From assembly GCA_016788315.1 (NCBI GenBank), contig JAEUSG010000213.1:1-49281 (forward strand): DNA of 49,281 bases, written 5' to 3'. The notes under the pieces were generated by a model. That model was not told the origin of the DNA. It searched no databases and saw only the letters and a program-made list of their open reading frames with translations. The DNA comes from Fibrobacterota bacterium (GTDB taxonomy: Bacteria; Fibrobacterota; OXYB2-FULL-49-7; JAEUSG01). Below are positions 1-49,281 of this stretch, one piece after another. Numbering within the stretch: position 1 is the stretch's first letter; the number at the start of each line of letters is the position of its first letter. Both the position numbers and the translations under genes were made by a program.

Positions 1-217
1 AATCACAGTTTTCTACGGTGTTTAATATTTCACCCTTAATGTTTTTATCAATACCTGTTTGTAAATAGAAAGGGCTTCCTGCGAGCAGGAGATTAGTCAA
101 TTCGCTTTTGGCCACAGAAATCTTATAAATACCTGAATTTAGTTTTTCCATAGAATTAACATGAAATTGCAGCGTACTGACATCGTTTAGGATAAGGAAA
201 AACTGTATTGATTTCAT
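1..217 (-). CDS. Partial protein, possibly VgrG-like N-terminus
   Basis: An open frame starts at an ATG (complement of 215-217) and runs off the left edge, giving 72 visible residues. It begins MKSIQFFLILNDVSTLQF and continues with a MEKLNSGIYKISV segment, a LLLAGSPFYLQ segment and an IKGEILNTVE segment. That order resembles the N-terminal beta-domain of VgrG/tail-spike proteins (Met-Glu before a Ser/Tyr strand, then LLGxP, then a F/I-hGxV strand). The start is only 9 bp after the stop of the upstream secreted-protein gene on the same strand, with AGGTAG a short distance before the ATG, so co-transcription is likely. No diagnostic motif is visible and the protein is cut, so the family is a guess; that it is a gene is more secure than its name. 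Confidence 0.35.
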   Translation of the reverse strand, partial: MKSIQFFLILNDVSTLQFHVNSMEKLNSGIYKISVAKSELTNLLLAGSPFYLQTGIDKNIKGEILNTVENCD

Positions 218-226
218 AGGTAAAAG

Positions 227-3133
227 CTACCTGGACAAAATAGTTTTAGCTATCAATACCTTTTTATCTGCCTGCAACCTGTAAATGTAGATGCCTGCAG
301 CTACTGATCGGTCTGAGGCATCTTTACCATTCCAGGAGAAACGGTGCAGGCCTGGAGCTAAATCGCTTTCGCCAAGAGTTCTGACAACTCTTCCGCGAAC
401 ATCACAGACGTCAAGTTTAACGCGGGCACTGCCAGGTAAATTTACATTGATATTAGTGACTCCTGAGAACGGCATCGGACTCGAAGCAATAGAAAAAAGT
501 GGTGTTCTCCAGTACATGTTTTCCTGAACTGCAGTTGAAAGAGCAGTTAGTCCGGGAAGATTATCTGCACTGTAAACCATTCTTACTTTAGCAATACGGT
601 AGTTCATGTAGTCGCTGACATATATGTAATCTTCGGAGGCAACGGCAGAAGTGGGCCATGCCATTGGAATGTCGGTGCTTGAAATTACAGCCTGCCCTGG
701 CAGACCGGGAAGACTGCCGCGTGAATCGATATTGCCGTACTTACCAAACTGATTAATGACATTTCCATCGTTATCGGCAACCGTAACCTGACATGTTATT
801 GCACTTGGCACAATAAGGCGACCGTATGCATCAACATCAAAACGTGGAGAACGGCATTGACATCCACCTAATCTATCCATGCTGAATGGTGCTAGTGGCA
901 GATCGTAAACTTTATCAGCATTGAATACAGCTGATGTTGTTACCGCACCGGAATCTCCTGCCTTGAATCTGATAATGCTTCCATTTCCCCATTTAAAGCC
1001 AGTGTCGCTGGAAAACCAAGTCGGGGCGGAATACGTTGCAGATCTGATGCCTGCACCAACATAAATGTTGCCATTTCGATCAAGTTTTACACCACCGCTC
1101 ATTTGAGGAAGTGTTCCAATTTTAACATTACCATAAGAAGTTATAGTGGAGCCGGTGTCAGGGTATATGCCGACATAACTTGTCATACGATCAGCATTTA
1201 CACCCATAATTGCCACGTTATTATCGTTAGCAACAGCAATTCCTCTAGCTCCTGTGCACGGTGCAAAGCGGGCATATACTGGGCCTGTTAGCTGGTTTTT
1301 ACCGGGTGTATTTGAAAAATTAACAGGCTCAAGTGAATCTCCAAGAGTGTAACGGGTTACAGGAGCAGAAAAATTTGTGCCTTCATAAACATACAATTCA
1401 TTCTTCGGACTAATTGTCCAATCAAGACCATAAAGGCGTTTTTTTGCTTTTGTTATTATGTTAGATAGTCTTGGTGAATTCCAATTTGTTAATCTATATA
1501 AACCATACCAGGAATCAGAGACATATAAATTGTCATTTCTTGTGTCTACCTGTAAACGGTCAGGTGTAGGGTTTTCACTTCCAAGATCATTGTTTGCCAG
1601 ACTTATTGCCTTCATGTCCTTTGTCAGTGAGAGAGTGGAGCCGTTGTCTTTGTAAATCCTAATGCCTTGACCCCATACGCCGACCCAGATAGAAATTTCA
1701 CCATCAACGTCATTTACAGCCATACTCGAAGTCGCACTTCTTCCCGAACGACCTATGTTTGCTGAGGCGACATTAATAGTGCATAACGGTGTCGCACCAG
1801 TTGAGAAGGAGGAAAATTTAATCAGTTTGACAGTATTTAAACACGCACCAGCCCATGCAGCCTGTGATTGCGTCAAAACATAAATAGAGCCGTTTCTTCC
1901 GCAAATTTGAACACGGTGTGGATGAACGATAGGGAGTGCTCCTAAAAACTTTGCGTTTGTGTCATAAACACCTACTTGTTTATTTAGACGATCACAGACA
2001 TAAATGCGATTTGAGGAATCCATTGCTGTCCCGTGTAGTGCTGAGTACAAGCTTCCCCCGCCCAGCTTTGCCAGTCTGTCGGTATTTGTTTTAGGCACAC
2101 TGTCAATTGCAAGCCATGTCGACGCATTTCCGGTTACGGTGTCTATTATAAACACTTTGCCATCTCTATAAAAGTTAGTATCTGGTACAATTTGAGTGGA
2201 TGTTCCGAGTGTTCCTGTATAGTTAAAAATTCCAGTCAAAAGAAATTTTCCATTTTTAAGTGGAAGTAAATTGGCTTCACCTCCAACAGAATATGCGGGA
2301 TTGTATGTTGCGAAAGCGGGTGTTTTAAAAAGTGTCTTTGATGTTCCGTTACCGGTGCATGAGCCATCAGTACCTATTGACATTATGTCTAAGTCACCAA
2401 AAACCAGCTTTCCTTCAGCATTAATGTAATGGAGTTTGCTGTTGTATCGGTGATTCATGTAGCCAAGTTTTGTTCGTGTAAACATCGGAAGAGATGTATT
2501 TGTGCTCTTTGGTATAAAACTTCCGTCTGGATTATTAATTACACCCCATCCAGCAACTTCATTTTGACTTAGATTGGATGGCATAGGAAAGAGTGTTTTG
2601 ACATAATTACCCGATTTGTCAAATTTGCGCACGCTCAGAAATGTTTGTCCGTAATGTTCATGCCAGAAGTTCGCTGGTGCACCAGCAACATATACTGAAC
2701 CATCACTTCCAGCAACTATACCGCTTATATATTGAGAATATGCGCCTATTGAATAAGGTTCACCGCCGATGAGTGAGACCAATTGAGTTGTCATTCCGGC
2801 ACGGACACGCGCTTTAAGATTTGCTTCGGGTACACTAACCGGTTCTCCACGATCGTTAGTGCCATCCCAAGCCAATGTTTGAGTAAATGTGTTTTTTGTA
2901 AATGGAGCCGGTGCTTTGGCACCAAGAACACCTGCAGCCAGGTGGCGAACAACAGTTGAGTCAGCAATATTGACTATTGATATAGCTACATCAGCTTCGC
3001 CGCTCACGGTGAATGTTATTTCCCAGGAATTTACAGCCTTTTTTGTCAGCGTCGGACCACTTGTTATTGTCACGGCTGCCATATTCAATTGGAAAAGTAA
3101 AAAGGCTGATATAAGTACTGTTTTTATGAACAT
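227..3133 (-). CDS. Secreted NHL/beta-propeller protein with FlgD-like domains and C-terminal sorting tail
   Basis: A 968-residue exported protein. Residues 1-19 form a signal peptide (MFIKTVLISAFLLFQLNMA). Residues about 20-115 form a FlgD-like Ig domain, with VVRHLAAGVLG followed by LAWDGTNDRG. Residues about 125-860 hold repeated NHL-type propeller strands (GSVYVAG, NRIYVCD, GNIYVGAG, DYIYVSDYMNYRIAKV). The last ~85 residues form a beta-sandwich sorting tail ending in AAGIYIYRL and ILSR. Its likely role is cell-surface binding or scaffolding; no catalytic motif was seen. A strong ribosome site, AGGAGG, lies about 10 nt before the start. It lies 33 bp after the peptidase gene and is probably its operon partner. 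It is a clear paralogue of the protein at 16332-19091, sharing the N-terminal VRHLAAG block and the CxxxRFDVDxYGRL propeller motif. Substrate unknown. Confidence 0.75.
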   Translation of the reverse strand: MFIKTVLISAFLLFQLNMAAVTITSGPTLTKKAVNSWEITFTVSGEADVAISIVNIADSTVVRHLAAGVLGAKAPAPFTKNTFTQTLAWDGTNDRGEPVSVPEANLKARVRAGMTTQLVSLIGGEPYSIGAYSQYISGIVAGSDGSVYVAGAPANFWHEHYGQTFLSVRKFDKSGNYVKTLFPMPSNLSQNEVAGWGVINNPDGSFIPKSTNTSLPMFTRTKLGYMNHRYNSKLHYINAEGKLVFGDLDIMSIGTDGSCTGNGTSKTLFKTPAFATYNPAYSVGGEANLLPLKNGKFLLTGIFNYTGTLGTSTQIVPDTNFYRDGKVFIIDTVTGNASTWLAIDSVPKTNTDRLAKLGGGSLYSALHGTAMDSSNRIYVCDRLNKQVGVYDTNAKFLGALPIVHPHRVQICGRNGSIYVLTQSQAAWAGACLNTVKLIKFSSFSTGATPLCTINVASANIGRSGRSATSSMAVNDVDGEISIWVGVWGQGIRIYKDNGSTLSLTKDMKAISLANNDLGSENPTPDRLQVDTRNDNLYVSDSWYGLYRLTNWNSPRLSNIITKAKKRLYGLDWTISPKNELYVYEGTNFSAPVTRYTLGDSLEPVNFSNTPGKNQLTGPVYARFAPCTGARGIAVANDNNVAIMGVNADRMTSYVGIYPDTGSTITSYGNVKIGTLPQMSGGVKLDRNGNIYVGAGIRSATYSAPTWFSSDTGFKWGNGSIIRFKAGDSGAVTTSAVFNADKVYDLPLAPFSMDRLGGCQCRSPRFDVDAYGRLIVPSAITCQVTVADNDGNVINQFGKYGNIDSRGSLPGLPGQAVISSTDIPMAWPTSAVASEDYIYVSDYMNYRIAKVRMVYSADNLPGLTALSTAVQENMYWRTPLFSIASSPMPFSGVTNINVNLPGSARVKLDVCDVRGRVVRTLGESDLAPGLHRFSWNGKDASDRSVAAGIYIYRLQADKKVLIAKTILSR

Positions 3134-3166
3134 GATGTTGTCCTCCTATTATTATATCTCTGTAAA

Positions 3167-5254
3167 TTATCTGCTTAAGATGCCCTTAATCTCTGTCACT
3201 ATCCGACCCCTTCTGATTTTGAATATGTAAATTCCGGCTGAAGCATTCTTGCAGTTCCAAACTGTAGACCTTGTACCAGGCGTGAAACTTTGTCTGTGTA
3301 TGAGACGGCCGTCAATAGCAAAAACCTCTAAAGAAACCTTCTCATCTGAAGCTACCTGTGTACCGAGATCAATAATTGTTCTAGGTGTGAATGGATTCGG
3401 CAGGATAGATGCTGATGCTGTTTTAAGAGCTGTTTTTTTATGAAGCTCTGTTCCTGTTAACCCTTTATATGCAATAACGCCGGAATCAGTCTTGATAATT
3501 ACAGAAGCGTAATCTCGTGCTTTGTAGTGATCTACAGCCTCAATTCTTACGGTACATATTTTTGCTTCAGTATAAGTTTTCGAAAAAGTAAATGAAGTTC
3601 CTGATGAATCTGGATCTGTTTTGCCTCTGTTGTAGCTTGTACCATACCAGTCATATCCTGATATTCCATCATCTGCGTCTGTTGCTGTAGCTTTGAATTT
3701 CCAGCTCATTCCATTTACACGTTCTGCTGTAATTTCACTTATGATCGGCTTGATATTTGCCGGTGTCATATTCGGCTTCAGACTTAGATCTCCGTGAAAA
3801 TTTGCTGACCATATTGCACCATTTGCACGAAGCCAGGCACGGCCGAACGAAGAGCCGGATCCAAGATATTTTCTTGCTTTATATCTTGGAGCGGCATCTG
3901 ATGACGAATCTTCTAGATGGAAACCCAGCCCGACATAATCCGAAGCTGAAACCGCCAGAACACAACCGCTGTTCTTAGATAGGAGAAACCTGTTTGTAAT
4001 AGTACCGAAAACACCTGTATGGCAGTTTTCTCCAAAAATAAAGCGAGTTGATACTATTGTATTGCTGACGTCATTATTTCTGAATACCCATATTTCATTA
4101 CCCGCTCCATCGTAAAGTGATCTATACATATCTCCATTGCCATGTGTATTAGCTGTGAAAAATTCTCCACCGAGTTTGAATTCATAATCAATTGGATTGG
4201 TTTTATCGCTGATACCATGCTTTCTTGTATCAGGCCAGATTTCATTAAGTTTATTGTAGTCCATTGGCGCTGATTTGGAATACATGTTATAATAGAATGC
4301 TGTTCGTGGTAATCGGCTTGCTCCTGTCCTGAAGTCATGGTTATTCTGCAGCATCCTCTTGACAAGAGTCACTTCGCTTCCTATGTCTGAAGTTAACTCA
4401 TTTCCCCAGCCGCTTAATGCATTCATGTACGATATCCAGATGTTTGTAAAGCCCGGTGTAAAGTGATAACCGGAATAACCGCCGAATCCAACTAAATGAC
4501 CAATGATAGAATCTGTTGAAAACTCAGGCTCCCATTTTGTCATACACCAGAAAGCACTTGTCCTGTTTATAACCTGATCTCCAGGGCCGCCGAAATAGGG
4601 GAGCTTTCCGATCATAATTGATCCAGTAAGCATGTTGTCTCTTTTGTTGTATTCTGCCGTCAAAGTATCCCAAAGCTGTTTAGCATGAGTAACATTCCAT
4701 GGCGCAGGTGTATTGAATGGACATATTCTAGCTTTGTAGCCTTCATTTTCCAGATCGCTCTTAAGACGGTTAACCTCTGTCTGTATAGAAGTAAGGAGAG
4801 TCTGGTTTACAACAATAAGAACGGTCATGTTTCCAGGTTCGGAAGGGGTAACACGAACTTCGCAAATAACATTTTCAGTGGTTGTAAGATTTGTAGTAAC
4901 CCTATATGTAAATGTATCTCGTCCAGTAAAGCCTTCTGCTGGTATGTAAGTGAAACCAGGATAAAACTTTGGGGCATTAGCCATTCTGGATTTCCCCCCC
5001 GAGGTACCTATGCGGAGATAAAATGAATTTGTATCGAACCAGTTGTTAACCACACGAACAGTTCCATGTTTTGCGGCTGATACCTCAATCGTTGCAGAAG
5101 TTACGGTTGTATCCCACTTTTTCAAAAAAGGACAGAAGGTAAGTGTGTCCCCAGATTGAACAGAAACTTTCATTGGTATAGCTGTTAAACCATTTATCGT
5201 TCCGATACAAAACATAATAATGGTAATTGTGAATATTTTTTGATGGATTTTCAT
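3167..5254 (-). CDS. Secreted C25-like (clan CD, caspase-fold) peptidase with sorting tail
   Basis: A 695-residue exported protein. It has a signal peptide (about 1-22), a cadherin-like/Big-type beta domain (about 30-135, FTYIPAEGFTGRDTFTYRV), and a caspase-like fold starting at MTVLIVVNQ (143-150). A candidate catalytic pair follows: His371 in ANTHGNGDMY and Cys411 in IFGENCHTG, the H-G then strand-x-x-C layout of gingipain-type C25 peptidases. A PKD-like domain spans about 510-600, and the tail carries PNPFTP then AGIYIFKI...ILSR. In the family such enzymes are extracellular cysteine peptidases, some of which process type IX cargo; that role here is inference. It is first in a minus-strand operon behind a sigma-54 promoter (5307-5324), with AGGGGACTTAA before the ATG. 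The spacing between His and Cys is plausible, but the domain match rests on motifs only. Confidence 0.65.
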   Translation of the reverse strand: MKIHQKIFTITIIMFCIGTINGLTAIPMKVSVQSGDTLTFCPFLKKWDTTVTSATIEVSAAKHGTVRVVNNWFDTNSFYLRIGTSGGKSRMANAPKFYPGFTYIPAEGFTGRDTFTYRVTTNLTTTENVICEVRVTPSEPGNMTVLIVVNQTLLTSIQTEVNRLKSDLENEGYKARICPFNTPAPWNVTHAKQLWDTLTAEYNKRDNMLTGSIMIGKLPYFGGPGDQVINRTSAFWCMTKWEPEFSTDSIIGHLVGFGGYSGYHFTPGFTNIWISYMNALSGWGNELTSDIGSEVTLVKRMLQNNHDFRTGASRLPRTAFYYNMYSKSAPMDYNKLNEIWPDTRKHGISDKTNPIDYEFKLGGEFFTANTHGNGDMYRSLYDGAGNEIWVFRNNDVSNTIVSTRFIFGENCHTGVFGTITNRFLLSKNSGCVLAVSASDYVGLGFHLEDSSSDAAPRYKARKYLGSGSSFGRAWLRANGAIWSANFHGDLSLKPNMTPANIKPIISEITAERVNGMSWKFKATATDADDGISGYDWYGTSYNRGKTDPDSSGTSFTFSKTYTEAKICTVRIEAVDHYKARDYASVIIKTDSGVIAYKGLTGTELHKKTALKTASASILPNPFTPRTIIDLGTQVASDEKVSLEVFAIDGRLIHRQSFTPGTRSTVWNCKNASAGIYIFKIRRGRIVTEIKGILSR

Positions 5255-5306
5255 TTAAGTCCCCTGCTTGTAAGTGGATTAATAGTTGAATTGAATAAAC
5301 AGAATT

Positions 5307-5324
5307 AGGCAATTAATATGCCAA
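5307..5324 (-). promoter_or_regulatory. Sigma-54 (-24/-12) promoter for the C25 peptidase / NHL operon
   Basis: On the minus strand the sequence is TTGGCATATTAATTGCCT. It has GG, exactly ten bases, then GC, and fits TGGCA...TTGC at every core position. The expected transcription start is near 5297, leaving a 5' leader of about 40 nt before the ATG at 5254. It lies between the peptidase gene and a divergently transcribed sigma-54 activator, the usual arrangement for a dedicated activator. Confidence 0.7.
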
Positions 5325-5381
5325 CATAAAAAGGGCTATATTTATGAAATTAGGCCTATTTGTATAAAAAAAGGGCAGATC

Positions 5382-5399
5382 TGAACAGTAGTGAACAGT
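5382..5399. promoter_or_regulatory. Candidate activator-binding site: tandem TGAACAGT
   Basis: TGAACAGT occurs at 5382-5389 and again at 5392-5399, one helical turn apart. It lies about 60-75 bp upstream of the -24 element of the divergent sigma-54 promoter, where an upstream activating sequence could sit. The adjacent activator at 5441 is the natural candidate to bind it. The site also argues against a TTG start at 5360 for that activator, which would place the repeats inside the coding sequence. Confidence 0.4.
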
Positions 5400-5440
5400 G
5401 CAAATTGGCGTTTTTCATCGTTTTTAGTTATGTTGAATAC

Positions 5441-8400
5441 ATGTCGCTGCCCAAATCATTACTTAAAGAATTCCTGAATACTGTCTCTGCTGACCAATAT
5501 TTGTATGTGACGCATGATGAATCAGGAAACATTGATGATTTCATAAATACTCCCAAAACCCCTATTCTTTTCTCCTTACTCAAACAGCTTCAACTTGGAA
5601 CTAAACTCTCAGACTTTTTCATTTGGGAAAATGCTTTCAGAAAGGGCAGCTCGCTTTTTTACAGGCAGCGAAAGGCTATGTCCATAACAGATCCTTTTTT
5701 CCGGTTTTATACTGATTTAACACAGATAATAATGGCATCCAAACCGATTGAGTCAGGTCTATATTTAGGACGAATCGCGCAGCTTGAATTTTATCCAGTA
5801 ATAAAGTCATCATCGCTTAATTCAATTCTAATGGTTGACAATGAGACCGACGCGATACGTGGTTTTTCAGATTCTTTTTATAGTCTTTTCTCTTCAAAAT
5901 ATGCAAATCCTATTGATATGATTGGGAAGCATTTGCGTGAATTTATTACTCCATCTCCTGCTGAGTTCCAAAAAGCTCAACAAACATTGATATCTCCGTC
6001 TAAGGAAAATGGATATCAAAAAATCCTGGATATTGATTTTAAAAATGCATCAGCTGCAGATTATTTGATTCCATACGGAGGAGATTTTACCTCATTAACA
6101 AATGGCTGCAAATGGACAAATAACGGCAATGCTGCATGTTACGCTCTGCTGAAAAACAGCATTCGTACAAAGGACACAGATTTTATTCTCACGTTAGAGT
6201 ATGATAATCTAGGCCAAAGCGGACTGTTTTTCATACTTGGAGCAAACAGGGAATTTAGGCTCGAAGCTCCGGATGATAAGGGTTACTCCGCCGGAGATGT
6301 TATGGATATTGAAACGCGAAACACGACTGTAATAAAGAGGAATGGTGATATTCTTTATGCTTCTCGTTTTACGACAATTATAGCAGGACGGCATGTTTTT
6401 GACTTCTGTAAAACCGGTGAAACAATAAGTGTTTACAAAAATAATGAACTCACGGCTTCATATGTTGATACCGATTTTCTGCATGCTGCAAAAGGACAAT
6501 TAGTATTGGCGCTCAGGCCTGGAAAAAGTTGCTTGTTAAGTAAGATGGTTCTAAAAACGAAAGTAGTTGAGTCTGCTGCCAAAAACATAAGTAAGAGATT
6601 GATGTGCAGAACTATTGAAAAACCAACACGTTACTTTGTTCTCGACCGTTTTTACAGTAGTATGTTGGGCCAAACTGACTTTTTGCATATTTCAGGATTT
6701 CTTCTCTCCAGTGTTACAGAAATACAGGAACAGGCGAAAGAGTTCGGCTTGAAGTATAAGTCTCTTCTTGCAGGTACAACACCCTCATCGGCAACATCAT
6801 TTATTTGCAACAGCTCTCCAATGAATCACGTGCGCGATACTGCAGTGCTGGCGGCAAAATCAGATGCAACTGTTTTGATTGAAGGACCTACCGGAGCAGG
6901 TAAAGAGGTATTAGCGAGATTTATACACGAAAGCAGCAAAAGAAAAGATGGCCCATTTGTAAAGGTTGACTGCGCAACAGTGCCTCAGTCTCTAATAGAA
7001 AGTCATTTGTTTGGGCATGAGAAGGGTGCATTCACCGGTGCTATAGGGCAAAACATAGGATTGTTTGAGGCTGCACAAAATGGAACTATATTTCTTGACG
7101 AAATTGGTAATTTGAATCTTGAAGTGCAAGCAAAGCTATTACAATTTTTCAATGATTTTACAATTACACGGGTTGGAAGCAATAGTCCCATCCGTTTGGA
7201 TATCCGAATGGTAGCAGCATCAAATGTTAAATTGAAAACTCTGGTTAAGAACGGGCTTTTCCGTGAGGATCTTTATTACAGACTCAATGTAATATCAATT
7301 GTCATACCTCCGCTTAAAGAACGTAAAGATGATATCCTTCCGCTTAGCCGCCATTTTCTGAACAAGTTTACCGGCGAACAGGGCAAGGATATTGTTGCTT
7401 TTACGGAAGAGGCGGAAAAGAGACTGCTTGCTCACGATTGGCCGGGTAATGTCCGTGAACTGGCTAACGTTGTTCAGAGGGCGGTAATTTTTTGCAACGA
7501 TAGCGAAGTTCCGGAAAAACTCATTCAGATGCCTGATATAGTATCAAGTGATGTTGCGGAGAATACAAGGCCTAAGAAAAGCCGACGTCTTACTAAACAT
7601 ACGTTGCCCGAAACCGTATTAGTGTCATTGCGTAAACATGATGGCAATGCAACTCTTGTAGCAAAGGAACTTAAAATGAGTCGAACAACACTATATAAAT
7701 TTCTTGAACAGAATAAGATGAAACTGGATTCATTTAGAAAGGGCTTCAATTTATTTCTAGTATTTTTTGCGTTAGCAGTAGCATCTTTGCAAGCTCAGGA
7801 AAGTGTAAAGAAGATGGCGCTTCCAGCAGGATACACTCGCTTGACCTATTCGGAAGAAACTTTCAGCGGCTGGGTTCAGTCACTGAAACTGAAGGCGGAT
7901 AAAAAAATACGTGTTTATGATGGTTCCTTAATTTCTGAAGGATATTTTAACAAAGCAGCAGTAGTGGAAATGCCGCTTTTGTTTAAGGTGGATATTGAGC
8001 AATGTGCAGATTACTGCATGAGATTATGGGCAGAATACCACAAGACACAGAACTCTCTTAATAAGCTTTATTTGTACACGTATTCCGGAGAAAAAAAGCT
8101 GTTCTCAGCTTCTGGAAAAACATTGAATCAATTCTTAAAAACCGCTTTCTCAAATACAAATTCATTTTCGCTGAAGCAGGGATGTAAGCAAGTTGTAAAG
8201 GACAGTCTTCGGCCAGGCGATATGTTTGTCCAGAATGGCAACGGAGGCATAGGTCACGTATCCATGATTGTTGATATGTGCGAGGCGAAAAATAGTTCCG
8301 GCAAACTTTACCGTTTGGGTTTCAGTTTTATGCCCGCGCAGGAATTCCATATCGAAGGAGCTGGAAGCGGGTATGGCGTTGAAGGATGGTTTACTTTTGA

Positions 8401-8461
8401 AGGTGCTATGAAATATCTGGAAGAAACCTTTGTAATAAAACCTGTTTTACGTAGATTCTAA
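5441..8461 (+). CDS. Sigma-54 activator (PAS + jelly-roll + AAA+ + HTH) fused in frame to a DUF4846 domain
   Basis: 1006 residues from the ATG at 5441, chosen because the paralogue at 19222 aligns from here; an in-frame TTG at 5360 would add 27 residues. Domains in order: N-terminal region; PAS-like (about 125-170); a jelly-roll/lectin-like beta domain (about 205-375, ending [11 protein letters not shown]); a linker; an AAA+ sigma-54 activator core with Walker A GPTGAGKE (482-489), sigma-contact loop GAFTGA (529-534), Walker B FLDE (551-554) and WPGNVREL (667-674); and a Fis-type HTH (about 730-758). With no stop codon the frame runs on into [18 protein letters not shown], a classic signal peptide, and a DUF4846 domain (about 790-1006, with [30 protein letters not shown]). 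The natural start of a separate DUF4846 protein is ATG 7718, but no good ribosome site precedes it. Either a true fusion or a lost stop codon. The M23 gene follows 2 bp later. Confidence 0.8.
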
Positions 8462-8463
8462 TC

Positions 8464-9165
8464 ATGAGGTCGATAGTATTAATTTTGATATTTGCAGTAA
8501 TGACCATTTCGGGAGATCCTTTAACTGATTGGGCCGCATTCGAGTTAAATGTTCGTGATGGCATAATTTCAAAAGATTCAGCCAGATCTGATTTTCCAGA
8601 TATCTATAAAAAGATCAAATCAGAGGCTGAACAATATAGATATTCCAGTGATGTAAAGTGGTCAATACCGATTGCAGGATGCAGTATAACCGATTTCGGT
8701 AAAGGTGGCTTCAAACCGGATATCCGTTACGGCGGTTCTGAAATCAAAGGTTATGATTTTTACGATGGTAACAGACATGGCGGTCATCCCGCTTATGATA
8801 TTTTTATAAAGGATAAAAACAGGGATTGTCTGGATGATAAGAGCGGCAAGTCAGTTCAAGTAGTTGCACCGATTAATTGCTTTGTTTTGACATCAAGCAG
8901 CGGTTGGATGAAAGGTTCGTCCATACGTGGAGGAAATTATGTCTGGGCTTTTGCACCTGATTCAGGCTACTTTCTATACTTCGCTCATATGAGAGAGATA
9001 AAAGTAAAGCCTGGTACATTTCTTAAACAGGGAGATACACTTGGGACGGTTGGTCGTACCGGCAAAAATGCCGATATCCCTCGTTCGCCGACACATATTC
9101 ATATGACGGTGTTGAAGGTTAATGGAGAAAATTTAAAACCTGTTGATTTTATAAATAAGTTCTGA
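8464..9165 (+). CDS. Secreted M23 (LytM-type) metallopeptidase
   Basis: 233 residues with an N-terminal signal peptide (about 1-17). The peptidase M23 zinc set is visible: His108 and Asp112 in HPAYD, His175 in YFAHM, and His211/His213 in THIHM. The family cleaves peptide cross-links of peptidoglycan, or glycine-rich peptides, in the periplasm or outside the cell. An LGTVGRTGKN strand-turn and a C-terminal KPVDFINKF segment are typical of the fold. The ATG lies 2 bp after the stop of the DUF4846 fusion, so the two are translated from one message, and the DUF4846 part may act in the same envelope process. All ligands are present, so it should be active. Confidence 0.85.
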   Translation: MRSIVLILIFAVMTISGDPLTDWAAFELNVRDGIISKDSARSDFPDIYKKIKSEAEQYRYSSDVKWSIPIAGCSITDFGKGGFKPDIRYGGSEIKGYDFYDGNRHGGHPAYDIFIKDKNRDCLDDKSGKSVQVVAPINCFVLTSSSGWMKGSSIRGGNYVWAFAPDSGYFLYFAHMREIKVKPGTFLKQGDTLGTVGRTGKNADIPRSPTHIHMTVLKVNGENLKPVDFINKF

Positions 9166-9212
9166 TAGATGTTAAGTTATATTTTAATAATTGAAAACAA
9201 AAAGAGGTGAAT

Positions 9213-9962
9213 ATGTCCATAACACTAACTGATTTCCCAAAATTACATTGTCCGTTTATCCGTCAGACTTTTAAAGTAAACAAGGATGATTTTAAACGAA
9301 TAGGCAATAAGTTCGGCTTACGGGAACCTGAAGCATATCTCGCAGTTGACAGAATAAATCCAGGCTACGAGTGGGTCTTCGACGATCCAGATACATTTGC
9401 TGTTGAAAAGCTCAATGGAACAAATGTAAAGCTTATGACAGAAAATGGAAGGCTTGTCGCTCTGCAAAACAGAAAAAATATCATAGATCCGCTTCAGATT
9501 CTCCATGGAAAGACCTTTATAATAGAGGGAATCTTTATGTCCATTGCAAAGGGTTATGTTCACGAAAATGGCGAACAGGCTGGCGAACTAATCGGGCCCA
9601 AATTGCAGGGTAATCCCTATAAAATGGAAACACATGAATGGTATCCGTTTGAGAAATCACTGAGCGCACTCCGCTATAAGTCGTTTGATTCACATCCAAG
9701 GGGTTTTGACAATTGGGATTCCTGGTTTAAAGATCATCTTTTCTCTCTATATTTTCAGAAGCGTGCCAGTAAGATTGGTCTAACTGATAAGGTTTTTGCC
9801 GAAGGTATAATACTATATAATATGCGCCGAAAGAGCGAGGGGAAAAGTTGGATGGCAAAACTTAGGCGAGACATGTTCCCCTGGTTCTACGAAGGAATTC
9901 AGATCTTGGATTATGACAAAAAAGGGCGTGATGAAATTGAAGAACAGGAGCACTTTGAGTAA
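9213..9962 (+). CDS. RNA-ligase-like nucleotidyltransferase
   Basis: 249 residues from the ATG at 9213, preceded by AGAGGTG; an in-frame GTG at 9207 overlaps that site. Motif I is VEKLNGTNV with the presumed AMP-accepting Lys66. A GKTFIIEGIF segment fits motif III (Glu105), AEGIILYNM fits motif IV (Glu197), and GKSWMAKLRR fits the two lysines of motif V. These are the ordered motifs of the covalent nucleotidyltransferase superfamily (RNA/DNA ligases and capping enzymes); the short size and EKLxGTNV suit RNA ligases of the Rnl/DUF type. The biological substrate is unknown; RNA repair is possible. The last 38 bp are repeated after the next gene (11174-11211), showing that the DUF4143 gene separated it from the AraC gene. 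Confidence 0.65.
   Translation: MSITLTDFPKLHCPFIRQTFKVNKDDFKRIGNKFGLREPEAYLAVDRINPGYEWVFDDPDTFAVEKLNGTNVKLMTENGRLVALQNRKNIIDPLQILHGKTFIIEGIFMSIAKGYVHENGEQAGELIGPKLQGNPYKMETHEWYPFEKSLSALRYKSFDSHPRGFDNWDSWFKDHLFSLYFQKRASKIGLTDKVFAEGIILYNMRRKSEGKSWMAKLRRDMFPWFYEGIQILDYDKKGRDEIEEQEHFE
9925..9962 (+). repeat. 38-bp direct repeat, left copy (3' end of ligase-like gene)
   Basis: Matches 11174-11211 at 35 of 38 bases; the three differences are single substitutions. This copy encodes the last codons and stop of the ligase-like gene (DEIEEQEHFE then TAA). The DUF4143 gene lies wholly between the two copies, 1249 bp apart. Confidence 0.85.
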
Positions 9963-10016
9963 TTTAATATTTAATATTGAATTACCACACGTCTTTGATT
10001 ATATTAGAGTTACAAT

Positions 10017-11171
10017 ATGTTTATACGGCAAATCAGCGACTATGTACTAAAAATTTCAAGCCAATACCCAGTTATTACTTTGACTGGTCCAAGGCAATCG
10101 GGAAAGACTACTCTTGTCAAAACCATCTTTCCACAAAAGCCATATGTATCCCTTGAAAACCCAGATGTAAGAGCTCATGCAGAGGATGATCCCAGGGGAT
10201 TTTTGAAAAAATATGAAAATGGTGCAATCTTTGATGAAATACAAAGAGCACCAAATATTCCTTCGTATCTTCAATCAATGGTTGATGAAAATAGGGAGCC
10301 AGGACGGTTTGTACTTACTGGAAGCCAGCAATTTTCACTTTCTGCACAAATCAGTCAGTCTTTGGCAGGTCGGACTGCAATGGTTCGTCTTTTACCACTT
10401 TCGTTAGCTGAACTATCAAGCCAAAACAGCACACTTGATCAGCTTCTTTTTTCAGGTATGTATCCGGCGATTCATGACAAGAAATTGGATGTTTCAGATT
10501 ATTACGCAAACTATCTCGAGACATATGTCGAACGAGATCTGAGACAATTAGCCAATGTAGGTGATTTGCATCTGTTTCACAAATTTTTAGGTTGTTTGGC
10601 TGCGAGAGTAGGTTCGCTTTTAAATATGAGCAATTTGTCAAATGATGTTGGCGTCAGTATGCCGACAATTCAGAGATGGATATCTATTTTAGAGGCGGGT
10701 TACATAGTTTTTTTGCTGCAGCCATTTCATAAAAATATATCTAAAAGATTAATCAAAACGCCTAAAGTTTACTTTTATGATACTGGTCTTTTGTCATATC
10801 TTCTAAAAATTTCAACACATGATGCTTTGGCTACACATCAGATGAGGGGGCCTGTTTTTGAAAATTTTGTTATTTTGGAGATTATGAAAAACAGTCTCAA
10901 CATTGGGAAACGACCGCAACTATTATTCTTCAGAACACAGTCCGGTGATGAAGTCGATTTGATAGTGGAAGAAGAGAAAGGATTGACTGCCGTAGAAATT
11001 AAGTCTTCTCTTACCTGGGACAAATCATTTCTGAAAGGGTTAAACGTGTTTTCGGATCTTTTTGGTCAAGAAATAAATAGAAAAGTAGTTGTATTTGCGG
11101 GTGAAGAAAATTTTGTTATAGCAGACAGTTCCGTGATGTCATGGGATCAAATCAGATTTGAGTCAAAATAA
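10017..11171 (+). CDS. AAA ATPase with DUF4143 domain
   Basis: 384 residues. Walker A is GPRQSGKTT (24-32), Walker B is AIFDEIQ with Asp73/Glu74, and a sensor-like VLTGSQQF segment follows. The middle has the SLAELSS...YLETYVERD block typical of DUF4143 proteins. The C-terminus carries RTQSGDEVDLIV...AVEIKSS, a PD-(D/E)XK-like remnant usual in this family. The family is widespread and often found as isolated, recently acquired single genes; its function is not established. It has its own 54-bp upstream region and no strong ribosome site. The flanking 38-bp direct repeats indicate that this gene was inserted between the ligase-like and AraC genes. Confidence 0.85.
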   Translation: MFIRQISDYVLKISSQYPVITLTGPRQSGKTTLVKTIFPQKPYVSLENPDVRAHAEDDPRGFLKKYENGAIFDEIQRAPNIPSYLQSMVDENREPGRFVLTGSQQFSLSAQISQSLAGRTAMVRLLPLSLAELSSQNSTLDQLLFSGMYPAIHDKKLDVSDYYANYLETYVERDLRQLANVGDLHLFHKFLGCLAARVGSLLNMSNLSNDVGVSMPTIQRWISILEAGYIVFLLQPFHKNISKRLIKTPKVYFYDTGLLSYLLKISTHDALATHQMRGPVFENFVILEIMKNSLNIGKRPQLLFFRTQSGDEVDLIVEEEKGLTAVEIKSSLTWDKSFLKGLNVFSDLFGQEINRKVVVFAGEENFVIADSSVMSWDQIRFESK

Positions 11172-11173
11172 TT

Positions 11174-11211
11174 GGCCTGATGAAATTGAAGAGCAGGAGC
11201 ACTTTGAATAA
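11174..11211 (+). repeat. 38-bp direct repeat, right copy (start of AraC gene)
   Basis: Second copy of 9925-9962 (35/38 identical). In the ligase frame it still reads DEIEEQEHFE then TAA. In the other frame it supplies the ATG (11180) of the AraC-type gene, as well as an AGGAG followed by an alternative TTG start (11204). The repeat therefore preserved both the end of one gene and the start of the next. Confidence 0.85.
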
Positions 11212-13342
11212 AAAGACTTTTTTGATTTTATTACTATTGACCTCTTTTGTAGTTTCGTCAGAAGTCGGGCCATTTATAGAAACTTTTGAATATGGTAAAA
11301 CTTACACTGCTTCCAGTATTAATATTGGAGATACAACGATCCTTCTGACAAACAGCGAAACAATGAACGAGTGGCCGGATTCTTTTGGGTTGTCACTTGT
11401 TGAGAATACTGATATCGGTCGACGGGATTATTTTTCATACAAAGTTAAGAGGAAGAACCAACTTTTCGGTGTTACAGGAATTGATTTCAATCAAAGGGCA
11501 GAATCTGAGATTGTTTGCAATGGACACAAGAAATGGTACGAGCCATCAAAGATACTTAAAGGAACAAACGATACAAATTCGGCAATCTTCGGGAGTTTTG
11601 GTTTCAGAAGTAATCCAGATCAATATTATAAACTCGAAAAAAAGATTGATAACGATAGCTCAATTTATGTCAGATTTTACATAAGCATAGATTCATTACT
11701 TGCAAACAATAAAAATGAAATTACCAAAACACTAATACATGCCCTTTCCCCAGGAGGGTTTCTGAGAATCTATCTGGAAACAGATACAGAAAAGAAAAGC
11801 ACAGGACTACTTTTCGCAATTGAAGATGATATTCTTAAGAAGAAAGAGAGTGAAAAGGTTCAATTTCAAAAACAGCTGCTTATTCATAATGTCTACTGTG
11901 TTGAGTATCTGCTGAAGCTGGATAATATAAAGGAAAGCTATACATGTACGGCATGGATTAATGGCAGTTTACTATTTGAAACTTCAGCTCCCTATTATAT
12001 TAAAATGAAGAAACATCATTTTTACGCCGTTCTTTTCGGAGCTCTGTCTTATGAACCTTATGGAAACAGCATATTCAGAATTGACGATATAGCATATTCA
12101 ACTGCAAGAACCGGACCTTTGTCATTGAATCCAGAAATGAGTCTTGTAAAGAATGAACGGGGTAACAGGTCGATTATAATGAATAATGAAGACAGCAGCT
12201 ACGAATCCATCCAGTTGCAGATTAGCGACAAGGGTGAATGGCGCTTCCCCTTACTGACTCAGAAAAGCGAAGCTCCAATCTTCCGCATCAGCCTTAGATA
12301 TTTCCCTTTTGATTCTGATTCTATGTATTACCGTGTCAAGGCAAAGCAGAAAAACTGTGATTGGAGCCACTGGAGTAAGCCATTGAAGTTCGATAATTTT
12401 AACAAAGGCCGATTGACAACTCCGGTTATAAATGACATAATAATTTCTGAAGAAAACTTAATGGAACCGGAAACGCTCCTTATCTCCAATAAATGGTATG
12501 ATATAACAGTCAATGTTGACGATTCAGCTGGTTTTGAAAATGTCTATTACTGTCACCTTCTCTTTCATCACGAATCACAGCCTGTTTTTAATGTTACAGA
12601 CAGAGGAGCCCCCTTCGATCCGGAATTAAATTACATGGTCAGCTATTCCAAATCGAATGTTAACGGCAAGGATGTCATATATACTCTCGAGGAGCCAGGG
12701 AGTGAAATCACCCGGCAGGTCTGTTCCAGTTGCAGCTTATATGTCGACTGCACCAAACCGTGCGCAGTTTCCGATTCAGTCAACAAAACCCTTAAAACCA
12801 ACTTTCGTCATCTGCAGGAAGCACGCGAGGGGGTCTGGATTCTTGACGGTGTTTTGTTTAATAAGCAGGAGAATTACTCAAAATCATTCCGAAAAAGATT
12901 TTACGTTAAAAGAGCAGATGTTGAGAAGAGGCATGGTTCACCTCTTTGGCTGATTCTGCCAATTGTACTTGTTTCAGGCATAATCTTCTGGACGAGGAAG
13001 AGGAAACGGATAATTGTACAGGATCCCAGAATTTCAGCTGCAGTTAAGTTTATAAAAGAGAACCTGTCGAAAAAGATAAGCGTCGAAATGGTAGCCGAGC
13101 ATATCCGAATGAGTGAGGGATGGCTAATCACAAATTTTAAAAAAGAGACTGGTACTGGAATTCCAAACTTTGTTAATGAGCTGAGGGTTGAAAAAGCTAA
13201 GGAACTGATCGAAAAGGGTGAGAGGAATATTGCAGAGGTTGGCTATATGGCTGGTTTTAGCGATCCTGCCTATTTTAACAGAATTTTCAAGGCTGTTACC
13301 GGAAAATCACCAGGCGAATATCTTAAATCTATCAAGACTTAA
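11180..13342 (+). CDS. Membrane-anchored AraC-type regulator with lectin-like ectodomain
   Basis: 720 residues. An N-terminal export segment (about 10-27), a large extracytoplasmic part, one transmembrane helix (about 587-605, LWLILPIVLVSGIIFW) followed by basic RKRKR, then a cytoplasmic AraC HTH (about 620-717: ISVEMVAEHIRMSEGWL, IAEVGYMAGFSDPAYFNRIF, TGKSPGEYLK). Residues about 135-310 resemble a concanavalin A/LamG-like sandwich (YVRFYIS, CTAWINGSLLF, FRIDDIAYS); residues about 330-410 look like a fibronectin-type strand set. It most likely signals an outside ligand directly to DNA, without a kinase. ATG 11180 lacks a ribosome site; TTG 11204, with AGGAG just before it, would give a cleaner signal peptide. 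It precedes a rhamnogalacturonan-lyase-like gene in the same direction. Ligand inferred to be a glycan. Confidence 0.75.
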   Translation: MKLKSRSTLNKKTFLILLLLTSFVVSSEVGPFIETFEYGKTYTASSINIGDTTILLTNSETMNEWPDSFGLSLVENTDIGRRDYFSYKVKRKNQLFGVTGIDFNQRAESEIVCNGHKKWYEPSKILKGTNDTNSAIFGSFGFRSNPDQYYKLEKKIDNDSSIYVRFYISIDSLLANNKNEITKTLIHALSPGGFLRIYLETDTEKKSTGLLFAIEDDILKKKESEKVQFQKQLLIHNVYCVEYLLKLDNIKESYTCTAWINGSLLFETSAPYYIKMKKHHFYAVLFGALSYEPYGNSIFRIDDIAYSTARTGPLSLNPEMSLVKNERGNRSIIMNNEDSSYESIQLQISDKGEWRFPLLTQKSEAPIFRISLRYFPFDSDSMYYRVKAKQKNCDWSHWSKPLKFDNFNKGRLTTPVINDIIISEENLMEPETLLISNKWYDITVNVDDSAGFENVYYCHLLFHHESQPVFNVTDRGAPFDPELNYMVSYSKSNVNGKDVIYTLEEPGSEITRQVCSSCSLYVDCTKPCAVSDSVNKTLKTNFRHLQEAREGVWILDGVLFNKQENYSKSFRKRFYVKRADVEKRHGSPLWLILPIVLVSGIIFWTRKRKRIIVQDPRISAAVKFIKENLSKKISVEMVAEHIRMSEGWLITNFKKETGTGIPNFVNELRVEKAKELIEKGERNIAEVGYMAGFSDPAYFNRIFKAVTGKSPGEYLKSIKT

Positions 13343-13352
13343 GGATTTTACA

Positions 13353-13387
13353 ATACTTTTCACTATTTTCCAATAGTTTTAAAGTAT
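13353..13387. promoter_or_regulatory. Nested palindrome upstream of the first PcRGLX-like gene
   Basis: Outer arms ATACTTT (13353-13359) and AAAGTAT (13381-13387) enclose inner arms ACTATT (13362-13367) and AATAGT (13372-13377). It starts 10 bp after the AraC stop and lies about 80 bp before the next gene. It could be an operator for the AraC-type regulator or a weak hairpin at the end of its message; there is no clean T-tract after it. Confidence 0.35.
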
Positions 13388-13467
13388 CTACTTTGCTTTC
13401 AAATCTCTTTTTGAATATTATTACTACTGTAAAAAGCCAGCCAATCACAAAACTTCAGGAGGAATGA

Positions 13468-16260
13468 ATGAGTTACAAAATTAAGTTAAACGCCTTTTTT
13501 TTAATTGCCAGCTTAACCGCTTCAGTGTTGGCAATAGACATACCACTTAATATTAAAGAATATAACGGAGTTGCCCGAACAAACGAGCCAGTGGCAACCG
13601 GTGTCCCTCTCCCTCTATCTGCATATAAATCGACCCGATATTTTCAGGTAACTGATGCTAACGGAACAGTTGTTCCTACGCAGATTCATATGTTGGATAA
13701 GTGGCACGATGGATCAATAAAATGGATGCTTGTTCAATTTCCAGCTTCGGTCTCGGCAAATGGCGAAACAGTATATCACCTGCGGGACAATGGAGCCGGT
13801 CAAGCCAGCGGGAGTATGATTACTGAAACAGCCACTCATATGTTTATCAATACGGGTTCTGTTATAATCGGCCTCAAAAAAAGTGGTGGATCAAATCTGT
13901 TTGATTTTGTAATAATGAATGGTGATACTCTCGTTTCACCATCAACAAAAAATGGTGCGGTACTGAAAGATAATGTTTCAGGTACAGAATATTTCAGTGC
14001 TACTGCAGGCGGCGGATTTAAGGCACCTGAAATACTGGAAAATGGCGCAGTCCGTGCTGTCATTAAGGTGCAGGCATTTCACTCAAACAATAGTACAGAT
14101 CACACCTTTCTTGCTTCTCAGTTTTTAATCCATGTTTACAAGAATGAAAGTATGGTTTATGTTCAGCATACGCTTAAAAACTCCCCTTTTGCAAGAGCGC
14201 GAGGTGCTATTGCCTTTAAAGATATGTCGCTGAATGTAAAAATGAATTTAACCGGCTCTAGAAATTACACTCTATTCGGCAAAGCATCAGTAACCGGAAC
14301 ATTGGCTTCCGGTGAAGAAGTTTATGCTTTACAGGAAAAGAGCGCTTACAAGATTATGAAAGGCTCTTCCGTAGTTGATACAGGAGCGCGAGGATTGATT
14401 TGGGCGGACGTTTCCGGAAGCAATTATGGTCTGGCTGTAGGAACCAGATACAGTGTTGCTAATTACCCAAAAGAGGCCTCTGTTTCTTATGACGGTGTTG
14501 TAAAGGTAGGACTTTTTCCTGAAAGAGGGCACAAGAAATTAGCTGGCCCGATAAATGAAAATTATAATTCATGCGATCCGGAATATTATAACACCTATTA
14601 CTATCTAGGTGATAAGGAACATAAGACTCACGATGTCTGTTTTTATTTCCACACAGGAAGCGAAACTGCAGCAAAGATTGAAAACAAATTGAATGCATTC
14701 AATCATAAGCTCTTCCCCACCTGCGAACGGGAGTGGTATGCAAGAACAAGAGGTTTTCAAAGTGATTGGTGTCCAAAAGCTGTTAACACAGCAAAGCCAA
14801 ATCTGCCTATAGTTGATGCACCTATAAAATATGGTCCAATCAGTGCCGCTTTCGGATCGCCGAACTATATAGAGGGTTGGGCTTGGTTTGGCGCACAGAC
14901 AAGCTATGGAATGCTCAATGATGAAATCTGGGATGACTGCTGGCAGAACTATCTGGACAGCATGAGTCCGACATATTTCCGTTTCTGTGAAGCAAGAACA
15001 TATAATGACATGGATCTTATACCCGCACACATGGATGATTTTCGAGGACTCGACCATTTCAAAGATCACATGGGAACAAAGACAACTTCCAGCGCTTTCC
15101 CAAATTTAACCTGGTACGATTACTGGACAACATACAGAACAGGAAAGACAAAAGATTCAATTCATGGTGTGGATATTCCTATTGTGAAAACTAGCAAGCA
15201 GGTTGGTTGTCAGCATGCTAACGGTGATGTTGATCCTGAACACTTTGATGTTTACGAACTTGTAGACTATTACCTTCTTACCGGCTCATACAGGGCAAAA
15301 GAGGCCTATCTTGATATCGCAAACAACTATGCAGGTCCGATAGCTGTAGTCTTAAGAAGACGCACCTTTCCATCAGCTGATACAATAGGACTTCAATATG
15401 CACGTCTGGAAGGCGCAGCACTTCATTTCCTGATGGGTTGTGTAACAGTAACTGCAGCACAGGATACATATTATACAAATGCAGCAAAGGAACTGTGCCA
15501 TGATCATATCTGCCGAGTGCAGAAGAACAATGGTAGCCTTGGGCGCGAAACAAATCTCTGGCTTGAAGGCATGGCAGGAACCGGACTTGTAACTTACCTG
15601 GAGCGCTTTCCAAATGATTCATTGGTGCTTGCTGCAATCAGAAAAAATATAAAGCACTACCACGACTGGATGATGGATACATTAACTGGCTATATGTCCT
15701 ATACATATCCAACAGCACCTGTTTCCGGAACTAACGGAAATGTAAGCACGATGTCAGTTGCAACATCCAGCTGTGTCTACTTTTTATGTAACTCATATAA
15801 GTGGCTGGGAAGTGAAGTAAGTTGGCTTGATGCACCTCTTCAGAATTTATGGGATAAAAGATTTAGCGGCGGTTCAGGAGATCAGAACAGAATTCTTTCT
15901 CTACGCTATTATGTCAAGTATAAGGCAGATTATCTGAAGAATCCTATGGTAAATGTTACCTATGATACAACTACTTCTGTTGAAAAAAGTGTGGATGTCG
16001 CTGCCGATCCGAATATCAGCATTGTTCCAAATCCATTTAATCCTACTACAAAGATTACTGTTGTAGGAATTGGTACTGTAATGCCTGAGGTAAAAATATT
16101 TGACATATCGGGTAAGCTTGTTAAGGCTTTTAACAGCAGAATTGCAGGTAGTCAGCATACTTATATCTGGAATGCCGCGACTAACAATAGCGGAACGTAT
16201 TTTGTAAAGGTATCGGCAGGTAGAAATGTGTTATATAAGAAGGTAATATTATTGAAATAG
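13468..16260 (+). CDS. Secreted PcRGLX/YetA-like protein (rhamnogalacturonan exolyase type) with sorting tail
   Basis: 930 residues. Signal peptide about 1-22. Residues about 23-110 match the N-terminal RIFT-barrel seen in PcRGLX/YetA proteins (YNGVARTNEPVATGVPLPL, KWHDGSIKWMLVQFP). A long beta-sandwich follows to about 400 (HTLKNSPFARARG). An alpha/alpha-toroid-like part spans about 430-830 (HANGDVDPEHFDVYELVDYY, a GMAGTGLVTYLERFP repeat helix). The tail has VPNPFNPTTKI and SGTYFVKVSAG. PcRGLX is an exo-rhamnogalacturonan lyase (PL26), so pectin side-chain or related uronide cleavage outside the cell is the best guess; catalytic residues were not assigned. AGGAGG sits 4 nt before the ATG. 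Paralogue of 21753-24698. Confidence 0.65.
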   Translation: MSYKIKLNAFFLIASLTASVLAIDIPLNIKEYNGVARTNEPVATGVPLPLSAYKSTRYFQVTDANGTVVPTQIHMLDKWHDGSIKWMLVQFPASVSANGETVYHLRDNGAGQASGSMITETATHMFINTGSVIIGLKKSGGSNLFDFVIMNGDTLVSPSTKNGAVLKDNVSGTEYFSATAGGGFKAPEILENGAVRAVIKVQAFHSNNSTDHTFLASQFLIHVYKNESMVYVQHTLKNSPFARARGAIAFKDMSLNVKMNLTGSRNYTLFGKASVTGTLASGEEVYALQEKSAYKIMKGSSVVDTGARGLIWADVSGSNYGLAVGTRYSVANYPKEASVSYDGVVKVGLFPERGHKKLAGPINENYNSCDPEYYNTYYYLGDKEHKTHDVCFYFHTGSETAAKIENKLNAFNHKLFPTCEREWYARTRGFQSDWCPKAVNTAKPNLPIVDAPIKYGPISAAFGSPNYIEGWAWFGAQTSYGMLNDEIWDDCWQNYLDSMSPTYFRFCEARTYNDMDLIPAHMDDFRGLDHFKDHMGTKTTSSAFPNLTWYDYWTTYRTGKTKDSIHGVDIPIVKTSKQVGCQHANGDVDPEHFDVYELVDYYLLTGSYRAKEAYLDIANNYAGPIAVVLRRRTFPSADTIGLQYARLEGAALHFLMGCVTVTAAQDTYYTNAAKELCHDHICRVQKNNGSLGRETNLWLEGMAGTGLVTYLERFPNDSLVLAAIRKNIKHYHDWMMDTLTGYMSYTYPTAPVSGTNGNVSTMSVATSSCVYFLCNSYKWLGSEVSWLDAPLQNLWDKRFSGGSGDQNRILSLRYYVKYKADYLKNPMVNVTYDTTTSVEKSVDVAADPNISIVPNPFNPTTKITVVGIGTVMPEVKIFDISGKLVKAFNSRIAGSQHTYIWNAATNNSGTYFVKVSAGRNVLYKKVILLK

Positions 16261-16331
16261 CAAATGACCTGTTTCTTGCAAGGAAATCAGTAACAATTTA
16301 AGGCATGGAGTCATAGGCAAATTACTACGCT

Positions 16332-19091
16332 TTATTTGCACAACATCAGTCTTGCGGTTTTCACAGTTCTGGCGGACTTCAATTTTGCCACATAGATTCC
16401 TGATGACAACTTTGATCCGTCGAAAGTAAAGGTGTGACTCCCAACTGTATAGATTCCATTTGCAGCGCTTTTGACAAGAGATCCTATTGCATCATATATG
16501 TCAAGCTTTACAGCCGCTGTTGCAGGAAGCGTTATTGTTAAGCGACATGATGGATTAAATGGATTGGGATAGTTTCGAAGAGTCATTCCATCGTCCATTT
16601 CAATTGCAGCTTCAGATGTTGTTGTGTGCGATGTCAGTCCTGGGTAATTATCCACTGCATAATCCATTTTCACTCTTACAATTCTCTGATTTGACAGATC
16701 GGCTACATATATATAATCTTCAGATGCTGCAACATTACCAGACCAGCCGATCGGAATTCCGCTGCCTCCCCTTGAATCAGTATTGCCATATTTTCCGAAA
16801 TCTGCTATTGTATTACCCTCATTGTCAACAACAGCAACCTTACTTGAAGAACCCGACGGGATATATAATCTGCCGTATGGATCTACATCAAACCTCGGAC
16901 TGGTGCAGGTACACTGATTTGGAAATTGACCAAATGGATGTTTGTATATCTTATCTGCACCTGTAACGTTCTTTGCTGCAATCGCAGCTGTTGCGTCCGG
17001 CTTTATTTTAATTATCGACCCGCCGGCATTCTTGAGCGGAGCATCACTTTCAAACCCTGGAGTAAGAAGCCAGCCGGCCGGCTGATATTTCACTCCTACA
17101 TAAAGATTTCCTGCGGCATCAAATTTAACACAGGAAGCGTTCTCACGGCTGTCATGTGTAAACACAATCTTCCCGTTTCCGCTTGTATAACCAGTATCAG
17201 GATAAATGTAAAGATTTGTTCTTTCGTCAAAGACTGCTACCTGTTTCTGCCAGCTTACTGCCAGCCCAAGATGGTTCGACCCCTCAAAGACAATATTGGG
17301 AGTTATAAGATTGGTATTAGTGTTTGAATAATTTTTGGCCACAAAATTCTGATCGTAACGTGAAACAGGATTGCTATAACTTGCGGATGTTGCTACCCCT
17401 TTTTCAGAGTAAATTGCGCCATTCGGACCGATTGTCATTTCATCAGCTTTTATTGAACTGAAGAAACCCTGCGGATTATTCCAGTCTGAAATCCAGGCGC
17501 AGTTTCCGCCCCCTTCATACCAGTTCAGATTAAGCCAGTAGAGTTTATCTGTTTTTCTATCAACCATCATTCGTGAAAATGGTCCAACAACACCGGAACC
17601 GCCACCTGTGGCAACATACTTAGTAACTGGAAAATTCTGTTCAATTGTAAACTTTGTTTCATCGTCGCGGAAACGGCATACCCCGGATGAACCTTGCCCA
17701 AACCAGATCTTTGTCTTTCCTTCATTTTCTGCAAGTGCTATATATGAAGGGCCGACAGAGGCATCAACAGGATAAACAAGACGGGTTGTTGCAATGGGAG
17801 TGCCGACATTTGGCCACGCTTTATATCTGTAAAGAATAGATCCTTCATCCCATTTTCTGCGGACAACGTAGATATATCCGGTACGTTTACTTACAGCTAC
17901 ATTAAATGGAGAGGCAAATGGAATAGCACCAAGCATTGTTCCGTTTTTATCATAAACGCCAATTTGATTATGAAGTCTGTCGGCAAGATATACATTACCC
18001 TGTGTGTCAACTGCTGTCTGTAATGCTGAAGAGATTAGCGCATATTGTGAAAGTCCTTTTGCAGCTCTCGATGCTGCGCTGCCTGGGACAGAGTCCAGGG
18101 CGATGAAAGAAGAGATCTCGCCGGTTGATCTGTTTATTTTATAGACATGACCTTCAGCCCAGAATCCTGTTGAACATACTACTGTAACTGTATTACCATT
18201 TGCAAATTGACCGAAATAATAGCCGGAAAGGTAGACAAAATTGGGATCGTTTGATGGCGTATAAAAACAGGCTCCGAGTTGTTTGAAGTTGGTTCCGGTA
18301 GGCCGTGCAGGAGCATTCTTAAAAATTGGAGAAACTCCATTAACACGCGCTCCATTCTGGCTTAGTTGATACAGGCTGTCGCCCCAAGCGATTAAAACTT
18401 CACCATTTGCCCCTGTGAAAGGAAAAAGAGAGGGCGACAAGGCTTTGTCTCCTACATTTGTCAATAGGCTATCCCATACCGGATACCCATTATAGGTTAT
18501 TACTGCTTTTGGTGCCCAGCCTCCTTCCGGCAGAAGATTGATATTTCGTGACACCTGCACAGAATCACGGGAAAGATTCTCGGGTGGTGGAAAGAGGGTT
18601 TTAAGATAATTACCGGAAGCATCAAATTTCCTGAGAAAAGGGTAGACGGTTGTTTTACCCAATACACATAGATTGCCATCCGGATCCAGATTTATTCCGC
18701 CAAGTGCTCCGTTCATATTGAGCAGATCTTCAGCTCCAAAACCTGCCAGTTTCGGCTGCATGCCTGCACGTACACGCGCCTTAAGCGAAAGCGGATTAGA
18801 GGCCGTATTACCGAAATCATCCTTTCCATCCCAGATTATTGATTGACGGGTTGTTCCGCTTTGAAGCGGCAGCGGAGCCTTAGACCCAAGCCGGCCCGCA
18901 GCCAAATGCCTGACTATAGACGAATCTGCGGTATTAACTACCGATACTTCAACATCTGTTGTTTCATCAACTGCGAATTCAACCAGAAAAGTACCATTTC
19001 CATTTGAAGTTATTTTGGGCGACTCGATAAATGCAATGCTAAATGCCTGCCCAATTAGACCTAAAAGGATGATAAACCCTTTTTTTTTCAT
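16332..19091 (-). CDS. Secreted NHL/beta-propeller protein, second paralogue
   Basis: 919 residues, homologous along its length to the protein at 227-3133. Signal peptide about 1-18 (MKKKGFIILLGLIGQAFS). FlgD-like domain with VRHLAAGRLGSKAPLPL and IIWDGKDDFGN. NHL-like strands follow (GNVYLADRLHNQIGVYD, GNLYVGVKYQPAG, CTSPRFDVDPYGRLYIPSG, DYIYVADLSNQRIVRVKMD), then a tail with YPNPFNPSCRL, SSGIYVAKL and MLCK. Presumed surface-exposed binding protein; no catalytic residues recognised. It lies 130 bp downstream of the second sigma-54 activator on the same strand, and converges on the PcRGLX-like gene with a 71-bp gap. A candidate sigma-70 promoter lies at 19155-19183. No sigma-54 site was found in its own upstream gap. 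Confidence 0.75.
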   Translation of the reverse strand: MKKKGFIILLGLIGQAFSIAFIESPKITSNGNGTFLVEFAVDETTDVEVSVVNTADSSIVRHLAAGRLGSKAPLPLQSGTTRQSIIWDGKDDFGNTASNPLSLKARVRAGMQPKLAGFGAEDLLNMNGALGGINLDPDGNLCVLGKTTVYPFLRKFDASGNYLKTLFPPPENLSRDSVQVSRNINLLPEGGWAPKAVITYNGYPVWDSLLTNVGDKALSPSLFPFTGANGEVLIAWGDSLYQLSQNGARVNGVSPIFKNAPARPTGTNFKQLGACFYTPSNDPNFVYLSGYYFGQFANGNTVTVVCSTGFWAEGHVYKINRSTGEISSFIALDSVPGSAASRAAKGLSQYALISSALQTAVDTQGNVYLADRLHNQIGVYDKNGTMLGAIPFASPFNVAVSKRTGYIYVVRRKWDEGSILYRYKAWPNVGTPIATTRLVYPVDASVGPSYIALAENEGKTKIWFGQGSSGVCRFRDDETKFTIEQNFPVTKYVATGGGSGVVGPFSRMMVDRKTDKLYWLNLNWYEGGGNCAWISDWNNPQGFFSSIKADEMTIGPNGAIYSEKGVATSASYSNPVSRYDQNFVAKNYSNTNTNLITPNIVFEGSNHLGLAVSWQKQVAVFDERTNLYIYPDTGYTSGNGKIVFTHDSRENASCVKFDAAGNLYVGVKYQPAGWLLTPGFESDAPLKNAGGSIIKIKPDATAAIAAKNVTGADKIYKHPFGQFPNQCTCTSPRFDVDPYGRLYIPSGSSSKVAVVDNEGNTIADFGKYGNTDSRGGSGIPIGWSGNVAASEDYIYVADLSNQRIVRVKMDYAVDNYPGLTSHTTTSEAAIEMDDGMTLRNYPNPFNPSCRLTITLPATAAVKLDIYDAIGSLVKSAANGIYTVGSHTFTFDGSKLSSGIYVAKLKSARTVKTARLMLCK

Positions 19092-19154
19092 AAAAAACCC
19101 ACTTTCGGTAAAATATTTGTATCAGAAATGTTTCGCACATTATCGACAGTAACA

Positions 19155-19183
19155 AATTTACCTCAAAATATAATACTAGTCAA
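19155..19183 (-). promoter_or_regulatory. Candidate sigma-70 promoter for the second NHL gene
   Basis: On the minus strand TTGACT (19178-19183) is followed by a 17-base spacer and TAAATT (19155-19160), about 65 bp before the ATG at 19091. The -35 matches 5 of 6 and the -10 matches 4 of 6. Confidence 0.35.
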
Positions 19184-19221
19184 CTGTTTTTTATTTTCAG
19201 GGAGCATTACATACTATAGAT

Positions 19222-21573
19222 TCAAATTCTATGTGTGTCGGGATTTATGTCATACCTTTTAAGATGATAATATAGTGTCTGGCGGCTTATTGAAAGTTCT
19301 GTTGCCGTTTTAACAATGTTGCCGTTATTCTTCCGAAGATACTCCATTAATTTCTCCTTTGTTATACCGCGAGCCGGAACTTTTTCTTTTTCCTGGCCTT
19401 GCACAATTGAATGGGTATTCTTCTCAAGAGAATATTTAAGGGAAATTAGATCTGCTCTTATTTCATTTTTATCGCAGAATAAAACCGCATGGTGTAGAAC
19501 ATTCTTAAGTTCTCTTATGTTGCCTGGCCACCAGTAATCATGAAGTTTTCTGTATGCATCACCCGTGAGTCCGGTGATTTGTTTGCCGTATTGGATATTA
19601 TACTGACGTATGAAATGGTCGCATAGTAGCGGCAGATCATCTTTTCTTTCGCAAAGCGGCGGCAGTTTGAGAGTGATTACATTGATTCTGAAAAAGAGAT
19701 CCTGTCTGAAGGTTCCCTGCTGCACAAGCAGATCCAGCGGAATATTGGAGGCAATGATAATGCGAAGATTCAGATGGATAGGCCTTTGTCCGCCGACGCG
19801 GGTTACATTGAAATCCTGAAGGAAATTTAATAGCTTGGCCTGAACCTCTGCCGAAAGATTGTTTATTTCATCGATGAACAGTGTACCGCCTTCAGCCTGT
19901 TCAAACTTTCCTTTTCGCGACTGGAGCGCACCGGTGAATGACCCTTTTTCGTGACCAAACAGCTCGGACTCAATTAGAGAAGGAGCCAGAGATGAGCAAT
20001 CGACCTTAATAAATGGTCCTTTTGAGAAAAGGCTTCTTGTGTGAATGTAATGAGCCAGAACCTCTTTACCGCTTCCTGTTTCGCCTTGTATAAGAACAGT
20101 GGCATTTGAATTGGCAATTATCTCAGCTTTACTGCGTATTGTACGGAGTTCTTCGCATTCACCAAGCAGTATGCTGGATTCATCGCCGCGTGAAGTCAAT
20201 AGACTGCGCAGACGTTCACCCTCACGTTTTTCAATCTGATAGGAATTTTGTGTTTTAATGAGTGATTCCTGAAGGCGGGTAATGTCCCGAAGCAGATATC
20301 CATGAATATCAGGATAAGAACCGGTAAGTGAAATATTATAAAAGCGACTTAGCATGAAGTAAATAGGCCGTGGAACAGTCAGCCGGACAGTAACATCTGT
20401 CCGATCATATTCCAAGGTTCTCTTTTCTGCATATAGAGCCGCATTATGAAGCATTACTGAACACCCAGGGCGTAAATAGAGTGAGAAATAGGCTTTGGGA
20501 TTGGAAATCAGTTCGAAGTCGTTATATCTTATAATCTCATCGTTATTGACATTCCAATATAGTCCGGTCAATCGTTTCTCAATACTGTAATTAAGGCGCC
20601 CGGTAAATGGTGTTATAGTGTTGTCCGATTCGACAGTAGGATATGTATAGCGTTTCAGGAAAGCGCGCCGGCGTCCTGAATAGTTTACACCCCAGGAGTA
20701 GCCCTTCATGTCAAGATATTCACTATCACCTTTACGGTCGCCTAATATAACGAGCGGAGGCTCTCCTTTAATTGGTGTGAAAGCCGTCTCAAAGCGGAAA
20801 TCATGAGCATCTATATCAATAGGATGCAGAAATGTGATATAGCTGCCCTCATTATGCTGGTTTTCCCAAAGCAGTCCATCACTTGTTAACGTGAAATATG
20901 CCTTGTTATCACGCTCTATTATATTTGCAGAATCTGTCAAATTGTCCAGTCTGAATATCAGTTCGGAGTAATCACGATTCAGACCATGGAAGCGGCTGAA
21001 AAAATCATTCTGCAATTGAATTGGAGTCGGTGTGAAAAAGGCACCGCAAGGCAATCCTAAAAGTTCTGAAGGATCCGGGTATTGCTCTTTGAAGTAATTG
21101 TAAAAGCCGTCATTAAAACCACGAAGGTTGCTTTGGGTGTCTATGTATATCATTGCGTTGGCCATAGGACTGAAAATATTAGGAAAGAGTTCAGGCATTA
21201 TGACAGTACCTATGAAGCGACCATCATCGAGTGGGTTAACCATCAGCATACAGATGGGTAACGAAGTATAAAAATTGGGAATGGTTCCTGCTTTAAAAAA
21301 GTCACTTCTAGCCCTGAAGATATAGGGTACATCGATGTTGGTGGAGAGTTTTTGAATACCTCTGACGTCAAAACAGTTAAAAACATTACCAGCCATTTTT
21401 ATAGGAGCGAAAACTTCGTTTTTATAGTAGAAAGTTTCCCGTTCCCAGAAAGTGATTATATCACCATTCTCATTCAATAAAAGATAGGCACTCTTGCTGT
21501 GCGTAGCCCAGAAAGGGAACTTTGCCTTAGCTAATAATGAGTTAAAGTCCATTTGGTGTAATATAAGTGACAT
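19222..21573 (-). CDS. Sigma-54 activator with PAS and jelly-roll sensor domains
   Basis: 783 residues from the ATG at 21573; an upstream TTG (21588) and a later ATG (21552) are also possible. Order: N-terminal region; PAS-like (about 135-185, MANAMIYIDTQSNLRGFND); jelly-roll/lectin-like domain (about 205-385, with MKGYSWG and FSLYLRPGCSVML, matching KGYSAG and [11 protein letters not shown] in the paralogue); a linker (RPIYFMLSRFYN...IHGYLLRDITRLQES); an AAA+ core with Walker A GETGSGKE (497-504), GSFTGA loop (544-549, one substitution from GAFTGA), Walker B FIDE (566-569), WWPGNIREL; and a Fis-type HTH (NGNIVKTATELSISRQTLYYHL). It ends after the HTH, unlike the fused paralogue at 5441. It probably activates sigma-54 promoters near the divergent PcRGLX-like gene. 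Its sensor input is inferred to be a sugar or nucleotide-sugar-like ligand. Confidence 0.85.
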   Translation of the reverse strand: MSLILHQMDFNSLLAKAKFPFWATHSKSAYLLLNENGDIITFWERETFYYKNEVFAPIKMAGNVFNCFDVRGIQKLSTNIDVPYIFRARSDFFKAGTIPNFYTSLPICMLMVNPLDDGRFIGTVIMPELFPNIFSPMANAMIYIDTQSNLRGFNDGFYNYFKEQYPDPSELLGLPCGAFFTPTPIQLQNDFFSRFHGLNRDYSELIFRLDNLTDSANIIERDNKAYFTLTSDGLLWENQHNEGSYITFLHPIDIDAHDFRFETAFTPIKGEPPLVILGDRKGDSEYLDMKGYSWGVNYSGRRRAFLKRYTYPTVESDNTITPFTGRLNYSIEKRLTGLYWNVNNDEIIRYNDFELISNPKAYFSLYLRPGCSVMLHNAALYAEKRTLEYDRTDVTVRLTVPRPIYFMLSRFYNISLTGSYPDIHGYLLRDITRLQESLIKTQNSYQIEKREGERLRSLLTSRGDESSILLGECEELRTIRSKAEIIANSNATVLIQGETGSGKEVLAHYIHTRSLFSKGPFIKVDCSSLAPSLIESELFGHEKGSFTGALQSRKGKFEQAEGGTLFIDEINNLSAEVQAKLLNFLQDFNVTRVGGQRPIHLNLRIIIASNIPLDLLVQQGTFRQDLFFRINVITLKLPPLCERKDDLPLLCDHFIRQYNIQYGKQITGLTGDAYRKLHDYWWPGNIRELKNVLHHAVLFCDKNEIRADLISLKYSLEKNTHSIVQGQEKEKVPARGITKEKLMEYLRKNNGNIVKTATELSISRQTLYYHLKRYDINPDTHRI

Positions 21574-21577
21574 ATTA

Positions 21578-21587
21578 TGACATGTCA
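21578..21587. promoter_or_regulatory. Perfect palindrome TGACATGTCA in the divergent gap
   Basis: A ten-base perfect palindrome just before the activator start and about 95 bp upstream of the candidate sigma-54 site at 21681. That distance suits an activator-binding site. A related GCATGTGC lies at about 21623-21630. Confidence 0.25.
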
Positions 21588-21680
21588 ATGTAAAATAAAC
21601 TTAATCTTTTATATTACACATAGCATGTGCGATAGCGACATAAAATCAATAGATTCAGTTAGATAGCTATTTATACTGAA

Positions 21681-21695
21681 TGGTCTGATAGTTGA
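21681..21695 (+). promoter_or_regulatory. Weak sigma-54-like element before the second PcRGLX-like gene
   Basis: TGGTCTGATAGTTGA has TGG and TTG at the right spacing for a -24/-12 promoter, but the final C of the -12 GC is A. It lies about 57 bp before the ATG and opposite a sigma-54 activator gene, which is why it is listed despite the mismatch. Confidence 0.3.
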
Positions 21696-21752
21696 GTATA
21701 TATCATATCTATTAAGCGCTAAATTTGTCTATTCACAATGAAAGGGCTGCAC

Positions 21753-24698
21753 ATGCTTAAAAGAACACTTTCTGTTACACTACTAGTTTCAACTTTGACA
21801 ATTTCCGGTGTCATCAGTCTTTCCGAAAATGCAGGAGTTGCCCGATCAAACGAATTTGTCTCATTTGGGATTCCTCTGGCAATGGGCGAACTTCCAGCTC
21901 AGACTATCGGAGAGGATGCTCCGCTCGGTATTTCCGGAACTCCCGCTCAGTTCAAGGTATTGTCAAAGTGGTATGACGGAAGTGCACGTTGGGTGCTTGC
22001 AAGTTTCATGACCGATTTTACTGCAAATGAGACAAAGAAAATAGTTTTCGGAAAAGGGGGAGGAAGCGCAGTAAAACAGAACCTTACTTTAACAGACAGG
22101 AACGATACAGTCACCGTAAATACAGGAGTTGTCAGAATAGAGATGCTTAAAGGGAGACGCTTTAATGTTGTCAATCGGGTCTGGCGCGGTCAGGATCTTA
22201 TTCTTGACAATACCGGTATGCCGGGATTTCTTCTGCGAACTGATTCTGCAAACGGAGACACTGGTCTGTACAAAGGGGGAGCACTTACCGATTCATTCCG
22301 CGTTGAGGAAAATGGACCTATTCGTGCCAGTGTATATGTGGCAGGCCGCTTTTATAAAGGTGATTCCATACTGAAGTCAGGGGGATTGCCAAGCTGCGTA
22401 TCAAGAACAAGTCCTCCATACATCAGATTTATGACTCGCATCTATTTTTACAACAACAGCGACGAAATAAAAGTTACAACAATTCTGCATAACACAGGCA
22501 CCAATGGTTTACAGGGACAGGGACCGGCCGCAGGTGGTCCTGTAACATATGTGTATGATGCTGCTACCACAAAAACCTATGCGCATTGTGATTATCAATC
22601 ACAGTATCTTCACTTTAAGGAATTCTATTACGATTTTAAAACTGTATTGGGAAATGTCAAAACTGCGACTACAGAAAACAATGTTACAGCAAGCCTTAAC
22701 GGAACTGACCGTTTTTCCTTCCTTCAGACAACACCGGCAAAATATTACATTTTCAAAAATGGAAGCCAGACTGCAAATGGATCTCAAGGTCTCGGCTACA
22801 TGGATATCAAGAATTCAAATCTTGGTGTTTCAGTCGCTTTGAAGTACTGCTGGGAGGTTTTTCCCAAAAGGCTTGATCTGTTCGGCGATACACTCCGGAT
22901 GAATCTCTTTCCAAGAGACATTGCACCGGCAGACACCTATGTTTACAATAATGGAGTACCGTCTCATTATGTTCTGCCTGCAGGAGGCTGGTACCGCAGT
23001 GACCTCTTTTTCCGTTTTCATAACGGAAATTCAGATGTTCAGGCCTTTGCCAAAGCGCGTCGTAATCCAGTAATGCCAAGGTTCGAAGATCGCTATCTTC
23101 ATGCTACTCAGGCAATACAGGGTTTCTACTCAGATACAATGCGCTTTTTGGAACCTGCAGGCGGCCTTGAACAGCGTCTCTTTGAACGGAAGCGCCAGAT
23201 GAGCGGCGTTATGTATGATTACGATATGACAGAAGATAAAAATAACACATCGGGGTACCCCAGACAATCGCTCTGGGAGGTTTGGGCCAGCAGTAACAAC
23301 TATATGGGTGAGCTTCATATGGGAGATCTTCGATGGACAAGCGGTTACAGTAATCTCCATTATGATCAGACTGCCGGTGTTGTGAACAGTTTTCTCCGCA
23401 CCGGCAATTATAAGGCGTGGCAGGTAGCACAGATGATGGCATGGAGACGCGCTAATTTGTCAACATATCACAGAAATAATGGAAGCCCTATTACCGATGG
23501 GATGAGCATATATGAGTCATCTCCTATGCATATGAACAATGCAAATGCTTCACCGCGTGCATCACATCACTGGTGTGAAGGATTGGGACTCTATTACTCT
23601 CTTACTGGTGATGAATTTTCAGGAGAATCATTCCGTGAAGGAACAGAAGCAGCTTTCTGGCATTTTGTTTGGGGAATGTCTCCAAATATGTCAAAAATAT
23701 ATATACAAAAAGAGATAAGGACTATCAGTTGGTCTTTGCTGAATCTGTGTGCAGGATATTGGAATCTGTCCGACGAGAAATACTACGATATGCTGAAAGC
23801 GGCTATCCGTAAATCGCTGCTCCCTACAGAACAGGCAATGGGCCCGGGATTTATGACAGACTCTTCAAAGTTTGACCAGATGACCGGATATATGGGAACA
23901 CCACTTGTATATGTATACCATACTCTTAAACCATCCGACAGCGGATTAAAGGATACGGTTGCGCAGTTGATTTACCGTCTATGGCAACGCGCAGAGAGCA
24001 GGAAATTGGCTGCCGGCAGAATTACATCAACCCATTTCTTCTCACCAAGATATGAAAATATGTACACATCTGGGGGGCTCGATCATATTGTGCAGACCGA
24101 TTACTACGGGTTTGTCTGGCGCCATTTCGGCCGTCAGGATGCCAGATTACAGGCAATGATGGATGCCTTCTGTGTAGTTGGATACAGTCAGCGCTTTTCC
24201 GGAGGTATCGATTCTGTAAAGCTCGATTACTACTCTCCTGCAATTTACAAAAGCAATATGTACTCCGGTTCTGAAACAAAGCTTCATGGCAAAATTGGAC
24301 TTTTCGGCAGAAAGTTAATGGAGTACGAATATGACAGTTTGTGTCCTGTTCAGCCCGGTGATGGTTCGCTTACAGTTGTAGCGGCAGAAAAAGTTAACGA
24401 TCAGATACCTGAATTCGGATTAATAAAAGGCTATCCGAATCCATTTAATCCGGTTACTAATATTATCTTCTCTTTGTCCAGGGTGAACGCAGGAAAAACT
24501 GCAGAAATCTCTGTCTTTGATTTGGCAGGAAAGCAGGTGTTACGCAGGGAACTGCATGTTGACAAACCCGGTCGTCATACAGTATGCTGGAATGGAAAGG
24601 ATGATAACGGCAGATCTGTAGCGACAGGTGTTTACTTTGCACAAGTTTCTATAGGTGCTAATAAAAGTGCAATTTTAAAGTTAATACTTATGAAGTAA
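21753..24698 (+). CDS. Secreted PcRGLX/YetA-like protein, second copy, with sorting tail
   Basis: 981 residues from the ATG at 21753, preceded by AAAGGG at about 6-nt spacing; an ATG at 21738 overlaps that site. Signal peptide about 1-20. The N-terminal RIFT-barrel block (NAGVARSNEFVSFGIPLAMG, LSKWYDGSARWVLASF) matches the first copy. Middle beta-sandwich with VTTILHNTGTNG. C-terminal alpha-helical toroid with HHWCEGLGLYYSLTGDE and GFVWRHFG. Tail with YPNPFNPVTNIIF, WNGKDDNGRSVATGVYFAQV. Inferred extracellular polysaccharide lyase or a binding relative; catalytic residues not assigned. First gene of a co-directional run (kelch, toroid-LamG, DUF2961) with gaps of 83, 44 and 149 bp, so a carbohydrate operon is likely. 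Divergent from the sigma-54 activator. Confidence 0.65.
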   Translation: MLKRTLSVTLLVSTLTISGVISLSENAGVARSNEFVSFGIPLAMGELPAQTIGEDAPLGISGTPAQFKVLSKWYDGSARWVLASFMTDFTANETKKIVFGKGGGSAVKQNLTLTDRNDTVTVNTGVVRIEMLKGRRFNVVNRVWRGQDLILDNTGMPGFLLRTDSANGDTGLYKGGALTDSFRVEENGPIRASVYVAGRFYKGDSILKSGGLPSCVSRTSPPYIRFMTRIYFYNNSDEIKVTTILHNTGTNGLQGQGPAAGGPVTYVYDAATTKTYAHCDYQSQYLHFKEFYYDFKTVLGNVKTATTENNVTASLNGTDRFSFLQTTPAKYYIFKNGSQTANGSQGLGYMDIKNSNLGVSVALKYCWEVFPKRLDLFGDTLRMNLFPRDIAPADTYVYNNGVPSHYVLPAGGWYRSDLFFRFHNGNSDVQAFAKARRNPVMPRFEDRYLHATQAIQGFYSDTMRFLEPAGGLEQRLFERKRQMSGVMYDYDMTEDKNNTSGYPRQSLWEVWASSNNYMGELHMGDLRWTSGYSNLHYDQTAGVVNSFLRTGNYKAWQVAQMMAWRRANLSTYHRNNGSPITDGMSIYESSPMHMNNANASPRASHHWCEGLGLYYSLTGDEFSGESFREGTEAAFWHFVWGMSPNMSKIYIQKEIRTISWSLLNLCAGYWNLSDEKYYDMLKAAIRKSLLPTEQAMGPGFMTDSSKFDQMTGYMGTPLVYVYHTLKPSDSGLKDTVAQLIYRLWQRAESRKLAAGRITSTHFFSPRYENMYTSGGLDHIVQTDYYGFVWRHFGRQDARLQAMMDAFCVVGYSQRFSGGIDSVKLDYYSPAIYKSNMYSGSETKLHGKIGLFGRKLMEYEYDSLCPVQPGDGSLTVVAAEKVNDQIPEFGLIKGYPNPFNPVTNIIFSLSRVNAGKTAEISVFDLAGKQVLRRELHVDKPGRHTVCWNGKDDNGRSVATGVYFAQVSIGANKSAILKLILMK

Positions 24699-24720
24699 CG
24701 CACCTATTGTTTTTGCGTTA
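24696..24720 (+). terminator. Small hairpin at gene end
   Basis: TAACGCA (24696-24702) pairs with TGCGTTA (24714-24720) over an 11-base loop. It begins at the stop codon of the PcRGLX-like gene. Only short T-runs follow, so it may be an attenuating or RNA-stabilising hairpin rather than a full terminator. Confidence 0.3.
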
Positions 24721-24781
24721 TTGTCTATTGATTGGTTACTTTTGATTCAAGAGAGAAGAAATATTCAAGAATGGAGGCAGC

Positions 24782-25363
24782 ATGAAAAGTATTATAGCAT
24801 TGATTTTTCTGACAATGATGATTTCCAGTATATCCGCATCTTCCTGGTCCAAATTGACAGTAGGCGCGAATGGAACTGTTCGCGGAACTGCACTATTCTA
24901 TCAGCCTGACAGTAACCGGTTTATCAGACTTCTTGGAGCAGGATACACTGCTCCACCCGAACCATATGAAGTTCAAATGTTTACGTTTAGCGAAAACAGA
25001 TGGGTCAATTTTCTTCCGCACGACTCACTCTATGGTTCAGCTGCGGTTAGCGACAGTCTTGAAGCGCTGGCTGGGAAATGGTCTGATAGCACAGGAAACT
25101 CTTATGGAAACGGCAAGTCAGTGGCAAAAGATTACTTTGGATTTTACGCACGCCAGGGGTACCTTCGTGTTAAGGAAGGCGGCATATGGAATCAGTATAC
25201 GTACGATACAGACGCTAAAAAGTTCTACTGTCTTCGCCACGGTCGCACAAATGCAGCCGGCTTCCGCCCAATATTTCTGAGTTATAGTCCTGTCACCCGT
25301 CTATGGGATACTGTAGGCTGCAAGTTTCCTGAGCCCCTTAAGTCAACGTCTGAATTGCGCTGA
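24782..25363 (+). CDS. Kelch-repeat secreted protein, N-terminal piece of a TGA-interrupted gene
   Basis: 193 residues with a signal peptide (about 1-20, MKSIIALIFLTMMISSISAS) and the start of a kelch-type propeller (YQPDSNRFIRL, RPIFLSYSPVTRLWDTVG). It stops at TGA 25361-25363, directly after STSELR. The same reading frame then continues without further interruption into 25370-27397. In related kelch proteins a Trp is expected here (LRW-SSMAYDPVN), and TGA is one base from TGG. This piece alone carries the export signal but no sorting tail. Best read as one 870-residue gene broken by a nonsense mutation, unless read through. AATGGAGGCAGC precedes the ATG, giving a good ribosome site. Confidence 0.7.
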   Translation: MKSIIALIFLTMMISSISASSWSKLTVGANGTVRGTALFYQPDSNRFIRLLGAGYTAPPEPYEVQMFTFSENRWVNFLPHDSLYGSAAVSDSLEALAGKWSDSTGNSYGNGKSVAKDYFGFYARQGYLRVKEGGIWNQYTYDTDAKKFYCLRHGRTNAAGFRPIFLSYSPVTRLWDTVGCKFPEPLKSTSELR

Positions 25364-25369
25364 AGTTCA

Positions 25370-27397
25370 ATGGCATACGACCCGGTTAATCATGAACTTG
25401 TCCTTTTCGGCGGTTGCGGCATTGATGGTGACAGCGGCCATCTTGGAGGAACATGGCTCTTCAGTACTTCCACAAAAACCTGGCAGAAACTTACTACTTC
25501 AGTAAGTCCTCCTCCGCGTGCTTATTCGCCAATGGCATATGACCCAAAGAGTGCTTCGATTGTTTTGTTTGGAGGTGACCATCTCGATTATCAGACCGCG
25601 GACACTTGGGTTTACCATTGTGCCACAAGAACATGGGAGAAGCGCGCACCCACGATTTCGCCTTCACCTCGCGCAGGGCACGCGATGCTATATTTACCCA
25701 AGTGCGGTAAGATAGCCCTTCTCGCCGGGTTCGGTCTGGGAGTTGCCCCAACCTACGGTTATTACCGCCAGTTTTCTGAAATTGAACTCTGGACTTATGA
25801 TGTGTCAACCAACATATGGCAGAATGCCGGCCATTGGCTTACTTCAGACAGCGCCACACCCCGCCTCAACACAGCTGAAGCGATTGTGTCAGCAGCTGAC
25901 ACAGCCGATAATATTCTGCTTCACGTTAAAAGAGATAATGAGCAATCTGTTGTTTACAAACTGCATTTTGATGCGGCTGATTATGATGCTGCAGCCACTT
26001 CAACTCTCGGTGTCTCTCCGGGTACAGTTAGCAGACGTGCAGGAGGGTTTATACCTGACTGGTACACCAGTGGCGTTTCTGCACCTGACACTGCCGCAGT
26101 TGAAACGCAGCTCAGGTCACTGTCGACAACCGAATGGACAAAACTGACTCCTCCCAAGGGCACAACTATAGCAACCTTCGACTGGGGAACATCGCGCTAC
26201 GACCCGGAAAGTGATATGATTATGAGTTTCAATGGTGGCCATTCAACTTACGGTGGTAACCAGGTGATGCAGTATTCTCCACATACAGGTCGCTTCTCGT
26301 GTGGTTACGATGCTGAGGCGCAGCTTGAATATGTGGGTGCGAGCGGAGTATGGTGGCAGCCGCCGACCTTTGCAAATCGTCCGTTCATGCCAAATCATGC
26401 CTGGGCCAGTTACGATTTTTGTCCCGCTCTAAAGCGCATGATTCTGCTTATGGGTTACTATACATACTTTTATGATCCGGTTAAGCAGGATTGGGACGGA
26501 TATACTAAAAGTTCATTCTATGTAGGGGCTGTACAAAGCGGTAGAGCCATACGGGCTGGCAGAAACCTTTTTTCCTGGCAAAGAGGGTTGATATGCAGGA
26601 TGGACACATTGACTAGACAATGGGTTAAAGTACTTGAGAGAAGTGACGTCCCGCGCATGTATACCGAAGAGACTGCTGCCTGCTACGATCCGGTAAATAA
26701 GCGGGTTGTTCTGTTTGCATACTATGGATATGTTGCGGCAACAGCAAGAACCTATTTTTATTACCCGGAAACAAACCGCCTCGATTCGCTGCCGCTTGCG
26801 GCAGACTCAGTACTGCGTGGATATCTAACTAAACCACTTTCAAATACAACACGTGAAGCAGTATTTCTTTCGAAACAGAATGGAGTTCTCTTTCAGACAA
26901 TGGTTGATTCAACACATCAGCTTTTCTTCAATTGTATGAATGACTCCTGGGAGCTTAAAAAAGTTCCATACATAAAGATCATGGGTTCAAACTGTACCGG
27001 CCTTATGTATGACGAAAGGCGCGATCTGATTTGGATGTATTCGCCGGGATATGACGGTAAAACCACGAACATGTATGTGCTGCCTGCAAGTACAATTCCA
27101 ACCACTTCTTCTGAAATAATTTCTCAGAACGGGAACGTAGCCGCGGGGCTTTCCGTAGCACCAAACCCTACAAATCCATTTTGCAGTATGACATTGTCGC
27201 TTGCAAATGATTCACGTGTTGAATTGACAGTGCACGACATAACCGGGAAGCAGGTGGCTGTTGTCGTATCCAAAAAGCTAACAGGTGGTCAGCATCGTTT
27301 TGTATGGGATGGCCACGGCTCATCATCAGGTGTGTATTTTGTTAAGCTTAAAACAATGGGAAAATCATATACGCAGAAAGTCGTTCTCCAGCGATAA
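25370..27397 (+). CDS. Kelch-repeat protein with sorting tail, C-terminal piece of the interrupted gene
   Basis: 675 residues in the same frame as 24782-25363. Kelch motifs are clear: MAYDPVNHELVLFGGCG, MAYDPKSASIVLFGGDH, TWVYHCATRTWEKR, AGHAMLYLPKCGKIALLAGF, then later blades (ACYDPVNKRVVLFAYYG). The tail has VAPNPTNPFCSMTL, SSGVYFVKL and QKVVLQR. Without the upstream piece it has no signal peptide, so a product made by restarting at ATG 25370 would stay in the cytoplasm, where neither propeller nor tail makes sense. The frame stays open for over 2 kb with conserved motifs and the tail intact, so the interruption is recent, a sequencing error, or tolerated by readthrough. Role presumed carbohydrate binding or an oxidase-like propeller; no copper-site motif recognised. 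Confidence 0.7.
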   Translation: MAYDPVNHELVLFGGCGIDGDSGHLGGTWLFSTSTKTWQKLTTSVSPPPRAYSPMAYDPKSASIVLFGGDHLDYQTADTWVYHCATRTWEKRAPTISPSPRAGHAMLYLPKCGKIALLAGFGLGVAPTYGYYRQFSEIELWTYDVSTNIWQNAGHWLTSDSATPRLNTAEAIVSAADTADNILLHVKRDNEQSVVYKLHFDAADYDAAATSTLGVSPGTVSRRAGGFIPDWYTSGVSAPDTAAVETQLRSLSTTEWTKLTPPKGTTIATFDWGTSRYDPESDMIMSFNGGHSTYGGNQVMQYSPHTGRFSCGYDAEAQLEYVGASGVWWQPPTFANRPFMPNHAWASYDFCPALKRMILLMGYYTYFYDPVKQDWDGYTKSSFYVGAVQSGRAIRAGRNLFSWQRGLICRMDTLTRQWVKVLERSDVPRMYTEETAACYDPVNKRVVLFAYYGYVAATARTYFYYPETNRLDSLPLAADSVLRGYLTKPLSNTTREAVFLSKQNGVLFQTMVDSTHQLFFNCMNDSWELKKVPYIKIMGSNCTGLMYDERRDLIWMYSPGYDGKTTNMYVLPASTIPTTSSEIISQNGNVAAGLSVAPNPTNPFCSMTLSLANDSRVELTVHDITGKQVAVVVSKKLTGGQHRFVWDGHGSSSGVYFVKLKTMGKSYTQKVVLQR

Positions 27398-27441
27398 CTT
27401 ATCAGTATAACGCATACGACTTGGCTTGAAAGGATAATTGC

Positions 27442-30345
27442 ATGGTCAAATTGATTTTATCTTCAATCATGTTGATAACCACATTATCTGGTGCGGTTAC
27501 AGGAAATGATGTTGTACCAATTCAATGGTCACAATTTACACCTGTGCTTCCTGCTGACAGTGTATTGCTAAAAACAAAAAACATTGTTAATAATGAGGCT
27601 AAATATTTTTTAAATCAATATATGCCATTTTGCACGACAAATGACTCCGGACTATATGTATATCCAGCGGGTTTATGTCAGCAGCCAAAGACCCGACCTG
27701 CCGGTAACGGCGCATTTATCCTTAGTGCGCTTCTAGCCACCGGTTCTTACGATTCAACCATCACTGGATACAGTGAAGCACAGGTTCGTCTTTTGCTTAA
27801 CAAACTCATTAAATCAATAGCAATCCGGAATCCAGCCAATGGCGGTTCATGGTATGACCCGGACGGATACAATCCAAATCAGTGGGGCGATGCCTTGTTT
27901 GCCACAACAACAGGCTTTGCTGCATGGCTAACATGGAACACTCTTGACACAGCAACACAGACGCTTGTAGCCCGGATGGTTGAGTTTGAAGCCAATAGAT
28001 TCTTTTACGATCCTCCCTATTGTAACGATTGCACTGACGATACAAAGGCAGAGGAAAATGCATGGAATGCAGAAATCATTACACTCGCAGTAGCGATGCT
28101 GCCCAACCATGCAAATGTGTCAAGGTGGAAAACAAGCGCGAGCAAGTGGCTATTATCCGCCTATGCCCGGGAATCTGATTTGAAGCGAAACACTTTGGTA
28201 GATGGAAAGCTTCCGAGAGAATGGATTACAGGTTGGAACATGCGGGAGCAGGGATATCTTTACAATCATGGTATCCTGCACCCTGTATATATGGCTTGCA
28301 TAGATGCTAGCTTGTATTGCCTGCTTTTTCAGTCATTTGCCCGCCAAACTGTGCGTCAGGCAGGAGTTTATAATTTTGATGTTGTTTACAAGTGCTTTGT
28401 GGACTATGCTTTTCCAGCGCCCCCATTCAACAATCCCGGAGGAACAATTTACAAACCTGGGAAGGCCAATCTATATTACCCGCAAGGGACGGACTGGAGT
28501 TCAGCACGGCTTGACCAATCAATTGAGATAGATGCATTTGCGGATCTGCTGCCGAATGTAGGCAATGCTGTGAGTATACCGGCATCTGAGTGGCTTAAAA
28601 TACGTGTGGACACTATTGCCTGGCGTCAGACCCGTTTTACCACCGGACAGCAGTATGCTCCGGGAGAATGGGACTGCGGCGGCGAATCTCCATGGAAACA
28701 TGCTGAAATAATGGCCGGTGAATTATTTACATTTTCTTACCTTGCTCAGTGGCTCAAGGCAAAGAAAGCCGTTATGCCCGTTGGCAACTGGATGCTTTCA
28801 AATATCGATTCAATAGCTCCGACCACACCTTCATCTGTATCTGCAATTGTAAAGGATCCATTCACAATTGCTTTGCATTGGGCACGCTCCGCAGATATTG
28901 GATCCGGCGTTGCATACTACCGAGTTTTGCGAAATGGTTCGGAAGTTGCTTTTATAAAGGATACCTTTTTTACCGATAACCATTTACTTCCTAACCATTC
29001 TTATAATTACAGAGTATCTGCAGTTGACTTTAGCAATAATGAGAGCGACAGCAGTCCTGAAACCGCAGCTAAAACATTTCAGGATACTATCTCACCAGAT
29101 ATTCTTGGAGCCAAAGCACTTGACAGTTCAACTATACTAGTGGTGTTCAACAAGATTATGGACTCAATTTCCATGACAACAACTTCAAACTATAAACTTG
29201 ACCATGGCACAATAATCAGCGCGGCTCGAGGTTACACTTCAAATCAGGTTTTACTTAAAGTACCACCTCTCACTATTGGGACATGCTATACGGTGACTGC
29301 ATCCGGCATTATTGATTTAAATACACCACCATTAAGTGTTTCAGCGGGAACATCAGCACAGTTCTGCTATGCTGCTCTAGAAAACGGTCTTATAGGATAT
29401 TGGCCGATGGATGAATTGAATGATGACACACTATATGATGCTTCAGGTTTCAAACAAAATCTGCAATTAACAGGTAGTTTCTCACATGTGAGTGATCTCT
29501 CCTGCAGAGCACTTCAGCTAGATTCCAATGGCAATGGTTATGCAACTTTCAAAAAGCCGCTTCTTGCGCCAGCACTATCTTTTCCATATTCACTTTCTGT
29601 ATGGGTCAAAGTTAATTCATTTCGTCAACATCAATCAATAATTGCAACTGAAGATTATTCCGGCCAGTATTATGGAACATGGATGGATATTCAGCCAACC
29701 GGAGAGATTGGAGTACATTTTGGGAATGGTGGTTCACCAGCGTCTTACAGTCGCAGGACTTTTATCAGCACCGGTAAAATTAAGTCCGGCGAATGGAACA
29801 ATGTGACTGCAGTAATCAGCGGGCCCACAGACATGGCGGTCTATATCAATGGGGTGAAAAGCGGTGGGACCTACTCCGGAGAAGGGACGACAATGGCACA
29901 TTCAAGTTCCGGAGTGTTCCGTCTGGGCAACCGTGTATCAGCAGGTTCTTCAATTCTCAAGTTCACTGGAATACTTGATGAGGTCAGAATTTATAAGCGT
30001 GCCCTTACTATCAGTGAGATAAGCATGCTTTCCGGAGTCTCAGGAAATACAACAATTTTACCTGGTGACTCACACGCTTTATATTCAACAACTCTTTCGT
30101 GTGCACCAAATCCTTTCAATCTATCCTGCATCTTTTCTGTATCACTTCCGGCAACTGTAAAAACAAGTCTTAAAGTTTACAACAGCTGTGGGCAGCTCGT
30201 AGCAACACTTATGAATGGCGTTTCTGCTAAAGGTATGCATGTTTACAATTGGAAAGCAGATAAACTAATCGCTACAGGTATCTACACTGCCAGACTGGAA
30301 GCATATGGAAAAATCCTTAACAAAAAAGTTATTTTGATTCGATAA
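27442..30345 (+). CDS. Secreted alpha/alpha-toroid protein with FN3, Ig-like and LamG domains and sorting tail
   Basis: 967 residues. Signal peptide about 1-20. Residues about 30-440 are rich in helices with repeated aromatic/Trp positions (GGSWYDPDGYNPNQWGDALF, EENAWNAEIITLAVAML, GYLYNHGILHP), suggesting an alpha/alpha toroid like those of polysaccharide lyases and heparinase relatives; no exact family is claimed. Then FN3 (about 455-545, SVSAIVKDPFTIALHWARS), an Ig-like SwmB-type domain (about 550-640, ILVVFNKIMDSISM), a LamG/concanavalin-like domain (about 655-865, LIGYWPMDE, GILDEVRIYKRALT) and a tail with APNPFNLSC and ATGIYTARL. Likely extracellular glycan lyase or binding protein. AAAGGA precedes the ATG; it lies 44 bp after the kelch gene. 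Confidence 0.65.
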   Translation: MVKLILSSIMLITTLSGAVTGNDVVPIQWSQFTPVLPADSVLLKTKNIVNNEAKYFLNQYMPFCTTNDSGLYVYPAGLCQQPKTRPAGNGAFILSALLATGSYDSTITGYSEAQVRLLLNKLIKSIAIRNPANGGSWYDPDGYNPNQWGDALFATTTGFAAWLTWNTLDTATQTLVARMVEFEANRFFYDPPYCNDCTDDTKAEENAWNAEIITLAVAMLPNHANVSRWKTSASKWLLSAYARESDLKRNTLVDGKLPREWITGWNMREQGYLYNHGILHPVYMACIDASLYCLLFQSFARQTVRQAGVYNFDVVYKCFVDYAFPAPPFNNPGGTIYKPGKANLYYPQGTDWSSARLDQSIEIDAFADLLPNVGNAVSIPASEWLKIRVDTIAWRQTRFTTGQQYAPGEWDCGGESPWKHAEIMAGELFTFSYLAQWLKAKKAVMPVGNWMLSNIDSIAPTTPSSVSAIVKDPFTIALHWARSADIGSGVAYYRVLRNGSEVAFIKDTFFTDNHLLPNHSYNYRVSAVDFSNNESDSSPETAAKTFQDTISPDILGAKALDSSTILVVFNKIMDSISMTTTSNYKLDHGTIISAARGYTSNQVLLKVPPLTIGTCYTVTASGIIDLNTPPLSVSAGTSAQFCYAALENGLIGYWPMDELNDDTLYDASGFKQNLQLTGSFSHVSDLSCRALQLDSNGNGYATFKKPLLAPALSFPYSLSVWVKVNSFRQHQSIIATEDYSGQYYGTWMDIQPTGEIGVHFGNGGSPASYSRRTFISTGKIKSGEWNNVTAVISGPTDMAVYINGVKSGGTYSGEGTTMAHSSSGVFRLGNRVSAGSSILKFTGILDEVRIYKRALTISEISMLSGVSGNTTILPGDSHALYSTTLSCAPNPFNLSCIFSVSLPATVKTSLKVYNSCGQLVATLMNGVSAKGMHVYNWKADKLIATGIYTARLEAYGKILNKKVILIR

Positions 30346-30369
30346 GTAACTTCAAATTCATTTTTTTTG

Positions 30370-30386
30370 TGTAACTTATAGTTACA
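30370..30386. repeat. Inverted repeat in the gap before the DUF2961 gene
   Basis: TGTAAC, five bases, GTTACA. It is preceded by eight T and lies 24 bp after the previous stop. It might be a terminator acting on the opposite strand or an operator. The rest of this 149-bp gap is AT-rich with no convincing promoter. Confidence 0.3.
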
Positions 30387-30494
30387 TGTCGTTTTAGTCC
30401 AATAAATTACAACATTTATACAATAAGAATGTTATACGGATATATAGTTTTAAGCATATATTTGTATTTATAAATCAAAAAAAGGTGAAATAAA

Positions 30495-33413
30495 ATGGGT
30501 AAAACAATTATTGTAATCCTTTGGGCATTTTGTACTACTGTTTGGGCGGAGTATGGTGTCAATGCGGGCTTCGATGCAATGGGAGCACCGGAAAGAGTTC
30601 CTTTTTTCTTTGAAAATGGAACCGTAACAAAACAGTTCATTTCATATGACCCAACAGGCAACAACTCGGATTGGCTTGGTTGGCCGCGCTATAAGGACAA
30701 AAACGGTGAGTATGTTATCTTTGAAGATAAAGGTTCCGGCTGTCTTTATCGACAGCAAATGAATATTTGGCAATCAACAATGGATCCCGTTAATACCCGA
30801 ATCCGTTATTATTTCGATGGTGAAACAGTTCCTAAAATTGACATGACATTGAATGAATATTGGGGATATCATCAAAATTATACAGCACCATTTACACCTT
30901 CGCTGAGCTATTTTGACGATCTTCAGGGGAAATACAAGGATCGTATGGGGGTTAACTACTTTCCGCTTCCTTTTAAAAAAGGGTTAAAAGTAACTCTTAC
31001 CCGTACTCCTTCCGGATATGGCTGGTACCAATACACATATTTACGATTTGCGGATACCGCTAAAGTTAAAACCTGGGATGGTACAGATACTGCAAGCGGT
31101 AAGGTTAGAGCCCAATGGGCTTCTATCGGGCAGGATCCAAAACCAACAGCTGGCAATCAAACTTTCAGCAAAACCAGCAGCTTACAAAAAGATAGTAGTG
31201 TTGTTATTTTTACAGACAATGCTAAAGGCTCTATTGCGAGTGTAAAGCTTACAGTCAATCCCTATACAATTGAAACATTTTACAATGTTTACATTAAAAT
31301 AACCTGGGACAATCAAAGTACACCGGCAGTAGACTTGCCTCTTGCCTATTTCTTCGGTGCGGGCGGTATGAACGATCCTTTCAGAAACGAAATATTCAAT
31401 ACACCTCGCCATAGCTTATTCATGGGTTGCGACACCGGCAGTCACAGTTATTATTCCTTTTGGCCGATGCCCTATTGGACGGCCGCTAAAATTGAACTTT
31501 ACAATAAGACTGCAAATACGATTACAATCAACAGTGAAATTCAATACAAGTCTGCCGCTGTTTTTGATTATGAGTCACATAATAAGTCCGGTTATTTCCA
31601 CGCTAAGCGAACAGAAACGGGTTTAAATGGACTTCCTTACTTAGCCGTTTTTCAAGATACTGGCAGAGGTAAAGTTCTTGCCATATCCGTATTCTATCGC
31701 GGTTTCAGCTGTGATGGCGATGAATTCACTTACATTGATGGCAGTAAAACAGCTCAAATACATGGAGATGGATCTGAGGATGATCATAATATGTCCTGGG
31801 GGGGCGACAAATATGATAAACCTCTTTGGGGAAGCTGGACACAATATGGAGAACATTCAGGTGTTCAAAGGGACTTTCGAATTTACTACAATGAATCCTA
31901 TTGCTATAATCGTTCTATAGCAATCAACTATGAACGCTCATATCTCGGAGGAACATCAACCCCAATAGCGGATGCTACTGTTTTTTATTATAAAAACATT
32001 GAAAAGAACCTCGCTCTTGTTGACAAGATAGAGATTGGAGATACTCTCTCCGAAAAATCTCATAGCTATACTATTAATGGTCAGACCCGTTCAGAAAGGC
32101 TTATGAGTAACTACGACGGCTATGAAGGTCAGAAAAATGTCTTTCCAGTTGATGACAATGGCCGATCTTTTAAGGGTTACTCACAATTCAAAGTTAAAAT
32201 CGGCTCAAACCATACTGGAATAAAACTTCGCAAACGGGTAGACCGTTATAAAAATGGTGTCCAGGAGGCAGATGTTTATATTGACGGACAGAAAATTACA
32301 GAATATCCGTGGTATGTTTGCGATCTCTCAACCTGCTCTATTGATCAGCGGTTTATCGATTCAGATTTTGAAATACCGCACGCATACACAGATGGCAAAG
32401 ATTCCATAGTTGTTAAGATTGTTTATGTAAATTCAACGGATACAGTTAATGGAATAAACGAGTTTCGTTATTTAATATATGCATATGGTTACGGTTTAGC
32501 GGATTTGGTAACTGATAGTGAAGCAGAACCTCCGCTTGTTCAAGTAAAACCTCCTGTTTTATATGATGATTTCGCAACATCTGCACTAGATTCAAACTGG
32601 ACGTGGATCAGAGAAGACACAGCCAATTGGCAGATTGTTAACGGACAGATGGTTATGACCTTGCAAGGCCAGGAACTATGGGGATCGAACAGTAAAACAG
32701 AGAATATCCTTTTAAGTTCTCCACCAGCAAAAGATTGGTCCATCTCTACAAAACTTCACTTTAATCCAACAGTTACTTATCAGCAGGCTGGACTTATTGT
32801 TTATTTAAATGATGATACATACCTAAAATTCATAAGATTTAGAGCGACAGATGGAAATAAAATCGGCTTTGATAATATCAGTTCCGGTACATACACTGCT
32901 CATCAATTTGCCTTTACCGATACAGTCGTACAATTAAAGATCACTAAATCCGGTACTACAATAACTGCGTTCAGCAGCATAAATAATGGGGTAAATTGGA
33001 CACAGGTTTATCAATATACTGACATCAATTTGGGCTCAACCTATCAAGTTGGTCTTATTGCACAGAACACAGCTGGTACAAAAGCCTATTTCGACTGGTA
33101 TAACGGTGAATCAACAGGCAGTACAGATATTGCCATGAATGAGGTATCAAAAAATGAGATATCTTTGTCGGTTATGCCTAATCCATTTAATCCAGTAACC
33201 CGCTTCATTGTAACTCTGCCATGTGATGTAAAAAAAGCGAATTTATCACTTTTCTCCGTCCAGGGTAAATTATTGCAGCAATGGTATATTGACAATACTG
33301 TACCCAGGCATGAATTTGAGTGGAATGGCGGCAGTTCATGTTCTGGTATTAGCCTGCTTAGACTTACTGCAGATGGTAAATCTGTCAGTCGCTACATTAC
33401 AATGTTGAAATAA
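30495..33413 (+). CDS. Secreted DUF2961 (GH172-type) protein with concanavalin-like domain and sorting tail
   Basis: 972 residues. Signal peptide about 1-18. The DUF2961 core covers about 40-480: FISYDPTGNNSDW, an IRYYFDGETVPKIDM strand, GVNYFPLPFKKGLKV, and GDEFTYIDGSKTAQIHGDGSEDD, where Glu428 sits in the HG-G-ED block conserved in the family. DUF2961 includes GH172 enzymes acting on difructose dianhydride and arabino/fructofuranoside-type linkages, so a furanoside-cleaving role is plausible. Residues about 690-880 resemble the concanavalin-like module found at the end of beta-xylosidase-type enzymes (DDFATSALDSNWTWIRED, VGLIAQNTAG). Tail MPNPFNPVTRFIV, SGISLLRL. AAAGGTG precedes the ATG. 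Last gene of the co-directional carbohydrate run. Confidence 0.7.
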   Translation: MGKTIIVILWAFCTTVWAEYGVNAGFDAMGAPERVPFFFENGTVTKQFISYDPTGNNSDWLGWPRYKDKNGEYVIFEDKGSGCLYRQQMNIWQSTMDPVNTRIRYYFDGETVPKIDMTLNEYWGYHQNYTAPFTPSLSYFDDLQGKYKDRMGVNYFPLPFKKGLKVTLTRTPSGYGWYQYTYLRFADTAKVKTWDGTDTASGKVRAQWASIGQDPKPTAGNQTFSKTSSLQKDSSVVIFTDNAKGSIASVKLTVNPYTIETFYNVYIKITWDNQSTPAVDLPLAYFFGAGGMNDPFRNEIFNTPRHSLFMGCDTGSHSYYSFWPMPYWTAAKIELYNKTANTITINSEIQYKSAAVFDYESHNKSGYFHAKRTETGLNGLPYLAVFQDTGRGKVLAISVFYRGFSCDGDEFTYIDGSKTAQIHGDGSEDDHNMSWGGDKYDKPLWGSWTQYGEHSGVQRDFRIYYNESYCYNRSIAINYERSYLGGTSTPIADATVFYYKNIEKNLALVDKIEIGDTLSEKSHSYTINGQTRSERLMSNYDGYEGQKNVFPVDDNGRSFKGYSQFKVKIGSNHTGIKLRKRVDRYKNGVQEADVYIDGQKITEYPWYVCDLSTCSIDQRFIDSDFEIPHAYTDGKDSIVVKIVYVNSTDTVNGINEFRYLIYAYGYGLADLVTDSEAEPPLVQVKPPVLYDDFATSALDSNWTWIREDTANWQIVNGQMVMTLQGQELWGSNSKTENILLSSPPAKDWSISTKLHFNPTVTYQQAGLIVYLNDDTYLKFIRFRATDGNKIGFDNISSGTYTAHQFAFTDTVVQLKITKSGTTITAFSSINNGVNWTQVYQYTDINLGSTYQVGLIAQNTAGTKAYFDWYNGESTGSTDIAMNEVSKNEISLSVMPNPFNPVTRFIVTLPCDVKKANLSLFSVQGKLLQQWYIDNTVPRHEFEWNGGSSCSGISLLRLTADGKSVSRYITMLK

Positions 33414-33477
33414 GAGCAGTATATGACAAACAGCGAAAAAATGGTTAATGCAATACTTTCGGCGCGATTCGCGAATT

Positions 33478-33580
33478 CCCATCAAGTTGCGGAGCGCCGT
33501 TCTGGTCATACGGCCAGTGCCGAGTGACTGGAGTTTCACGGGTCCTTATATTGAAGAGCTTGACAAACCCGCTTATTTAA
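33478..33580 (-). pseudogene. Relic of a DTW-domain gene (central fragment)
   Basis: On the minus strand this stretch reads KLQSLGTGRMTRTALRN, against KFQSLGTGRMTGTALRN in the intact gene at 33693-34439. The preceding codons still resemble the CGFVKPF region (GLSSSS) but contain a stop. Nothing before or after belongs to the gene, so it is a decayed central piece of about 30 codons. The remainder of the 33414-33692 gap holds a flank also seen at 34919. Confidence 0.7.
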
Positions 33581-33610
33581 TATTTATATCTCTAACATAG
33601 ACATCACCTT

Positions 33611-33721
33611 TTTGAACTTCAAGGCTTTTTAACGCCTTTATTCCGCTGTGATTTTAGCAGAAAAAAGCTCATTTTTAGGATAATTAAATGTACTAAGAAC
33701 GGAGCGGTTTTTTTGGATGAA
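33611..33721. repeat. Direct repeat, copy 1: 3' end and flank of the DTW gene
   Basis: Includes the last codons and stop of the intact DTW gene plus its downstream flank (GAACTTCAAGGCTTTTTAA ... TTTAGGATAATT). Bases 33693-33721 (29 nt) are identical to 34964-34992, and the flank matches imperfectly. Confidence 0.65.
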
Positions 33722-34439
33722 TCTCGACAAACTTTTTCTGAAATTCAATCAGCGAATCAATACCTTCCAGCAGCGTTTTATGACCGTCTTTCAGGTTTTC
33801 AAAGCCACGTGTTTGTAAAAGTTCCAGAAGATAATGGACTGCCTCAATCGTTGAAACACACTGTGCAGCAGGCTGCCGTTTAATATGGAAACGGGATGGT
33901 GCAGGCGGAATAAACCGTATTTTCGGCAGAGCTCTTAAGTTTGCACTTAAAAGAATAATCTTTTTTGCCGTAGCCCAGGTTCCGTCAATTACAAAAACCA
34001 AAAGAGTTTTTCCTTCGGGTACAATGAACTCATCGTTGCCAGAAAGGTTCACCGCATCTGCCTTAGGATACAGAAGAACAGGATAAAAGCTGGTATCCGC
34101 AAGCAGGCTTAATACTCGTTGGTTTGCAGAAAATTCACTACCTACAATTATCTCTGAGTTGCGGAGCGCAGTTCCTGTCATACGGCCTGTGCCAAGTGAC
34201 TGGAATTTGTATTCTTTGGGGTGCATCAAAATGACAAAACGGGTACTCGTCTCAAAGGGTTTGACAAACCCGCAGAAACAGGTTGCTTTTGGACGATTAC
34301 ATGTAAGACAACGGACACGTTGCCGTCCGGTTGGTAGCATCTGTTGAGCCATCCGATCACGCAGGCTTAACGTGGAATAATCTGTAGGTTTTTCCAGGGT
34401 GGCGGTGCTGCGATTTGAGATGAGTCGATGTCTAGCCAT
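33693..34439 (-). CDS. DTW-domain protein (tRNA-uridine aminocarboxypropyltransferase type)
   Basis: 248 residues. N-terminal cysteine cluster CLTC...CFC (about 45-56), probably metal-binding. A SLGTGRMTGTALRNSEIIVGS block and the signature DGTW (in VFVIDGTWATAKKI) define the DTW family. Characterised members (TapT/TrmW-like) transfer the aminocarboxypropyl group of S-adenosylmethionine to a uridine in tRNA (acp3U). It lies 30 bp after the VapC gene on the same strand. Fragments of at least two more DTW copies flank it (33478-33580, and the 29-nt 3' end at 34964-34992), so the locus once held a tandem family. The gene itself appears complete. Confidence 0.8.
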   Translation of the reverse strand: MARHRLISNRSTATLEKPTDYSTLSLRDRMAQQMLPTGRQRVRCLTCNRPKATCFCGFVKPFETSTRFVILMHPKEYKFQSLGTGRMTGTALRNSEIIVGSEFSANQRVLSLLADTSFYPVLLYPKADAVNLSGNDEFIVPEGKTLLVFVIDGTWATAKKIILLSANLRALPKIRFIPPAPSRFHIKRQPAAQCVSTIEAVHYLLELLQTRGFENLKDGHKTLLEGIDSLIEFQKKFVEIHPKKPLRS

Positions 34440-34469
34440 TTCCCTAGAATATAATCAATAAAAGATATT

Positions 34470-34856
34470 TTAGCTTTTCCGGTAAGGAGAATCTAAATTT
34501 TTGATCATGGGATAATGCTTTACATTCAAAGTAAGTAAGCTCAGATTATATACCGTACATGTAGCTGCAATTAGAGCGTCAGGAATCTCCACCGAATGTG
34601 ACTTACCAAACTTCTTTACCATTAGTCCAGCTGTTTTTGCAATCTTCTCTGTTATCGGATAAACCTGGAACATTGAAAAAAGTCGGACAACATCTTTTTC
34701 TTCTTCACCGCTTTCAACACCTGCATATATTTCAGCAACGGTGATACAAGAAAAGCATGCGGACGCGGAACACTTTTTCAGAAGAGATATCGCATGTGCA
34801 TTGCCTCTCAAAAAATCAATAACTATATCAGTATCAATCAAACATAAGGATTTCAT
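34470..34856 (-). CDS. VapC-like PIN-domain toxin
   Basis: 128 residues from ATG 34856; an ATG at 34877 would add seven residues of no clear kind. PIN-domain acidic residues are visible: Asp8 in LIDTDIVIDFLRG, Glu in TVAEIYAGVESG, and Asp in EIPDALIAATC, followed by LLTLNVKHYPMI. VapC toxins are RNases, usually cutting tRNA or rRNA, held inactive by a partner antitoxin encoded just upstream. Here no complete antitoxin is present; only a possible 3' tail overlaps the start (34834-34926). The gene lies between a DTW 3' fragment and the intact DTW gene, so its operon was probably rearranged. The residues needed for activity appear intact. Confidence 0.8.
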   Translation of the reverse strand: MKSLCLIDTDIVIDFLRGNAHAISLLKKCSASACFSCITVAEIYAGVESGEEEKDVVRLFSMFQVYPITEKIAKTAGLMVKKFGKSHSVEIPDALIAATCTVYNLSLLTLNVKHYPMIKNLDSPYRKS

Positions 34857-34926
34857 CGTGCGGGCCTGCTGCTCCATCCTTTTCTAAGTGCTCGAATATT
34901 GGGAATAAAGGCCAACTACTTAAACT
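34834..34926 (-). pseudogene. Possible antitoxin 3' remnant overlapping vapC
   Basis: In the frame shifted from vapC, 30 open codons end FEHLEKDGAAGPHDEILMFD and overlap the toxin start by about 20 bp, as antitoxin genes commonly do. No start codon exists, and the 5' part is replaced by the DTW-derived repeat. The peptide is too short to identify. Confidence 0.25.
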
Positions 34927-34992
34927 TCAAGGGCTTTTAGACAATTTTTGGGATAATTTAAGCCTAAGAACGGAGCGGTTTTTTTGGATGAA
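34919..34992. repeat. Direct repeat, copy 2: last codons of a lost DTW gene
   Basis: Bases 34964-34992 are identical to 33693-33721 and encode HPKKPLRS plus the stop. The AAACTTCAAGGGCTTTT...GGGATAATTTAA flank matches the flank of copy 1, with a deletion of about 40 bp. Confidence 0.65.
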
Positions 34993-35011
34993 CCTCTTAT
35001 AATATTAGTAA

Positions 35012-35110
35012 GATGACCGGATTGACTCAGGTGACAGTAACCTCTTCACTGAAAACATTTATGAGAGATTTGTCAACAAATTAAGTGCAGAAATAGAGGT
35101 GTTCGTTTAG
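35012..35110 (+). other. Short open fragment in the 34878-35148 gap
   Basis: Between two in-frame stops one frame reads DSGDSNLFTENIYERFVNKL and on to EIEVFV. It looks protein-like but has no start codon and no recognisable family. It may be a relic. Apart from the repeat and antitoxin remnant, nothing else was seen in this 270-bp gap. Confidence 0.2.
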
Positions 35111-35148
35111 ACTGGAATACAGCCAACTAGCAATTTCTCGTCAACTCA

Positions 35149-36909
35149 CTAGAGCAACTTTTGATATAGTACATTTATGATAAAATCACTTTCCGGTTTC
35201 CATTCATCGGATTGAAAGTTAGGCTCAGTGCTTAAAAAAGTTTGTATTGCATGTTTGAAAATAAGCGAAACATTATTACCTCGTTCAGTAACAAATGATA
35301 ATCTGAAATGATTCTCGAATACATCGTTTGTTAGCTTTTCAATCTGATAATATGGATCATAATAACCGTAATAATTGTATTGATATGTTTCAATGAAATT
35401 TCTAGACCAGGAGAATGAGTATCCTACCGAAGCATTGTCTGCTAATCCTAAAGCCGCTTGAATAGAAAAATCTTTAACAGATCTGTTTTTGAGTTCATTT
35501 GTTTTTGTAAAATATTTATCGCTTGATAGCAAATTAGAGAAGGAATTAAAGTTGTTTTCGTCTACTACATCGTTTTCATAAAGATCTGTACTTAGTGTAT
35601 AGTATCCGATAGGAAAATAATAGTCATTATAGCTTTCATCAAAGAGAGGCAGGTTATAATTTACCTTTGCAATTAATTGATTTTTGAGCAGTATTCTTCC
35701 GTAAAGATATTCTTTTTCTGAAACAGTAGATGGACTATTACTGCTCAGAGGGACATTTGAATAAGCCAAGCTCAGAGAAAGATTCTTTTGAGGGTATACC
35801 CTTTCCTGTGCTTTGAAGCTGAAAGTTTCACCTACAGTATAATACTTCAAAAATGCATATTTTGAAGTCTGTGTTATTTTGAGATCTTTATTAATGTCAA
35901 AAACAGTATCTTTTAAAACACCGGTAGTATTAGAGAACACACGACCTTGATAAGAACCTGAAGGCGTTCCCTTAATGTTGATAGAGTTTAGAAATTGACC
36001 TTCACCAAGGAATTCTGTATGAAAATTATCCCAGTTGCCAAGTAGATAGTCAATTTCAGAAATACGTTTTCCATGCAGGTGTGTAATATTGAGATCAGAT
36101 TCAATTCTTTTATAGTCCCGCCAGGAATCAGAAATCCTGGATATTTTCCCGGTCAGGTGCAAATTGGATGATCTACAATTAATGTTACCATCTATTTCTG
36201 AGTAAGACTCCATTTTTGACGAAGATGAAGTGTCATAAGAAGATGGATAATAGGTATAAGGATGATATTTGTAATCAATGCCTAGCTGAAGATTGTTGAG
36301 TAAACCATAGGAAGATTTTCCATAGAACTCAAAAGATGAGAGATCTTCATCGGATGAAAAAGTTTTACTTACAGAAAGCTTCAGACGAAATTGATTTCTA
36401 TTCAATAGCGGTCCATATAAAAATGACAAATCATATTGATCAGATTCTTGAACAATTGAACCATCTCTACTTAGAAAATTGAACTCTCCATAAACAGGTA
36501 AATAGATGGTTCCTGCAATACCGGCCATGAATGTTTCTTCTGAGGAAGGAGCTATACCAATGAATGCATTTATAGGCATAGCTGTGAAGAACAGAGAGCT
36601 GCTATTACTTAATCGATATTTTAGATCGAATTCAGGTAATCCTCCAGCAAAAAGAGCATCTCCTTCTGCAAAGAAGCCGCCATAAAAACCCGTATAGCCG
36701 AACGAGTATAGGCTATCAACTCCTGCTTGAGAATGAAAAGCATTAAGAAGCATTGTTACACCGCCAAGATCATACAGATTAATCGAATGTTCAGTAGCTC
36801 TGTTTCCAATAATTCTGCCGAGATTATAGTCAGAATCTAAAATTCCTGAATCTGAGTAGGATAATGAAAGGCTGAAGATAATAATGCATAGTATGATTTT
36901 AGTTTTCAT
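35149..36909 (-). CDS. Predicted outer-membrane beta-barrel protein of unknown function
   Basis: 586 residues. A signal peptide (about 1-19, MKTKIILCIIIFSLSLSYS) is followed by many alternating-hydrophobicity strands rich in Ser, Tyr and Phe (LQLGIDYKYHPYTYYPSSYD, NASVGYSFSWSRNFIETYQY, FRLSFVTERGNNVSLIFKH). It ends FIINVLYQKLL, with alternating hydrophobics toward the end as in beta-barrels. No known family was recognised, and it lacks the sorting tail of the other secreted proteins here, which fits an integral outer-membrane location. It stands alone: 270 bp of scarred DNA lies downstream and 131 bp separate it from the next gene. Lower GC than its neighbours. Transport or surface adhesion are possibilities only. 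Confidence 0.55.
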   Translation of the reverse strand: MKTKIILCIIIFSLSLSYSDSGILDSDYNLGRIIGNRATEHSINLYDLGGVTMLLNAFHSQAGVDSLYSFGYTGFYGGFFAEGDALFAGGLPEFDLKYRLSNSSSLFFTAMPINAFIGIAPSSEETFMAGIAGTIYLPVYGEFNFLSRDGSIVQESDQYDLSFLYGPLLNRNQFRLKLSVSKTFSSDEDLSSFEFYGKSSYGLLNNLQLGIDYKYHPYTYYPSSYDTSSSSKMESYSEIDGNINCRSSNLHLTGKISRISDSWRDYKRIESDLNITHLHGKRISEIDYLLGNWDNFHTEFLGEGQFLNSINIKGTPSGSYQGRVFSNTTGVLKDTVFDINKDLKITQTSKYAFLKYYTVGETFSFKAQERVYPQKNLSLSLAYSNVPLSSNSPSTVSEKEYLYGRILLKNQLIAKVNYNLPLFDESYNDYYFPIGYYTLSTDLYENDVVDENNFNSFSNLLSSDKYFTKTNELKNRSVKDFSIQAALGLADNASVGYSFSWSRNFIETYQYNYYGYYDPYYQIEKLTNDVFENHFRLSFVTERGNNVSLIFKHAIQTFLSTEPNFQSDEWKPESDFIINVLYQKLL

Positions 36910-37040
36910 AAGTAAACGAAATCCTGATATAAAATAGTTAATAAATAAATTGACAACAATAAAGCAATATCATTGAGTAAACAAAGATACTTTACTCTTT
37001 ACTGCAAAAACAATTACAAAAATGGGAAATGTATAGATCC

Positions 37041-37598
37041 CTACAATGAAAGACTTTGCTTAATCTTTGTAAAGAACATTAGCGCTATAAGGCATCCAAA
37101 GCCTATTGAAGTTACAATAAGCCCTCGGATAAATGCCCGGTTCTTTTTCTCAAAAATTTGGGATATGAGAACTATTGAGCGGGTGAACTGCTCATAAATC
37201 TGTTCGTGCGAGTTAATGTTATTGAGGGCACTCAAGTAGCTATTTACACGTTCAGGATTGGTTTTTCCAAGAGCCATAATGTCTCCGGAATAGAGTAGTC
37301 CTGTGAAAGTTGTTACGCTCTTTTTAATGACTCCTTTACGGGGAATCAGAACCTGCATGATGTAATACGCAGCGCTTATTAGACATAGTAGCGAGATTGC
37401 TGGCAGAATAAGGCGTAAAGAGGTAAGGCCCACACCTACCAGACGGCCCACTTCACGGCTCAGAAGGGTGGCAATAACACCGTTCCAGGTTAATAGTAGC
37501 GAAACTTTGAGATCCAGCTGCTGAATCTGTTTGGTCAGCTGATCGTACACGTTCATGGAAAAAACGGCTTTTACATCTTCAATAGATAAGGTAACCAT
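37041..37598 (-). CDS. Pycsar-effector-like (PycTM/DUF5706-type) membrane protein
   Basis: 185 residues from ATG 37598 (MVTLSIEDVKAVF); an upstream ATG at 37700 would add an unlikely hydrophobic stretch. An N-terminal helix, YDQLTKQIQQLDLKVSLLL, leads into the first membrane segment (VSLLLTWNGVIATLL), then a second (LRLILPAISLLCLISAAYYI), a soluble helical part (GLLYSGDIMALGKTN ... EQIYEQFTRSIVLISQIFEKK) and a final segment (IRGLIVTSIGFGCLIALMFF). The D-x-K then N-G-in-membrane pattern and the late 'I..K...' helix fit Pycsar effector (PycTM) proteins, which depolarise the membrane on sensing cyclic nucleotides in phage defence. No nucleotide cyclase gene lies nearby. It is divergent from the DUF1016 nuclease. 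Family call moderate. Confidence 0.5.
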   Translation of the reverse strand: MVTLSIEDVKAVFSMNVYDQLTKQIQQLDLKVSLLLTWNGVIATLLSREVGRLVGVGLTSLRLILPAISLLCLISAAYYIMQVLIPRKGVIKKSVTTFTGLLYSGDIMALGKTNPERVNSYLSALNNINSHEQIYEQFTRSIVLISQIFEKKNRAFIRGLIVTSIGFGCLIALMFFTKIKQSLSL

Positions 37599-37800
37599 AT
37601 ATGCTATAAAATATCTGCTACAGTCAGTTATAAGCAATAGTATTAGAGTTCTTTGAATGGTTATATGAAAGTTTAATAGACATAGTAACAAAAATAGCAA
37701 CGTATGCTATGAGTTTATATTTAGCGAAAAGGTTGTTCTATAGAGAATTAACATGGTATATTGACTAAATCCTTTATACACTGAAATCTGAGAAAAAAGC

Positions 37801-38889
37801 ATGCAGGAAAAGAGAAATCGTAGAGATAACGGGAAGCACGAACAGGTCATTATGCCTACTCCTGCCAAGGCAATAGATTTGCCTAAAGGATATTCCACAT
37901 TCCTTCAAGCTGTTAAAGATAGAATCCGCACAGATCGGCTCAAAGCTCAACTTTCCGCCAATGTTGTTCAAATTTCTATGTATTGGGATTTAGGTAAAGA
38001 GATTCTTGGAAAACAGGAACAGGAAGGCTGGGGAGCTAAAATAATAGACCGCCTTTCAACGGATTTGCAAAAAGAATTTCCAGAGATGCACGGTTTTTCC
38101 CCGCGTAATCTCAAATATATGCGCGCTTTTGCAGAAGCCTGGCCGGACAAGGAAATTGTGCAACGGTGCGTTGCACAAATACCGTGGAGAACCAATTTGT
38201 CGCTTCTCGAAAAATTAAAGGAACCGGAAATAAGACTATGGTATGCAGGGAAGGTCATTGAACATGGTTGGAGCAAAACAATCCTCGAAGTTCAAATAGA
38301 AACAAAGCTTCATAAACGTGTAGGAAAAAGTGTCAATAATTTTTCAAAAGCCCTTCCACCCGTTGAATCAGATATGGCCAACCAGATATTTAAAGACCCG
38401 TATCTGTTTGATTTTATCGGTACTGCAGAAGTGAGAAAAGAAGCGGAGCTAGAAGACAAACTTATCACACATTTAGAAAAGTTTCTACTTGAGCTGGGGC
38501 AAGGCTTTGCCTTTGTGGGGCGACAAGTTCATCTTGAGGTAGGCGGAGACGATTTCTACATTGATATGCTTTTTTATCACCTTAAATTAAGGTGCTATGT
38601 TGTGGTAGAATTAAAAGCAGGAACTTTTAATCCAGGCCATGTTAGTCAGCTGACTATGTATATGAACATAGTGGATGATTTGCTGCGGCACGAAAGCGAC
38701 AATCAAACAATCGGCCTACTACTAGTCAAAGAAAAGAACAAAACAGTTGTTAAGTATTCGTTAGCTGGGAACAATAAACCCATCGGTGTTGCCGATTGGG
38801 ATCAGATGATTACTGAATCTCTTCCTGATGAATTAAAGCCCAGTTTGCCATCTATTGATGAAATAGAAAAAGAGATTGCTAATGAATGA
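37801..38889 (+). CDS. DUF1016/YhcG-type PD-(D/E)XK nuclease
   Basis: 362 residues. The N-terminal DUF1016 region includes YWDLGKEIL, WGAKIIDRLSTDLQKEFP and GFSPRNLKYMRAF, then QIPWRTNLSLLEKL. The C-terminal nuclease part has FVGRQVHLEVGGDDFYIDML (Asp255) and CYVVVELKAG (Glu270-Leu-Lys272), then HVSQLTMYMN, a full PD-(D/E)XK set. These proteins bind or cut DNA and often lie in restriction-modification or defence islands; the exact role is not established. Start at ATG 37801; ATG 37852 (MPTPAKAIDLP) is an alternative and lies closer to the conserved part. A -35/-10-like pair, TTGTTC and TATATT, lies 40-70 bp upstream. It is divergent from the PycTM-like gene, with a gap of about 200 bp. Confidence 0.85.
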   Translation: MQEKRNRRDNGKHEQVIMPTPAKAIDLPKGYSTFLQAVKDRIRTDRLKAQLSANVVQISMYWDLGKEILGKQEQEGWGAKIIDRLSTDLQKEFPEMHGFSPRNLKYMRAFAEAWPDKEIVQRCVAQIPWRTNLSLLEKLKEPEIRLWYAGKVIEHGWSKTILEVQIETKLHKRVGKSVNNFSKALPPVESDMANQIFKDPYLFDFIGTAEVRKEAELEDKLITHLEKFLLELGQGFAFVGRQVHLEVGGDDFYIDMLFYHLKLRCYVVVELKAGTFNPGHVSQLTMYMNIVDDLLRHESDNQTIGLLLVKEKNKTVVKYSLAGNNKPIGVADWDQMITESLPDELKPSLPSIDEIEKEIANE

Positions 38890-38897
38890 TCAAGGTA

Positions 38898-38926
38898 TTG
38901 CTGGTGGTAATCAGATGCATTATATC
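38898..38926 (+). promoter_or_regulatory. Candidate sigma-70 promoter before aspS
   Basis: TTGCTG (38898-38903), a 17-base spacer, TATATC (38921-38926), then an untranslated leader of about 95 nt before the GTG at 39028. Confidence 0.35.
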
Positions 38927-39027
38927 TGTAACAACTTTAGGTGCTTTATTACCCCGCAAGATTTTATCTTTCCGTACACGGATAGTACAGCCTTAAACCG
39001 GTAATTTTTTATCAGGAGTCTAAACAA

Positions 39028-40800
39028 GTGGAAATCGATTTCGAACAGAGAAAAACACACAGTTGCGGTGAACTAACAGCTAAAGAGAACGGCAAAGAGG
39101 TTTTTATCAAAGGATGGGTTGACAGAAGGCGTGACTTAGGTCAGCTTATCTTTATCGATATTCGAGATCGCAAGGGAAAGACTCAGGTTGTATTTGACCC
39201 TTCGCGCAACAGTGAAACACATGCAAAAGCGGGCGAACTGCGAAATGAGTATGTGATTTCTGTACGCGGCACTGTCGGAAAGCGGCTTGAGCCCAACACA
39301 AAAATAAGCACCGGTGAAATTGAGGTTCTGGCAGATGAGCTGAGGATTTTAAATCCATCAGAAACTCCACCTATCTCTATTAATGAAGATGGCGGTGAAA
39401 ATGAAGATATCAGACTTAAATGGCGTTTCCTTGATTTACGCCGTCCTTTCATGCAGCGCAATATGCTATTCCGTAGCAAGGTTATGCAGGAAACTAGAAA
39501 ACTCCTTTCAGCTGAGGAATTTGCTGAAATAGAGACACCAATACTAATGAAGAGTACACCAGAAGGTGCCCGCGACTTTCTAGTTCCCTCTCGAGTTAAC
39601 CCGGGCAAGTTCTACGCTCTTCCTCAGTCGCCGCAGACCTACAAACAGATTCTTATGGTTGCCGGATACGAGCGCTATTTCCAAATAGCCAAGTGCTTCA
39701 GAGATGAGGACCTTCGTGCCGACCGTCAGCCGGAATTTACACAGATTGACTGCGAAATGTCTTTTGTAAATGCAGAGGAAATTTATGATACGTTTGGCGG
39801 TTTTGTAACAAAACTTTTCAAAAATGTAATGGGTATTGATATTCCGCCAATTCCTCGTATGACCTATGAAGAGGCGATGGAAGGTTACGGCTGTGATAAA
39901 CCTGACTTACGTTTTGACATGAAGATGGTTGATTTTTCTGAAATACTGAAGAGCAGCGGTTTTAAGGTTTTTGATTCCGTTCTTGAAACAGAGGGCGGCG
40001 CGGTAAAGGGAATAAAGGCTGAAAAATGCGCCGATTTCTCCCGCAAAGTTATGGACGATCTTACAGAATTTGTTGCCGGTTACGGTGCCAAGGGGCTTGT
40101 ATGGCTTAAGGTTACAGAGAACGGTCTTGAAGGACCTTCTGCAAAATTCCTGAAACCTGAAATCCTGGCTGAGCTTCAGAATGAGGCCGATGCAACTGTC
40201 GGAGACGTGATATTTATTATTGCGTCAACACGCAAAGTGGTTAATGTTGCCTTGGGTCAGCTCCGTCTTGAAATTGCAAAACGGAAAAACCTCATGAAAA
40301 AGGATCAGTTTGTCTTTACATGGGTTACGGATTTTCCGATGTTCGAATACAGCGAGACAGATAAGCGCTGGTCTTCAACGCATCATCCATTTACAGCACC
40401 TCTTGACGAAGATGTAAGCCTTCTTTACAGCCCAGAGTACTATTTCGCGAGAGCCAAAGCATACGACATCATTTTAAATGGAAATGAAATCGGCGGAGGA
40501 AGTATTAGAATTCATCAGGCTGGATTGCAGTCGAAGATTTTTGAACTGCTTGGAATTAAGCCTGACGAAGCGAGACTGAAATTCGGCTTTCTTCTTGATG
40601 CATTCAAGTATGGAGCTCCTCCTCACGGCGGAATTGCATTCGGTCTTGACCGTCTTGTAATGATCATGCTGGGCCTTGATTCCATCCGCGATGTTATAGC
40701 ATTTCCAAAAACAGCATCAGCCTGTTCATTGATGGATGAGTCACCATCGAATGTTGATTCACAGCAGCTTGATGAATTGGGAATTGCCCTTAAAAAATAA
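39028..40800 (+). CDS. aspS: Aspartyl-tRNA synthetase
   Basis: 590 residues, the usual length of bacterial AspRS. GTG start with AGGAG about 10 nt upstream. It charges tRNA-Asp with aspartate in the cytoplasm. An N-terminal OB-fold anticodon domain (VFIKGWVDRRRDLGQLIFID) is followed by the class II core: LPQSPQTYKQILM, motif 2 FRDEDLRADRQPEFTQID, an inserted GAD-type domain (about 285-415), TWVTDFPMFEY, and motif 3 GAPPHGGIAFGLDRL. Whether it is discriminating or also charges tRNA-Asn cannot be judged from the sequence. First gene of a housekeeping run; the lipoprotein gene follows 14 bp later. Confidence 0.97.
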   Translation: MEIDFEQRKTHSCGELTAKENGKEVFIKGWVDRRRDLGQLIFIDIRDRKGKTQVVFDPSRNSETHAKAGELRNEYVISVRGTVGKRLEPNTKISTGEIEVLADELRILNPSETPPISINEDGGENEDIRLKWRFLDLRRPFMQRNMLFRSKVMQETRKLLSAEEFAEIETPILMKSTPEGARDFLVPSRVNPGKFYALPQSPQTYKQILMVAGYERYFQIAKCFRDEDLRADRQPEFTQIDCEMSFVNAEEIYDTFGGFVTKLFKNVMGIDIPPIPRMTYEEAMEGYGCDKPDLRFDMKMVDFSEILKSSGFKVFDSVLETEGGAVKGIKAEKCADFSRKVMDDLTEFVAGYGAKGLVWLKVTENGLEGPSAKFLKPEILAELQNEADATVGDVIFIIASTRKVVNVALGQLRLEIAKRKNLMKKDQFVFTWVTDFPMFEYSETDKRWSSTHHPFTAPLDEDVSLLYSPEYYFARAKAYDIILNGNEIGGGSIRIHQAGLQSKIFELLGIKPDEARLKFGFLLDAFKYGAPPHGGIAFGLDRLVMIMLGLDSIRDVIAFPKTASACSLMDESPSNVDSQQLDELGIALKK

Positions 40801-40814
40801 GGAGAATATTTCGC

Positions 40815-41060
40815 GTGAAAGCATTTATAGCATTTCTTCTGTTTGCATTGGTGTTGGTCCCGGGATGCGCAAAAAAGCCAAACCTTCAGGAGCTTCAGCA
40901 GCTTGAAGAGCAGAAACGTGAAATTGATGCGCAGGAAAAAAAGCTTAAAGAGCTTCAGGCAGAACGTGAAAAATTTGAGGCTCTCCTGGAAACCAAGAAG
41001 GCAGAATTGAAAAAGCTGGAAATGGAAAAGGATTCCCTTAAAACCAGGTTGGGAAAGTAA
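40815..41060 (+). CDS. Small coiled-coil lipoprotein
   Basis: 81 residues from a GTG start with AAGGAG upstream. Signal peptide with lipobox LVPGC (Cys18), followed by an almost uninterrupted charged coiled coil ([20 protein letters not shown] and on to the end). Predicted to be anchored in a membrane facing the periplasm. Length and composition recall Lpp-like or periplasmic spacer proteins, but no homologue is claimed. The stop is followed at once by the phoH frame, so the two are probably translationally linked. Confidence 0.75.
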
Positions 41061-41076
41061 GGAAGAGAGAGCACGT

Positions 41077-41997
41077 ATTAAATCAATACTGTACACAGAT
41101 CAGGCGGGTCTTCTTGGACTCTTCGGTGCAGGTTACAGCAGGAAAAAAGAGGTCGAGACCCTTCTTGGCGTATCCCTTATTATACGTAACGATTTCATAC
41201 AGATAAAAGCACCAAGTAAACCGAAGGGGGCGGCCGCTGAGAAGTTTCTGCAGGAGAGACTTCAGTCTGCTTCATTTAATACCGATGTTGAAAGCTCATG
41301 TAATTCACCGGCACTTCCTACTGCCAGCGGCGGAAATTTCATCACCTCCGGACGGAAGCAGAACATTTATGCAAGGACGGAAGGGCAGATCCGTTTTTTC
41401 GAAGCGGTAAAGCATAATGACCTTGTCTTCGCAATAGGACCTGCCGGAACCGGTAAAACATATATGGCCGTTGCTATGGCGATAGAGGCTCTTCGCAGAA
41501 AATCTGTTGAACGGATAATTCTTGCAAGGCCTGCAGTTGAAGCGGGTGAGTCTTTGGGCTTTCTTCCTGGAAATTTGAAAGAGAAGGTTGATCCATATCT
41601 GGCACCTCTTTATGATGCTCTTTACGACATGCTGCCGAAAGAAACGGTAGGACAGTTCTTTGTTGATCGCACTATTGAAGTTTCGCCTCTTGCATATATG
41701 CGTGGCAGAACACTCCACAACGCTTTTATTATTCTTGACGAAGCGCAAAACGCAACAGTAAAGCAGCTGAAGATGTTTCTTACAAGACTAGGCACCTGCT
41801 CCAAGGCTATAGTTTGCGGAGACGTTACCCAGGTGGATCTAAGGAATGAACGGTCAGGTCTGTGCACTATGGAAAAGATGCTTTCTAAAATTCCTGACAT
41901 AGAGTTTATTCATCTCGACGGCCGTGATGTTATGCGGCATAAGCTTGTTAAGGAGATAATACGCGCATACGACGACTTTGAGGCAAAGAATGGCTGA
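41077..41997 (+). CDS. phoH: PhoH-family ATPase, apparently with a non-standard start codon
   Basis: About 306 residues when begun at ATT 41077. The N-terminal KH-like part ([37 protein letters not shown]) is followed by Walker A GPAGTGKT (121-128), [39 protein letters not shown] (Walker B) and GDVTQVDL. PhoH proteins are ATPases linked to RNA metabolism and usually lie near pgpH/ybeY, as here. The frame stays open upstream to 41011, inside the lipoprotein gene, and contains no ATG, GTG or TTG before the first internal ATG (41464), which is past Walker A. ATT 41077 follows AAGGAAGAGAGAG and fits the expected N-terminus. The stop overlaps the next gene by 8 bp. Confidence 0.85.
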
Positions 41998-44269
41998 TAC
42001 AGTTCAGATGCCGAAGCTTCCCGGCTCCAATTTCCGTTCATCATTTCTCTCTAACCGAACGTTGCAGGCATATTTATTTGTCGGCTGGATTCTGATACTG
42101 AATCTTATTCTTCCAAGTCCACATGGAGAAAATACACTTGATGTTCCAAGAGAGGGAGAAATAACAAAGCGGGCATATATAGCTCCCTTTACCTTTGATC
42201 TGCTTAAAACAAAAGAGGAGATTGCAAAAGAGAGACGTGATGCTGTAAAAAGGGTACCATTCCTGGTTCGTTATGATTACGAAGTCTCAGAAAAAGTTAT
42301 AGGAAGATTTAAAACTTTTGAAAAACAAATTTCTCTCCTGCGGGATCCATCTTCAAGCGATTCTGTCCGTGCATCAATCTACAAGGTTCTGCGCAAGGAG
42401 CTGTCTGTAGGCGCCATTACGCTGTTTACAGAAAGAAACGGCGATCCTGCAGCACTTACGGCTATTGCGGAACGAATCATGGATAACGGTATTGCCGGTC
42501 AGCTCTTTGTCAAAGATGAAAGGGAAGTCGGCGATTACCGTGAAAAGCACAATGTTGATCCGGCATCGGTAAGAATAATGGAAAGCGATGCAGTTGTCCT
42601 GATTAAGGATGGTGTGGAGAGAGGTGTCGGCATAGGCGATCTCCTGCCGAAAGAGGCCGCTATAGAGAAGGAGCGCGGAAATCTAAGGCAGGTGACGGGG
42701 CGGGAATCGATAGGAGCACTTTACGAAATACTTTATGCCTGGACTGTTCCGAACATAATATCGCTTGAAGAGGAAACGGCGAAACGTAAAGATGCGGCAG
42801 CTAACAGTGTTATTCCTACAATGGGCAAGGTCGTAAAAGATCTTGAAATAGTCGGTAAGAATAAACTTGTTACAACCGAAATAGCAAGAAGTCTCTATTC
42901 GCTGAAAGTGGCACAGGAAAAGCTTGAATCGGCTGAAAAGAGAAGTAATCTTCTTATCGGATTCATGCGTTTTCTTTTCCTCTCTCTTATAATGCTTCCA
43001 TTCTTCATTTGGGCTGGAAGCAGACTGCATGCTGATAAGAGTCTTAAACCGGTAGCCGCTTTTTGTGTTCTTATAACCGTTACAGCGCTGATTATTACCG
43101 GCACCTGGCATCTTGTAAACATTGTTCTAACTCCTCTCGATACCCTTTCTTCATTTGATTTCTCTTATGCATACCCGCTTGTATTTGCATCAATACTGGC
43201 ATCAGTGCTGTTTTCAGTTGAAACAGGCGTTGTCGCAATGCTGGCTGTAACGTTTATCTATTCTGTGATTACCGGTTTCACTTTCGGTCCCGCTTTTGTT
43301 CACTTTGCAGCCGGTATTGCAGCTGCGCTTGGTCTGAAAAATATCCGTTATCGATCACAGTTTTTCTTCTCCTTTCTTATGTATCTCATCGTTGCCGGTG
43401 CAGCCCTTATGGCTTATAACGGTCTTAAATACGGCAGAATTGACGGAATGCATATTATTAGGGAGTGGGCACTCATGCTTGCCTCCGGACTCTTTTCACT
43501 AATGCTTGCCATGACCGTAGCCTGGCTGTTCGAAAGAATTTTCGGCATCATGACCAATCTTACACTTATTGAACTCTCTGATATGAATGTACCAGCTCTA
43601 AAAAGGCTTTCCATTGAAGCACCGGGTACATACCACCACAGTGTTCTTGTCGGAAATCTGACTGAAGCTGCGGCTGAAAAGGTTGGAGGGAATCCGCTTT
43701 TAGGCAGAGTTATGGCCTATTATCACGATCTCGGAAAAGTATATAAACCGGAATATTTCATAGAAAACAGCCAGAATCTTGTTGATACGCTTCATGGAAA
43801 AGTTTCACCGCGAATGAGTGCAATTATCATTGCTGCTCATGTTAAACAGGGAATGGAGCTTGCCCGTAAATATCGTCTTCCGACAGCTATTCAGGATGCA
43901 ATACGGGAACACCACGGAACAACCTTTATCTCATTCTTTTATGATAAGGCCAAAGAATTGGAGCCTGAAAAGCAGTTGATGAGGGAGGATTTCTGTTATC
44001 CCGGACCAAAGCCCCGTTCTAAGGAGACCGCCATCCTTATGCTAGCCGACTCAGTTGAGGCGGCTTCGAGAACACTGAACGATTCGACCCCGTCACGTTT
44101 ACGCAACCTTGTTGAGGATATTATTCAGAGGAAAATTCAGGACAGACAGCTGAGCCACTGCGAACTGACTCTGCAGGAGCTGGAATTAATACGTGAAAGC
44201 TTTGTTAATGTACTCACCGCCATGTTTCACTCAAGAATTGAATATCCAGGACGTACTAACGAGGAGTGA
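41990..44269 (+). CDS. pgpH: 7TM-HD family phosphodiesterase (PgpH/YqfF type)
   Basis: 759 residues from ATG 41990, which overlaps the end of phoH (ATGGCTGA). Order: one TM helix (about 25-45), an extracytoplasmic 7TMR-HDED region (about 60-300, [36 protein letters not shown]), a seven-helix membrane part (about 310-520), and a cytoplasmic HD domain with [34 protein letters not shown] (the HD pair) and IREHHGT. Family members hydrolyse cyclic di-AMP. The metal-binding histidines and HD are all present. No diadenylate cyclase is in view. The order phoH-pgpH is the common bacterial arrangement; ybeY, often next, is missing here and a HAMP protein takes its place. Confidence 0.92.
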
Positions 44270-44314
44270 AAAAAACTATATTGCTGTAAACAGTCCTTTT
44301 AAAGGAAAATAAAA

Positions 44315-44989
44315 ATGGGTGAACAACCAAAATTTCAGCGGAAACACTTCTTTATAAACAAACGTCTCCAGATCAGGTATATGATCTCAATGCTTATTCC
44401 GATGCTTGTGCTCATTGCATTCATCGGTCTTATTATGTATTACTCACAGTACCGTTTTGTTCAGGCAACAACGCAGGAAATGGGTCGGGATCTTAAGAAT
44501 GTCATTCTCACAAATCAGCTTTATGCCCCGAACGACGACTGCGCAAAAGACGCAAAAACAGTTGCTGACATTAAGTCGCGTATTGCACAGTACTCGGTGG
44601 GTGACAGAAGTTTTTCCGGTCCTCTTCTTAAAACAGCCTATAAGATACTCTTCATCGGACTATTTGTTGTTGTAGCTGAACTTGCTTTTTTGACAATTTT
44701 TATTTCTCACAAAGTTGCAGGTCCTGTTTACAGGTTCAGCAAATTTGCCGAGGATCTTAAAACTGGAAATTTAAAAGGGCGTATCTATCTGCGTAAGGGC
44801 GATGAACTTACCGATGTCGCGTCCGATTTCAATCAGTCAGCAGATTTTCTGCAGGCTGAAGTGCGTGCACTTATTACCACCTCCGAAAACATGATTGAAG
44901 AGATGAAAAAGGGTGGCGTAGTCAGCCAGGATAACATTCTTAAGTTTGAACGCCAGCTCGAAACGTCAAAGAAGCGATTTACAGTTTAA
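44315..44989 (+). CDS. Two-TM HAMP-domain membrane protein
   Basis: 224 residues. Two membrane helices (about 21-43 and 110-131) enclose a short periplasmic loop (about 45-108). A HAMP domain follows (about 131-185, KVAGPVYRFSKFAEDLKTGN, GDELTDVASDFNQ) and a short coiled coil to the end. There is no kinase, cyclase or methyl-accepting output domain, so it looks like a truncated or adaptor-type sensor. AAAGGA lies 8 nt before the ATG. It sits 45 bp after pgpH and 3 bp before the amidohydrolase, suggesting one operon. Partner unknown. Confidence 0.7.
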   Translation: MGEQPKFQRKHFFINKRLQIRYMISMLIPMLVLIAFIGLIMYYSQYRFVQATTQEMGRDLKNVILTNQLYAPNDDCAKDAKTVADIKSRIAQYSVGDRSFSGPLLKTAYKILFIGLFVVVAELAFLTIFISHKVAGPVYRFSKFAEDLKTGNLKGRIYLRKGDELTDVASDFNQSADFLQAEVRALITTSENMIEEMKKGGVVSQDNILKFERQLETSKKRFTV

Positions 44990-44992
44990 TTA

Positions 44993-45736
44993 ATGCAGTA
45001 TATTGATATACATGCTCATGATGGTGCTTTCGAGAACAGAGATCTATCAAAATATGACCATCTCGGTGAGACGATGGTTGAGTTCAATCGCGATTTAACT
45101 GCGGATAATGTAAGCCACTGTTTTATTTCTAGTGTTCATGCCCTTCTTAAGGATTTAATAGAGGGCAATGAAGTTACATTTACAGATGCAGAAACAGATC
45201 CGCGTCTCTTTGCTTATGTCTATTACCACCCTTTAAGAGTGGAAGAATCAATTTCAGAGATAGAAAAGTATAAATCACATAAGAAATTTATCGGGTTCAA
45301 ATCGCGTCCTGTTATCCATCAGACTGAATTTGACAGCGATGCCTACAGACCTCTTGTTGAAGCCGCTGCGGTTATCGGTATGCCGATTCTTCTTCATACC
45401 TGGCCGATTAATGATGCGCATGCAGTTGCTAAGATGGCAAAAGAGTCGAAGGCGAAGATAATTATGGTTCATGCATGTAATGACAAGTATGCAGAGGCTA
45501 TGAATATTGTAAAGCGCTATGATAATGTTTTTGTTGAACCGGTGACTTCGGCAGTATATCCTGGTAAAATCCGTGAGATCATTAATATTGTGGGTTATGA
45601 ACGGCTCATTTTCGGTTCAGATTACGGTCTCTTTTCAAGAAGCAGAATCCTGAAGACCTATGAAGAGGCTAATCTTAGCAGTGTCGAAGAGGAAGCGGTA
45701 TACAGGAATAACGCTATCAGGGTTTTCGGTCTGTAG
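44993..45736 (+). CDS. Amidohydrolase-family metal-dependent hydrolase
   Basis: 247 residues of TIM-barrel amidohydrolase type (Amidohydro_2-like). The metal and catalytic set is visible: HAH in YIDIHAHDGAF, His in PILLHTW, His in IIMVHACN, and Asp in LIFGSDYGLFS. The KFIGFKSRPVIHQ strand fits the substrate-side lysine/arginine region. Substrate unknown; relatives decarboxylate or hydrolyse small cyclic compounds. No signal peptide, so cytoplasmic. It starts 3 bp after the HAMP gene's stop, probably by translational coupling, since no good ribosome site is free. Confidence 0.8.
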   Translation: MQYIDIHAHDGAFENRDLSKYDHLGETMVEFNRDLTADNVSHCFISSVHALLKDLIEGNEVTFTDAETDPRLFAYVYYHPLRVEESISEIEKYKSHKKFIGFKSRPVIHQTEFDSDAYRPLVEAAAVIGMPILLHTWPINDAHAVAKMAKESKAKIIMVHACNDKYAEAMNIVKRYDNVFVEPVTSAVYPGKIREIINIVGYERLIFGSDYGLFSRSRILKTYEEANLSSVEEEAVYRNNAIRVFGL

Positions 45737-45763
45737 CTATTTTCAAAATAATTATAAAAAGAG

Positions 45764-45792
45764 TTGCGGAAATGGTTCTGTTTGGTTATATA
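45764..45792 (+). promoter_or_regulatory. Sigma-70-like promoter for the LacI gene
   Basis: TTGCGG (45764-45769), a 17-base spacer, TATATA (45787-45792), 34 bp before the ATG at 45827. Confidence 0.5.
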
Positions 45793-45804
45793 TGTAACGT
45801 TGCA
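45793..45804. promoter_or_regulatory. Candidate LacI-family operator
   Basis: TGTAACGTTGCA is a near-palindrome (one mismatched pair) centred on CG, the hallmark of LacI/GalR operators. It directly follows the -10 element, so binding would block transcription of the regulator's own operon. Confidence 0.4.
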
Positions 45805-45826
45805 CTAAATTTAATGGAACGAAACA

Positions 45827-46882
45827 ATGAAACCATCACTATCTGATATTGCAGAAAAGGCACAAGTTTCAAAAGCTACTGTATCGAGAGCATTATCAAA
45901 CTCGAATCTTGTAAGTCAGGAAACAAGGAATTCGATATTAAACATAGCAGAATCAATGGGTTATGTTCCTGATGCCGCGCTATCTGTATCTGCAAGTAAT
46001 TTGATAAGGTCGAAGCGGGAACCGGTTGAAAGGGCTAGAAAAAATGTAGTCAATGTTGTCTATTATCAAAGAACAAGATCAGACGTTCGGGCGGTTGAGT
46101 ATTACAATCATATAATGGAACAGATTGAAAGGGTTCTCACTGAAGAGGGGGTATCTATTATTGAATCATACCCGCAAACTCCTGAAGAATATTTCCGCAT
46201 TCTGGATGCCACTAATGCAGACGGTACCCTTATTCTCAGCAGCATCCAATCAATAGGCCCCGAGTTTCTGCCCAGACTCCGTCTTGCAGCTATGAAAAAC
46301 CCATTAATACTTATCAGCAATTACATACAGGGACACGACCATGAATTTAATAGTGTTCGTGCCGACAATGTTTCAATGGGTCAATTTGCAACCGAGTATC
46401 TGATTGGCAAGGGGGCGAAAAGGGTTCTCTTTTTTGATCCCTCGCATAATATGGCTATCCTGGAGGATCGCTATATGGGTTATCGACGTGCTATGGAAGA
46501 GGCAGGGTTAGTTCCAGAAAGAATTGCATATGATAATACGTCTGCACAGGCCGGTGTTTCAAACGGACTTCCGGAAGGATTTACATTGCCGGAAGGAGTT
46601 CTCGGACTTCTGCTTGGCGGAGATAGCTTGGCGAAACCTCTAAGTAAAGCAATTGCCGGTGAACTTTCCCGCCGCCGCGATATTTATATGACAGGTATTG
46701 ATGGAATTCCTCCGCTCTCAGACGAAGATGGTAGAATTGCGACGATAGGAATGGATTTTAAGGCAATGGCCAGGGCGACATGGAGGTTATTGTCTGATTG
46801 TATTGATGGTAGTGTATCAACACCTCAGAAAACATTGGTTGGATATAGTTTGATTGAGAAAAGGGATGAGTTATGTCAATAA
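45827..46882 (+). CDS. LacI-family transcriptional regulator
   Basis: 351 residues. N-terminal LacI HTH (SLSDIAEKAQVSKATVSRAL, ETRNSILNIAESMGYVPDAA) and a periplasmic-binding-protein-like sensor domain with DGTLILSSIQS, ILISNYIQGHD, FNSVRADNVSMGQFATEYL, KRVLFFDPSHNMAILEDRYM and IYMTGIDGIPP. It probably represses until a sugar or sugar derivative binds. The candidate operator just before it (45793-45804) suggests self-regulation. Its 3' end overlaps the BNR-repeat gene by 10 bp, so regulator and secreted protein share a message. Complete length for the family. Confidence 0.93.
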   Translation: MKPSLSDIAEKAQVSKATVSRALSNSNLVSQETRNSILNIAESMGYVPDAALSVSASNLIRSKREPVERARKNVVNVVYYQRTRSDVRAVEYYNHIMEQIERVLTEEGVSIIESYPQTPEEYFRILDATNADGTLILSSIQSIGPEFLPRLRLAAMKNPLILISNYIQGHDHEFNSVRADNVSMGQFATEYLIGKGAKRVLFFDPSHNMAILEDRYMGYRRAMEEAGLVPERIAYDNTSAQAGVSNGLPEGFTLPEGVLGLLLGGDSLAKPLSKAIAGELSRRRDIYMTGIDGIPPLSDEDGRIATIGMDFKAMARATWRLLSDCIDGSVSTPQKTLVGYSLIEKRDELCQ

Positions 46883-48567
46883 AAAAAGCAGTTATATCTA
46901 TCATCTTTTTGTTAACAGGCCTTTCATATTCTGCCTGGGAGGTTGTTGAACGTGATACGGTCTCCACGCCTTTCTCGAACACCAATTACCTCTATACAGC
47001 ATTTTCAAAGTGCTACAATCCCGGCGGAGAACAGTTCAGCTCTATGGGAATGAATACTTATCCAGCTGAAGGTCATTCACCTGTTTTTACAATGGGTGAA
47101 TATAGGTATGCCATTTATTACAATATCCGTTTACGCCCTGTTATAGCACGACGTCATATGCCGTACGGAAAATGGGAACGGACCTGCTTTTGTCAATATG
47201 AAGATGCTCCAGTATGGGATCTTCATAATATCTCTGCCATTGGAGTCAGCCCTGACGGATATGTTCACTCCTCATGGGGAATGCACAGTGACCAGATAAG
47301 ATATCGGAGGAGTGTTAACCCGTGGGCAATTGATTCTTTTACAGGTAGAATATCCATGACCGGCCTTGCAGAATCAACATGTTCATATCCTTACTTTATG
47401 AGCACACCATCTGGATTCTACTTTTTCTACCGCGAATGGAATCAGCAGGGTTACACTATCAACAGATGGGATGAAGCAACAAAGAGTTGGACTATGCCTC
47501 TTGGAACCGGTTGCTCTGGAGTAACACGTTGTCCATTACTCATGCCGGTATGGCCATTTAATGGTTCAGGCAGGCCATACATGTTCAGACCTGCATTCGG
47601 TAAAGATGGAAGTTTGCATATTGCATGGACACAAATGCAGCCGAATATGGTGCAGCAATCGGTTCGCTACGCCTATTCGACAGACAGCGGTAAAACATGG
47701 CGGGACAAGGATGGTTTACCATATACCATTCCAATAAATGATAACAATGCCAAAATAGTATCAACAAATATTTCTAATGCACATAATGCAATGGATGTAG
47801 ATACATTCGGCAGAGCGCATATTGTAAGTCACGACAATTCAAGTCTTACAAAATCACAGCATCTCTTTCATATCTGGAAAGATGGATCGAATATTTGGCA
47901 CACAGATACTGTGTACACATTTACAGATTACGAAACTATGGGAGATTTGTATCAGCACCGCAGCGAAATTGCTGTGGATCGTCAGAATCGGGTACATATT
48001 CTCACTCATGCAAATCGCACAAATAAATGGCAGCAGATGATATTGACTGCAAATCCGCCTGAGTATAAAGAGTGGACAAAGCAGATTCTTCCGAGTGAAG
48101 ATATTGCTACAATGTTTCAGAATTACGATTATGAATATTTCAAAAAGACAGATACGTTGCTGAAGGTTTTTCAGGCACAATGTGTGAGTGATTCAAATAA
48201 TATTGTATGGTATGGAGGAGCGCCGGAATATGGTTCTCCATTTGTAATCTGGAAGATGTATTGGAATAATTCTCAGACTATAAATGAGGCTAAGAATAAA
48301 GTTTCTGGCACAGCTTTGATGTCTAGTACGTATTATTCAACAAATTCATTAGCAATATTGAAGGTGAATATACCTGTGACATCAAAAATTAAGCTTTCCA
48401 TATATTACGCGAATGGTGTAAGACTAGTTACTTTGGCTGATGGTGTTCATCAACAGGGACAACATATATTCAATTTTAAAACATCTAATCACGCTGCCGG
48501 GATGTATATAGCAGCATTGGTAGTAAACGGCAGACAAACAGTAAACAAAATTATGGTGACAAAATGA
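46873..48567 (+). CDS. Secreted BNR-repeat (BNR_4-type) propeller protein with sorting tail
   Basis: 564 residues. Signal peptide about 1-20 (MSIKKAVISIIFLLTGLSYS). The body matches BNR-4-type beta-propellers: EGHSPVFTMGEYRYAIYYN, VWDLHNISAIGVSPDGYVH, FGKDGSLHIAWTQ and YAYSTDSGKTWRDKDG (an Asp-box, S-D-G-T-W). Proteins of this group bind or cleave acidic polysaccharides; a lyase role is possible but no catalytic pair was assigned. The tail (LKVNIPVTSKIKLSIYYANG, AAGMYIAALVVNGRQ, KIMVTK) resembles the sorting tails elsewhere in the window but lacks PNPFNP. Overlaps the LacI gene at its 5' end; the next gene's ATG overlaps its stop (ATGA). Confidence 0.75.
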   Translation: MSIKKAVISIIFLLTGLSYSAWEVVERDTVSTPFSNTNYLYTAFSKCYNPGGEQFSSMGMNTYPAEGHSPVFTMGEYRYAIYYNIRLRPVIARRHMPYGKWERTCFCQYEDAPVWDLHNISAIGVSPDGYVHSSWGMHSDQIRYRRSVNPWAIDSFTGRISMTGLAESTCSYPYFMSTPSGFYFFYREWNQQGYTINRWDEATKSWTMPLGTGCSGVTRCPLLMPVWPFNGSGRPYMFRPAFGKDGSLHIAWTQMQPNMVQQSVRYAYSTDSGKTWRDKDGLPYTIPINDNNAKIVSTNISNAHNAMDVDTFGRAHIVSHDNSSLTKSQHLFHIWKDGSNIWHTDTVYTFTDYETMGDLYQHRSEIAVDRQNRVHILTHANRTNKWQQMILTANPPEYKEWTKQILPSEDIATMFQNYDYEYFKKTDTLLKVFQAQCVSDSNNIVWYGGAPEYGSPFVIWKMYWNNSQTINEAKNKVSGTALMSSTYYSTNSLAILKVNIPVTSKIKLSIYYANGVRLVTLADGVHQQGQHIFNFKTSNHAAGMYIAALVVNGRQTVNKIMVTK

Positions 48568-49281
48568 TAAAAATAATTGTTACTTTTATGATTGCAGCTG
48601 CTTTGGTAAATGCTGCTGTTCTTCCTGCTGTTAATGTTGATACTGCGGTAATTAGAATTATCAGTAATCTTGCACCCAATCAGGGAGCTTTTCTTCCTGC
48701 ATTCAAATGTGTTGATAGGAATAATGGTGCTGGTTTCGCCGCCTTTGCCAGTTTTGCAACAGCTGGCCCGGGTACACGGGATTATTGTAACAAATGGGTT
48801 TATGCTCCGTCAAGAGCGCGCGCACTTTATTGTGGATCAAATCACGGCGCCCCTCACAAGTTCAATGATGTGTGGGAATATGATCTTGCATCAAATACAT
48901 GGGTCATGCTTCATAAGCCGGATTCCGGTGTTGTGCCCTGTCATACTTGGTGGGGACTCACATACGATCGCAAGCGTGATGAACTGCTCTGGGCTTCCGG
49001 CGGCGGATGCGGGAGCTGGGTGGATTGGCATGTTTACAAACCATTTCAGCCGGAAAACGGCTGGACTGTAAAAACCTTTTCCAATGCTGCTCCTGGAATA
49101 GGTTTAGGTGGTGCATTCGAATACATACCTGATCAAGATAAACTTATTTGGTATTTCAACGACTGGGCATCTCCTGGGATGAGAAGTCTGGATCCGCTAA
49201 CCGGTTCATGGTCTACATTAATAGCTGGAAGTTTACTTTATGGGTCGTGTCCGACATGTAAAACAAGTCCTGCCTATGAAC
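48564..49281 (+). CDS. Secreted kelch-type protein, cut by the window end
   Basis: 239 visible residues from ATG 48564, which overlaps the previous stop in ATGA. Signal peptide about 1-18 (MIKIIVTFMIAAALVNAA). Kelch/galactose-oxidase-like strands follow: KWVYAPSRARALYCGSNHG, NDVWEYDLASNTWVML, GLTYDRKRDELLWASGGG, FEYIPDQDKLIWYFNDW. It continues past the window. Third gene of the LacI-led operon. Related in type to the interrupted kelch gene at 24782. Function beyond a surface or secreted propeller cannot be stated. Confidence 0.75.
   Translation, partial: MIKIIVTFMIAAALVNAAVLPAVNVDTAVIRIISNLAPNQGAFLPAFKCVDRNNGAGFAAFASFATAGPGTRDYCNKWVYAPSRARALYCGSNHGAPHKFNDVWEYDLASNTWVMLHKPDSGVVPCHTWWGLTYDRKRDELLWASGGGCGSWVDWHVYKPFQPENGWTVKTFSNAAPGIGLGGAFEYIPDQDKLIWYFNDWASPGMRSLDPLTGSWSTLIAGSLLYGSCPTCKTSPAYE

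What the first reader, a model, noticed from the sequence alone, without database searches (positions are those of the whole stretch)
9925..11211. A single DUF4143 ATPase gene inserted with a 38-bp duplication that keeps both neighbours intact
Two 38-bp copies (35/38 identical) lie on either side of the DUF4143 gene. The left one completes the ligase-like gene and the right one supplies the start of the AraC gene. Without the insert the two genes would overlap. No transposase or inverted termini are present, so the route of insertion is unclear.
Basis: partly seen in the sequence, partly recalled or inferred. Interest (0 to 1): 0.6.

Follow-up and report, generated by a model that had tools for sequence, protein, structure and literature searches.

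The report
Single defence-type gene inserted after ligase
A lone ATPase-nuclease gene (a very common candidate anti-phage defence gene) has been slipped between two overlapping genes in a Fibrobacterota bacterium, leaving a 38-base copy of the first gene's end behind it; many such genes elsewhere carry the same kind of scar, so the scar hints at how these solitary genes spread.

Summary
A 38-nt direct repeat (35/38) flanks one AAA_14+DUF4143 gene, is far above chance, and occurs nowhere else in this 5.55-Mb genome. The left copy is the ligase-like gene's 3' end. The right copy carries the ribosome site and start of the AraC-type gene, so both neighbours stay readable.

The scar recurs. With one fixed geometry, 15 of 224 DUF4143 genes have flanking repeats, against 3 of 440 other genes in the same loci (p=1.7e-5) and 2 of 83 Fic genes (difference not significant). 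In the clean cases the repeat is usually the 3' end of a neighbouring gene, ending at or near its stop codon. Copies differ mainly at third codon positions (8/5/28, p=5e-6), so they look like two alleles rather than a fresh target duplication. Empty sites exist in relatives, but none was found for this exact site.

DUF4143 proteins match PADLOC family PDC-S01, a candidate single-gene defence system with an ATPase plus PD-(D/E)XK nuclease.

Best reading: single-gene acquisition by one-sided homologous recombination with illegitimate joining on the other side. Homing by the gene's own nuclease is not excluded.

The parts
9207..9962 (+). Ligase-like gene (gene X), intact; its last 38 nt are the left repeat copy
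   Evidence: ORF; homologues 69-70% identical in G055 and G057 with the same type of C-terminus; no Pfam match
9925..9962 (+). Left repeat copy = ligase-like 3' end including TAA
9963..11173 (+). Inserted unit, 1211 nt: 54-nt leader, DUF4143 gene, 2 nt after the stop
   Evidence: GC 36.6% versus 41.3% for the window
10017..11171 (+). AAA_14 + DUF4143 gene, 384 aa; matches PADLOC candidate defence family PDC-S01
   Evidence: Pfam; PADLOC 1e-104; conserved GxRQxGKT, DE, ExD...ExK; model pLDDT 86.8 with best fold hits Cdn1/Can2 nucleases and the 2qen ATPase
11174..11211 (+). Right repeat copy: orphan ligase-like 3' end; carries AGGAG and the start of the AraC-type gene
11204..13342 (+). AraC-type regulator gene; TTG start at 11204 preceded by AGGAG (alternative ATG at 11180)
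   Evidence: HTH_18 / HTH_AraC; start reading inferred from sequence

Best explanation
A solitary DUF4143 (PDC-S01 candidate defence) gene entered between a ligase-like gene and an overlapping AraC-type gene. Most likely incoming DNA carried a related ligase allele followed by the DUF4143 gene. It paired with the resident ligase gene by homology and copied in the donor 3' end, stop codon and DUF4143 gene. The far side was then joined without homology inside the resident ligase 3' end. This is homology-facilitated illegitimate recombination (HFIR), or an equivalent one-sided recombination. It gives ligase (donor-type end) - DUF4143 - orphan resident ligase end - AraC start, with both neighbours intact. 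Shown: the anatomy, the uniqueness of the repeat, family-wide recurrence, allele-like divergence of the copies in other cases, and filled and empty sites in relatives. Inferred: the event at this exact site, its direction, and the recombination route.
For: Repeat real and unique. Same anatomy at 3' ends of unrelated genes: AraC (L057), flavodoxin (L210), uvrA-like (L146), asnS (L158), phage terminase (L120), SUMF1-like (L023), phage tail protein (L108), FISUMP gene (trp locus). Enrichment over neighbouring genes 15/224 versus 3/440, p=1.7e-5. Copy differences by codon position 8/5/28, p=5e-6; 13 of 19 at third positions, p=0.002, without the two possible tandem-paralogue cases. relB case L078: left copy 94% and right copy 83% identical to a sister species' relB, two alleles of different origin; G108 has a single relB. 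Empty site G064 beside filled L210. HFIR is an established process: PMC3240628 (abstract); model figure and repeat statistics in PMC2884548; orphan immunity arrays in PMC5361080.
Against: No donor locus (ligase allele next to DUF4143) was found. HFIR does not predict that the orphan begins within about 25 nt of the DUF4143 stop codon in most co-directional cases, nor that homology between different loci of one DUF4143 subfamily ends at the stop codon. Locus B shows an exact insertion with no duplication. In the trp locus two species have a complete FISUMP gene where others have only its 3' end, so some orphans may be deletion remnants. In the window only 3 sites differ.
Confidence: 0.5

Rival explanations
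1. DUF4143 genes are free-standing homing-type elements: their PD-(D/E)XK nuclease cuts near the 3' end of the neighbouring gene in an empty genome, and repair from the donor copies in the donor 3' end plus the DUF4143 gene; imperfect repair on the far side leaves the orphan.
For: Nuclease-type ExD...ExK residues invariant in 11 divergent members; fold hits to Cdn1/Can2 nucleases; higher scar frequency than neighbour genes; a 99%-identical gene in six Fibrobacter species; phage copies beside terminase and tail genes, where homing nuclease genes also cluster (PMC10448857); gene-exact right border.
Against: Fic genes are not significantly different (2/83, p=0.17), and an LRR gene shows a similar scar. 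No DNA cleavage by this family was found reported. The family is catalogued as a defence candidate (PMC12988326).
Confidence: 0.2
2. A transposase-like activity in trans inserted the gene and made a genuine 38-bp target-site duplication; the copies later drifted.
For: Copies directly flank the unit; identical copies exist in L146 and L158 (24/24) and near-identical in L210 (65/66).
Against: No terminal inverted repeats or shared termini. Repeat length varies from 24 to 180 nt. Third-position bias of differences. Homology ends near stop codons. No duplication at locus B.
Confidence: 0.13
3. A tandem second copy of the ligase gene once lay downstream; the DUF4143 gene replaced or deleted its body and only its 3' end remains.
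For: In the Fibrobacter trp locus G010 and G113 have a complete FISUMP gene after the DUF4143 gene where G006, G042, G117 and G040 have only its 3' end.
Against: Needs repeated independent losses that stop within the last 24-66 nt of unrelated genes; no ligase paralogue in this genome (one match).
Confidence: 0.1
4. Site-specific integration into gene 3' ends by a recombinase in trans, the element carrying an attP-like replacement 3' end (as integrative elements do) or an attC site.
For: Restored 3' ends with synonymous changes; L116 has attC-like repeats on both sides of a DUF4143 gene (read by eye).
Against: No recombinase gene in the unit; different targets carry unrelated sequences; no common core.
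Confidence: 0.07

Closest known systems
Homology-facilitated illegitimate recombination (PMC3240628; de Vries and Wackernagel 2002, cited within PMC2884548)
   Same: Foreign DNA enters through homology on one side and an illegitimate join on the other; both alleles of the anchor end can persist
   Different: Here the unit is one gene with a right border near its stop codon, and the anchor ends at or near the stop codon of the neighbouring gene
Small variable segments / microdiversity loci (PMC2884548)
   Same: Short single-gene differences; 10-18% are flanked by direct repeats and illegitimate recombination is invoked
   Different: That paper does not tie the repeats to one gene family or, in the passages read, to gene 3' ends
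V. cholerae T6SS orphan immunity arrays (PMC5361080)
   Same: A new module is inserted next to a conserved anchor while the displaced 3' remnant is kept downstream
   Different: Kept parts there are functional immunity genes; here the remnant is a short orphan that happens to start the next gene
Free-standing homing endonuclease genes in phages (PMC10448857)
   Same: Solitary nuclease genes next to conserved genes, spreading between genomes
   Different: DUF4143 proteins are AAA ATPase fusions with no shown cleavage specificity
PDC-S01 (PADLOC; PMC12988326)
   Same: Same protein family: ATPase fused to a PD-(D/E)XK-type domain, single gene, very widespread
   Different: Described as a defence candidate; its mode of insertion was not addressed in the passages read

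Membership tests
PDC-S01 / AAA_14-DUF4143 protein family | AAA_14 and DUF4143 domains in one protein, PADLOC profile match | tested here: met
   Pfam 7e-29 and 2e-49; PADLOC 1e-104
PDC-S01 / AAA_14-DUF4143 protein family | Anti-phage activity | not testable with these tools
   Candidate status only (PMC12988326)
Insertion by HFIR | Homologous anchor on one side, illegitimate join on the other | tested here: inconclusive
   Allele-like divergence in related cases; no donor found for the window
Insertion by HFIR | Pre-insertion state present in relatives | tested here: inconclusive
   Found for L210/G064 and Fibrobacter locus B; not found for the window
DNA transposon with target-site duplication | Terminal inverted repeats or conserved termini | tested here: not met
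DNA transposon with target-site duplication | Constant duplication length | tested here: not met
   24 to 180 nt among the cases, none at locus B
Homing endonuclease gene | Nuclease domain | tested here: met
   Conserved ExD...ExK and fold similarity; low whole-chain TM-scores, so by motif and partial fold only
Homing endonuclease gene | Cuts the empty allele and is copied into it | not testable with these tools
   needs biochemistry or crosses
Integron gene cassette | attC site bounding the gene | tested here: not met
   No hairpin-type site at the window borders by reading; seen only by eye in L116

The most novel reading that the evidence does not exclude
DUF4143/PDC-S01 genes are autonomous single-gene selfish elements: their ATPase-nuclease directs insertion next to gene 3' ends in a homing-like way, leaving the target gene intact with a displaced orphan end. 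One of the commonest candidate defence genes of prokaryotes would then owe its spread to its own mobility.
Probability: 0.18. Interest if true: 0.85.

Novelty: new variant of a known kind. Interest (0 to 1): 0.45.

Why it matters
PDC-S01 was reported as the fourth most common defence system across prokaryotes (PMC12988326), yet it is a lone gene with no known mobility machinery. The scars and the Fibrobacter filled/empty sites make its route of spread testable: they give unit borders (leader of about 30-180 nt; right end at or near the stop codon), named empty targets, and two competing predictions (passive HFIR versus nuclease-driven homing).

Tried and rejected
Transposon with long target duplication: rejected as the general account (no shared termini, variable length, third-position bias). 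Repeat as an interspersed element: rejected (unique in the genome). The DUF4143-only claim was weakened by a Fic control; L277's Fic flank turned out to be a multi-copy 65-aa gene, and the apparent control genes in L314/L319 proved to be DUF4143 genes themselves. L062, L190 and L160 were set aside as interspersed or palindromic repeats, L144 and L151 as possible tandem-paralogue contexts. A protein-level search for older orphans added none. Ligase and AraC homologues in the phylum gave no empty site for the window. A motif CCCACTATT at the Fibrobacter hotspot looked like an element end but is a native palindromic repeat found at many sites.

Full report
Observation. The two copies lie at 9925-9962 and 11174-11211, 35 of 38 identical, on either side of a 384-aa AAA_14+DUF4143 gene. 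The score of 30.5 compares with a maximum of 17 in 1000 shuffles, and the sequence occurs only at these two places in the 5.55-Mb assembly. The left copy is the ligase-like C-terminus DEIEEQEHFE-stop; two homologues at 69-70% identity end in the same way. The right copy supplies AGGAG (11195-11199) and the TTG at 11204 (or the ATG at 11180) of the AraC-type gene. The inserted unit is 1211 nt: a 54-nt leader, the gene, and 2 nt. Its GC is 36.6% against 41.3% for the window.

It is not a one-off. This genome has 15 DUF4143 matches, and a second one (L004) also has a flanking repeat, 35/36. A survey across Fibrobacterota, named genomes of many phyla and viral contigs used one fixed geometry: left copy within 250 nt of the start, right copy from -60 to +120 nt of the stop, score at least 20. 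It gives 15 of 224 DUF4143 genes, 3 of 440 other genes in the same loci (p=1.7e-5), and 2 of 83 Fic genes (DUF4143 versus Fic p=0.17). This geometry was fixed after a first look at much of the same data, so the p-value is descriptive rather than a blind test. Some of the 15 are other things: an interspersed repeat in L062, a palindrome in L190, and attC-like repeats in L116. The excess over ordinary neighbours is solid; specificity to DUF4143 relative to other solitary accessory genes is not shown.

What the repeats are. In the clean cases the repeat is the 3' end of a neighbouring gene, ending at or within a few bases of its stop codon: ligase-like (window), AraC (L057), terminase (L120), uvrA-like C-terminus (L146), asparaginyl-type tRNA synthetase (L158), flavodoxin (L210), and on the opposite strand a SUMF1-like protein (L023) and a phage tail protein (L108) (the uvrA and SUMF1 names are read from C-termini, not from a family search). 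The gene's real end stays on one side and an orphan fragment sits on the other. Differences between copies fall 8/5/28 on codon positions 1/2/3 (p=5e-6), with 25 synonymous and 12 nonsynonymous codons. Without the two cases that may be tandem paralogues it is 13 of 19 at third positions (p=0.002). The copies therefore diverged as coding sequence, which fits two alleles of one gene better than a duplication that then drifted. In L078 the left relB copy is 94% and the right copy 83% identical to a sister species' relB, and G108 has a single relB. For the window itself only three sites differ, two synonymous and one not, so this inference is borrowed from the other cases.

Empty sites. G064, in the same genus as G031, has the flavodoxin gene followed directly by the SAHH gene; G031 (L210) has the DUF4143 gene and a 66-nt orphan between them, with flanks 85-86% identical. 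In Fibrobacter one DUF4143 subfamily (83-99% identical, 16 species) sits at several places. Between these places homology ends within 0-2 nt of the stop codon on the right and about 100-120 nt upstream of the start on the left. At locus B several species have an empty site and others the gene, with no target duplication. At the trp locus some species have an orphan FISUMP 3' end after the gene and others a complete FISUMP gene. Insertion is real, then, but a duplication is an occasional by-product. No empty site was found for the window's own pair.

Mechanism. The best-supported route is one-sided homology: a donor allele of the upstream gene pairs with the resident gene, the donor end and the DUF4143 gene are copied in, and the far side is joined illegitimately inside the resident 3' end. 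This explains the intact neighbours, the stop-codon limit of homology, the synonymous differences and the lack of termini. HFIR is established in competent bacteria and in E. coli conjugation (PMC3240628, abstract) and has been invoked for small variable segments (PMC2884548) and for V. cholerae orphan immunity arrays (PMC5361080). It does not by itself explain why the orphan usually starts within about 25 nt of the DUF4143 stop codon. That gene-exact border is the main reason to keep nuclease-driven homing open.

The protein. It matches PADLOC PDC-S01 at 1e-104. PMC12988326 describes PDC-S01 as an ATPase fused to a PD-(D/E)XK-type domain and as the fourth most common defence system, with experimental validation pending for most such candidates. 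Walker and ExD...ExK residues are invariant in 11 divergent members. The predicted structure (pLDDT 86.8) finds Cdn1/Can2 nucleases and the archaeal ATPase 2qen, at low whole-chain TM-scores. An anti-phage role is a candidate reading, not shown.

Verdict. Observation confirmed. Single-gene insertion supported. A transposition-type target duplication is not supported family-wide. Mechanism most likely one-sided recombination, with homing by the gene's own nuclease as the interesting alternative.

Noticed in passing
L116 (viral contig), about 3807-3940 and 5174-5307: A DUF4143 gene is bounded on both sides by about 134-nt repeats that read like integron attC sites (GTTAGGC...GTTAGAC), suggesting a DUF4143 gene cassette.
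   Followed up: no
L120 (viral contig) 2188-6927: Phage terminase gene, DUF4143 gene, orphan terminase 3' end, then a second DUF4143 gene: two successive insertions behind the same phage gene.
   Followed up: partly
L433-L438 (Fibrobacter trp locus): A 99%-identical DUF4143 gene next to trp genes with a shared FISUMP 3'-end border; some species carry an orphan and others a whole FISUMP gene after it.
   Followed up: partly
L501-L512 (Fibrobacter variable region): A hotspot of swapped single genes separated by a palindromic repeat (CACTATGCG...CGCATAGTG) that recurs at many intergenic sites.
   Followed up: partly
window 9535-9550 and 11514-11529: A 16-nt inverted repeat (94%) about 390 and 300 nt outside the two repeat copies, inside the ligase-like and AraC genes; probably chance.
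   Followed up: no
L113 2350-3804 (viral contig): A leucine-rich-repeat gene beside a DUF4143 gene is itself flanked by copies of a phage gene's 3' end.
   Followed up: partly
L004 424-810 and 2094-2207: The scar around this second G000 DUF4143 gene is composite: the end of a secretion-type gene plus 36 nt, with about 275 nt present only in the left copy.
   Followed up: partly
L373-L400 (Fibrobacter): A 65-aa zinc-ribbon-like gene (..VFAGGKLRKK) occurs at many places beside accessory genes such as Fic.
   Followed up: no
window 5360-8461: A 1033-aa ORF looks like a sigma-54 activator reading on into a secreted-protein sequence; it may be two genes fused.
   Followed up: no
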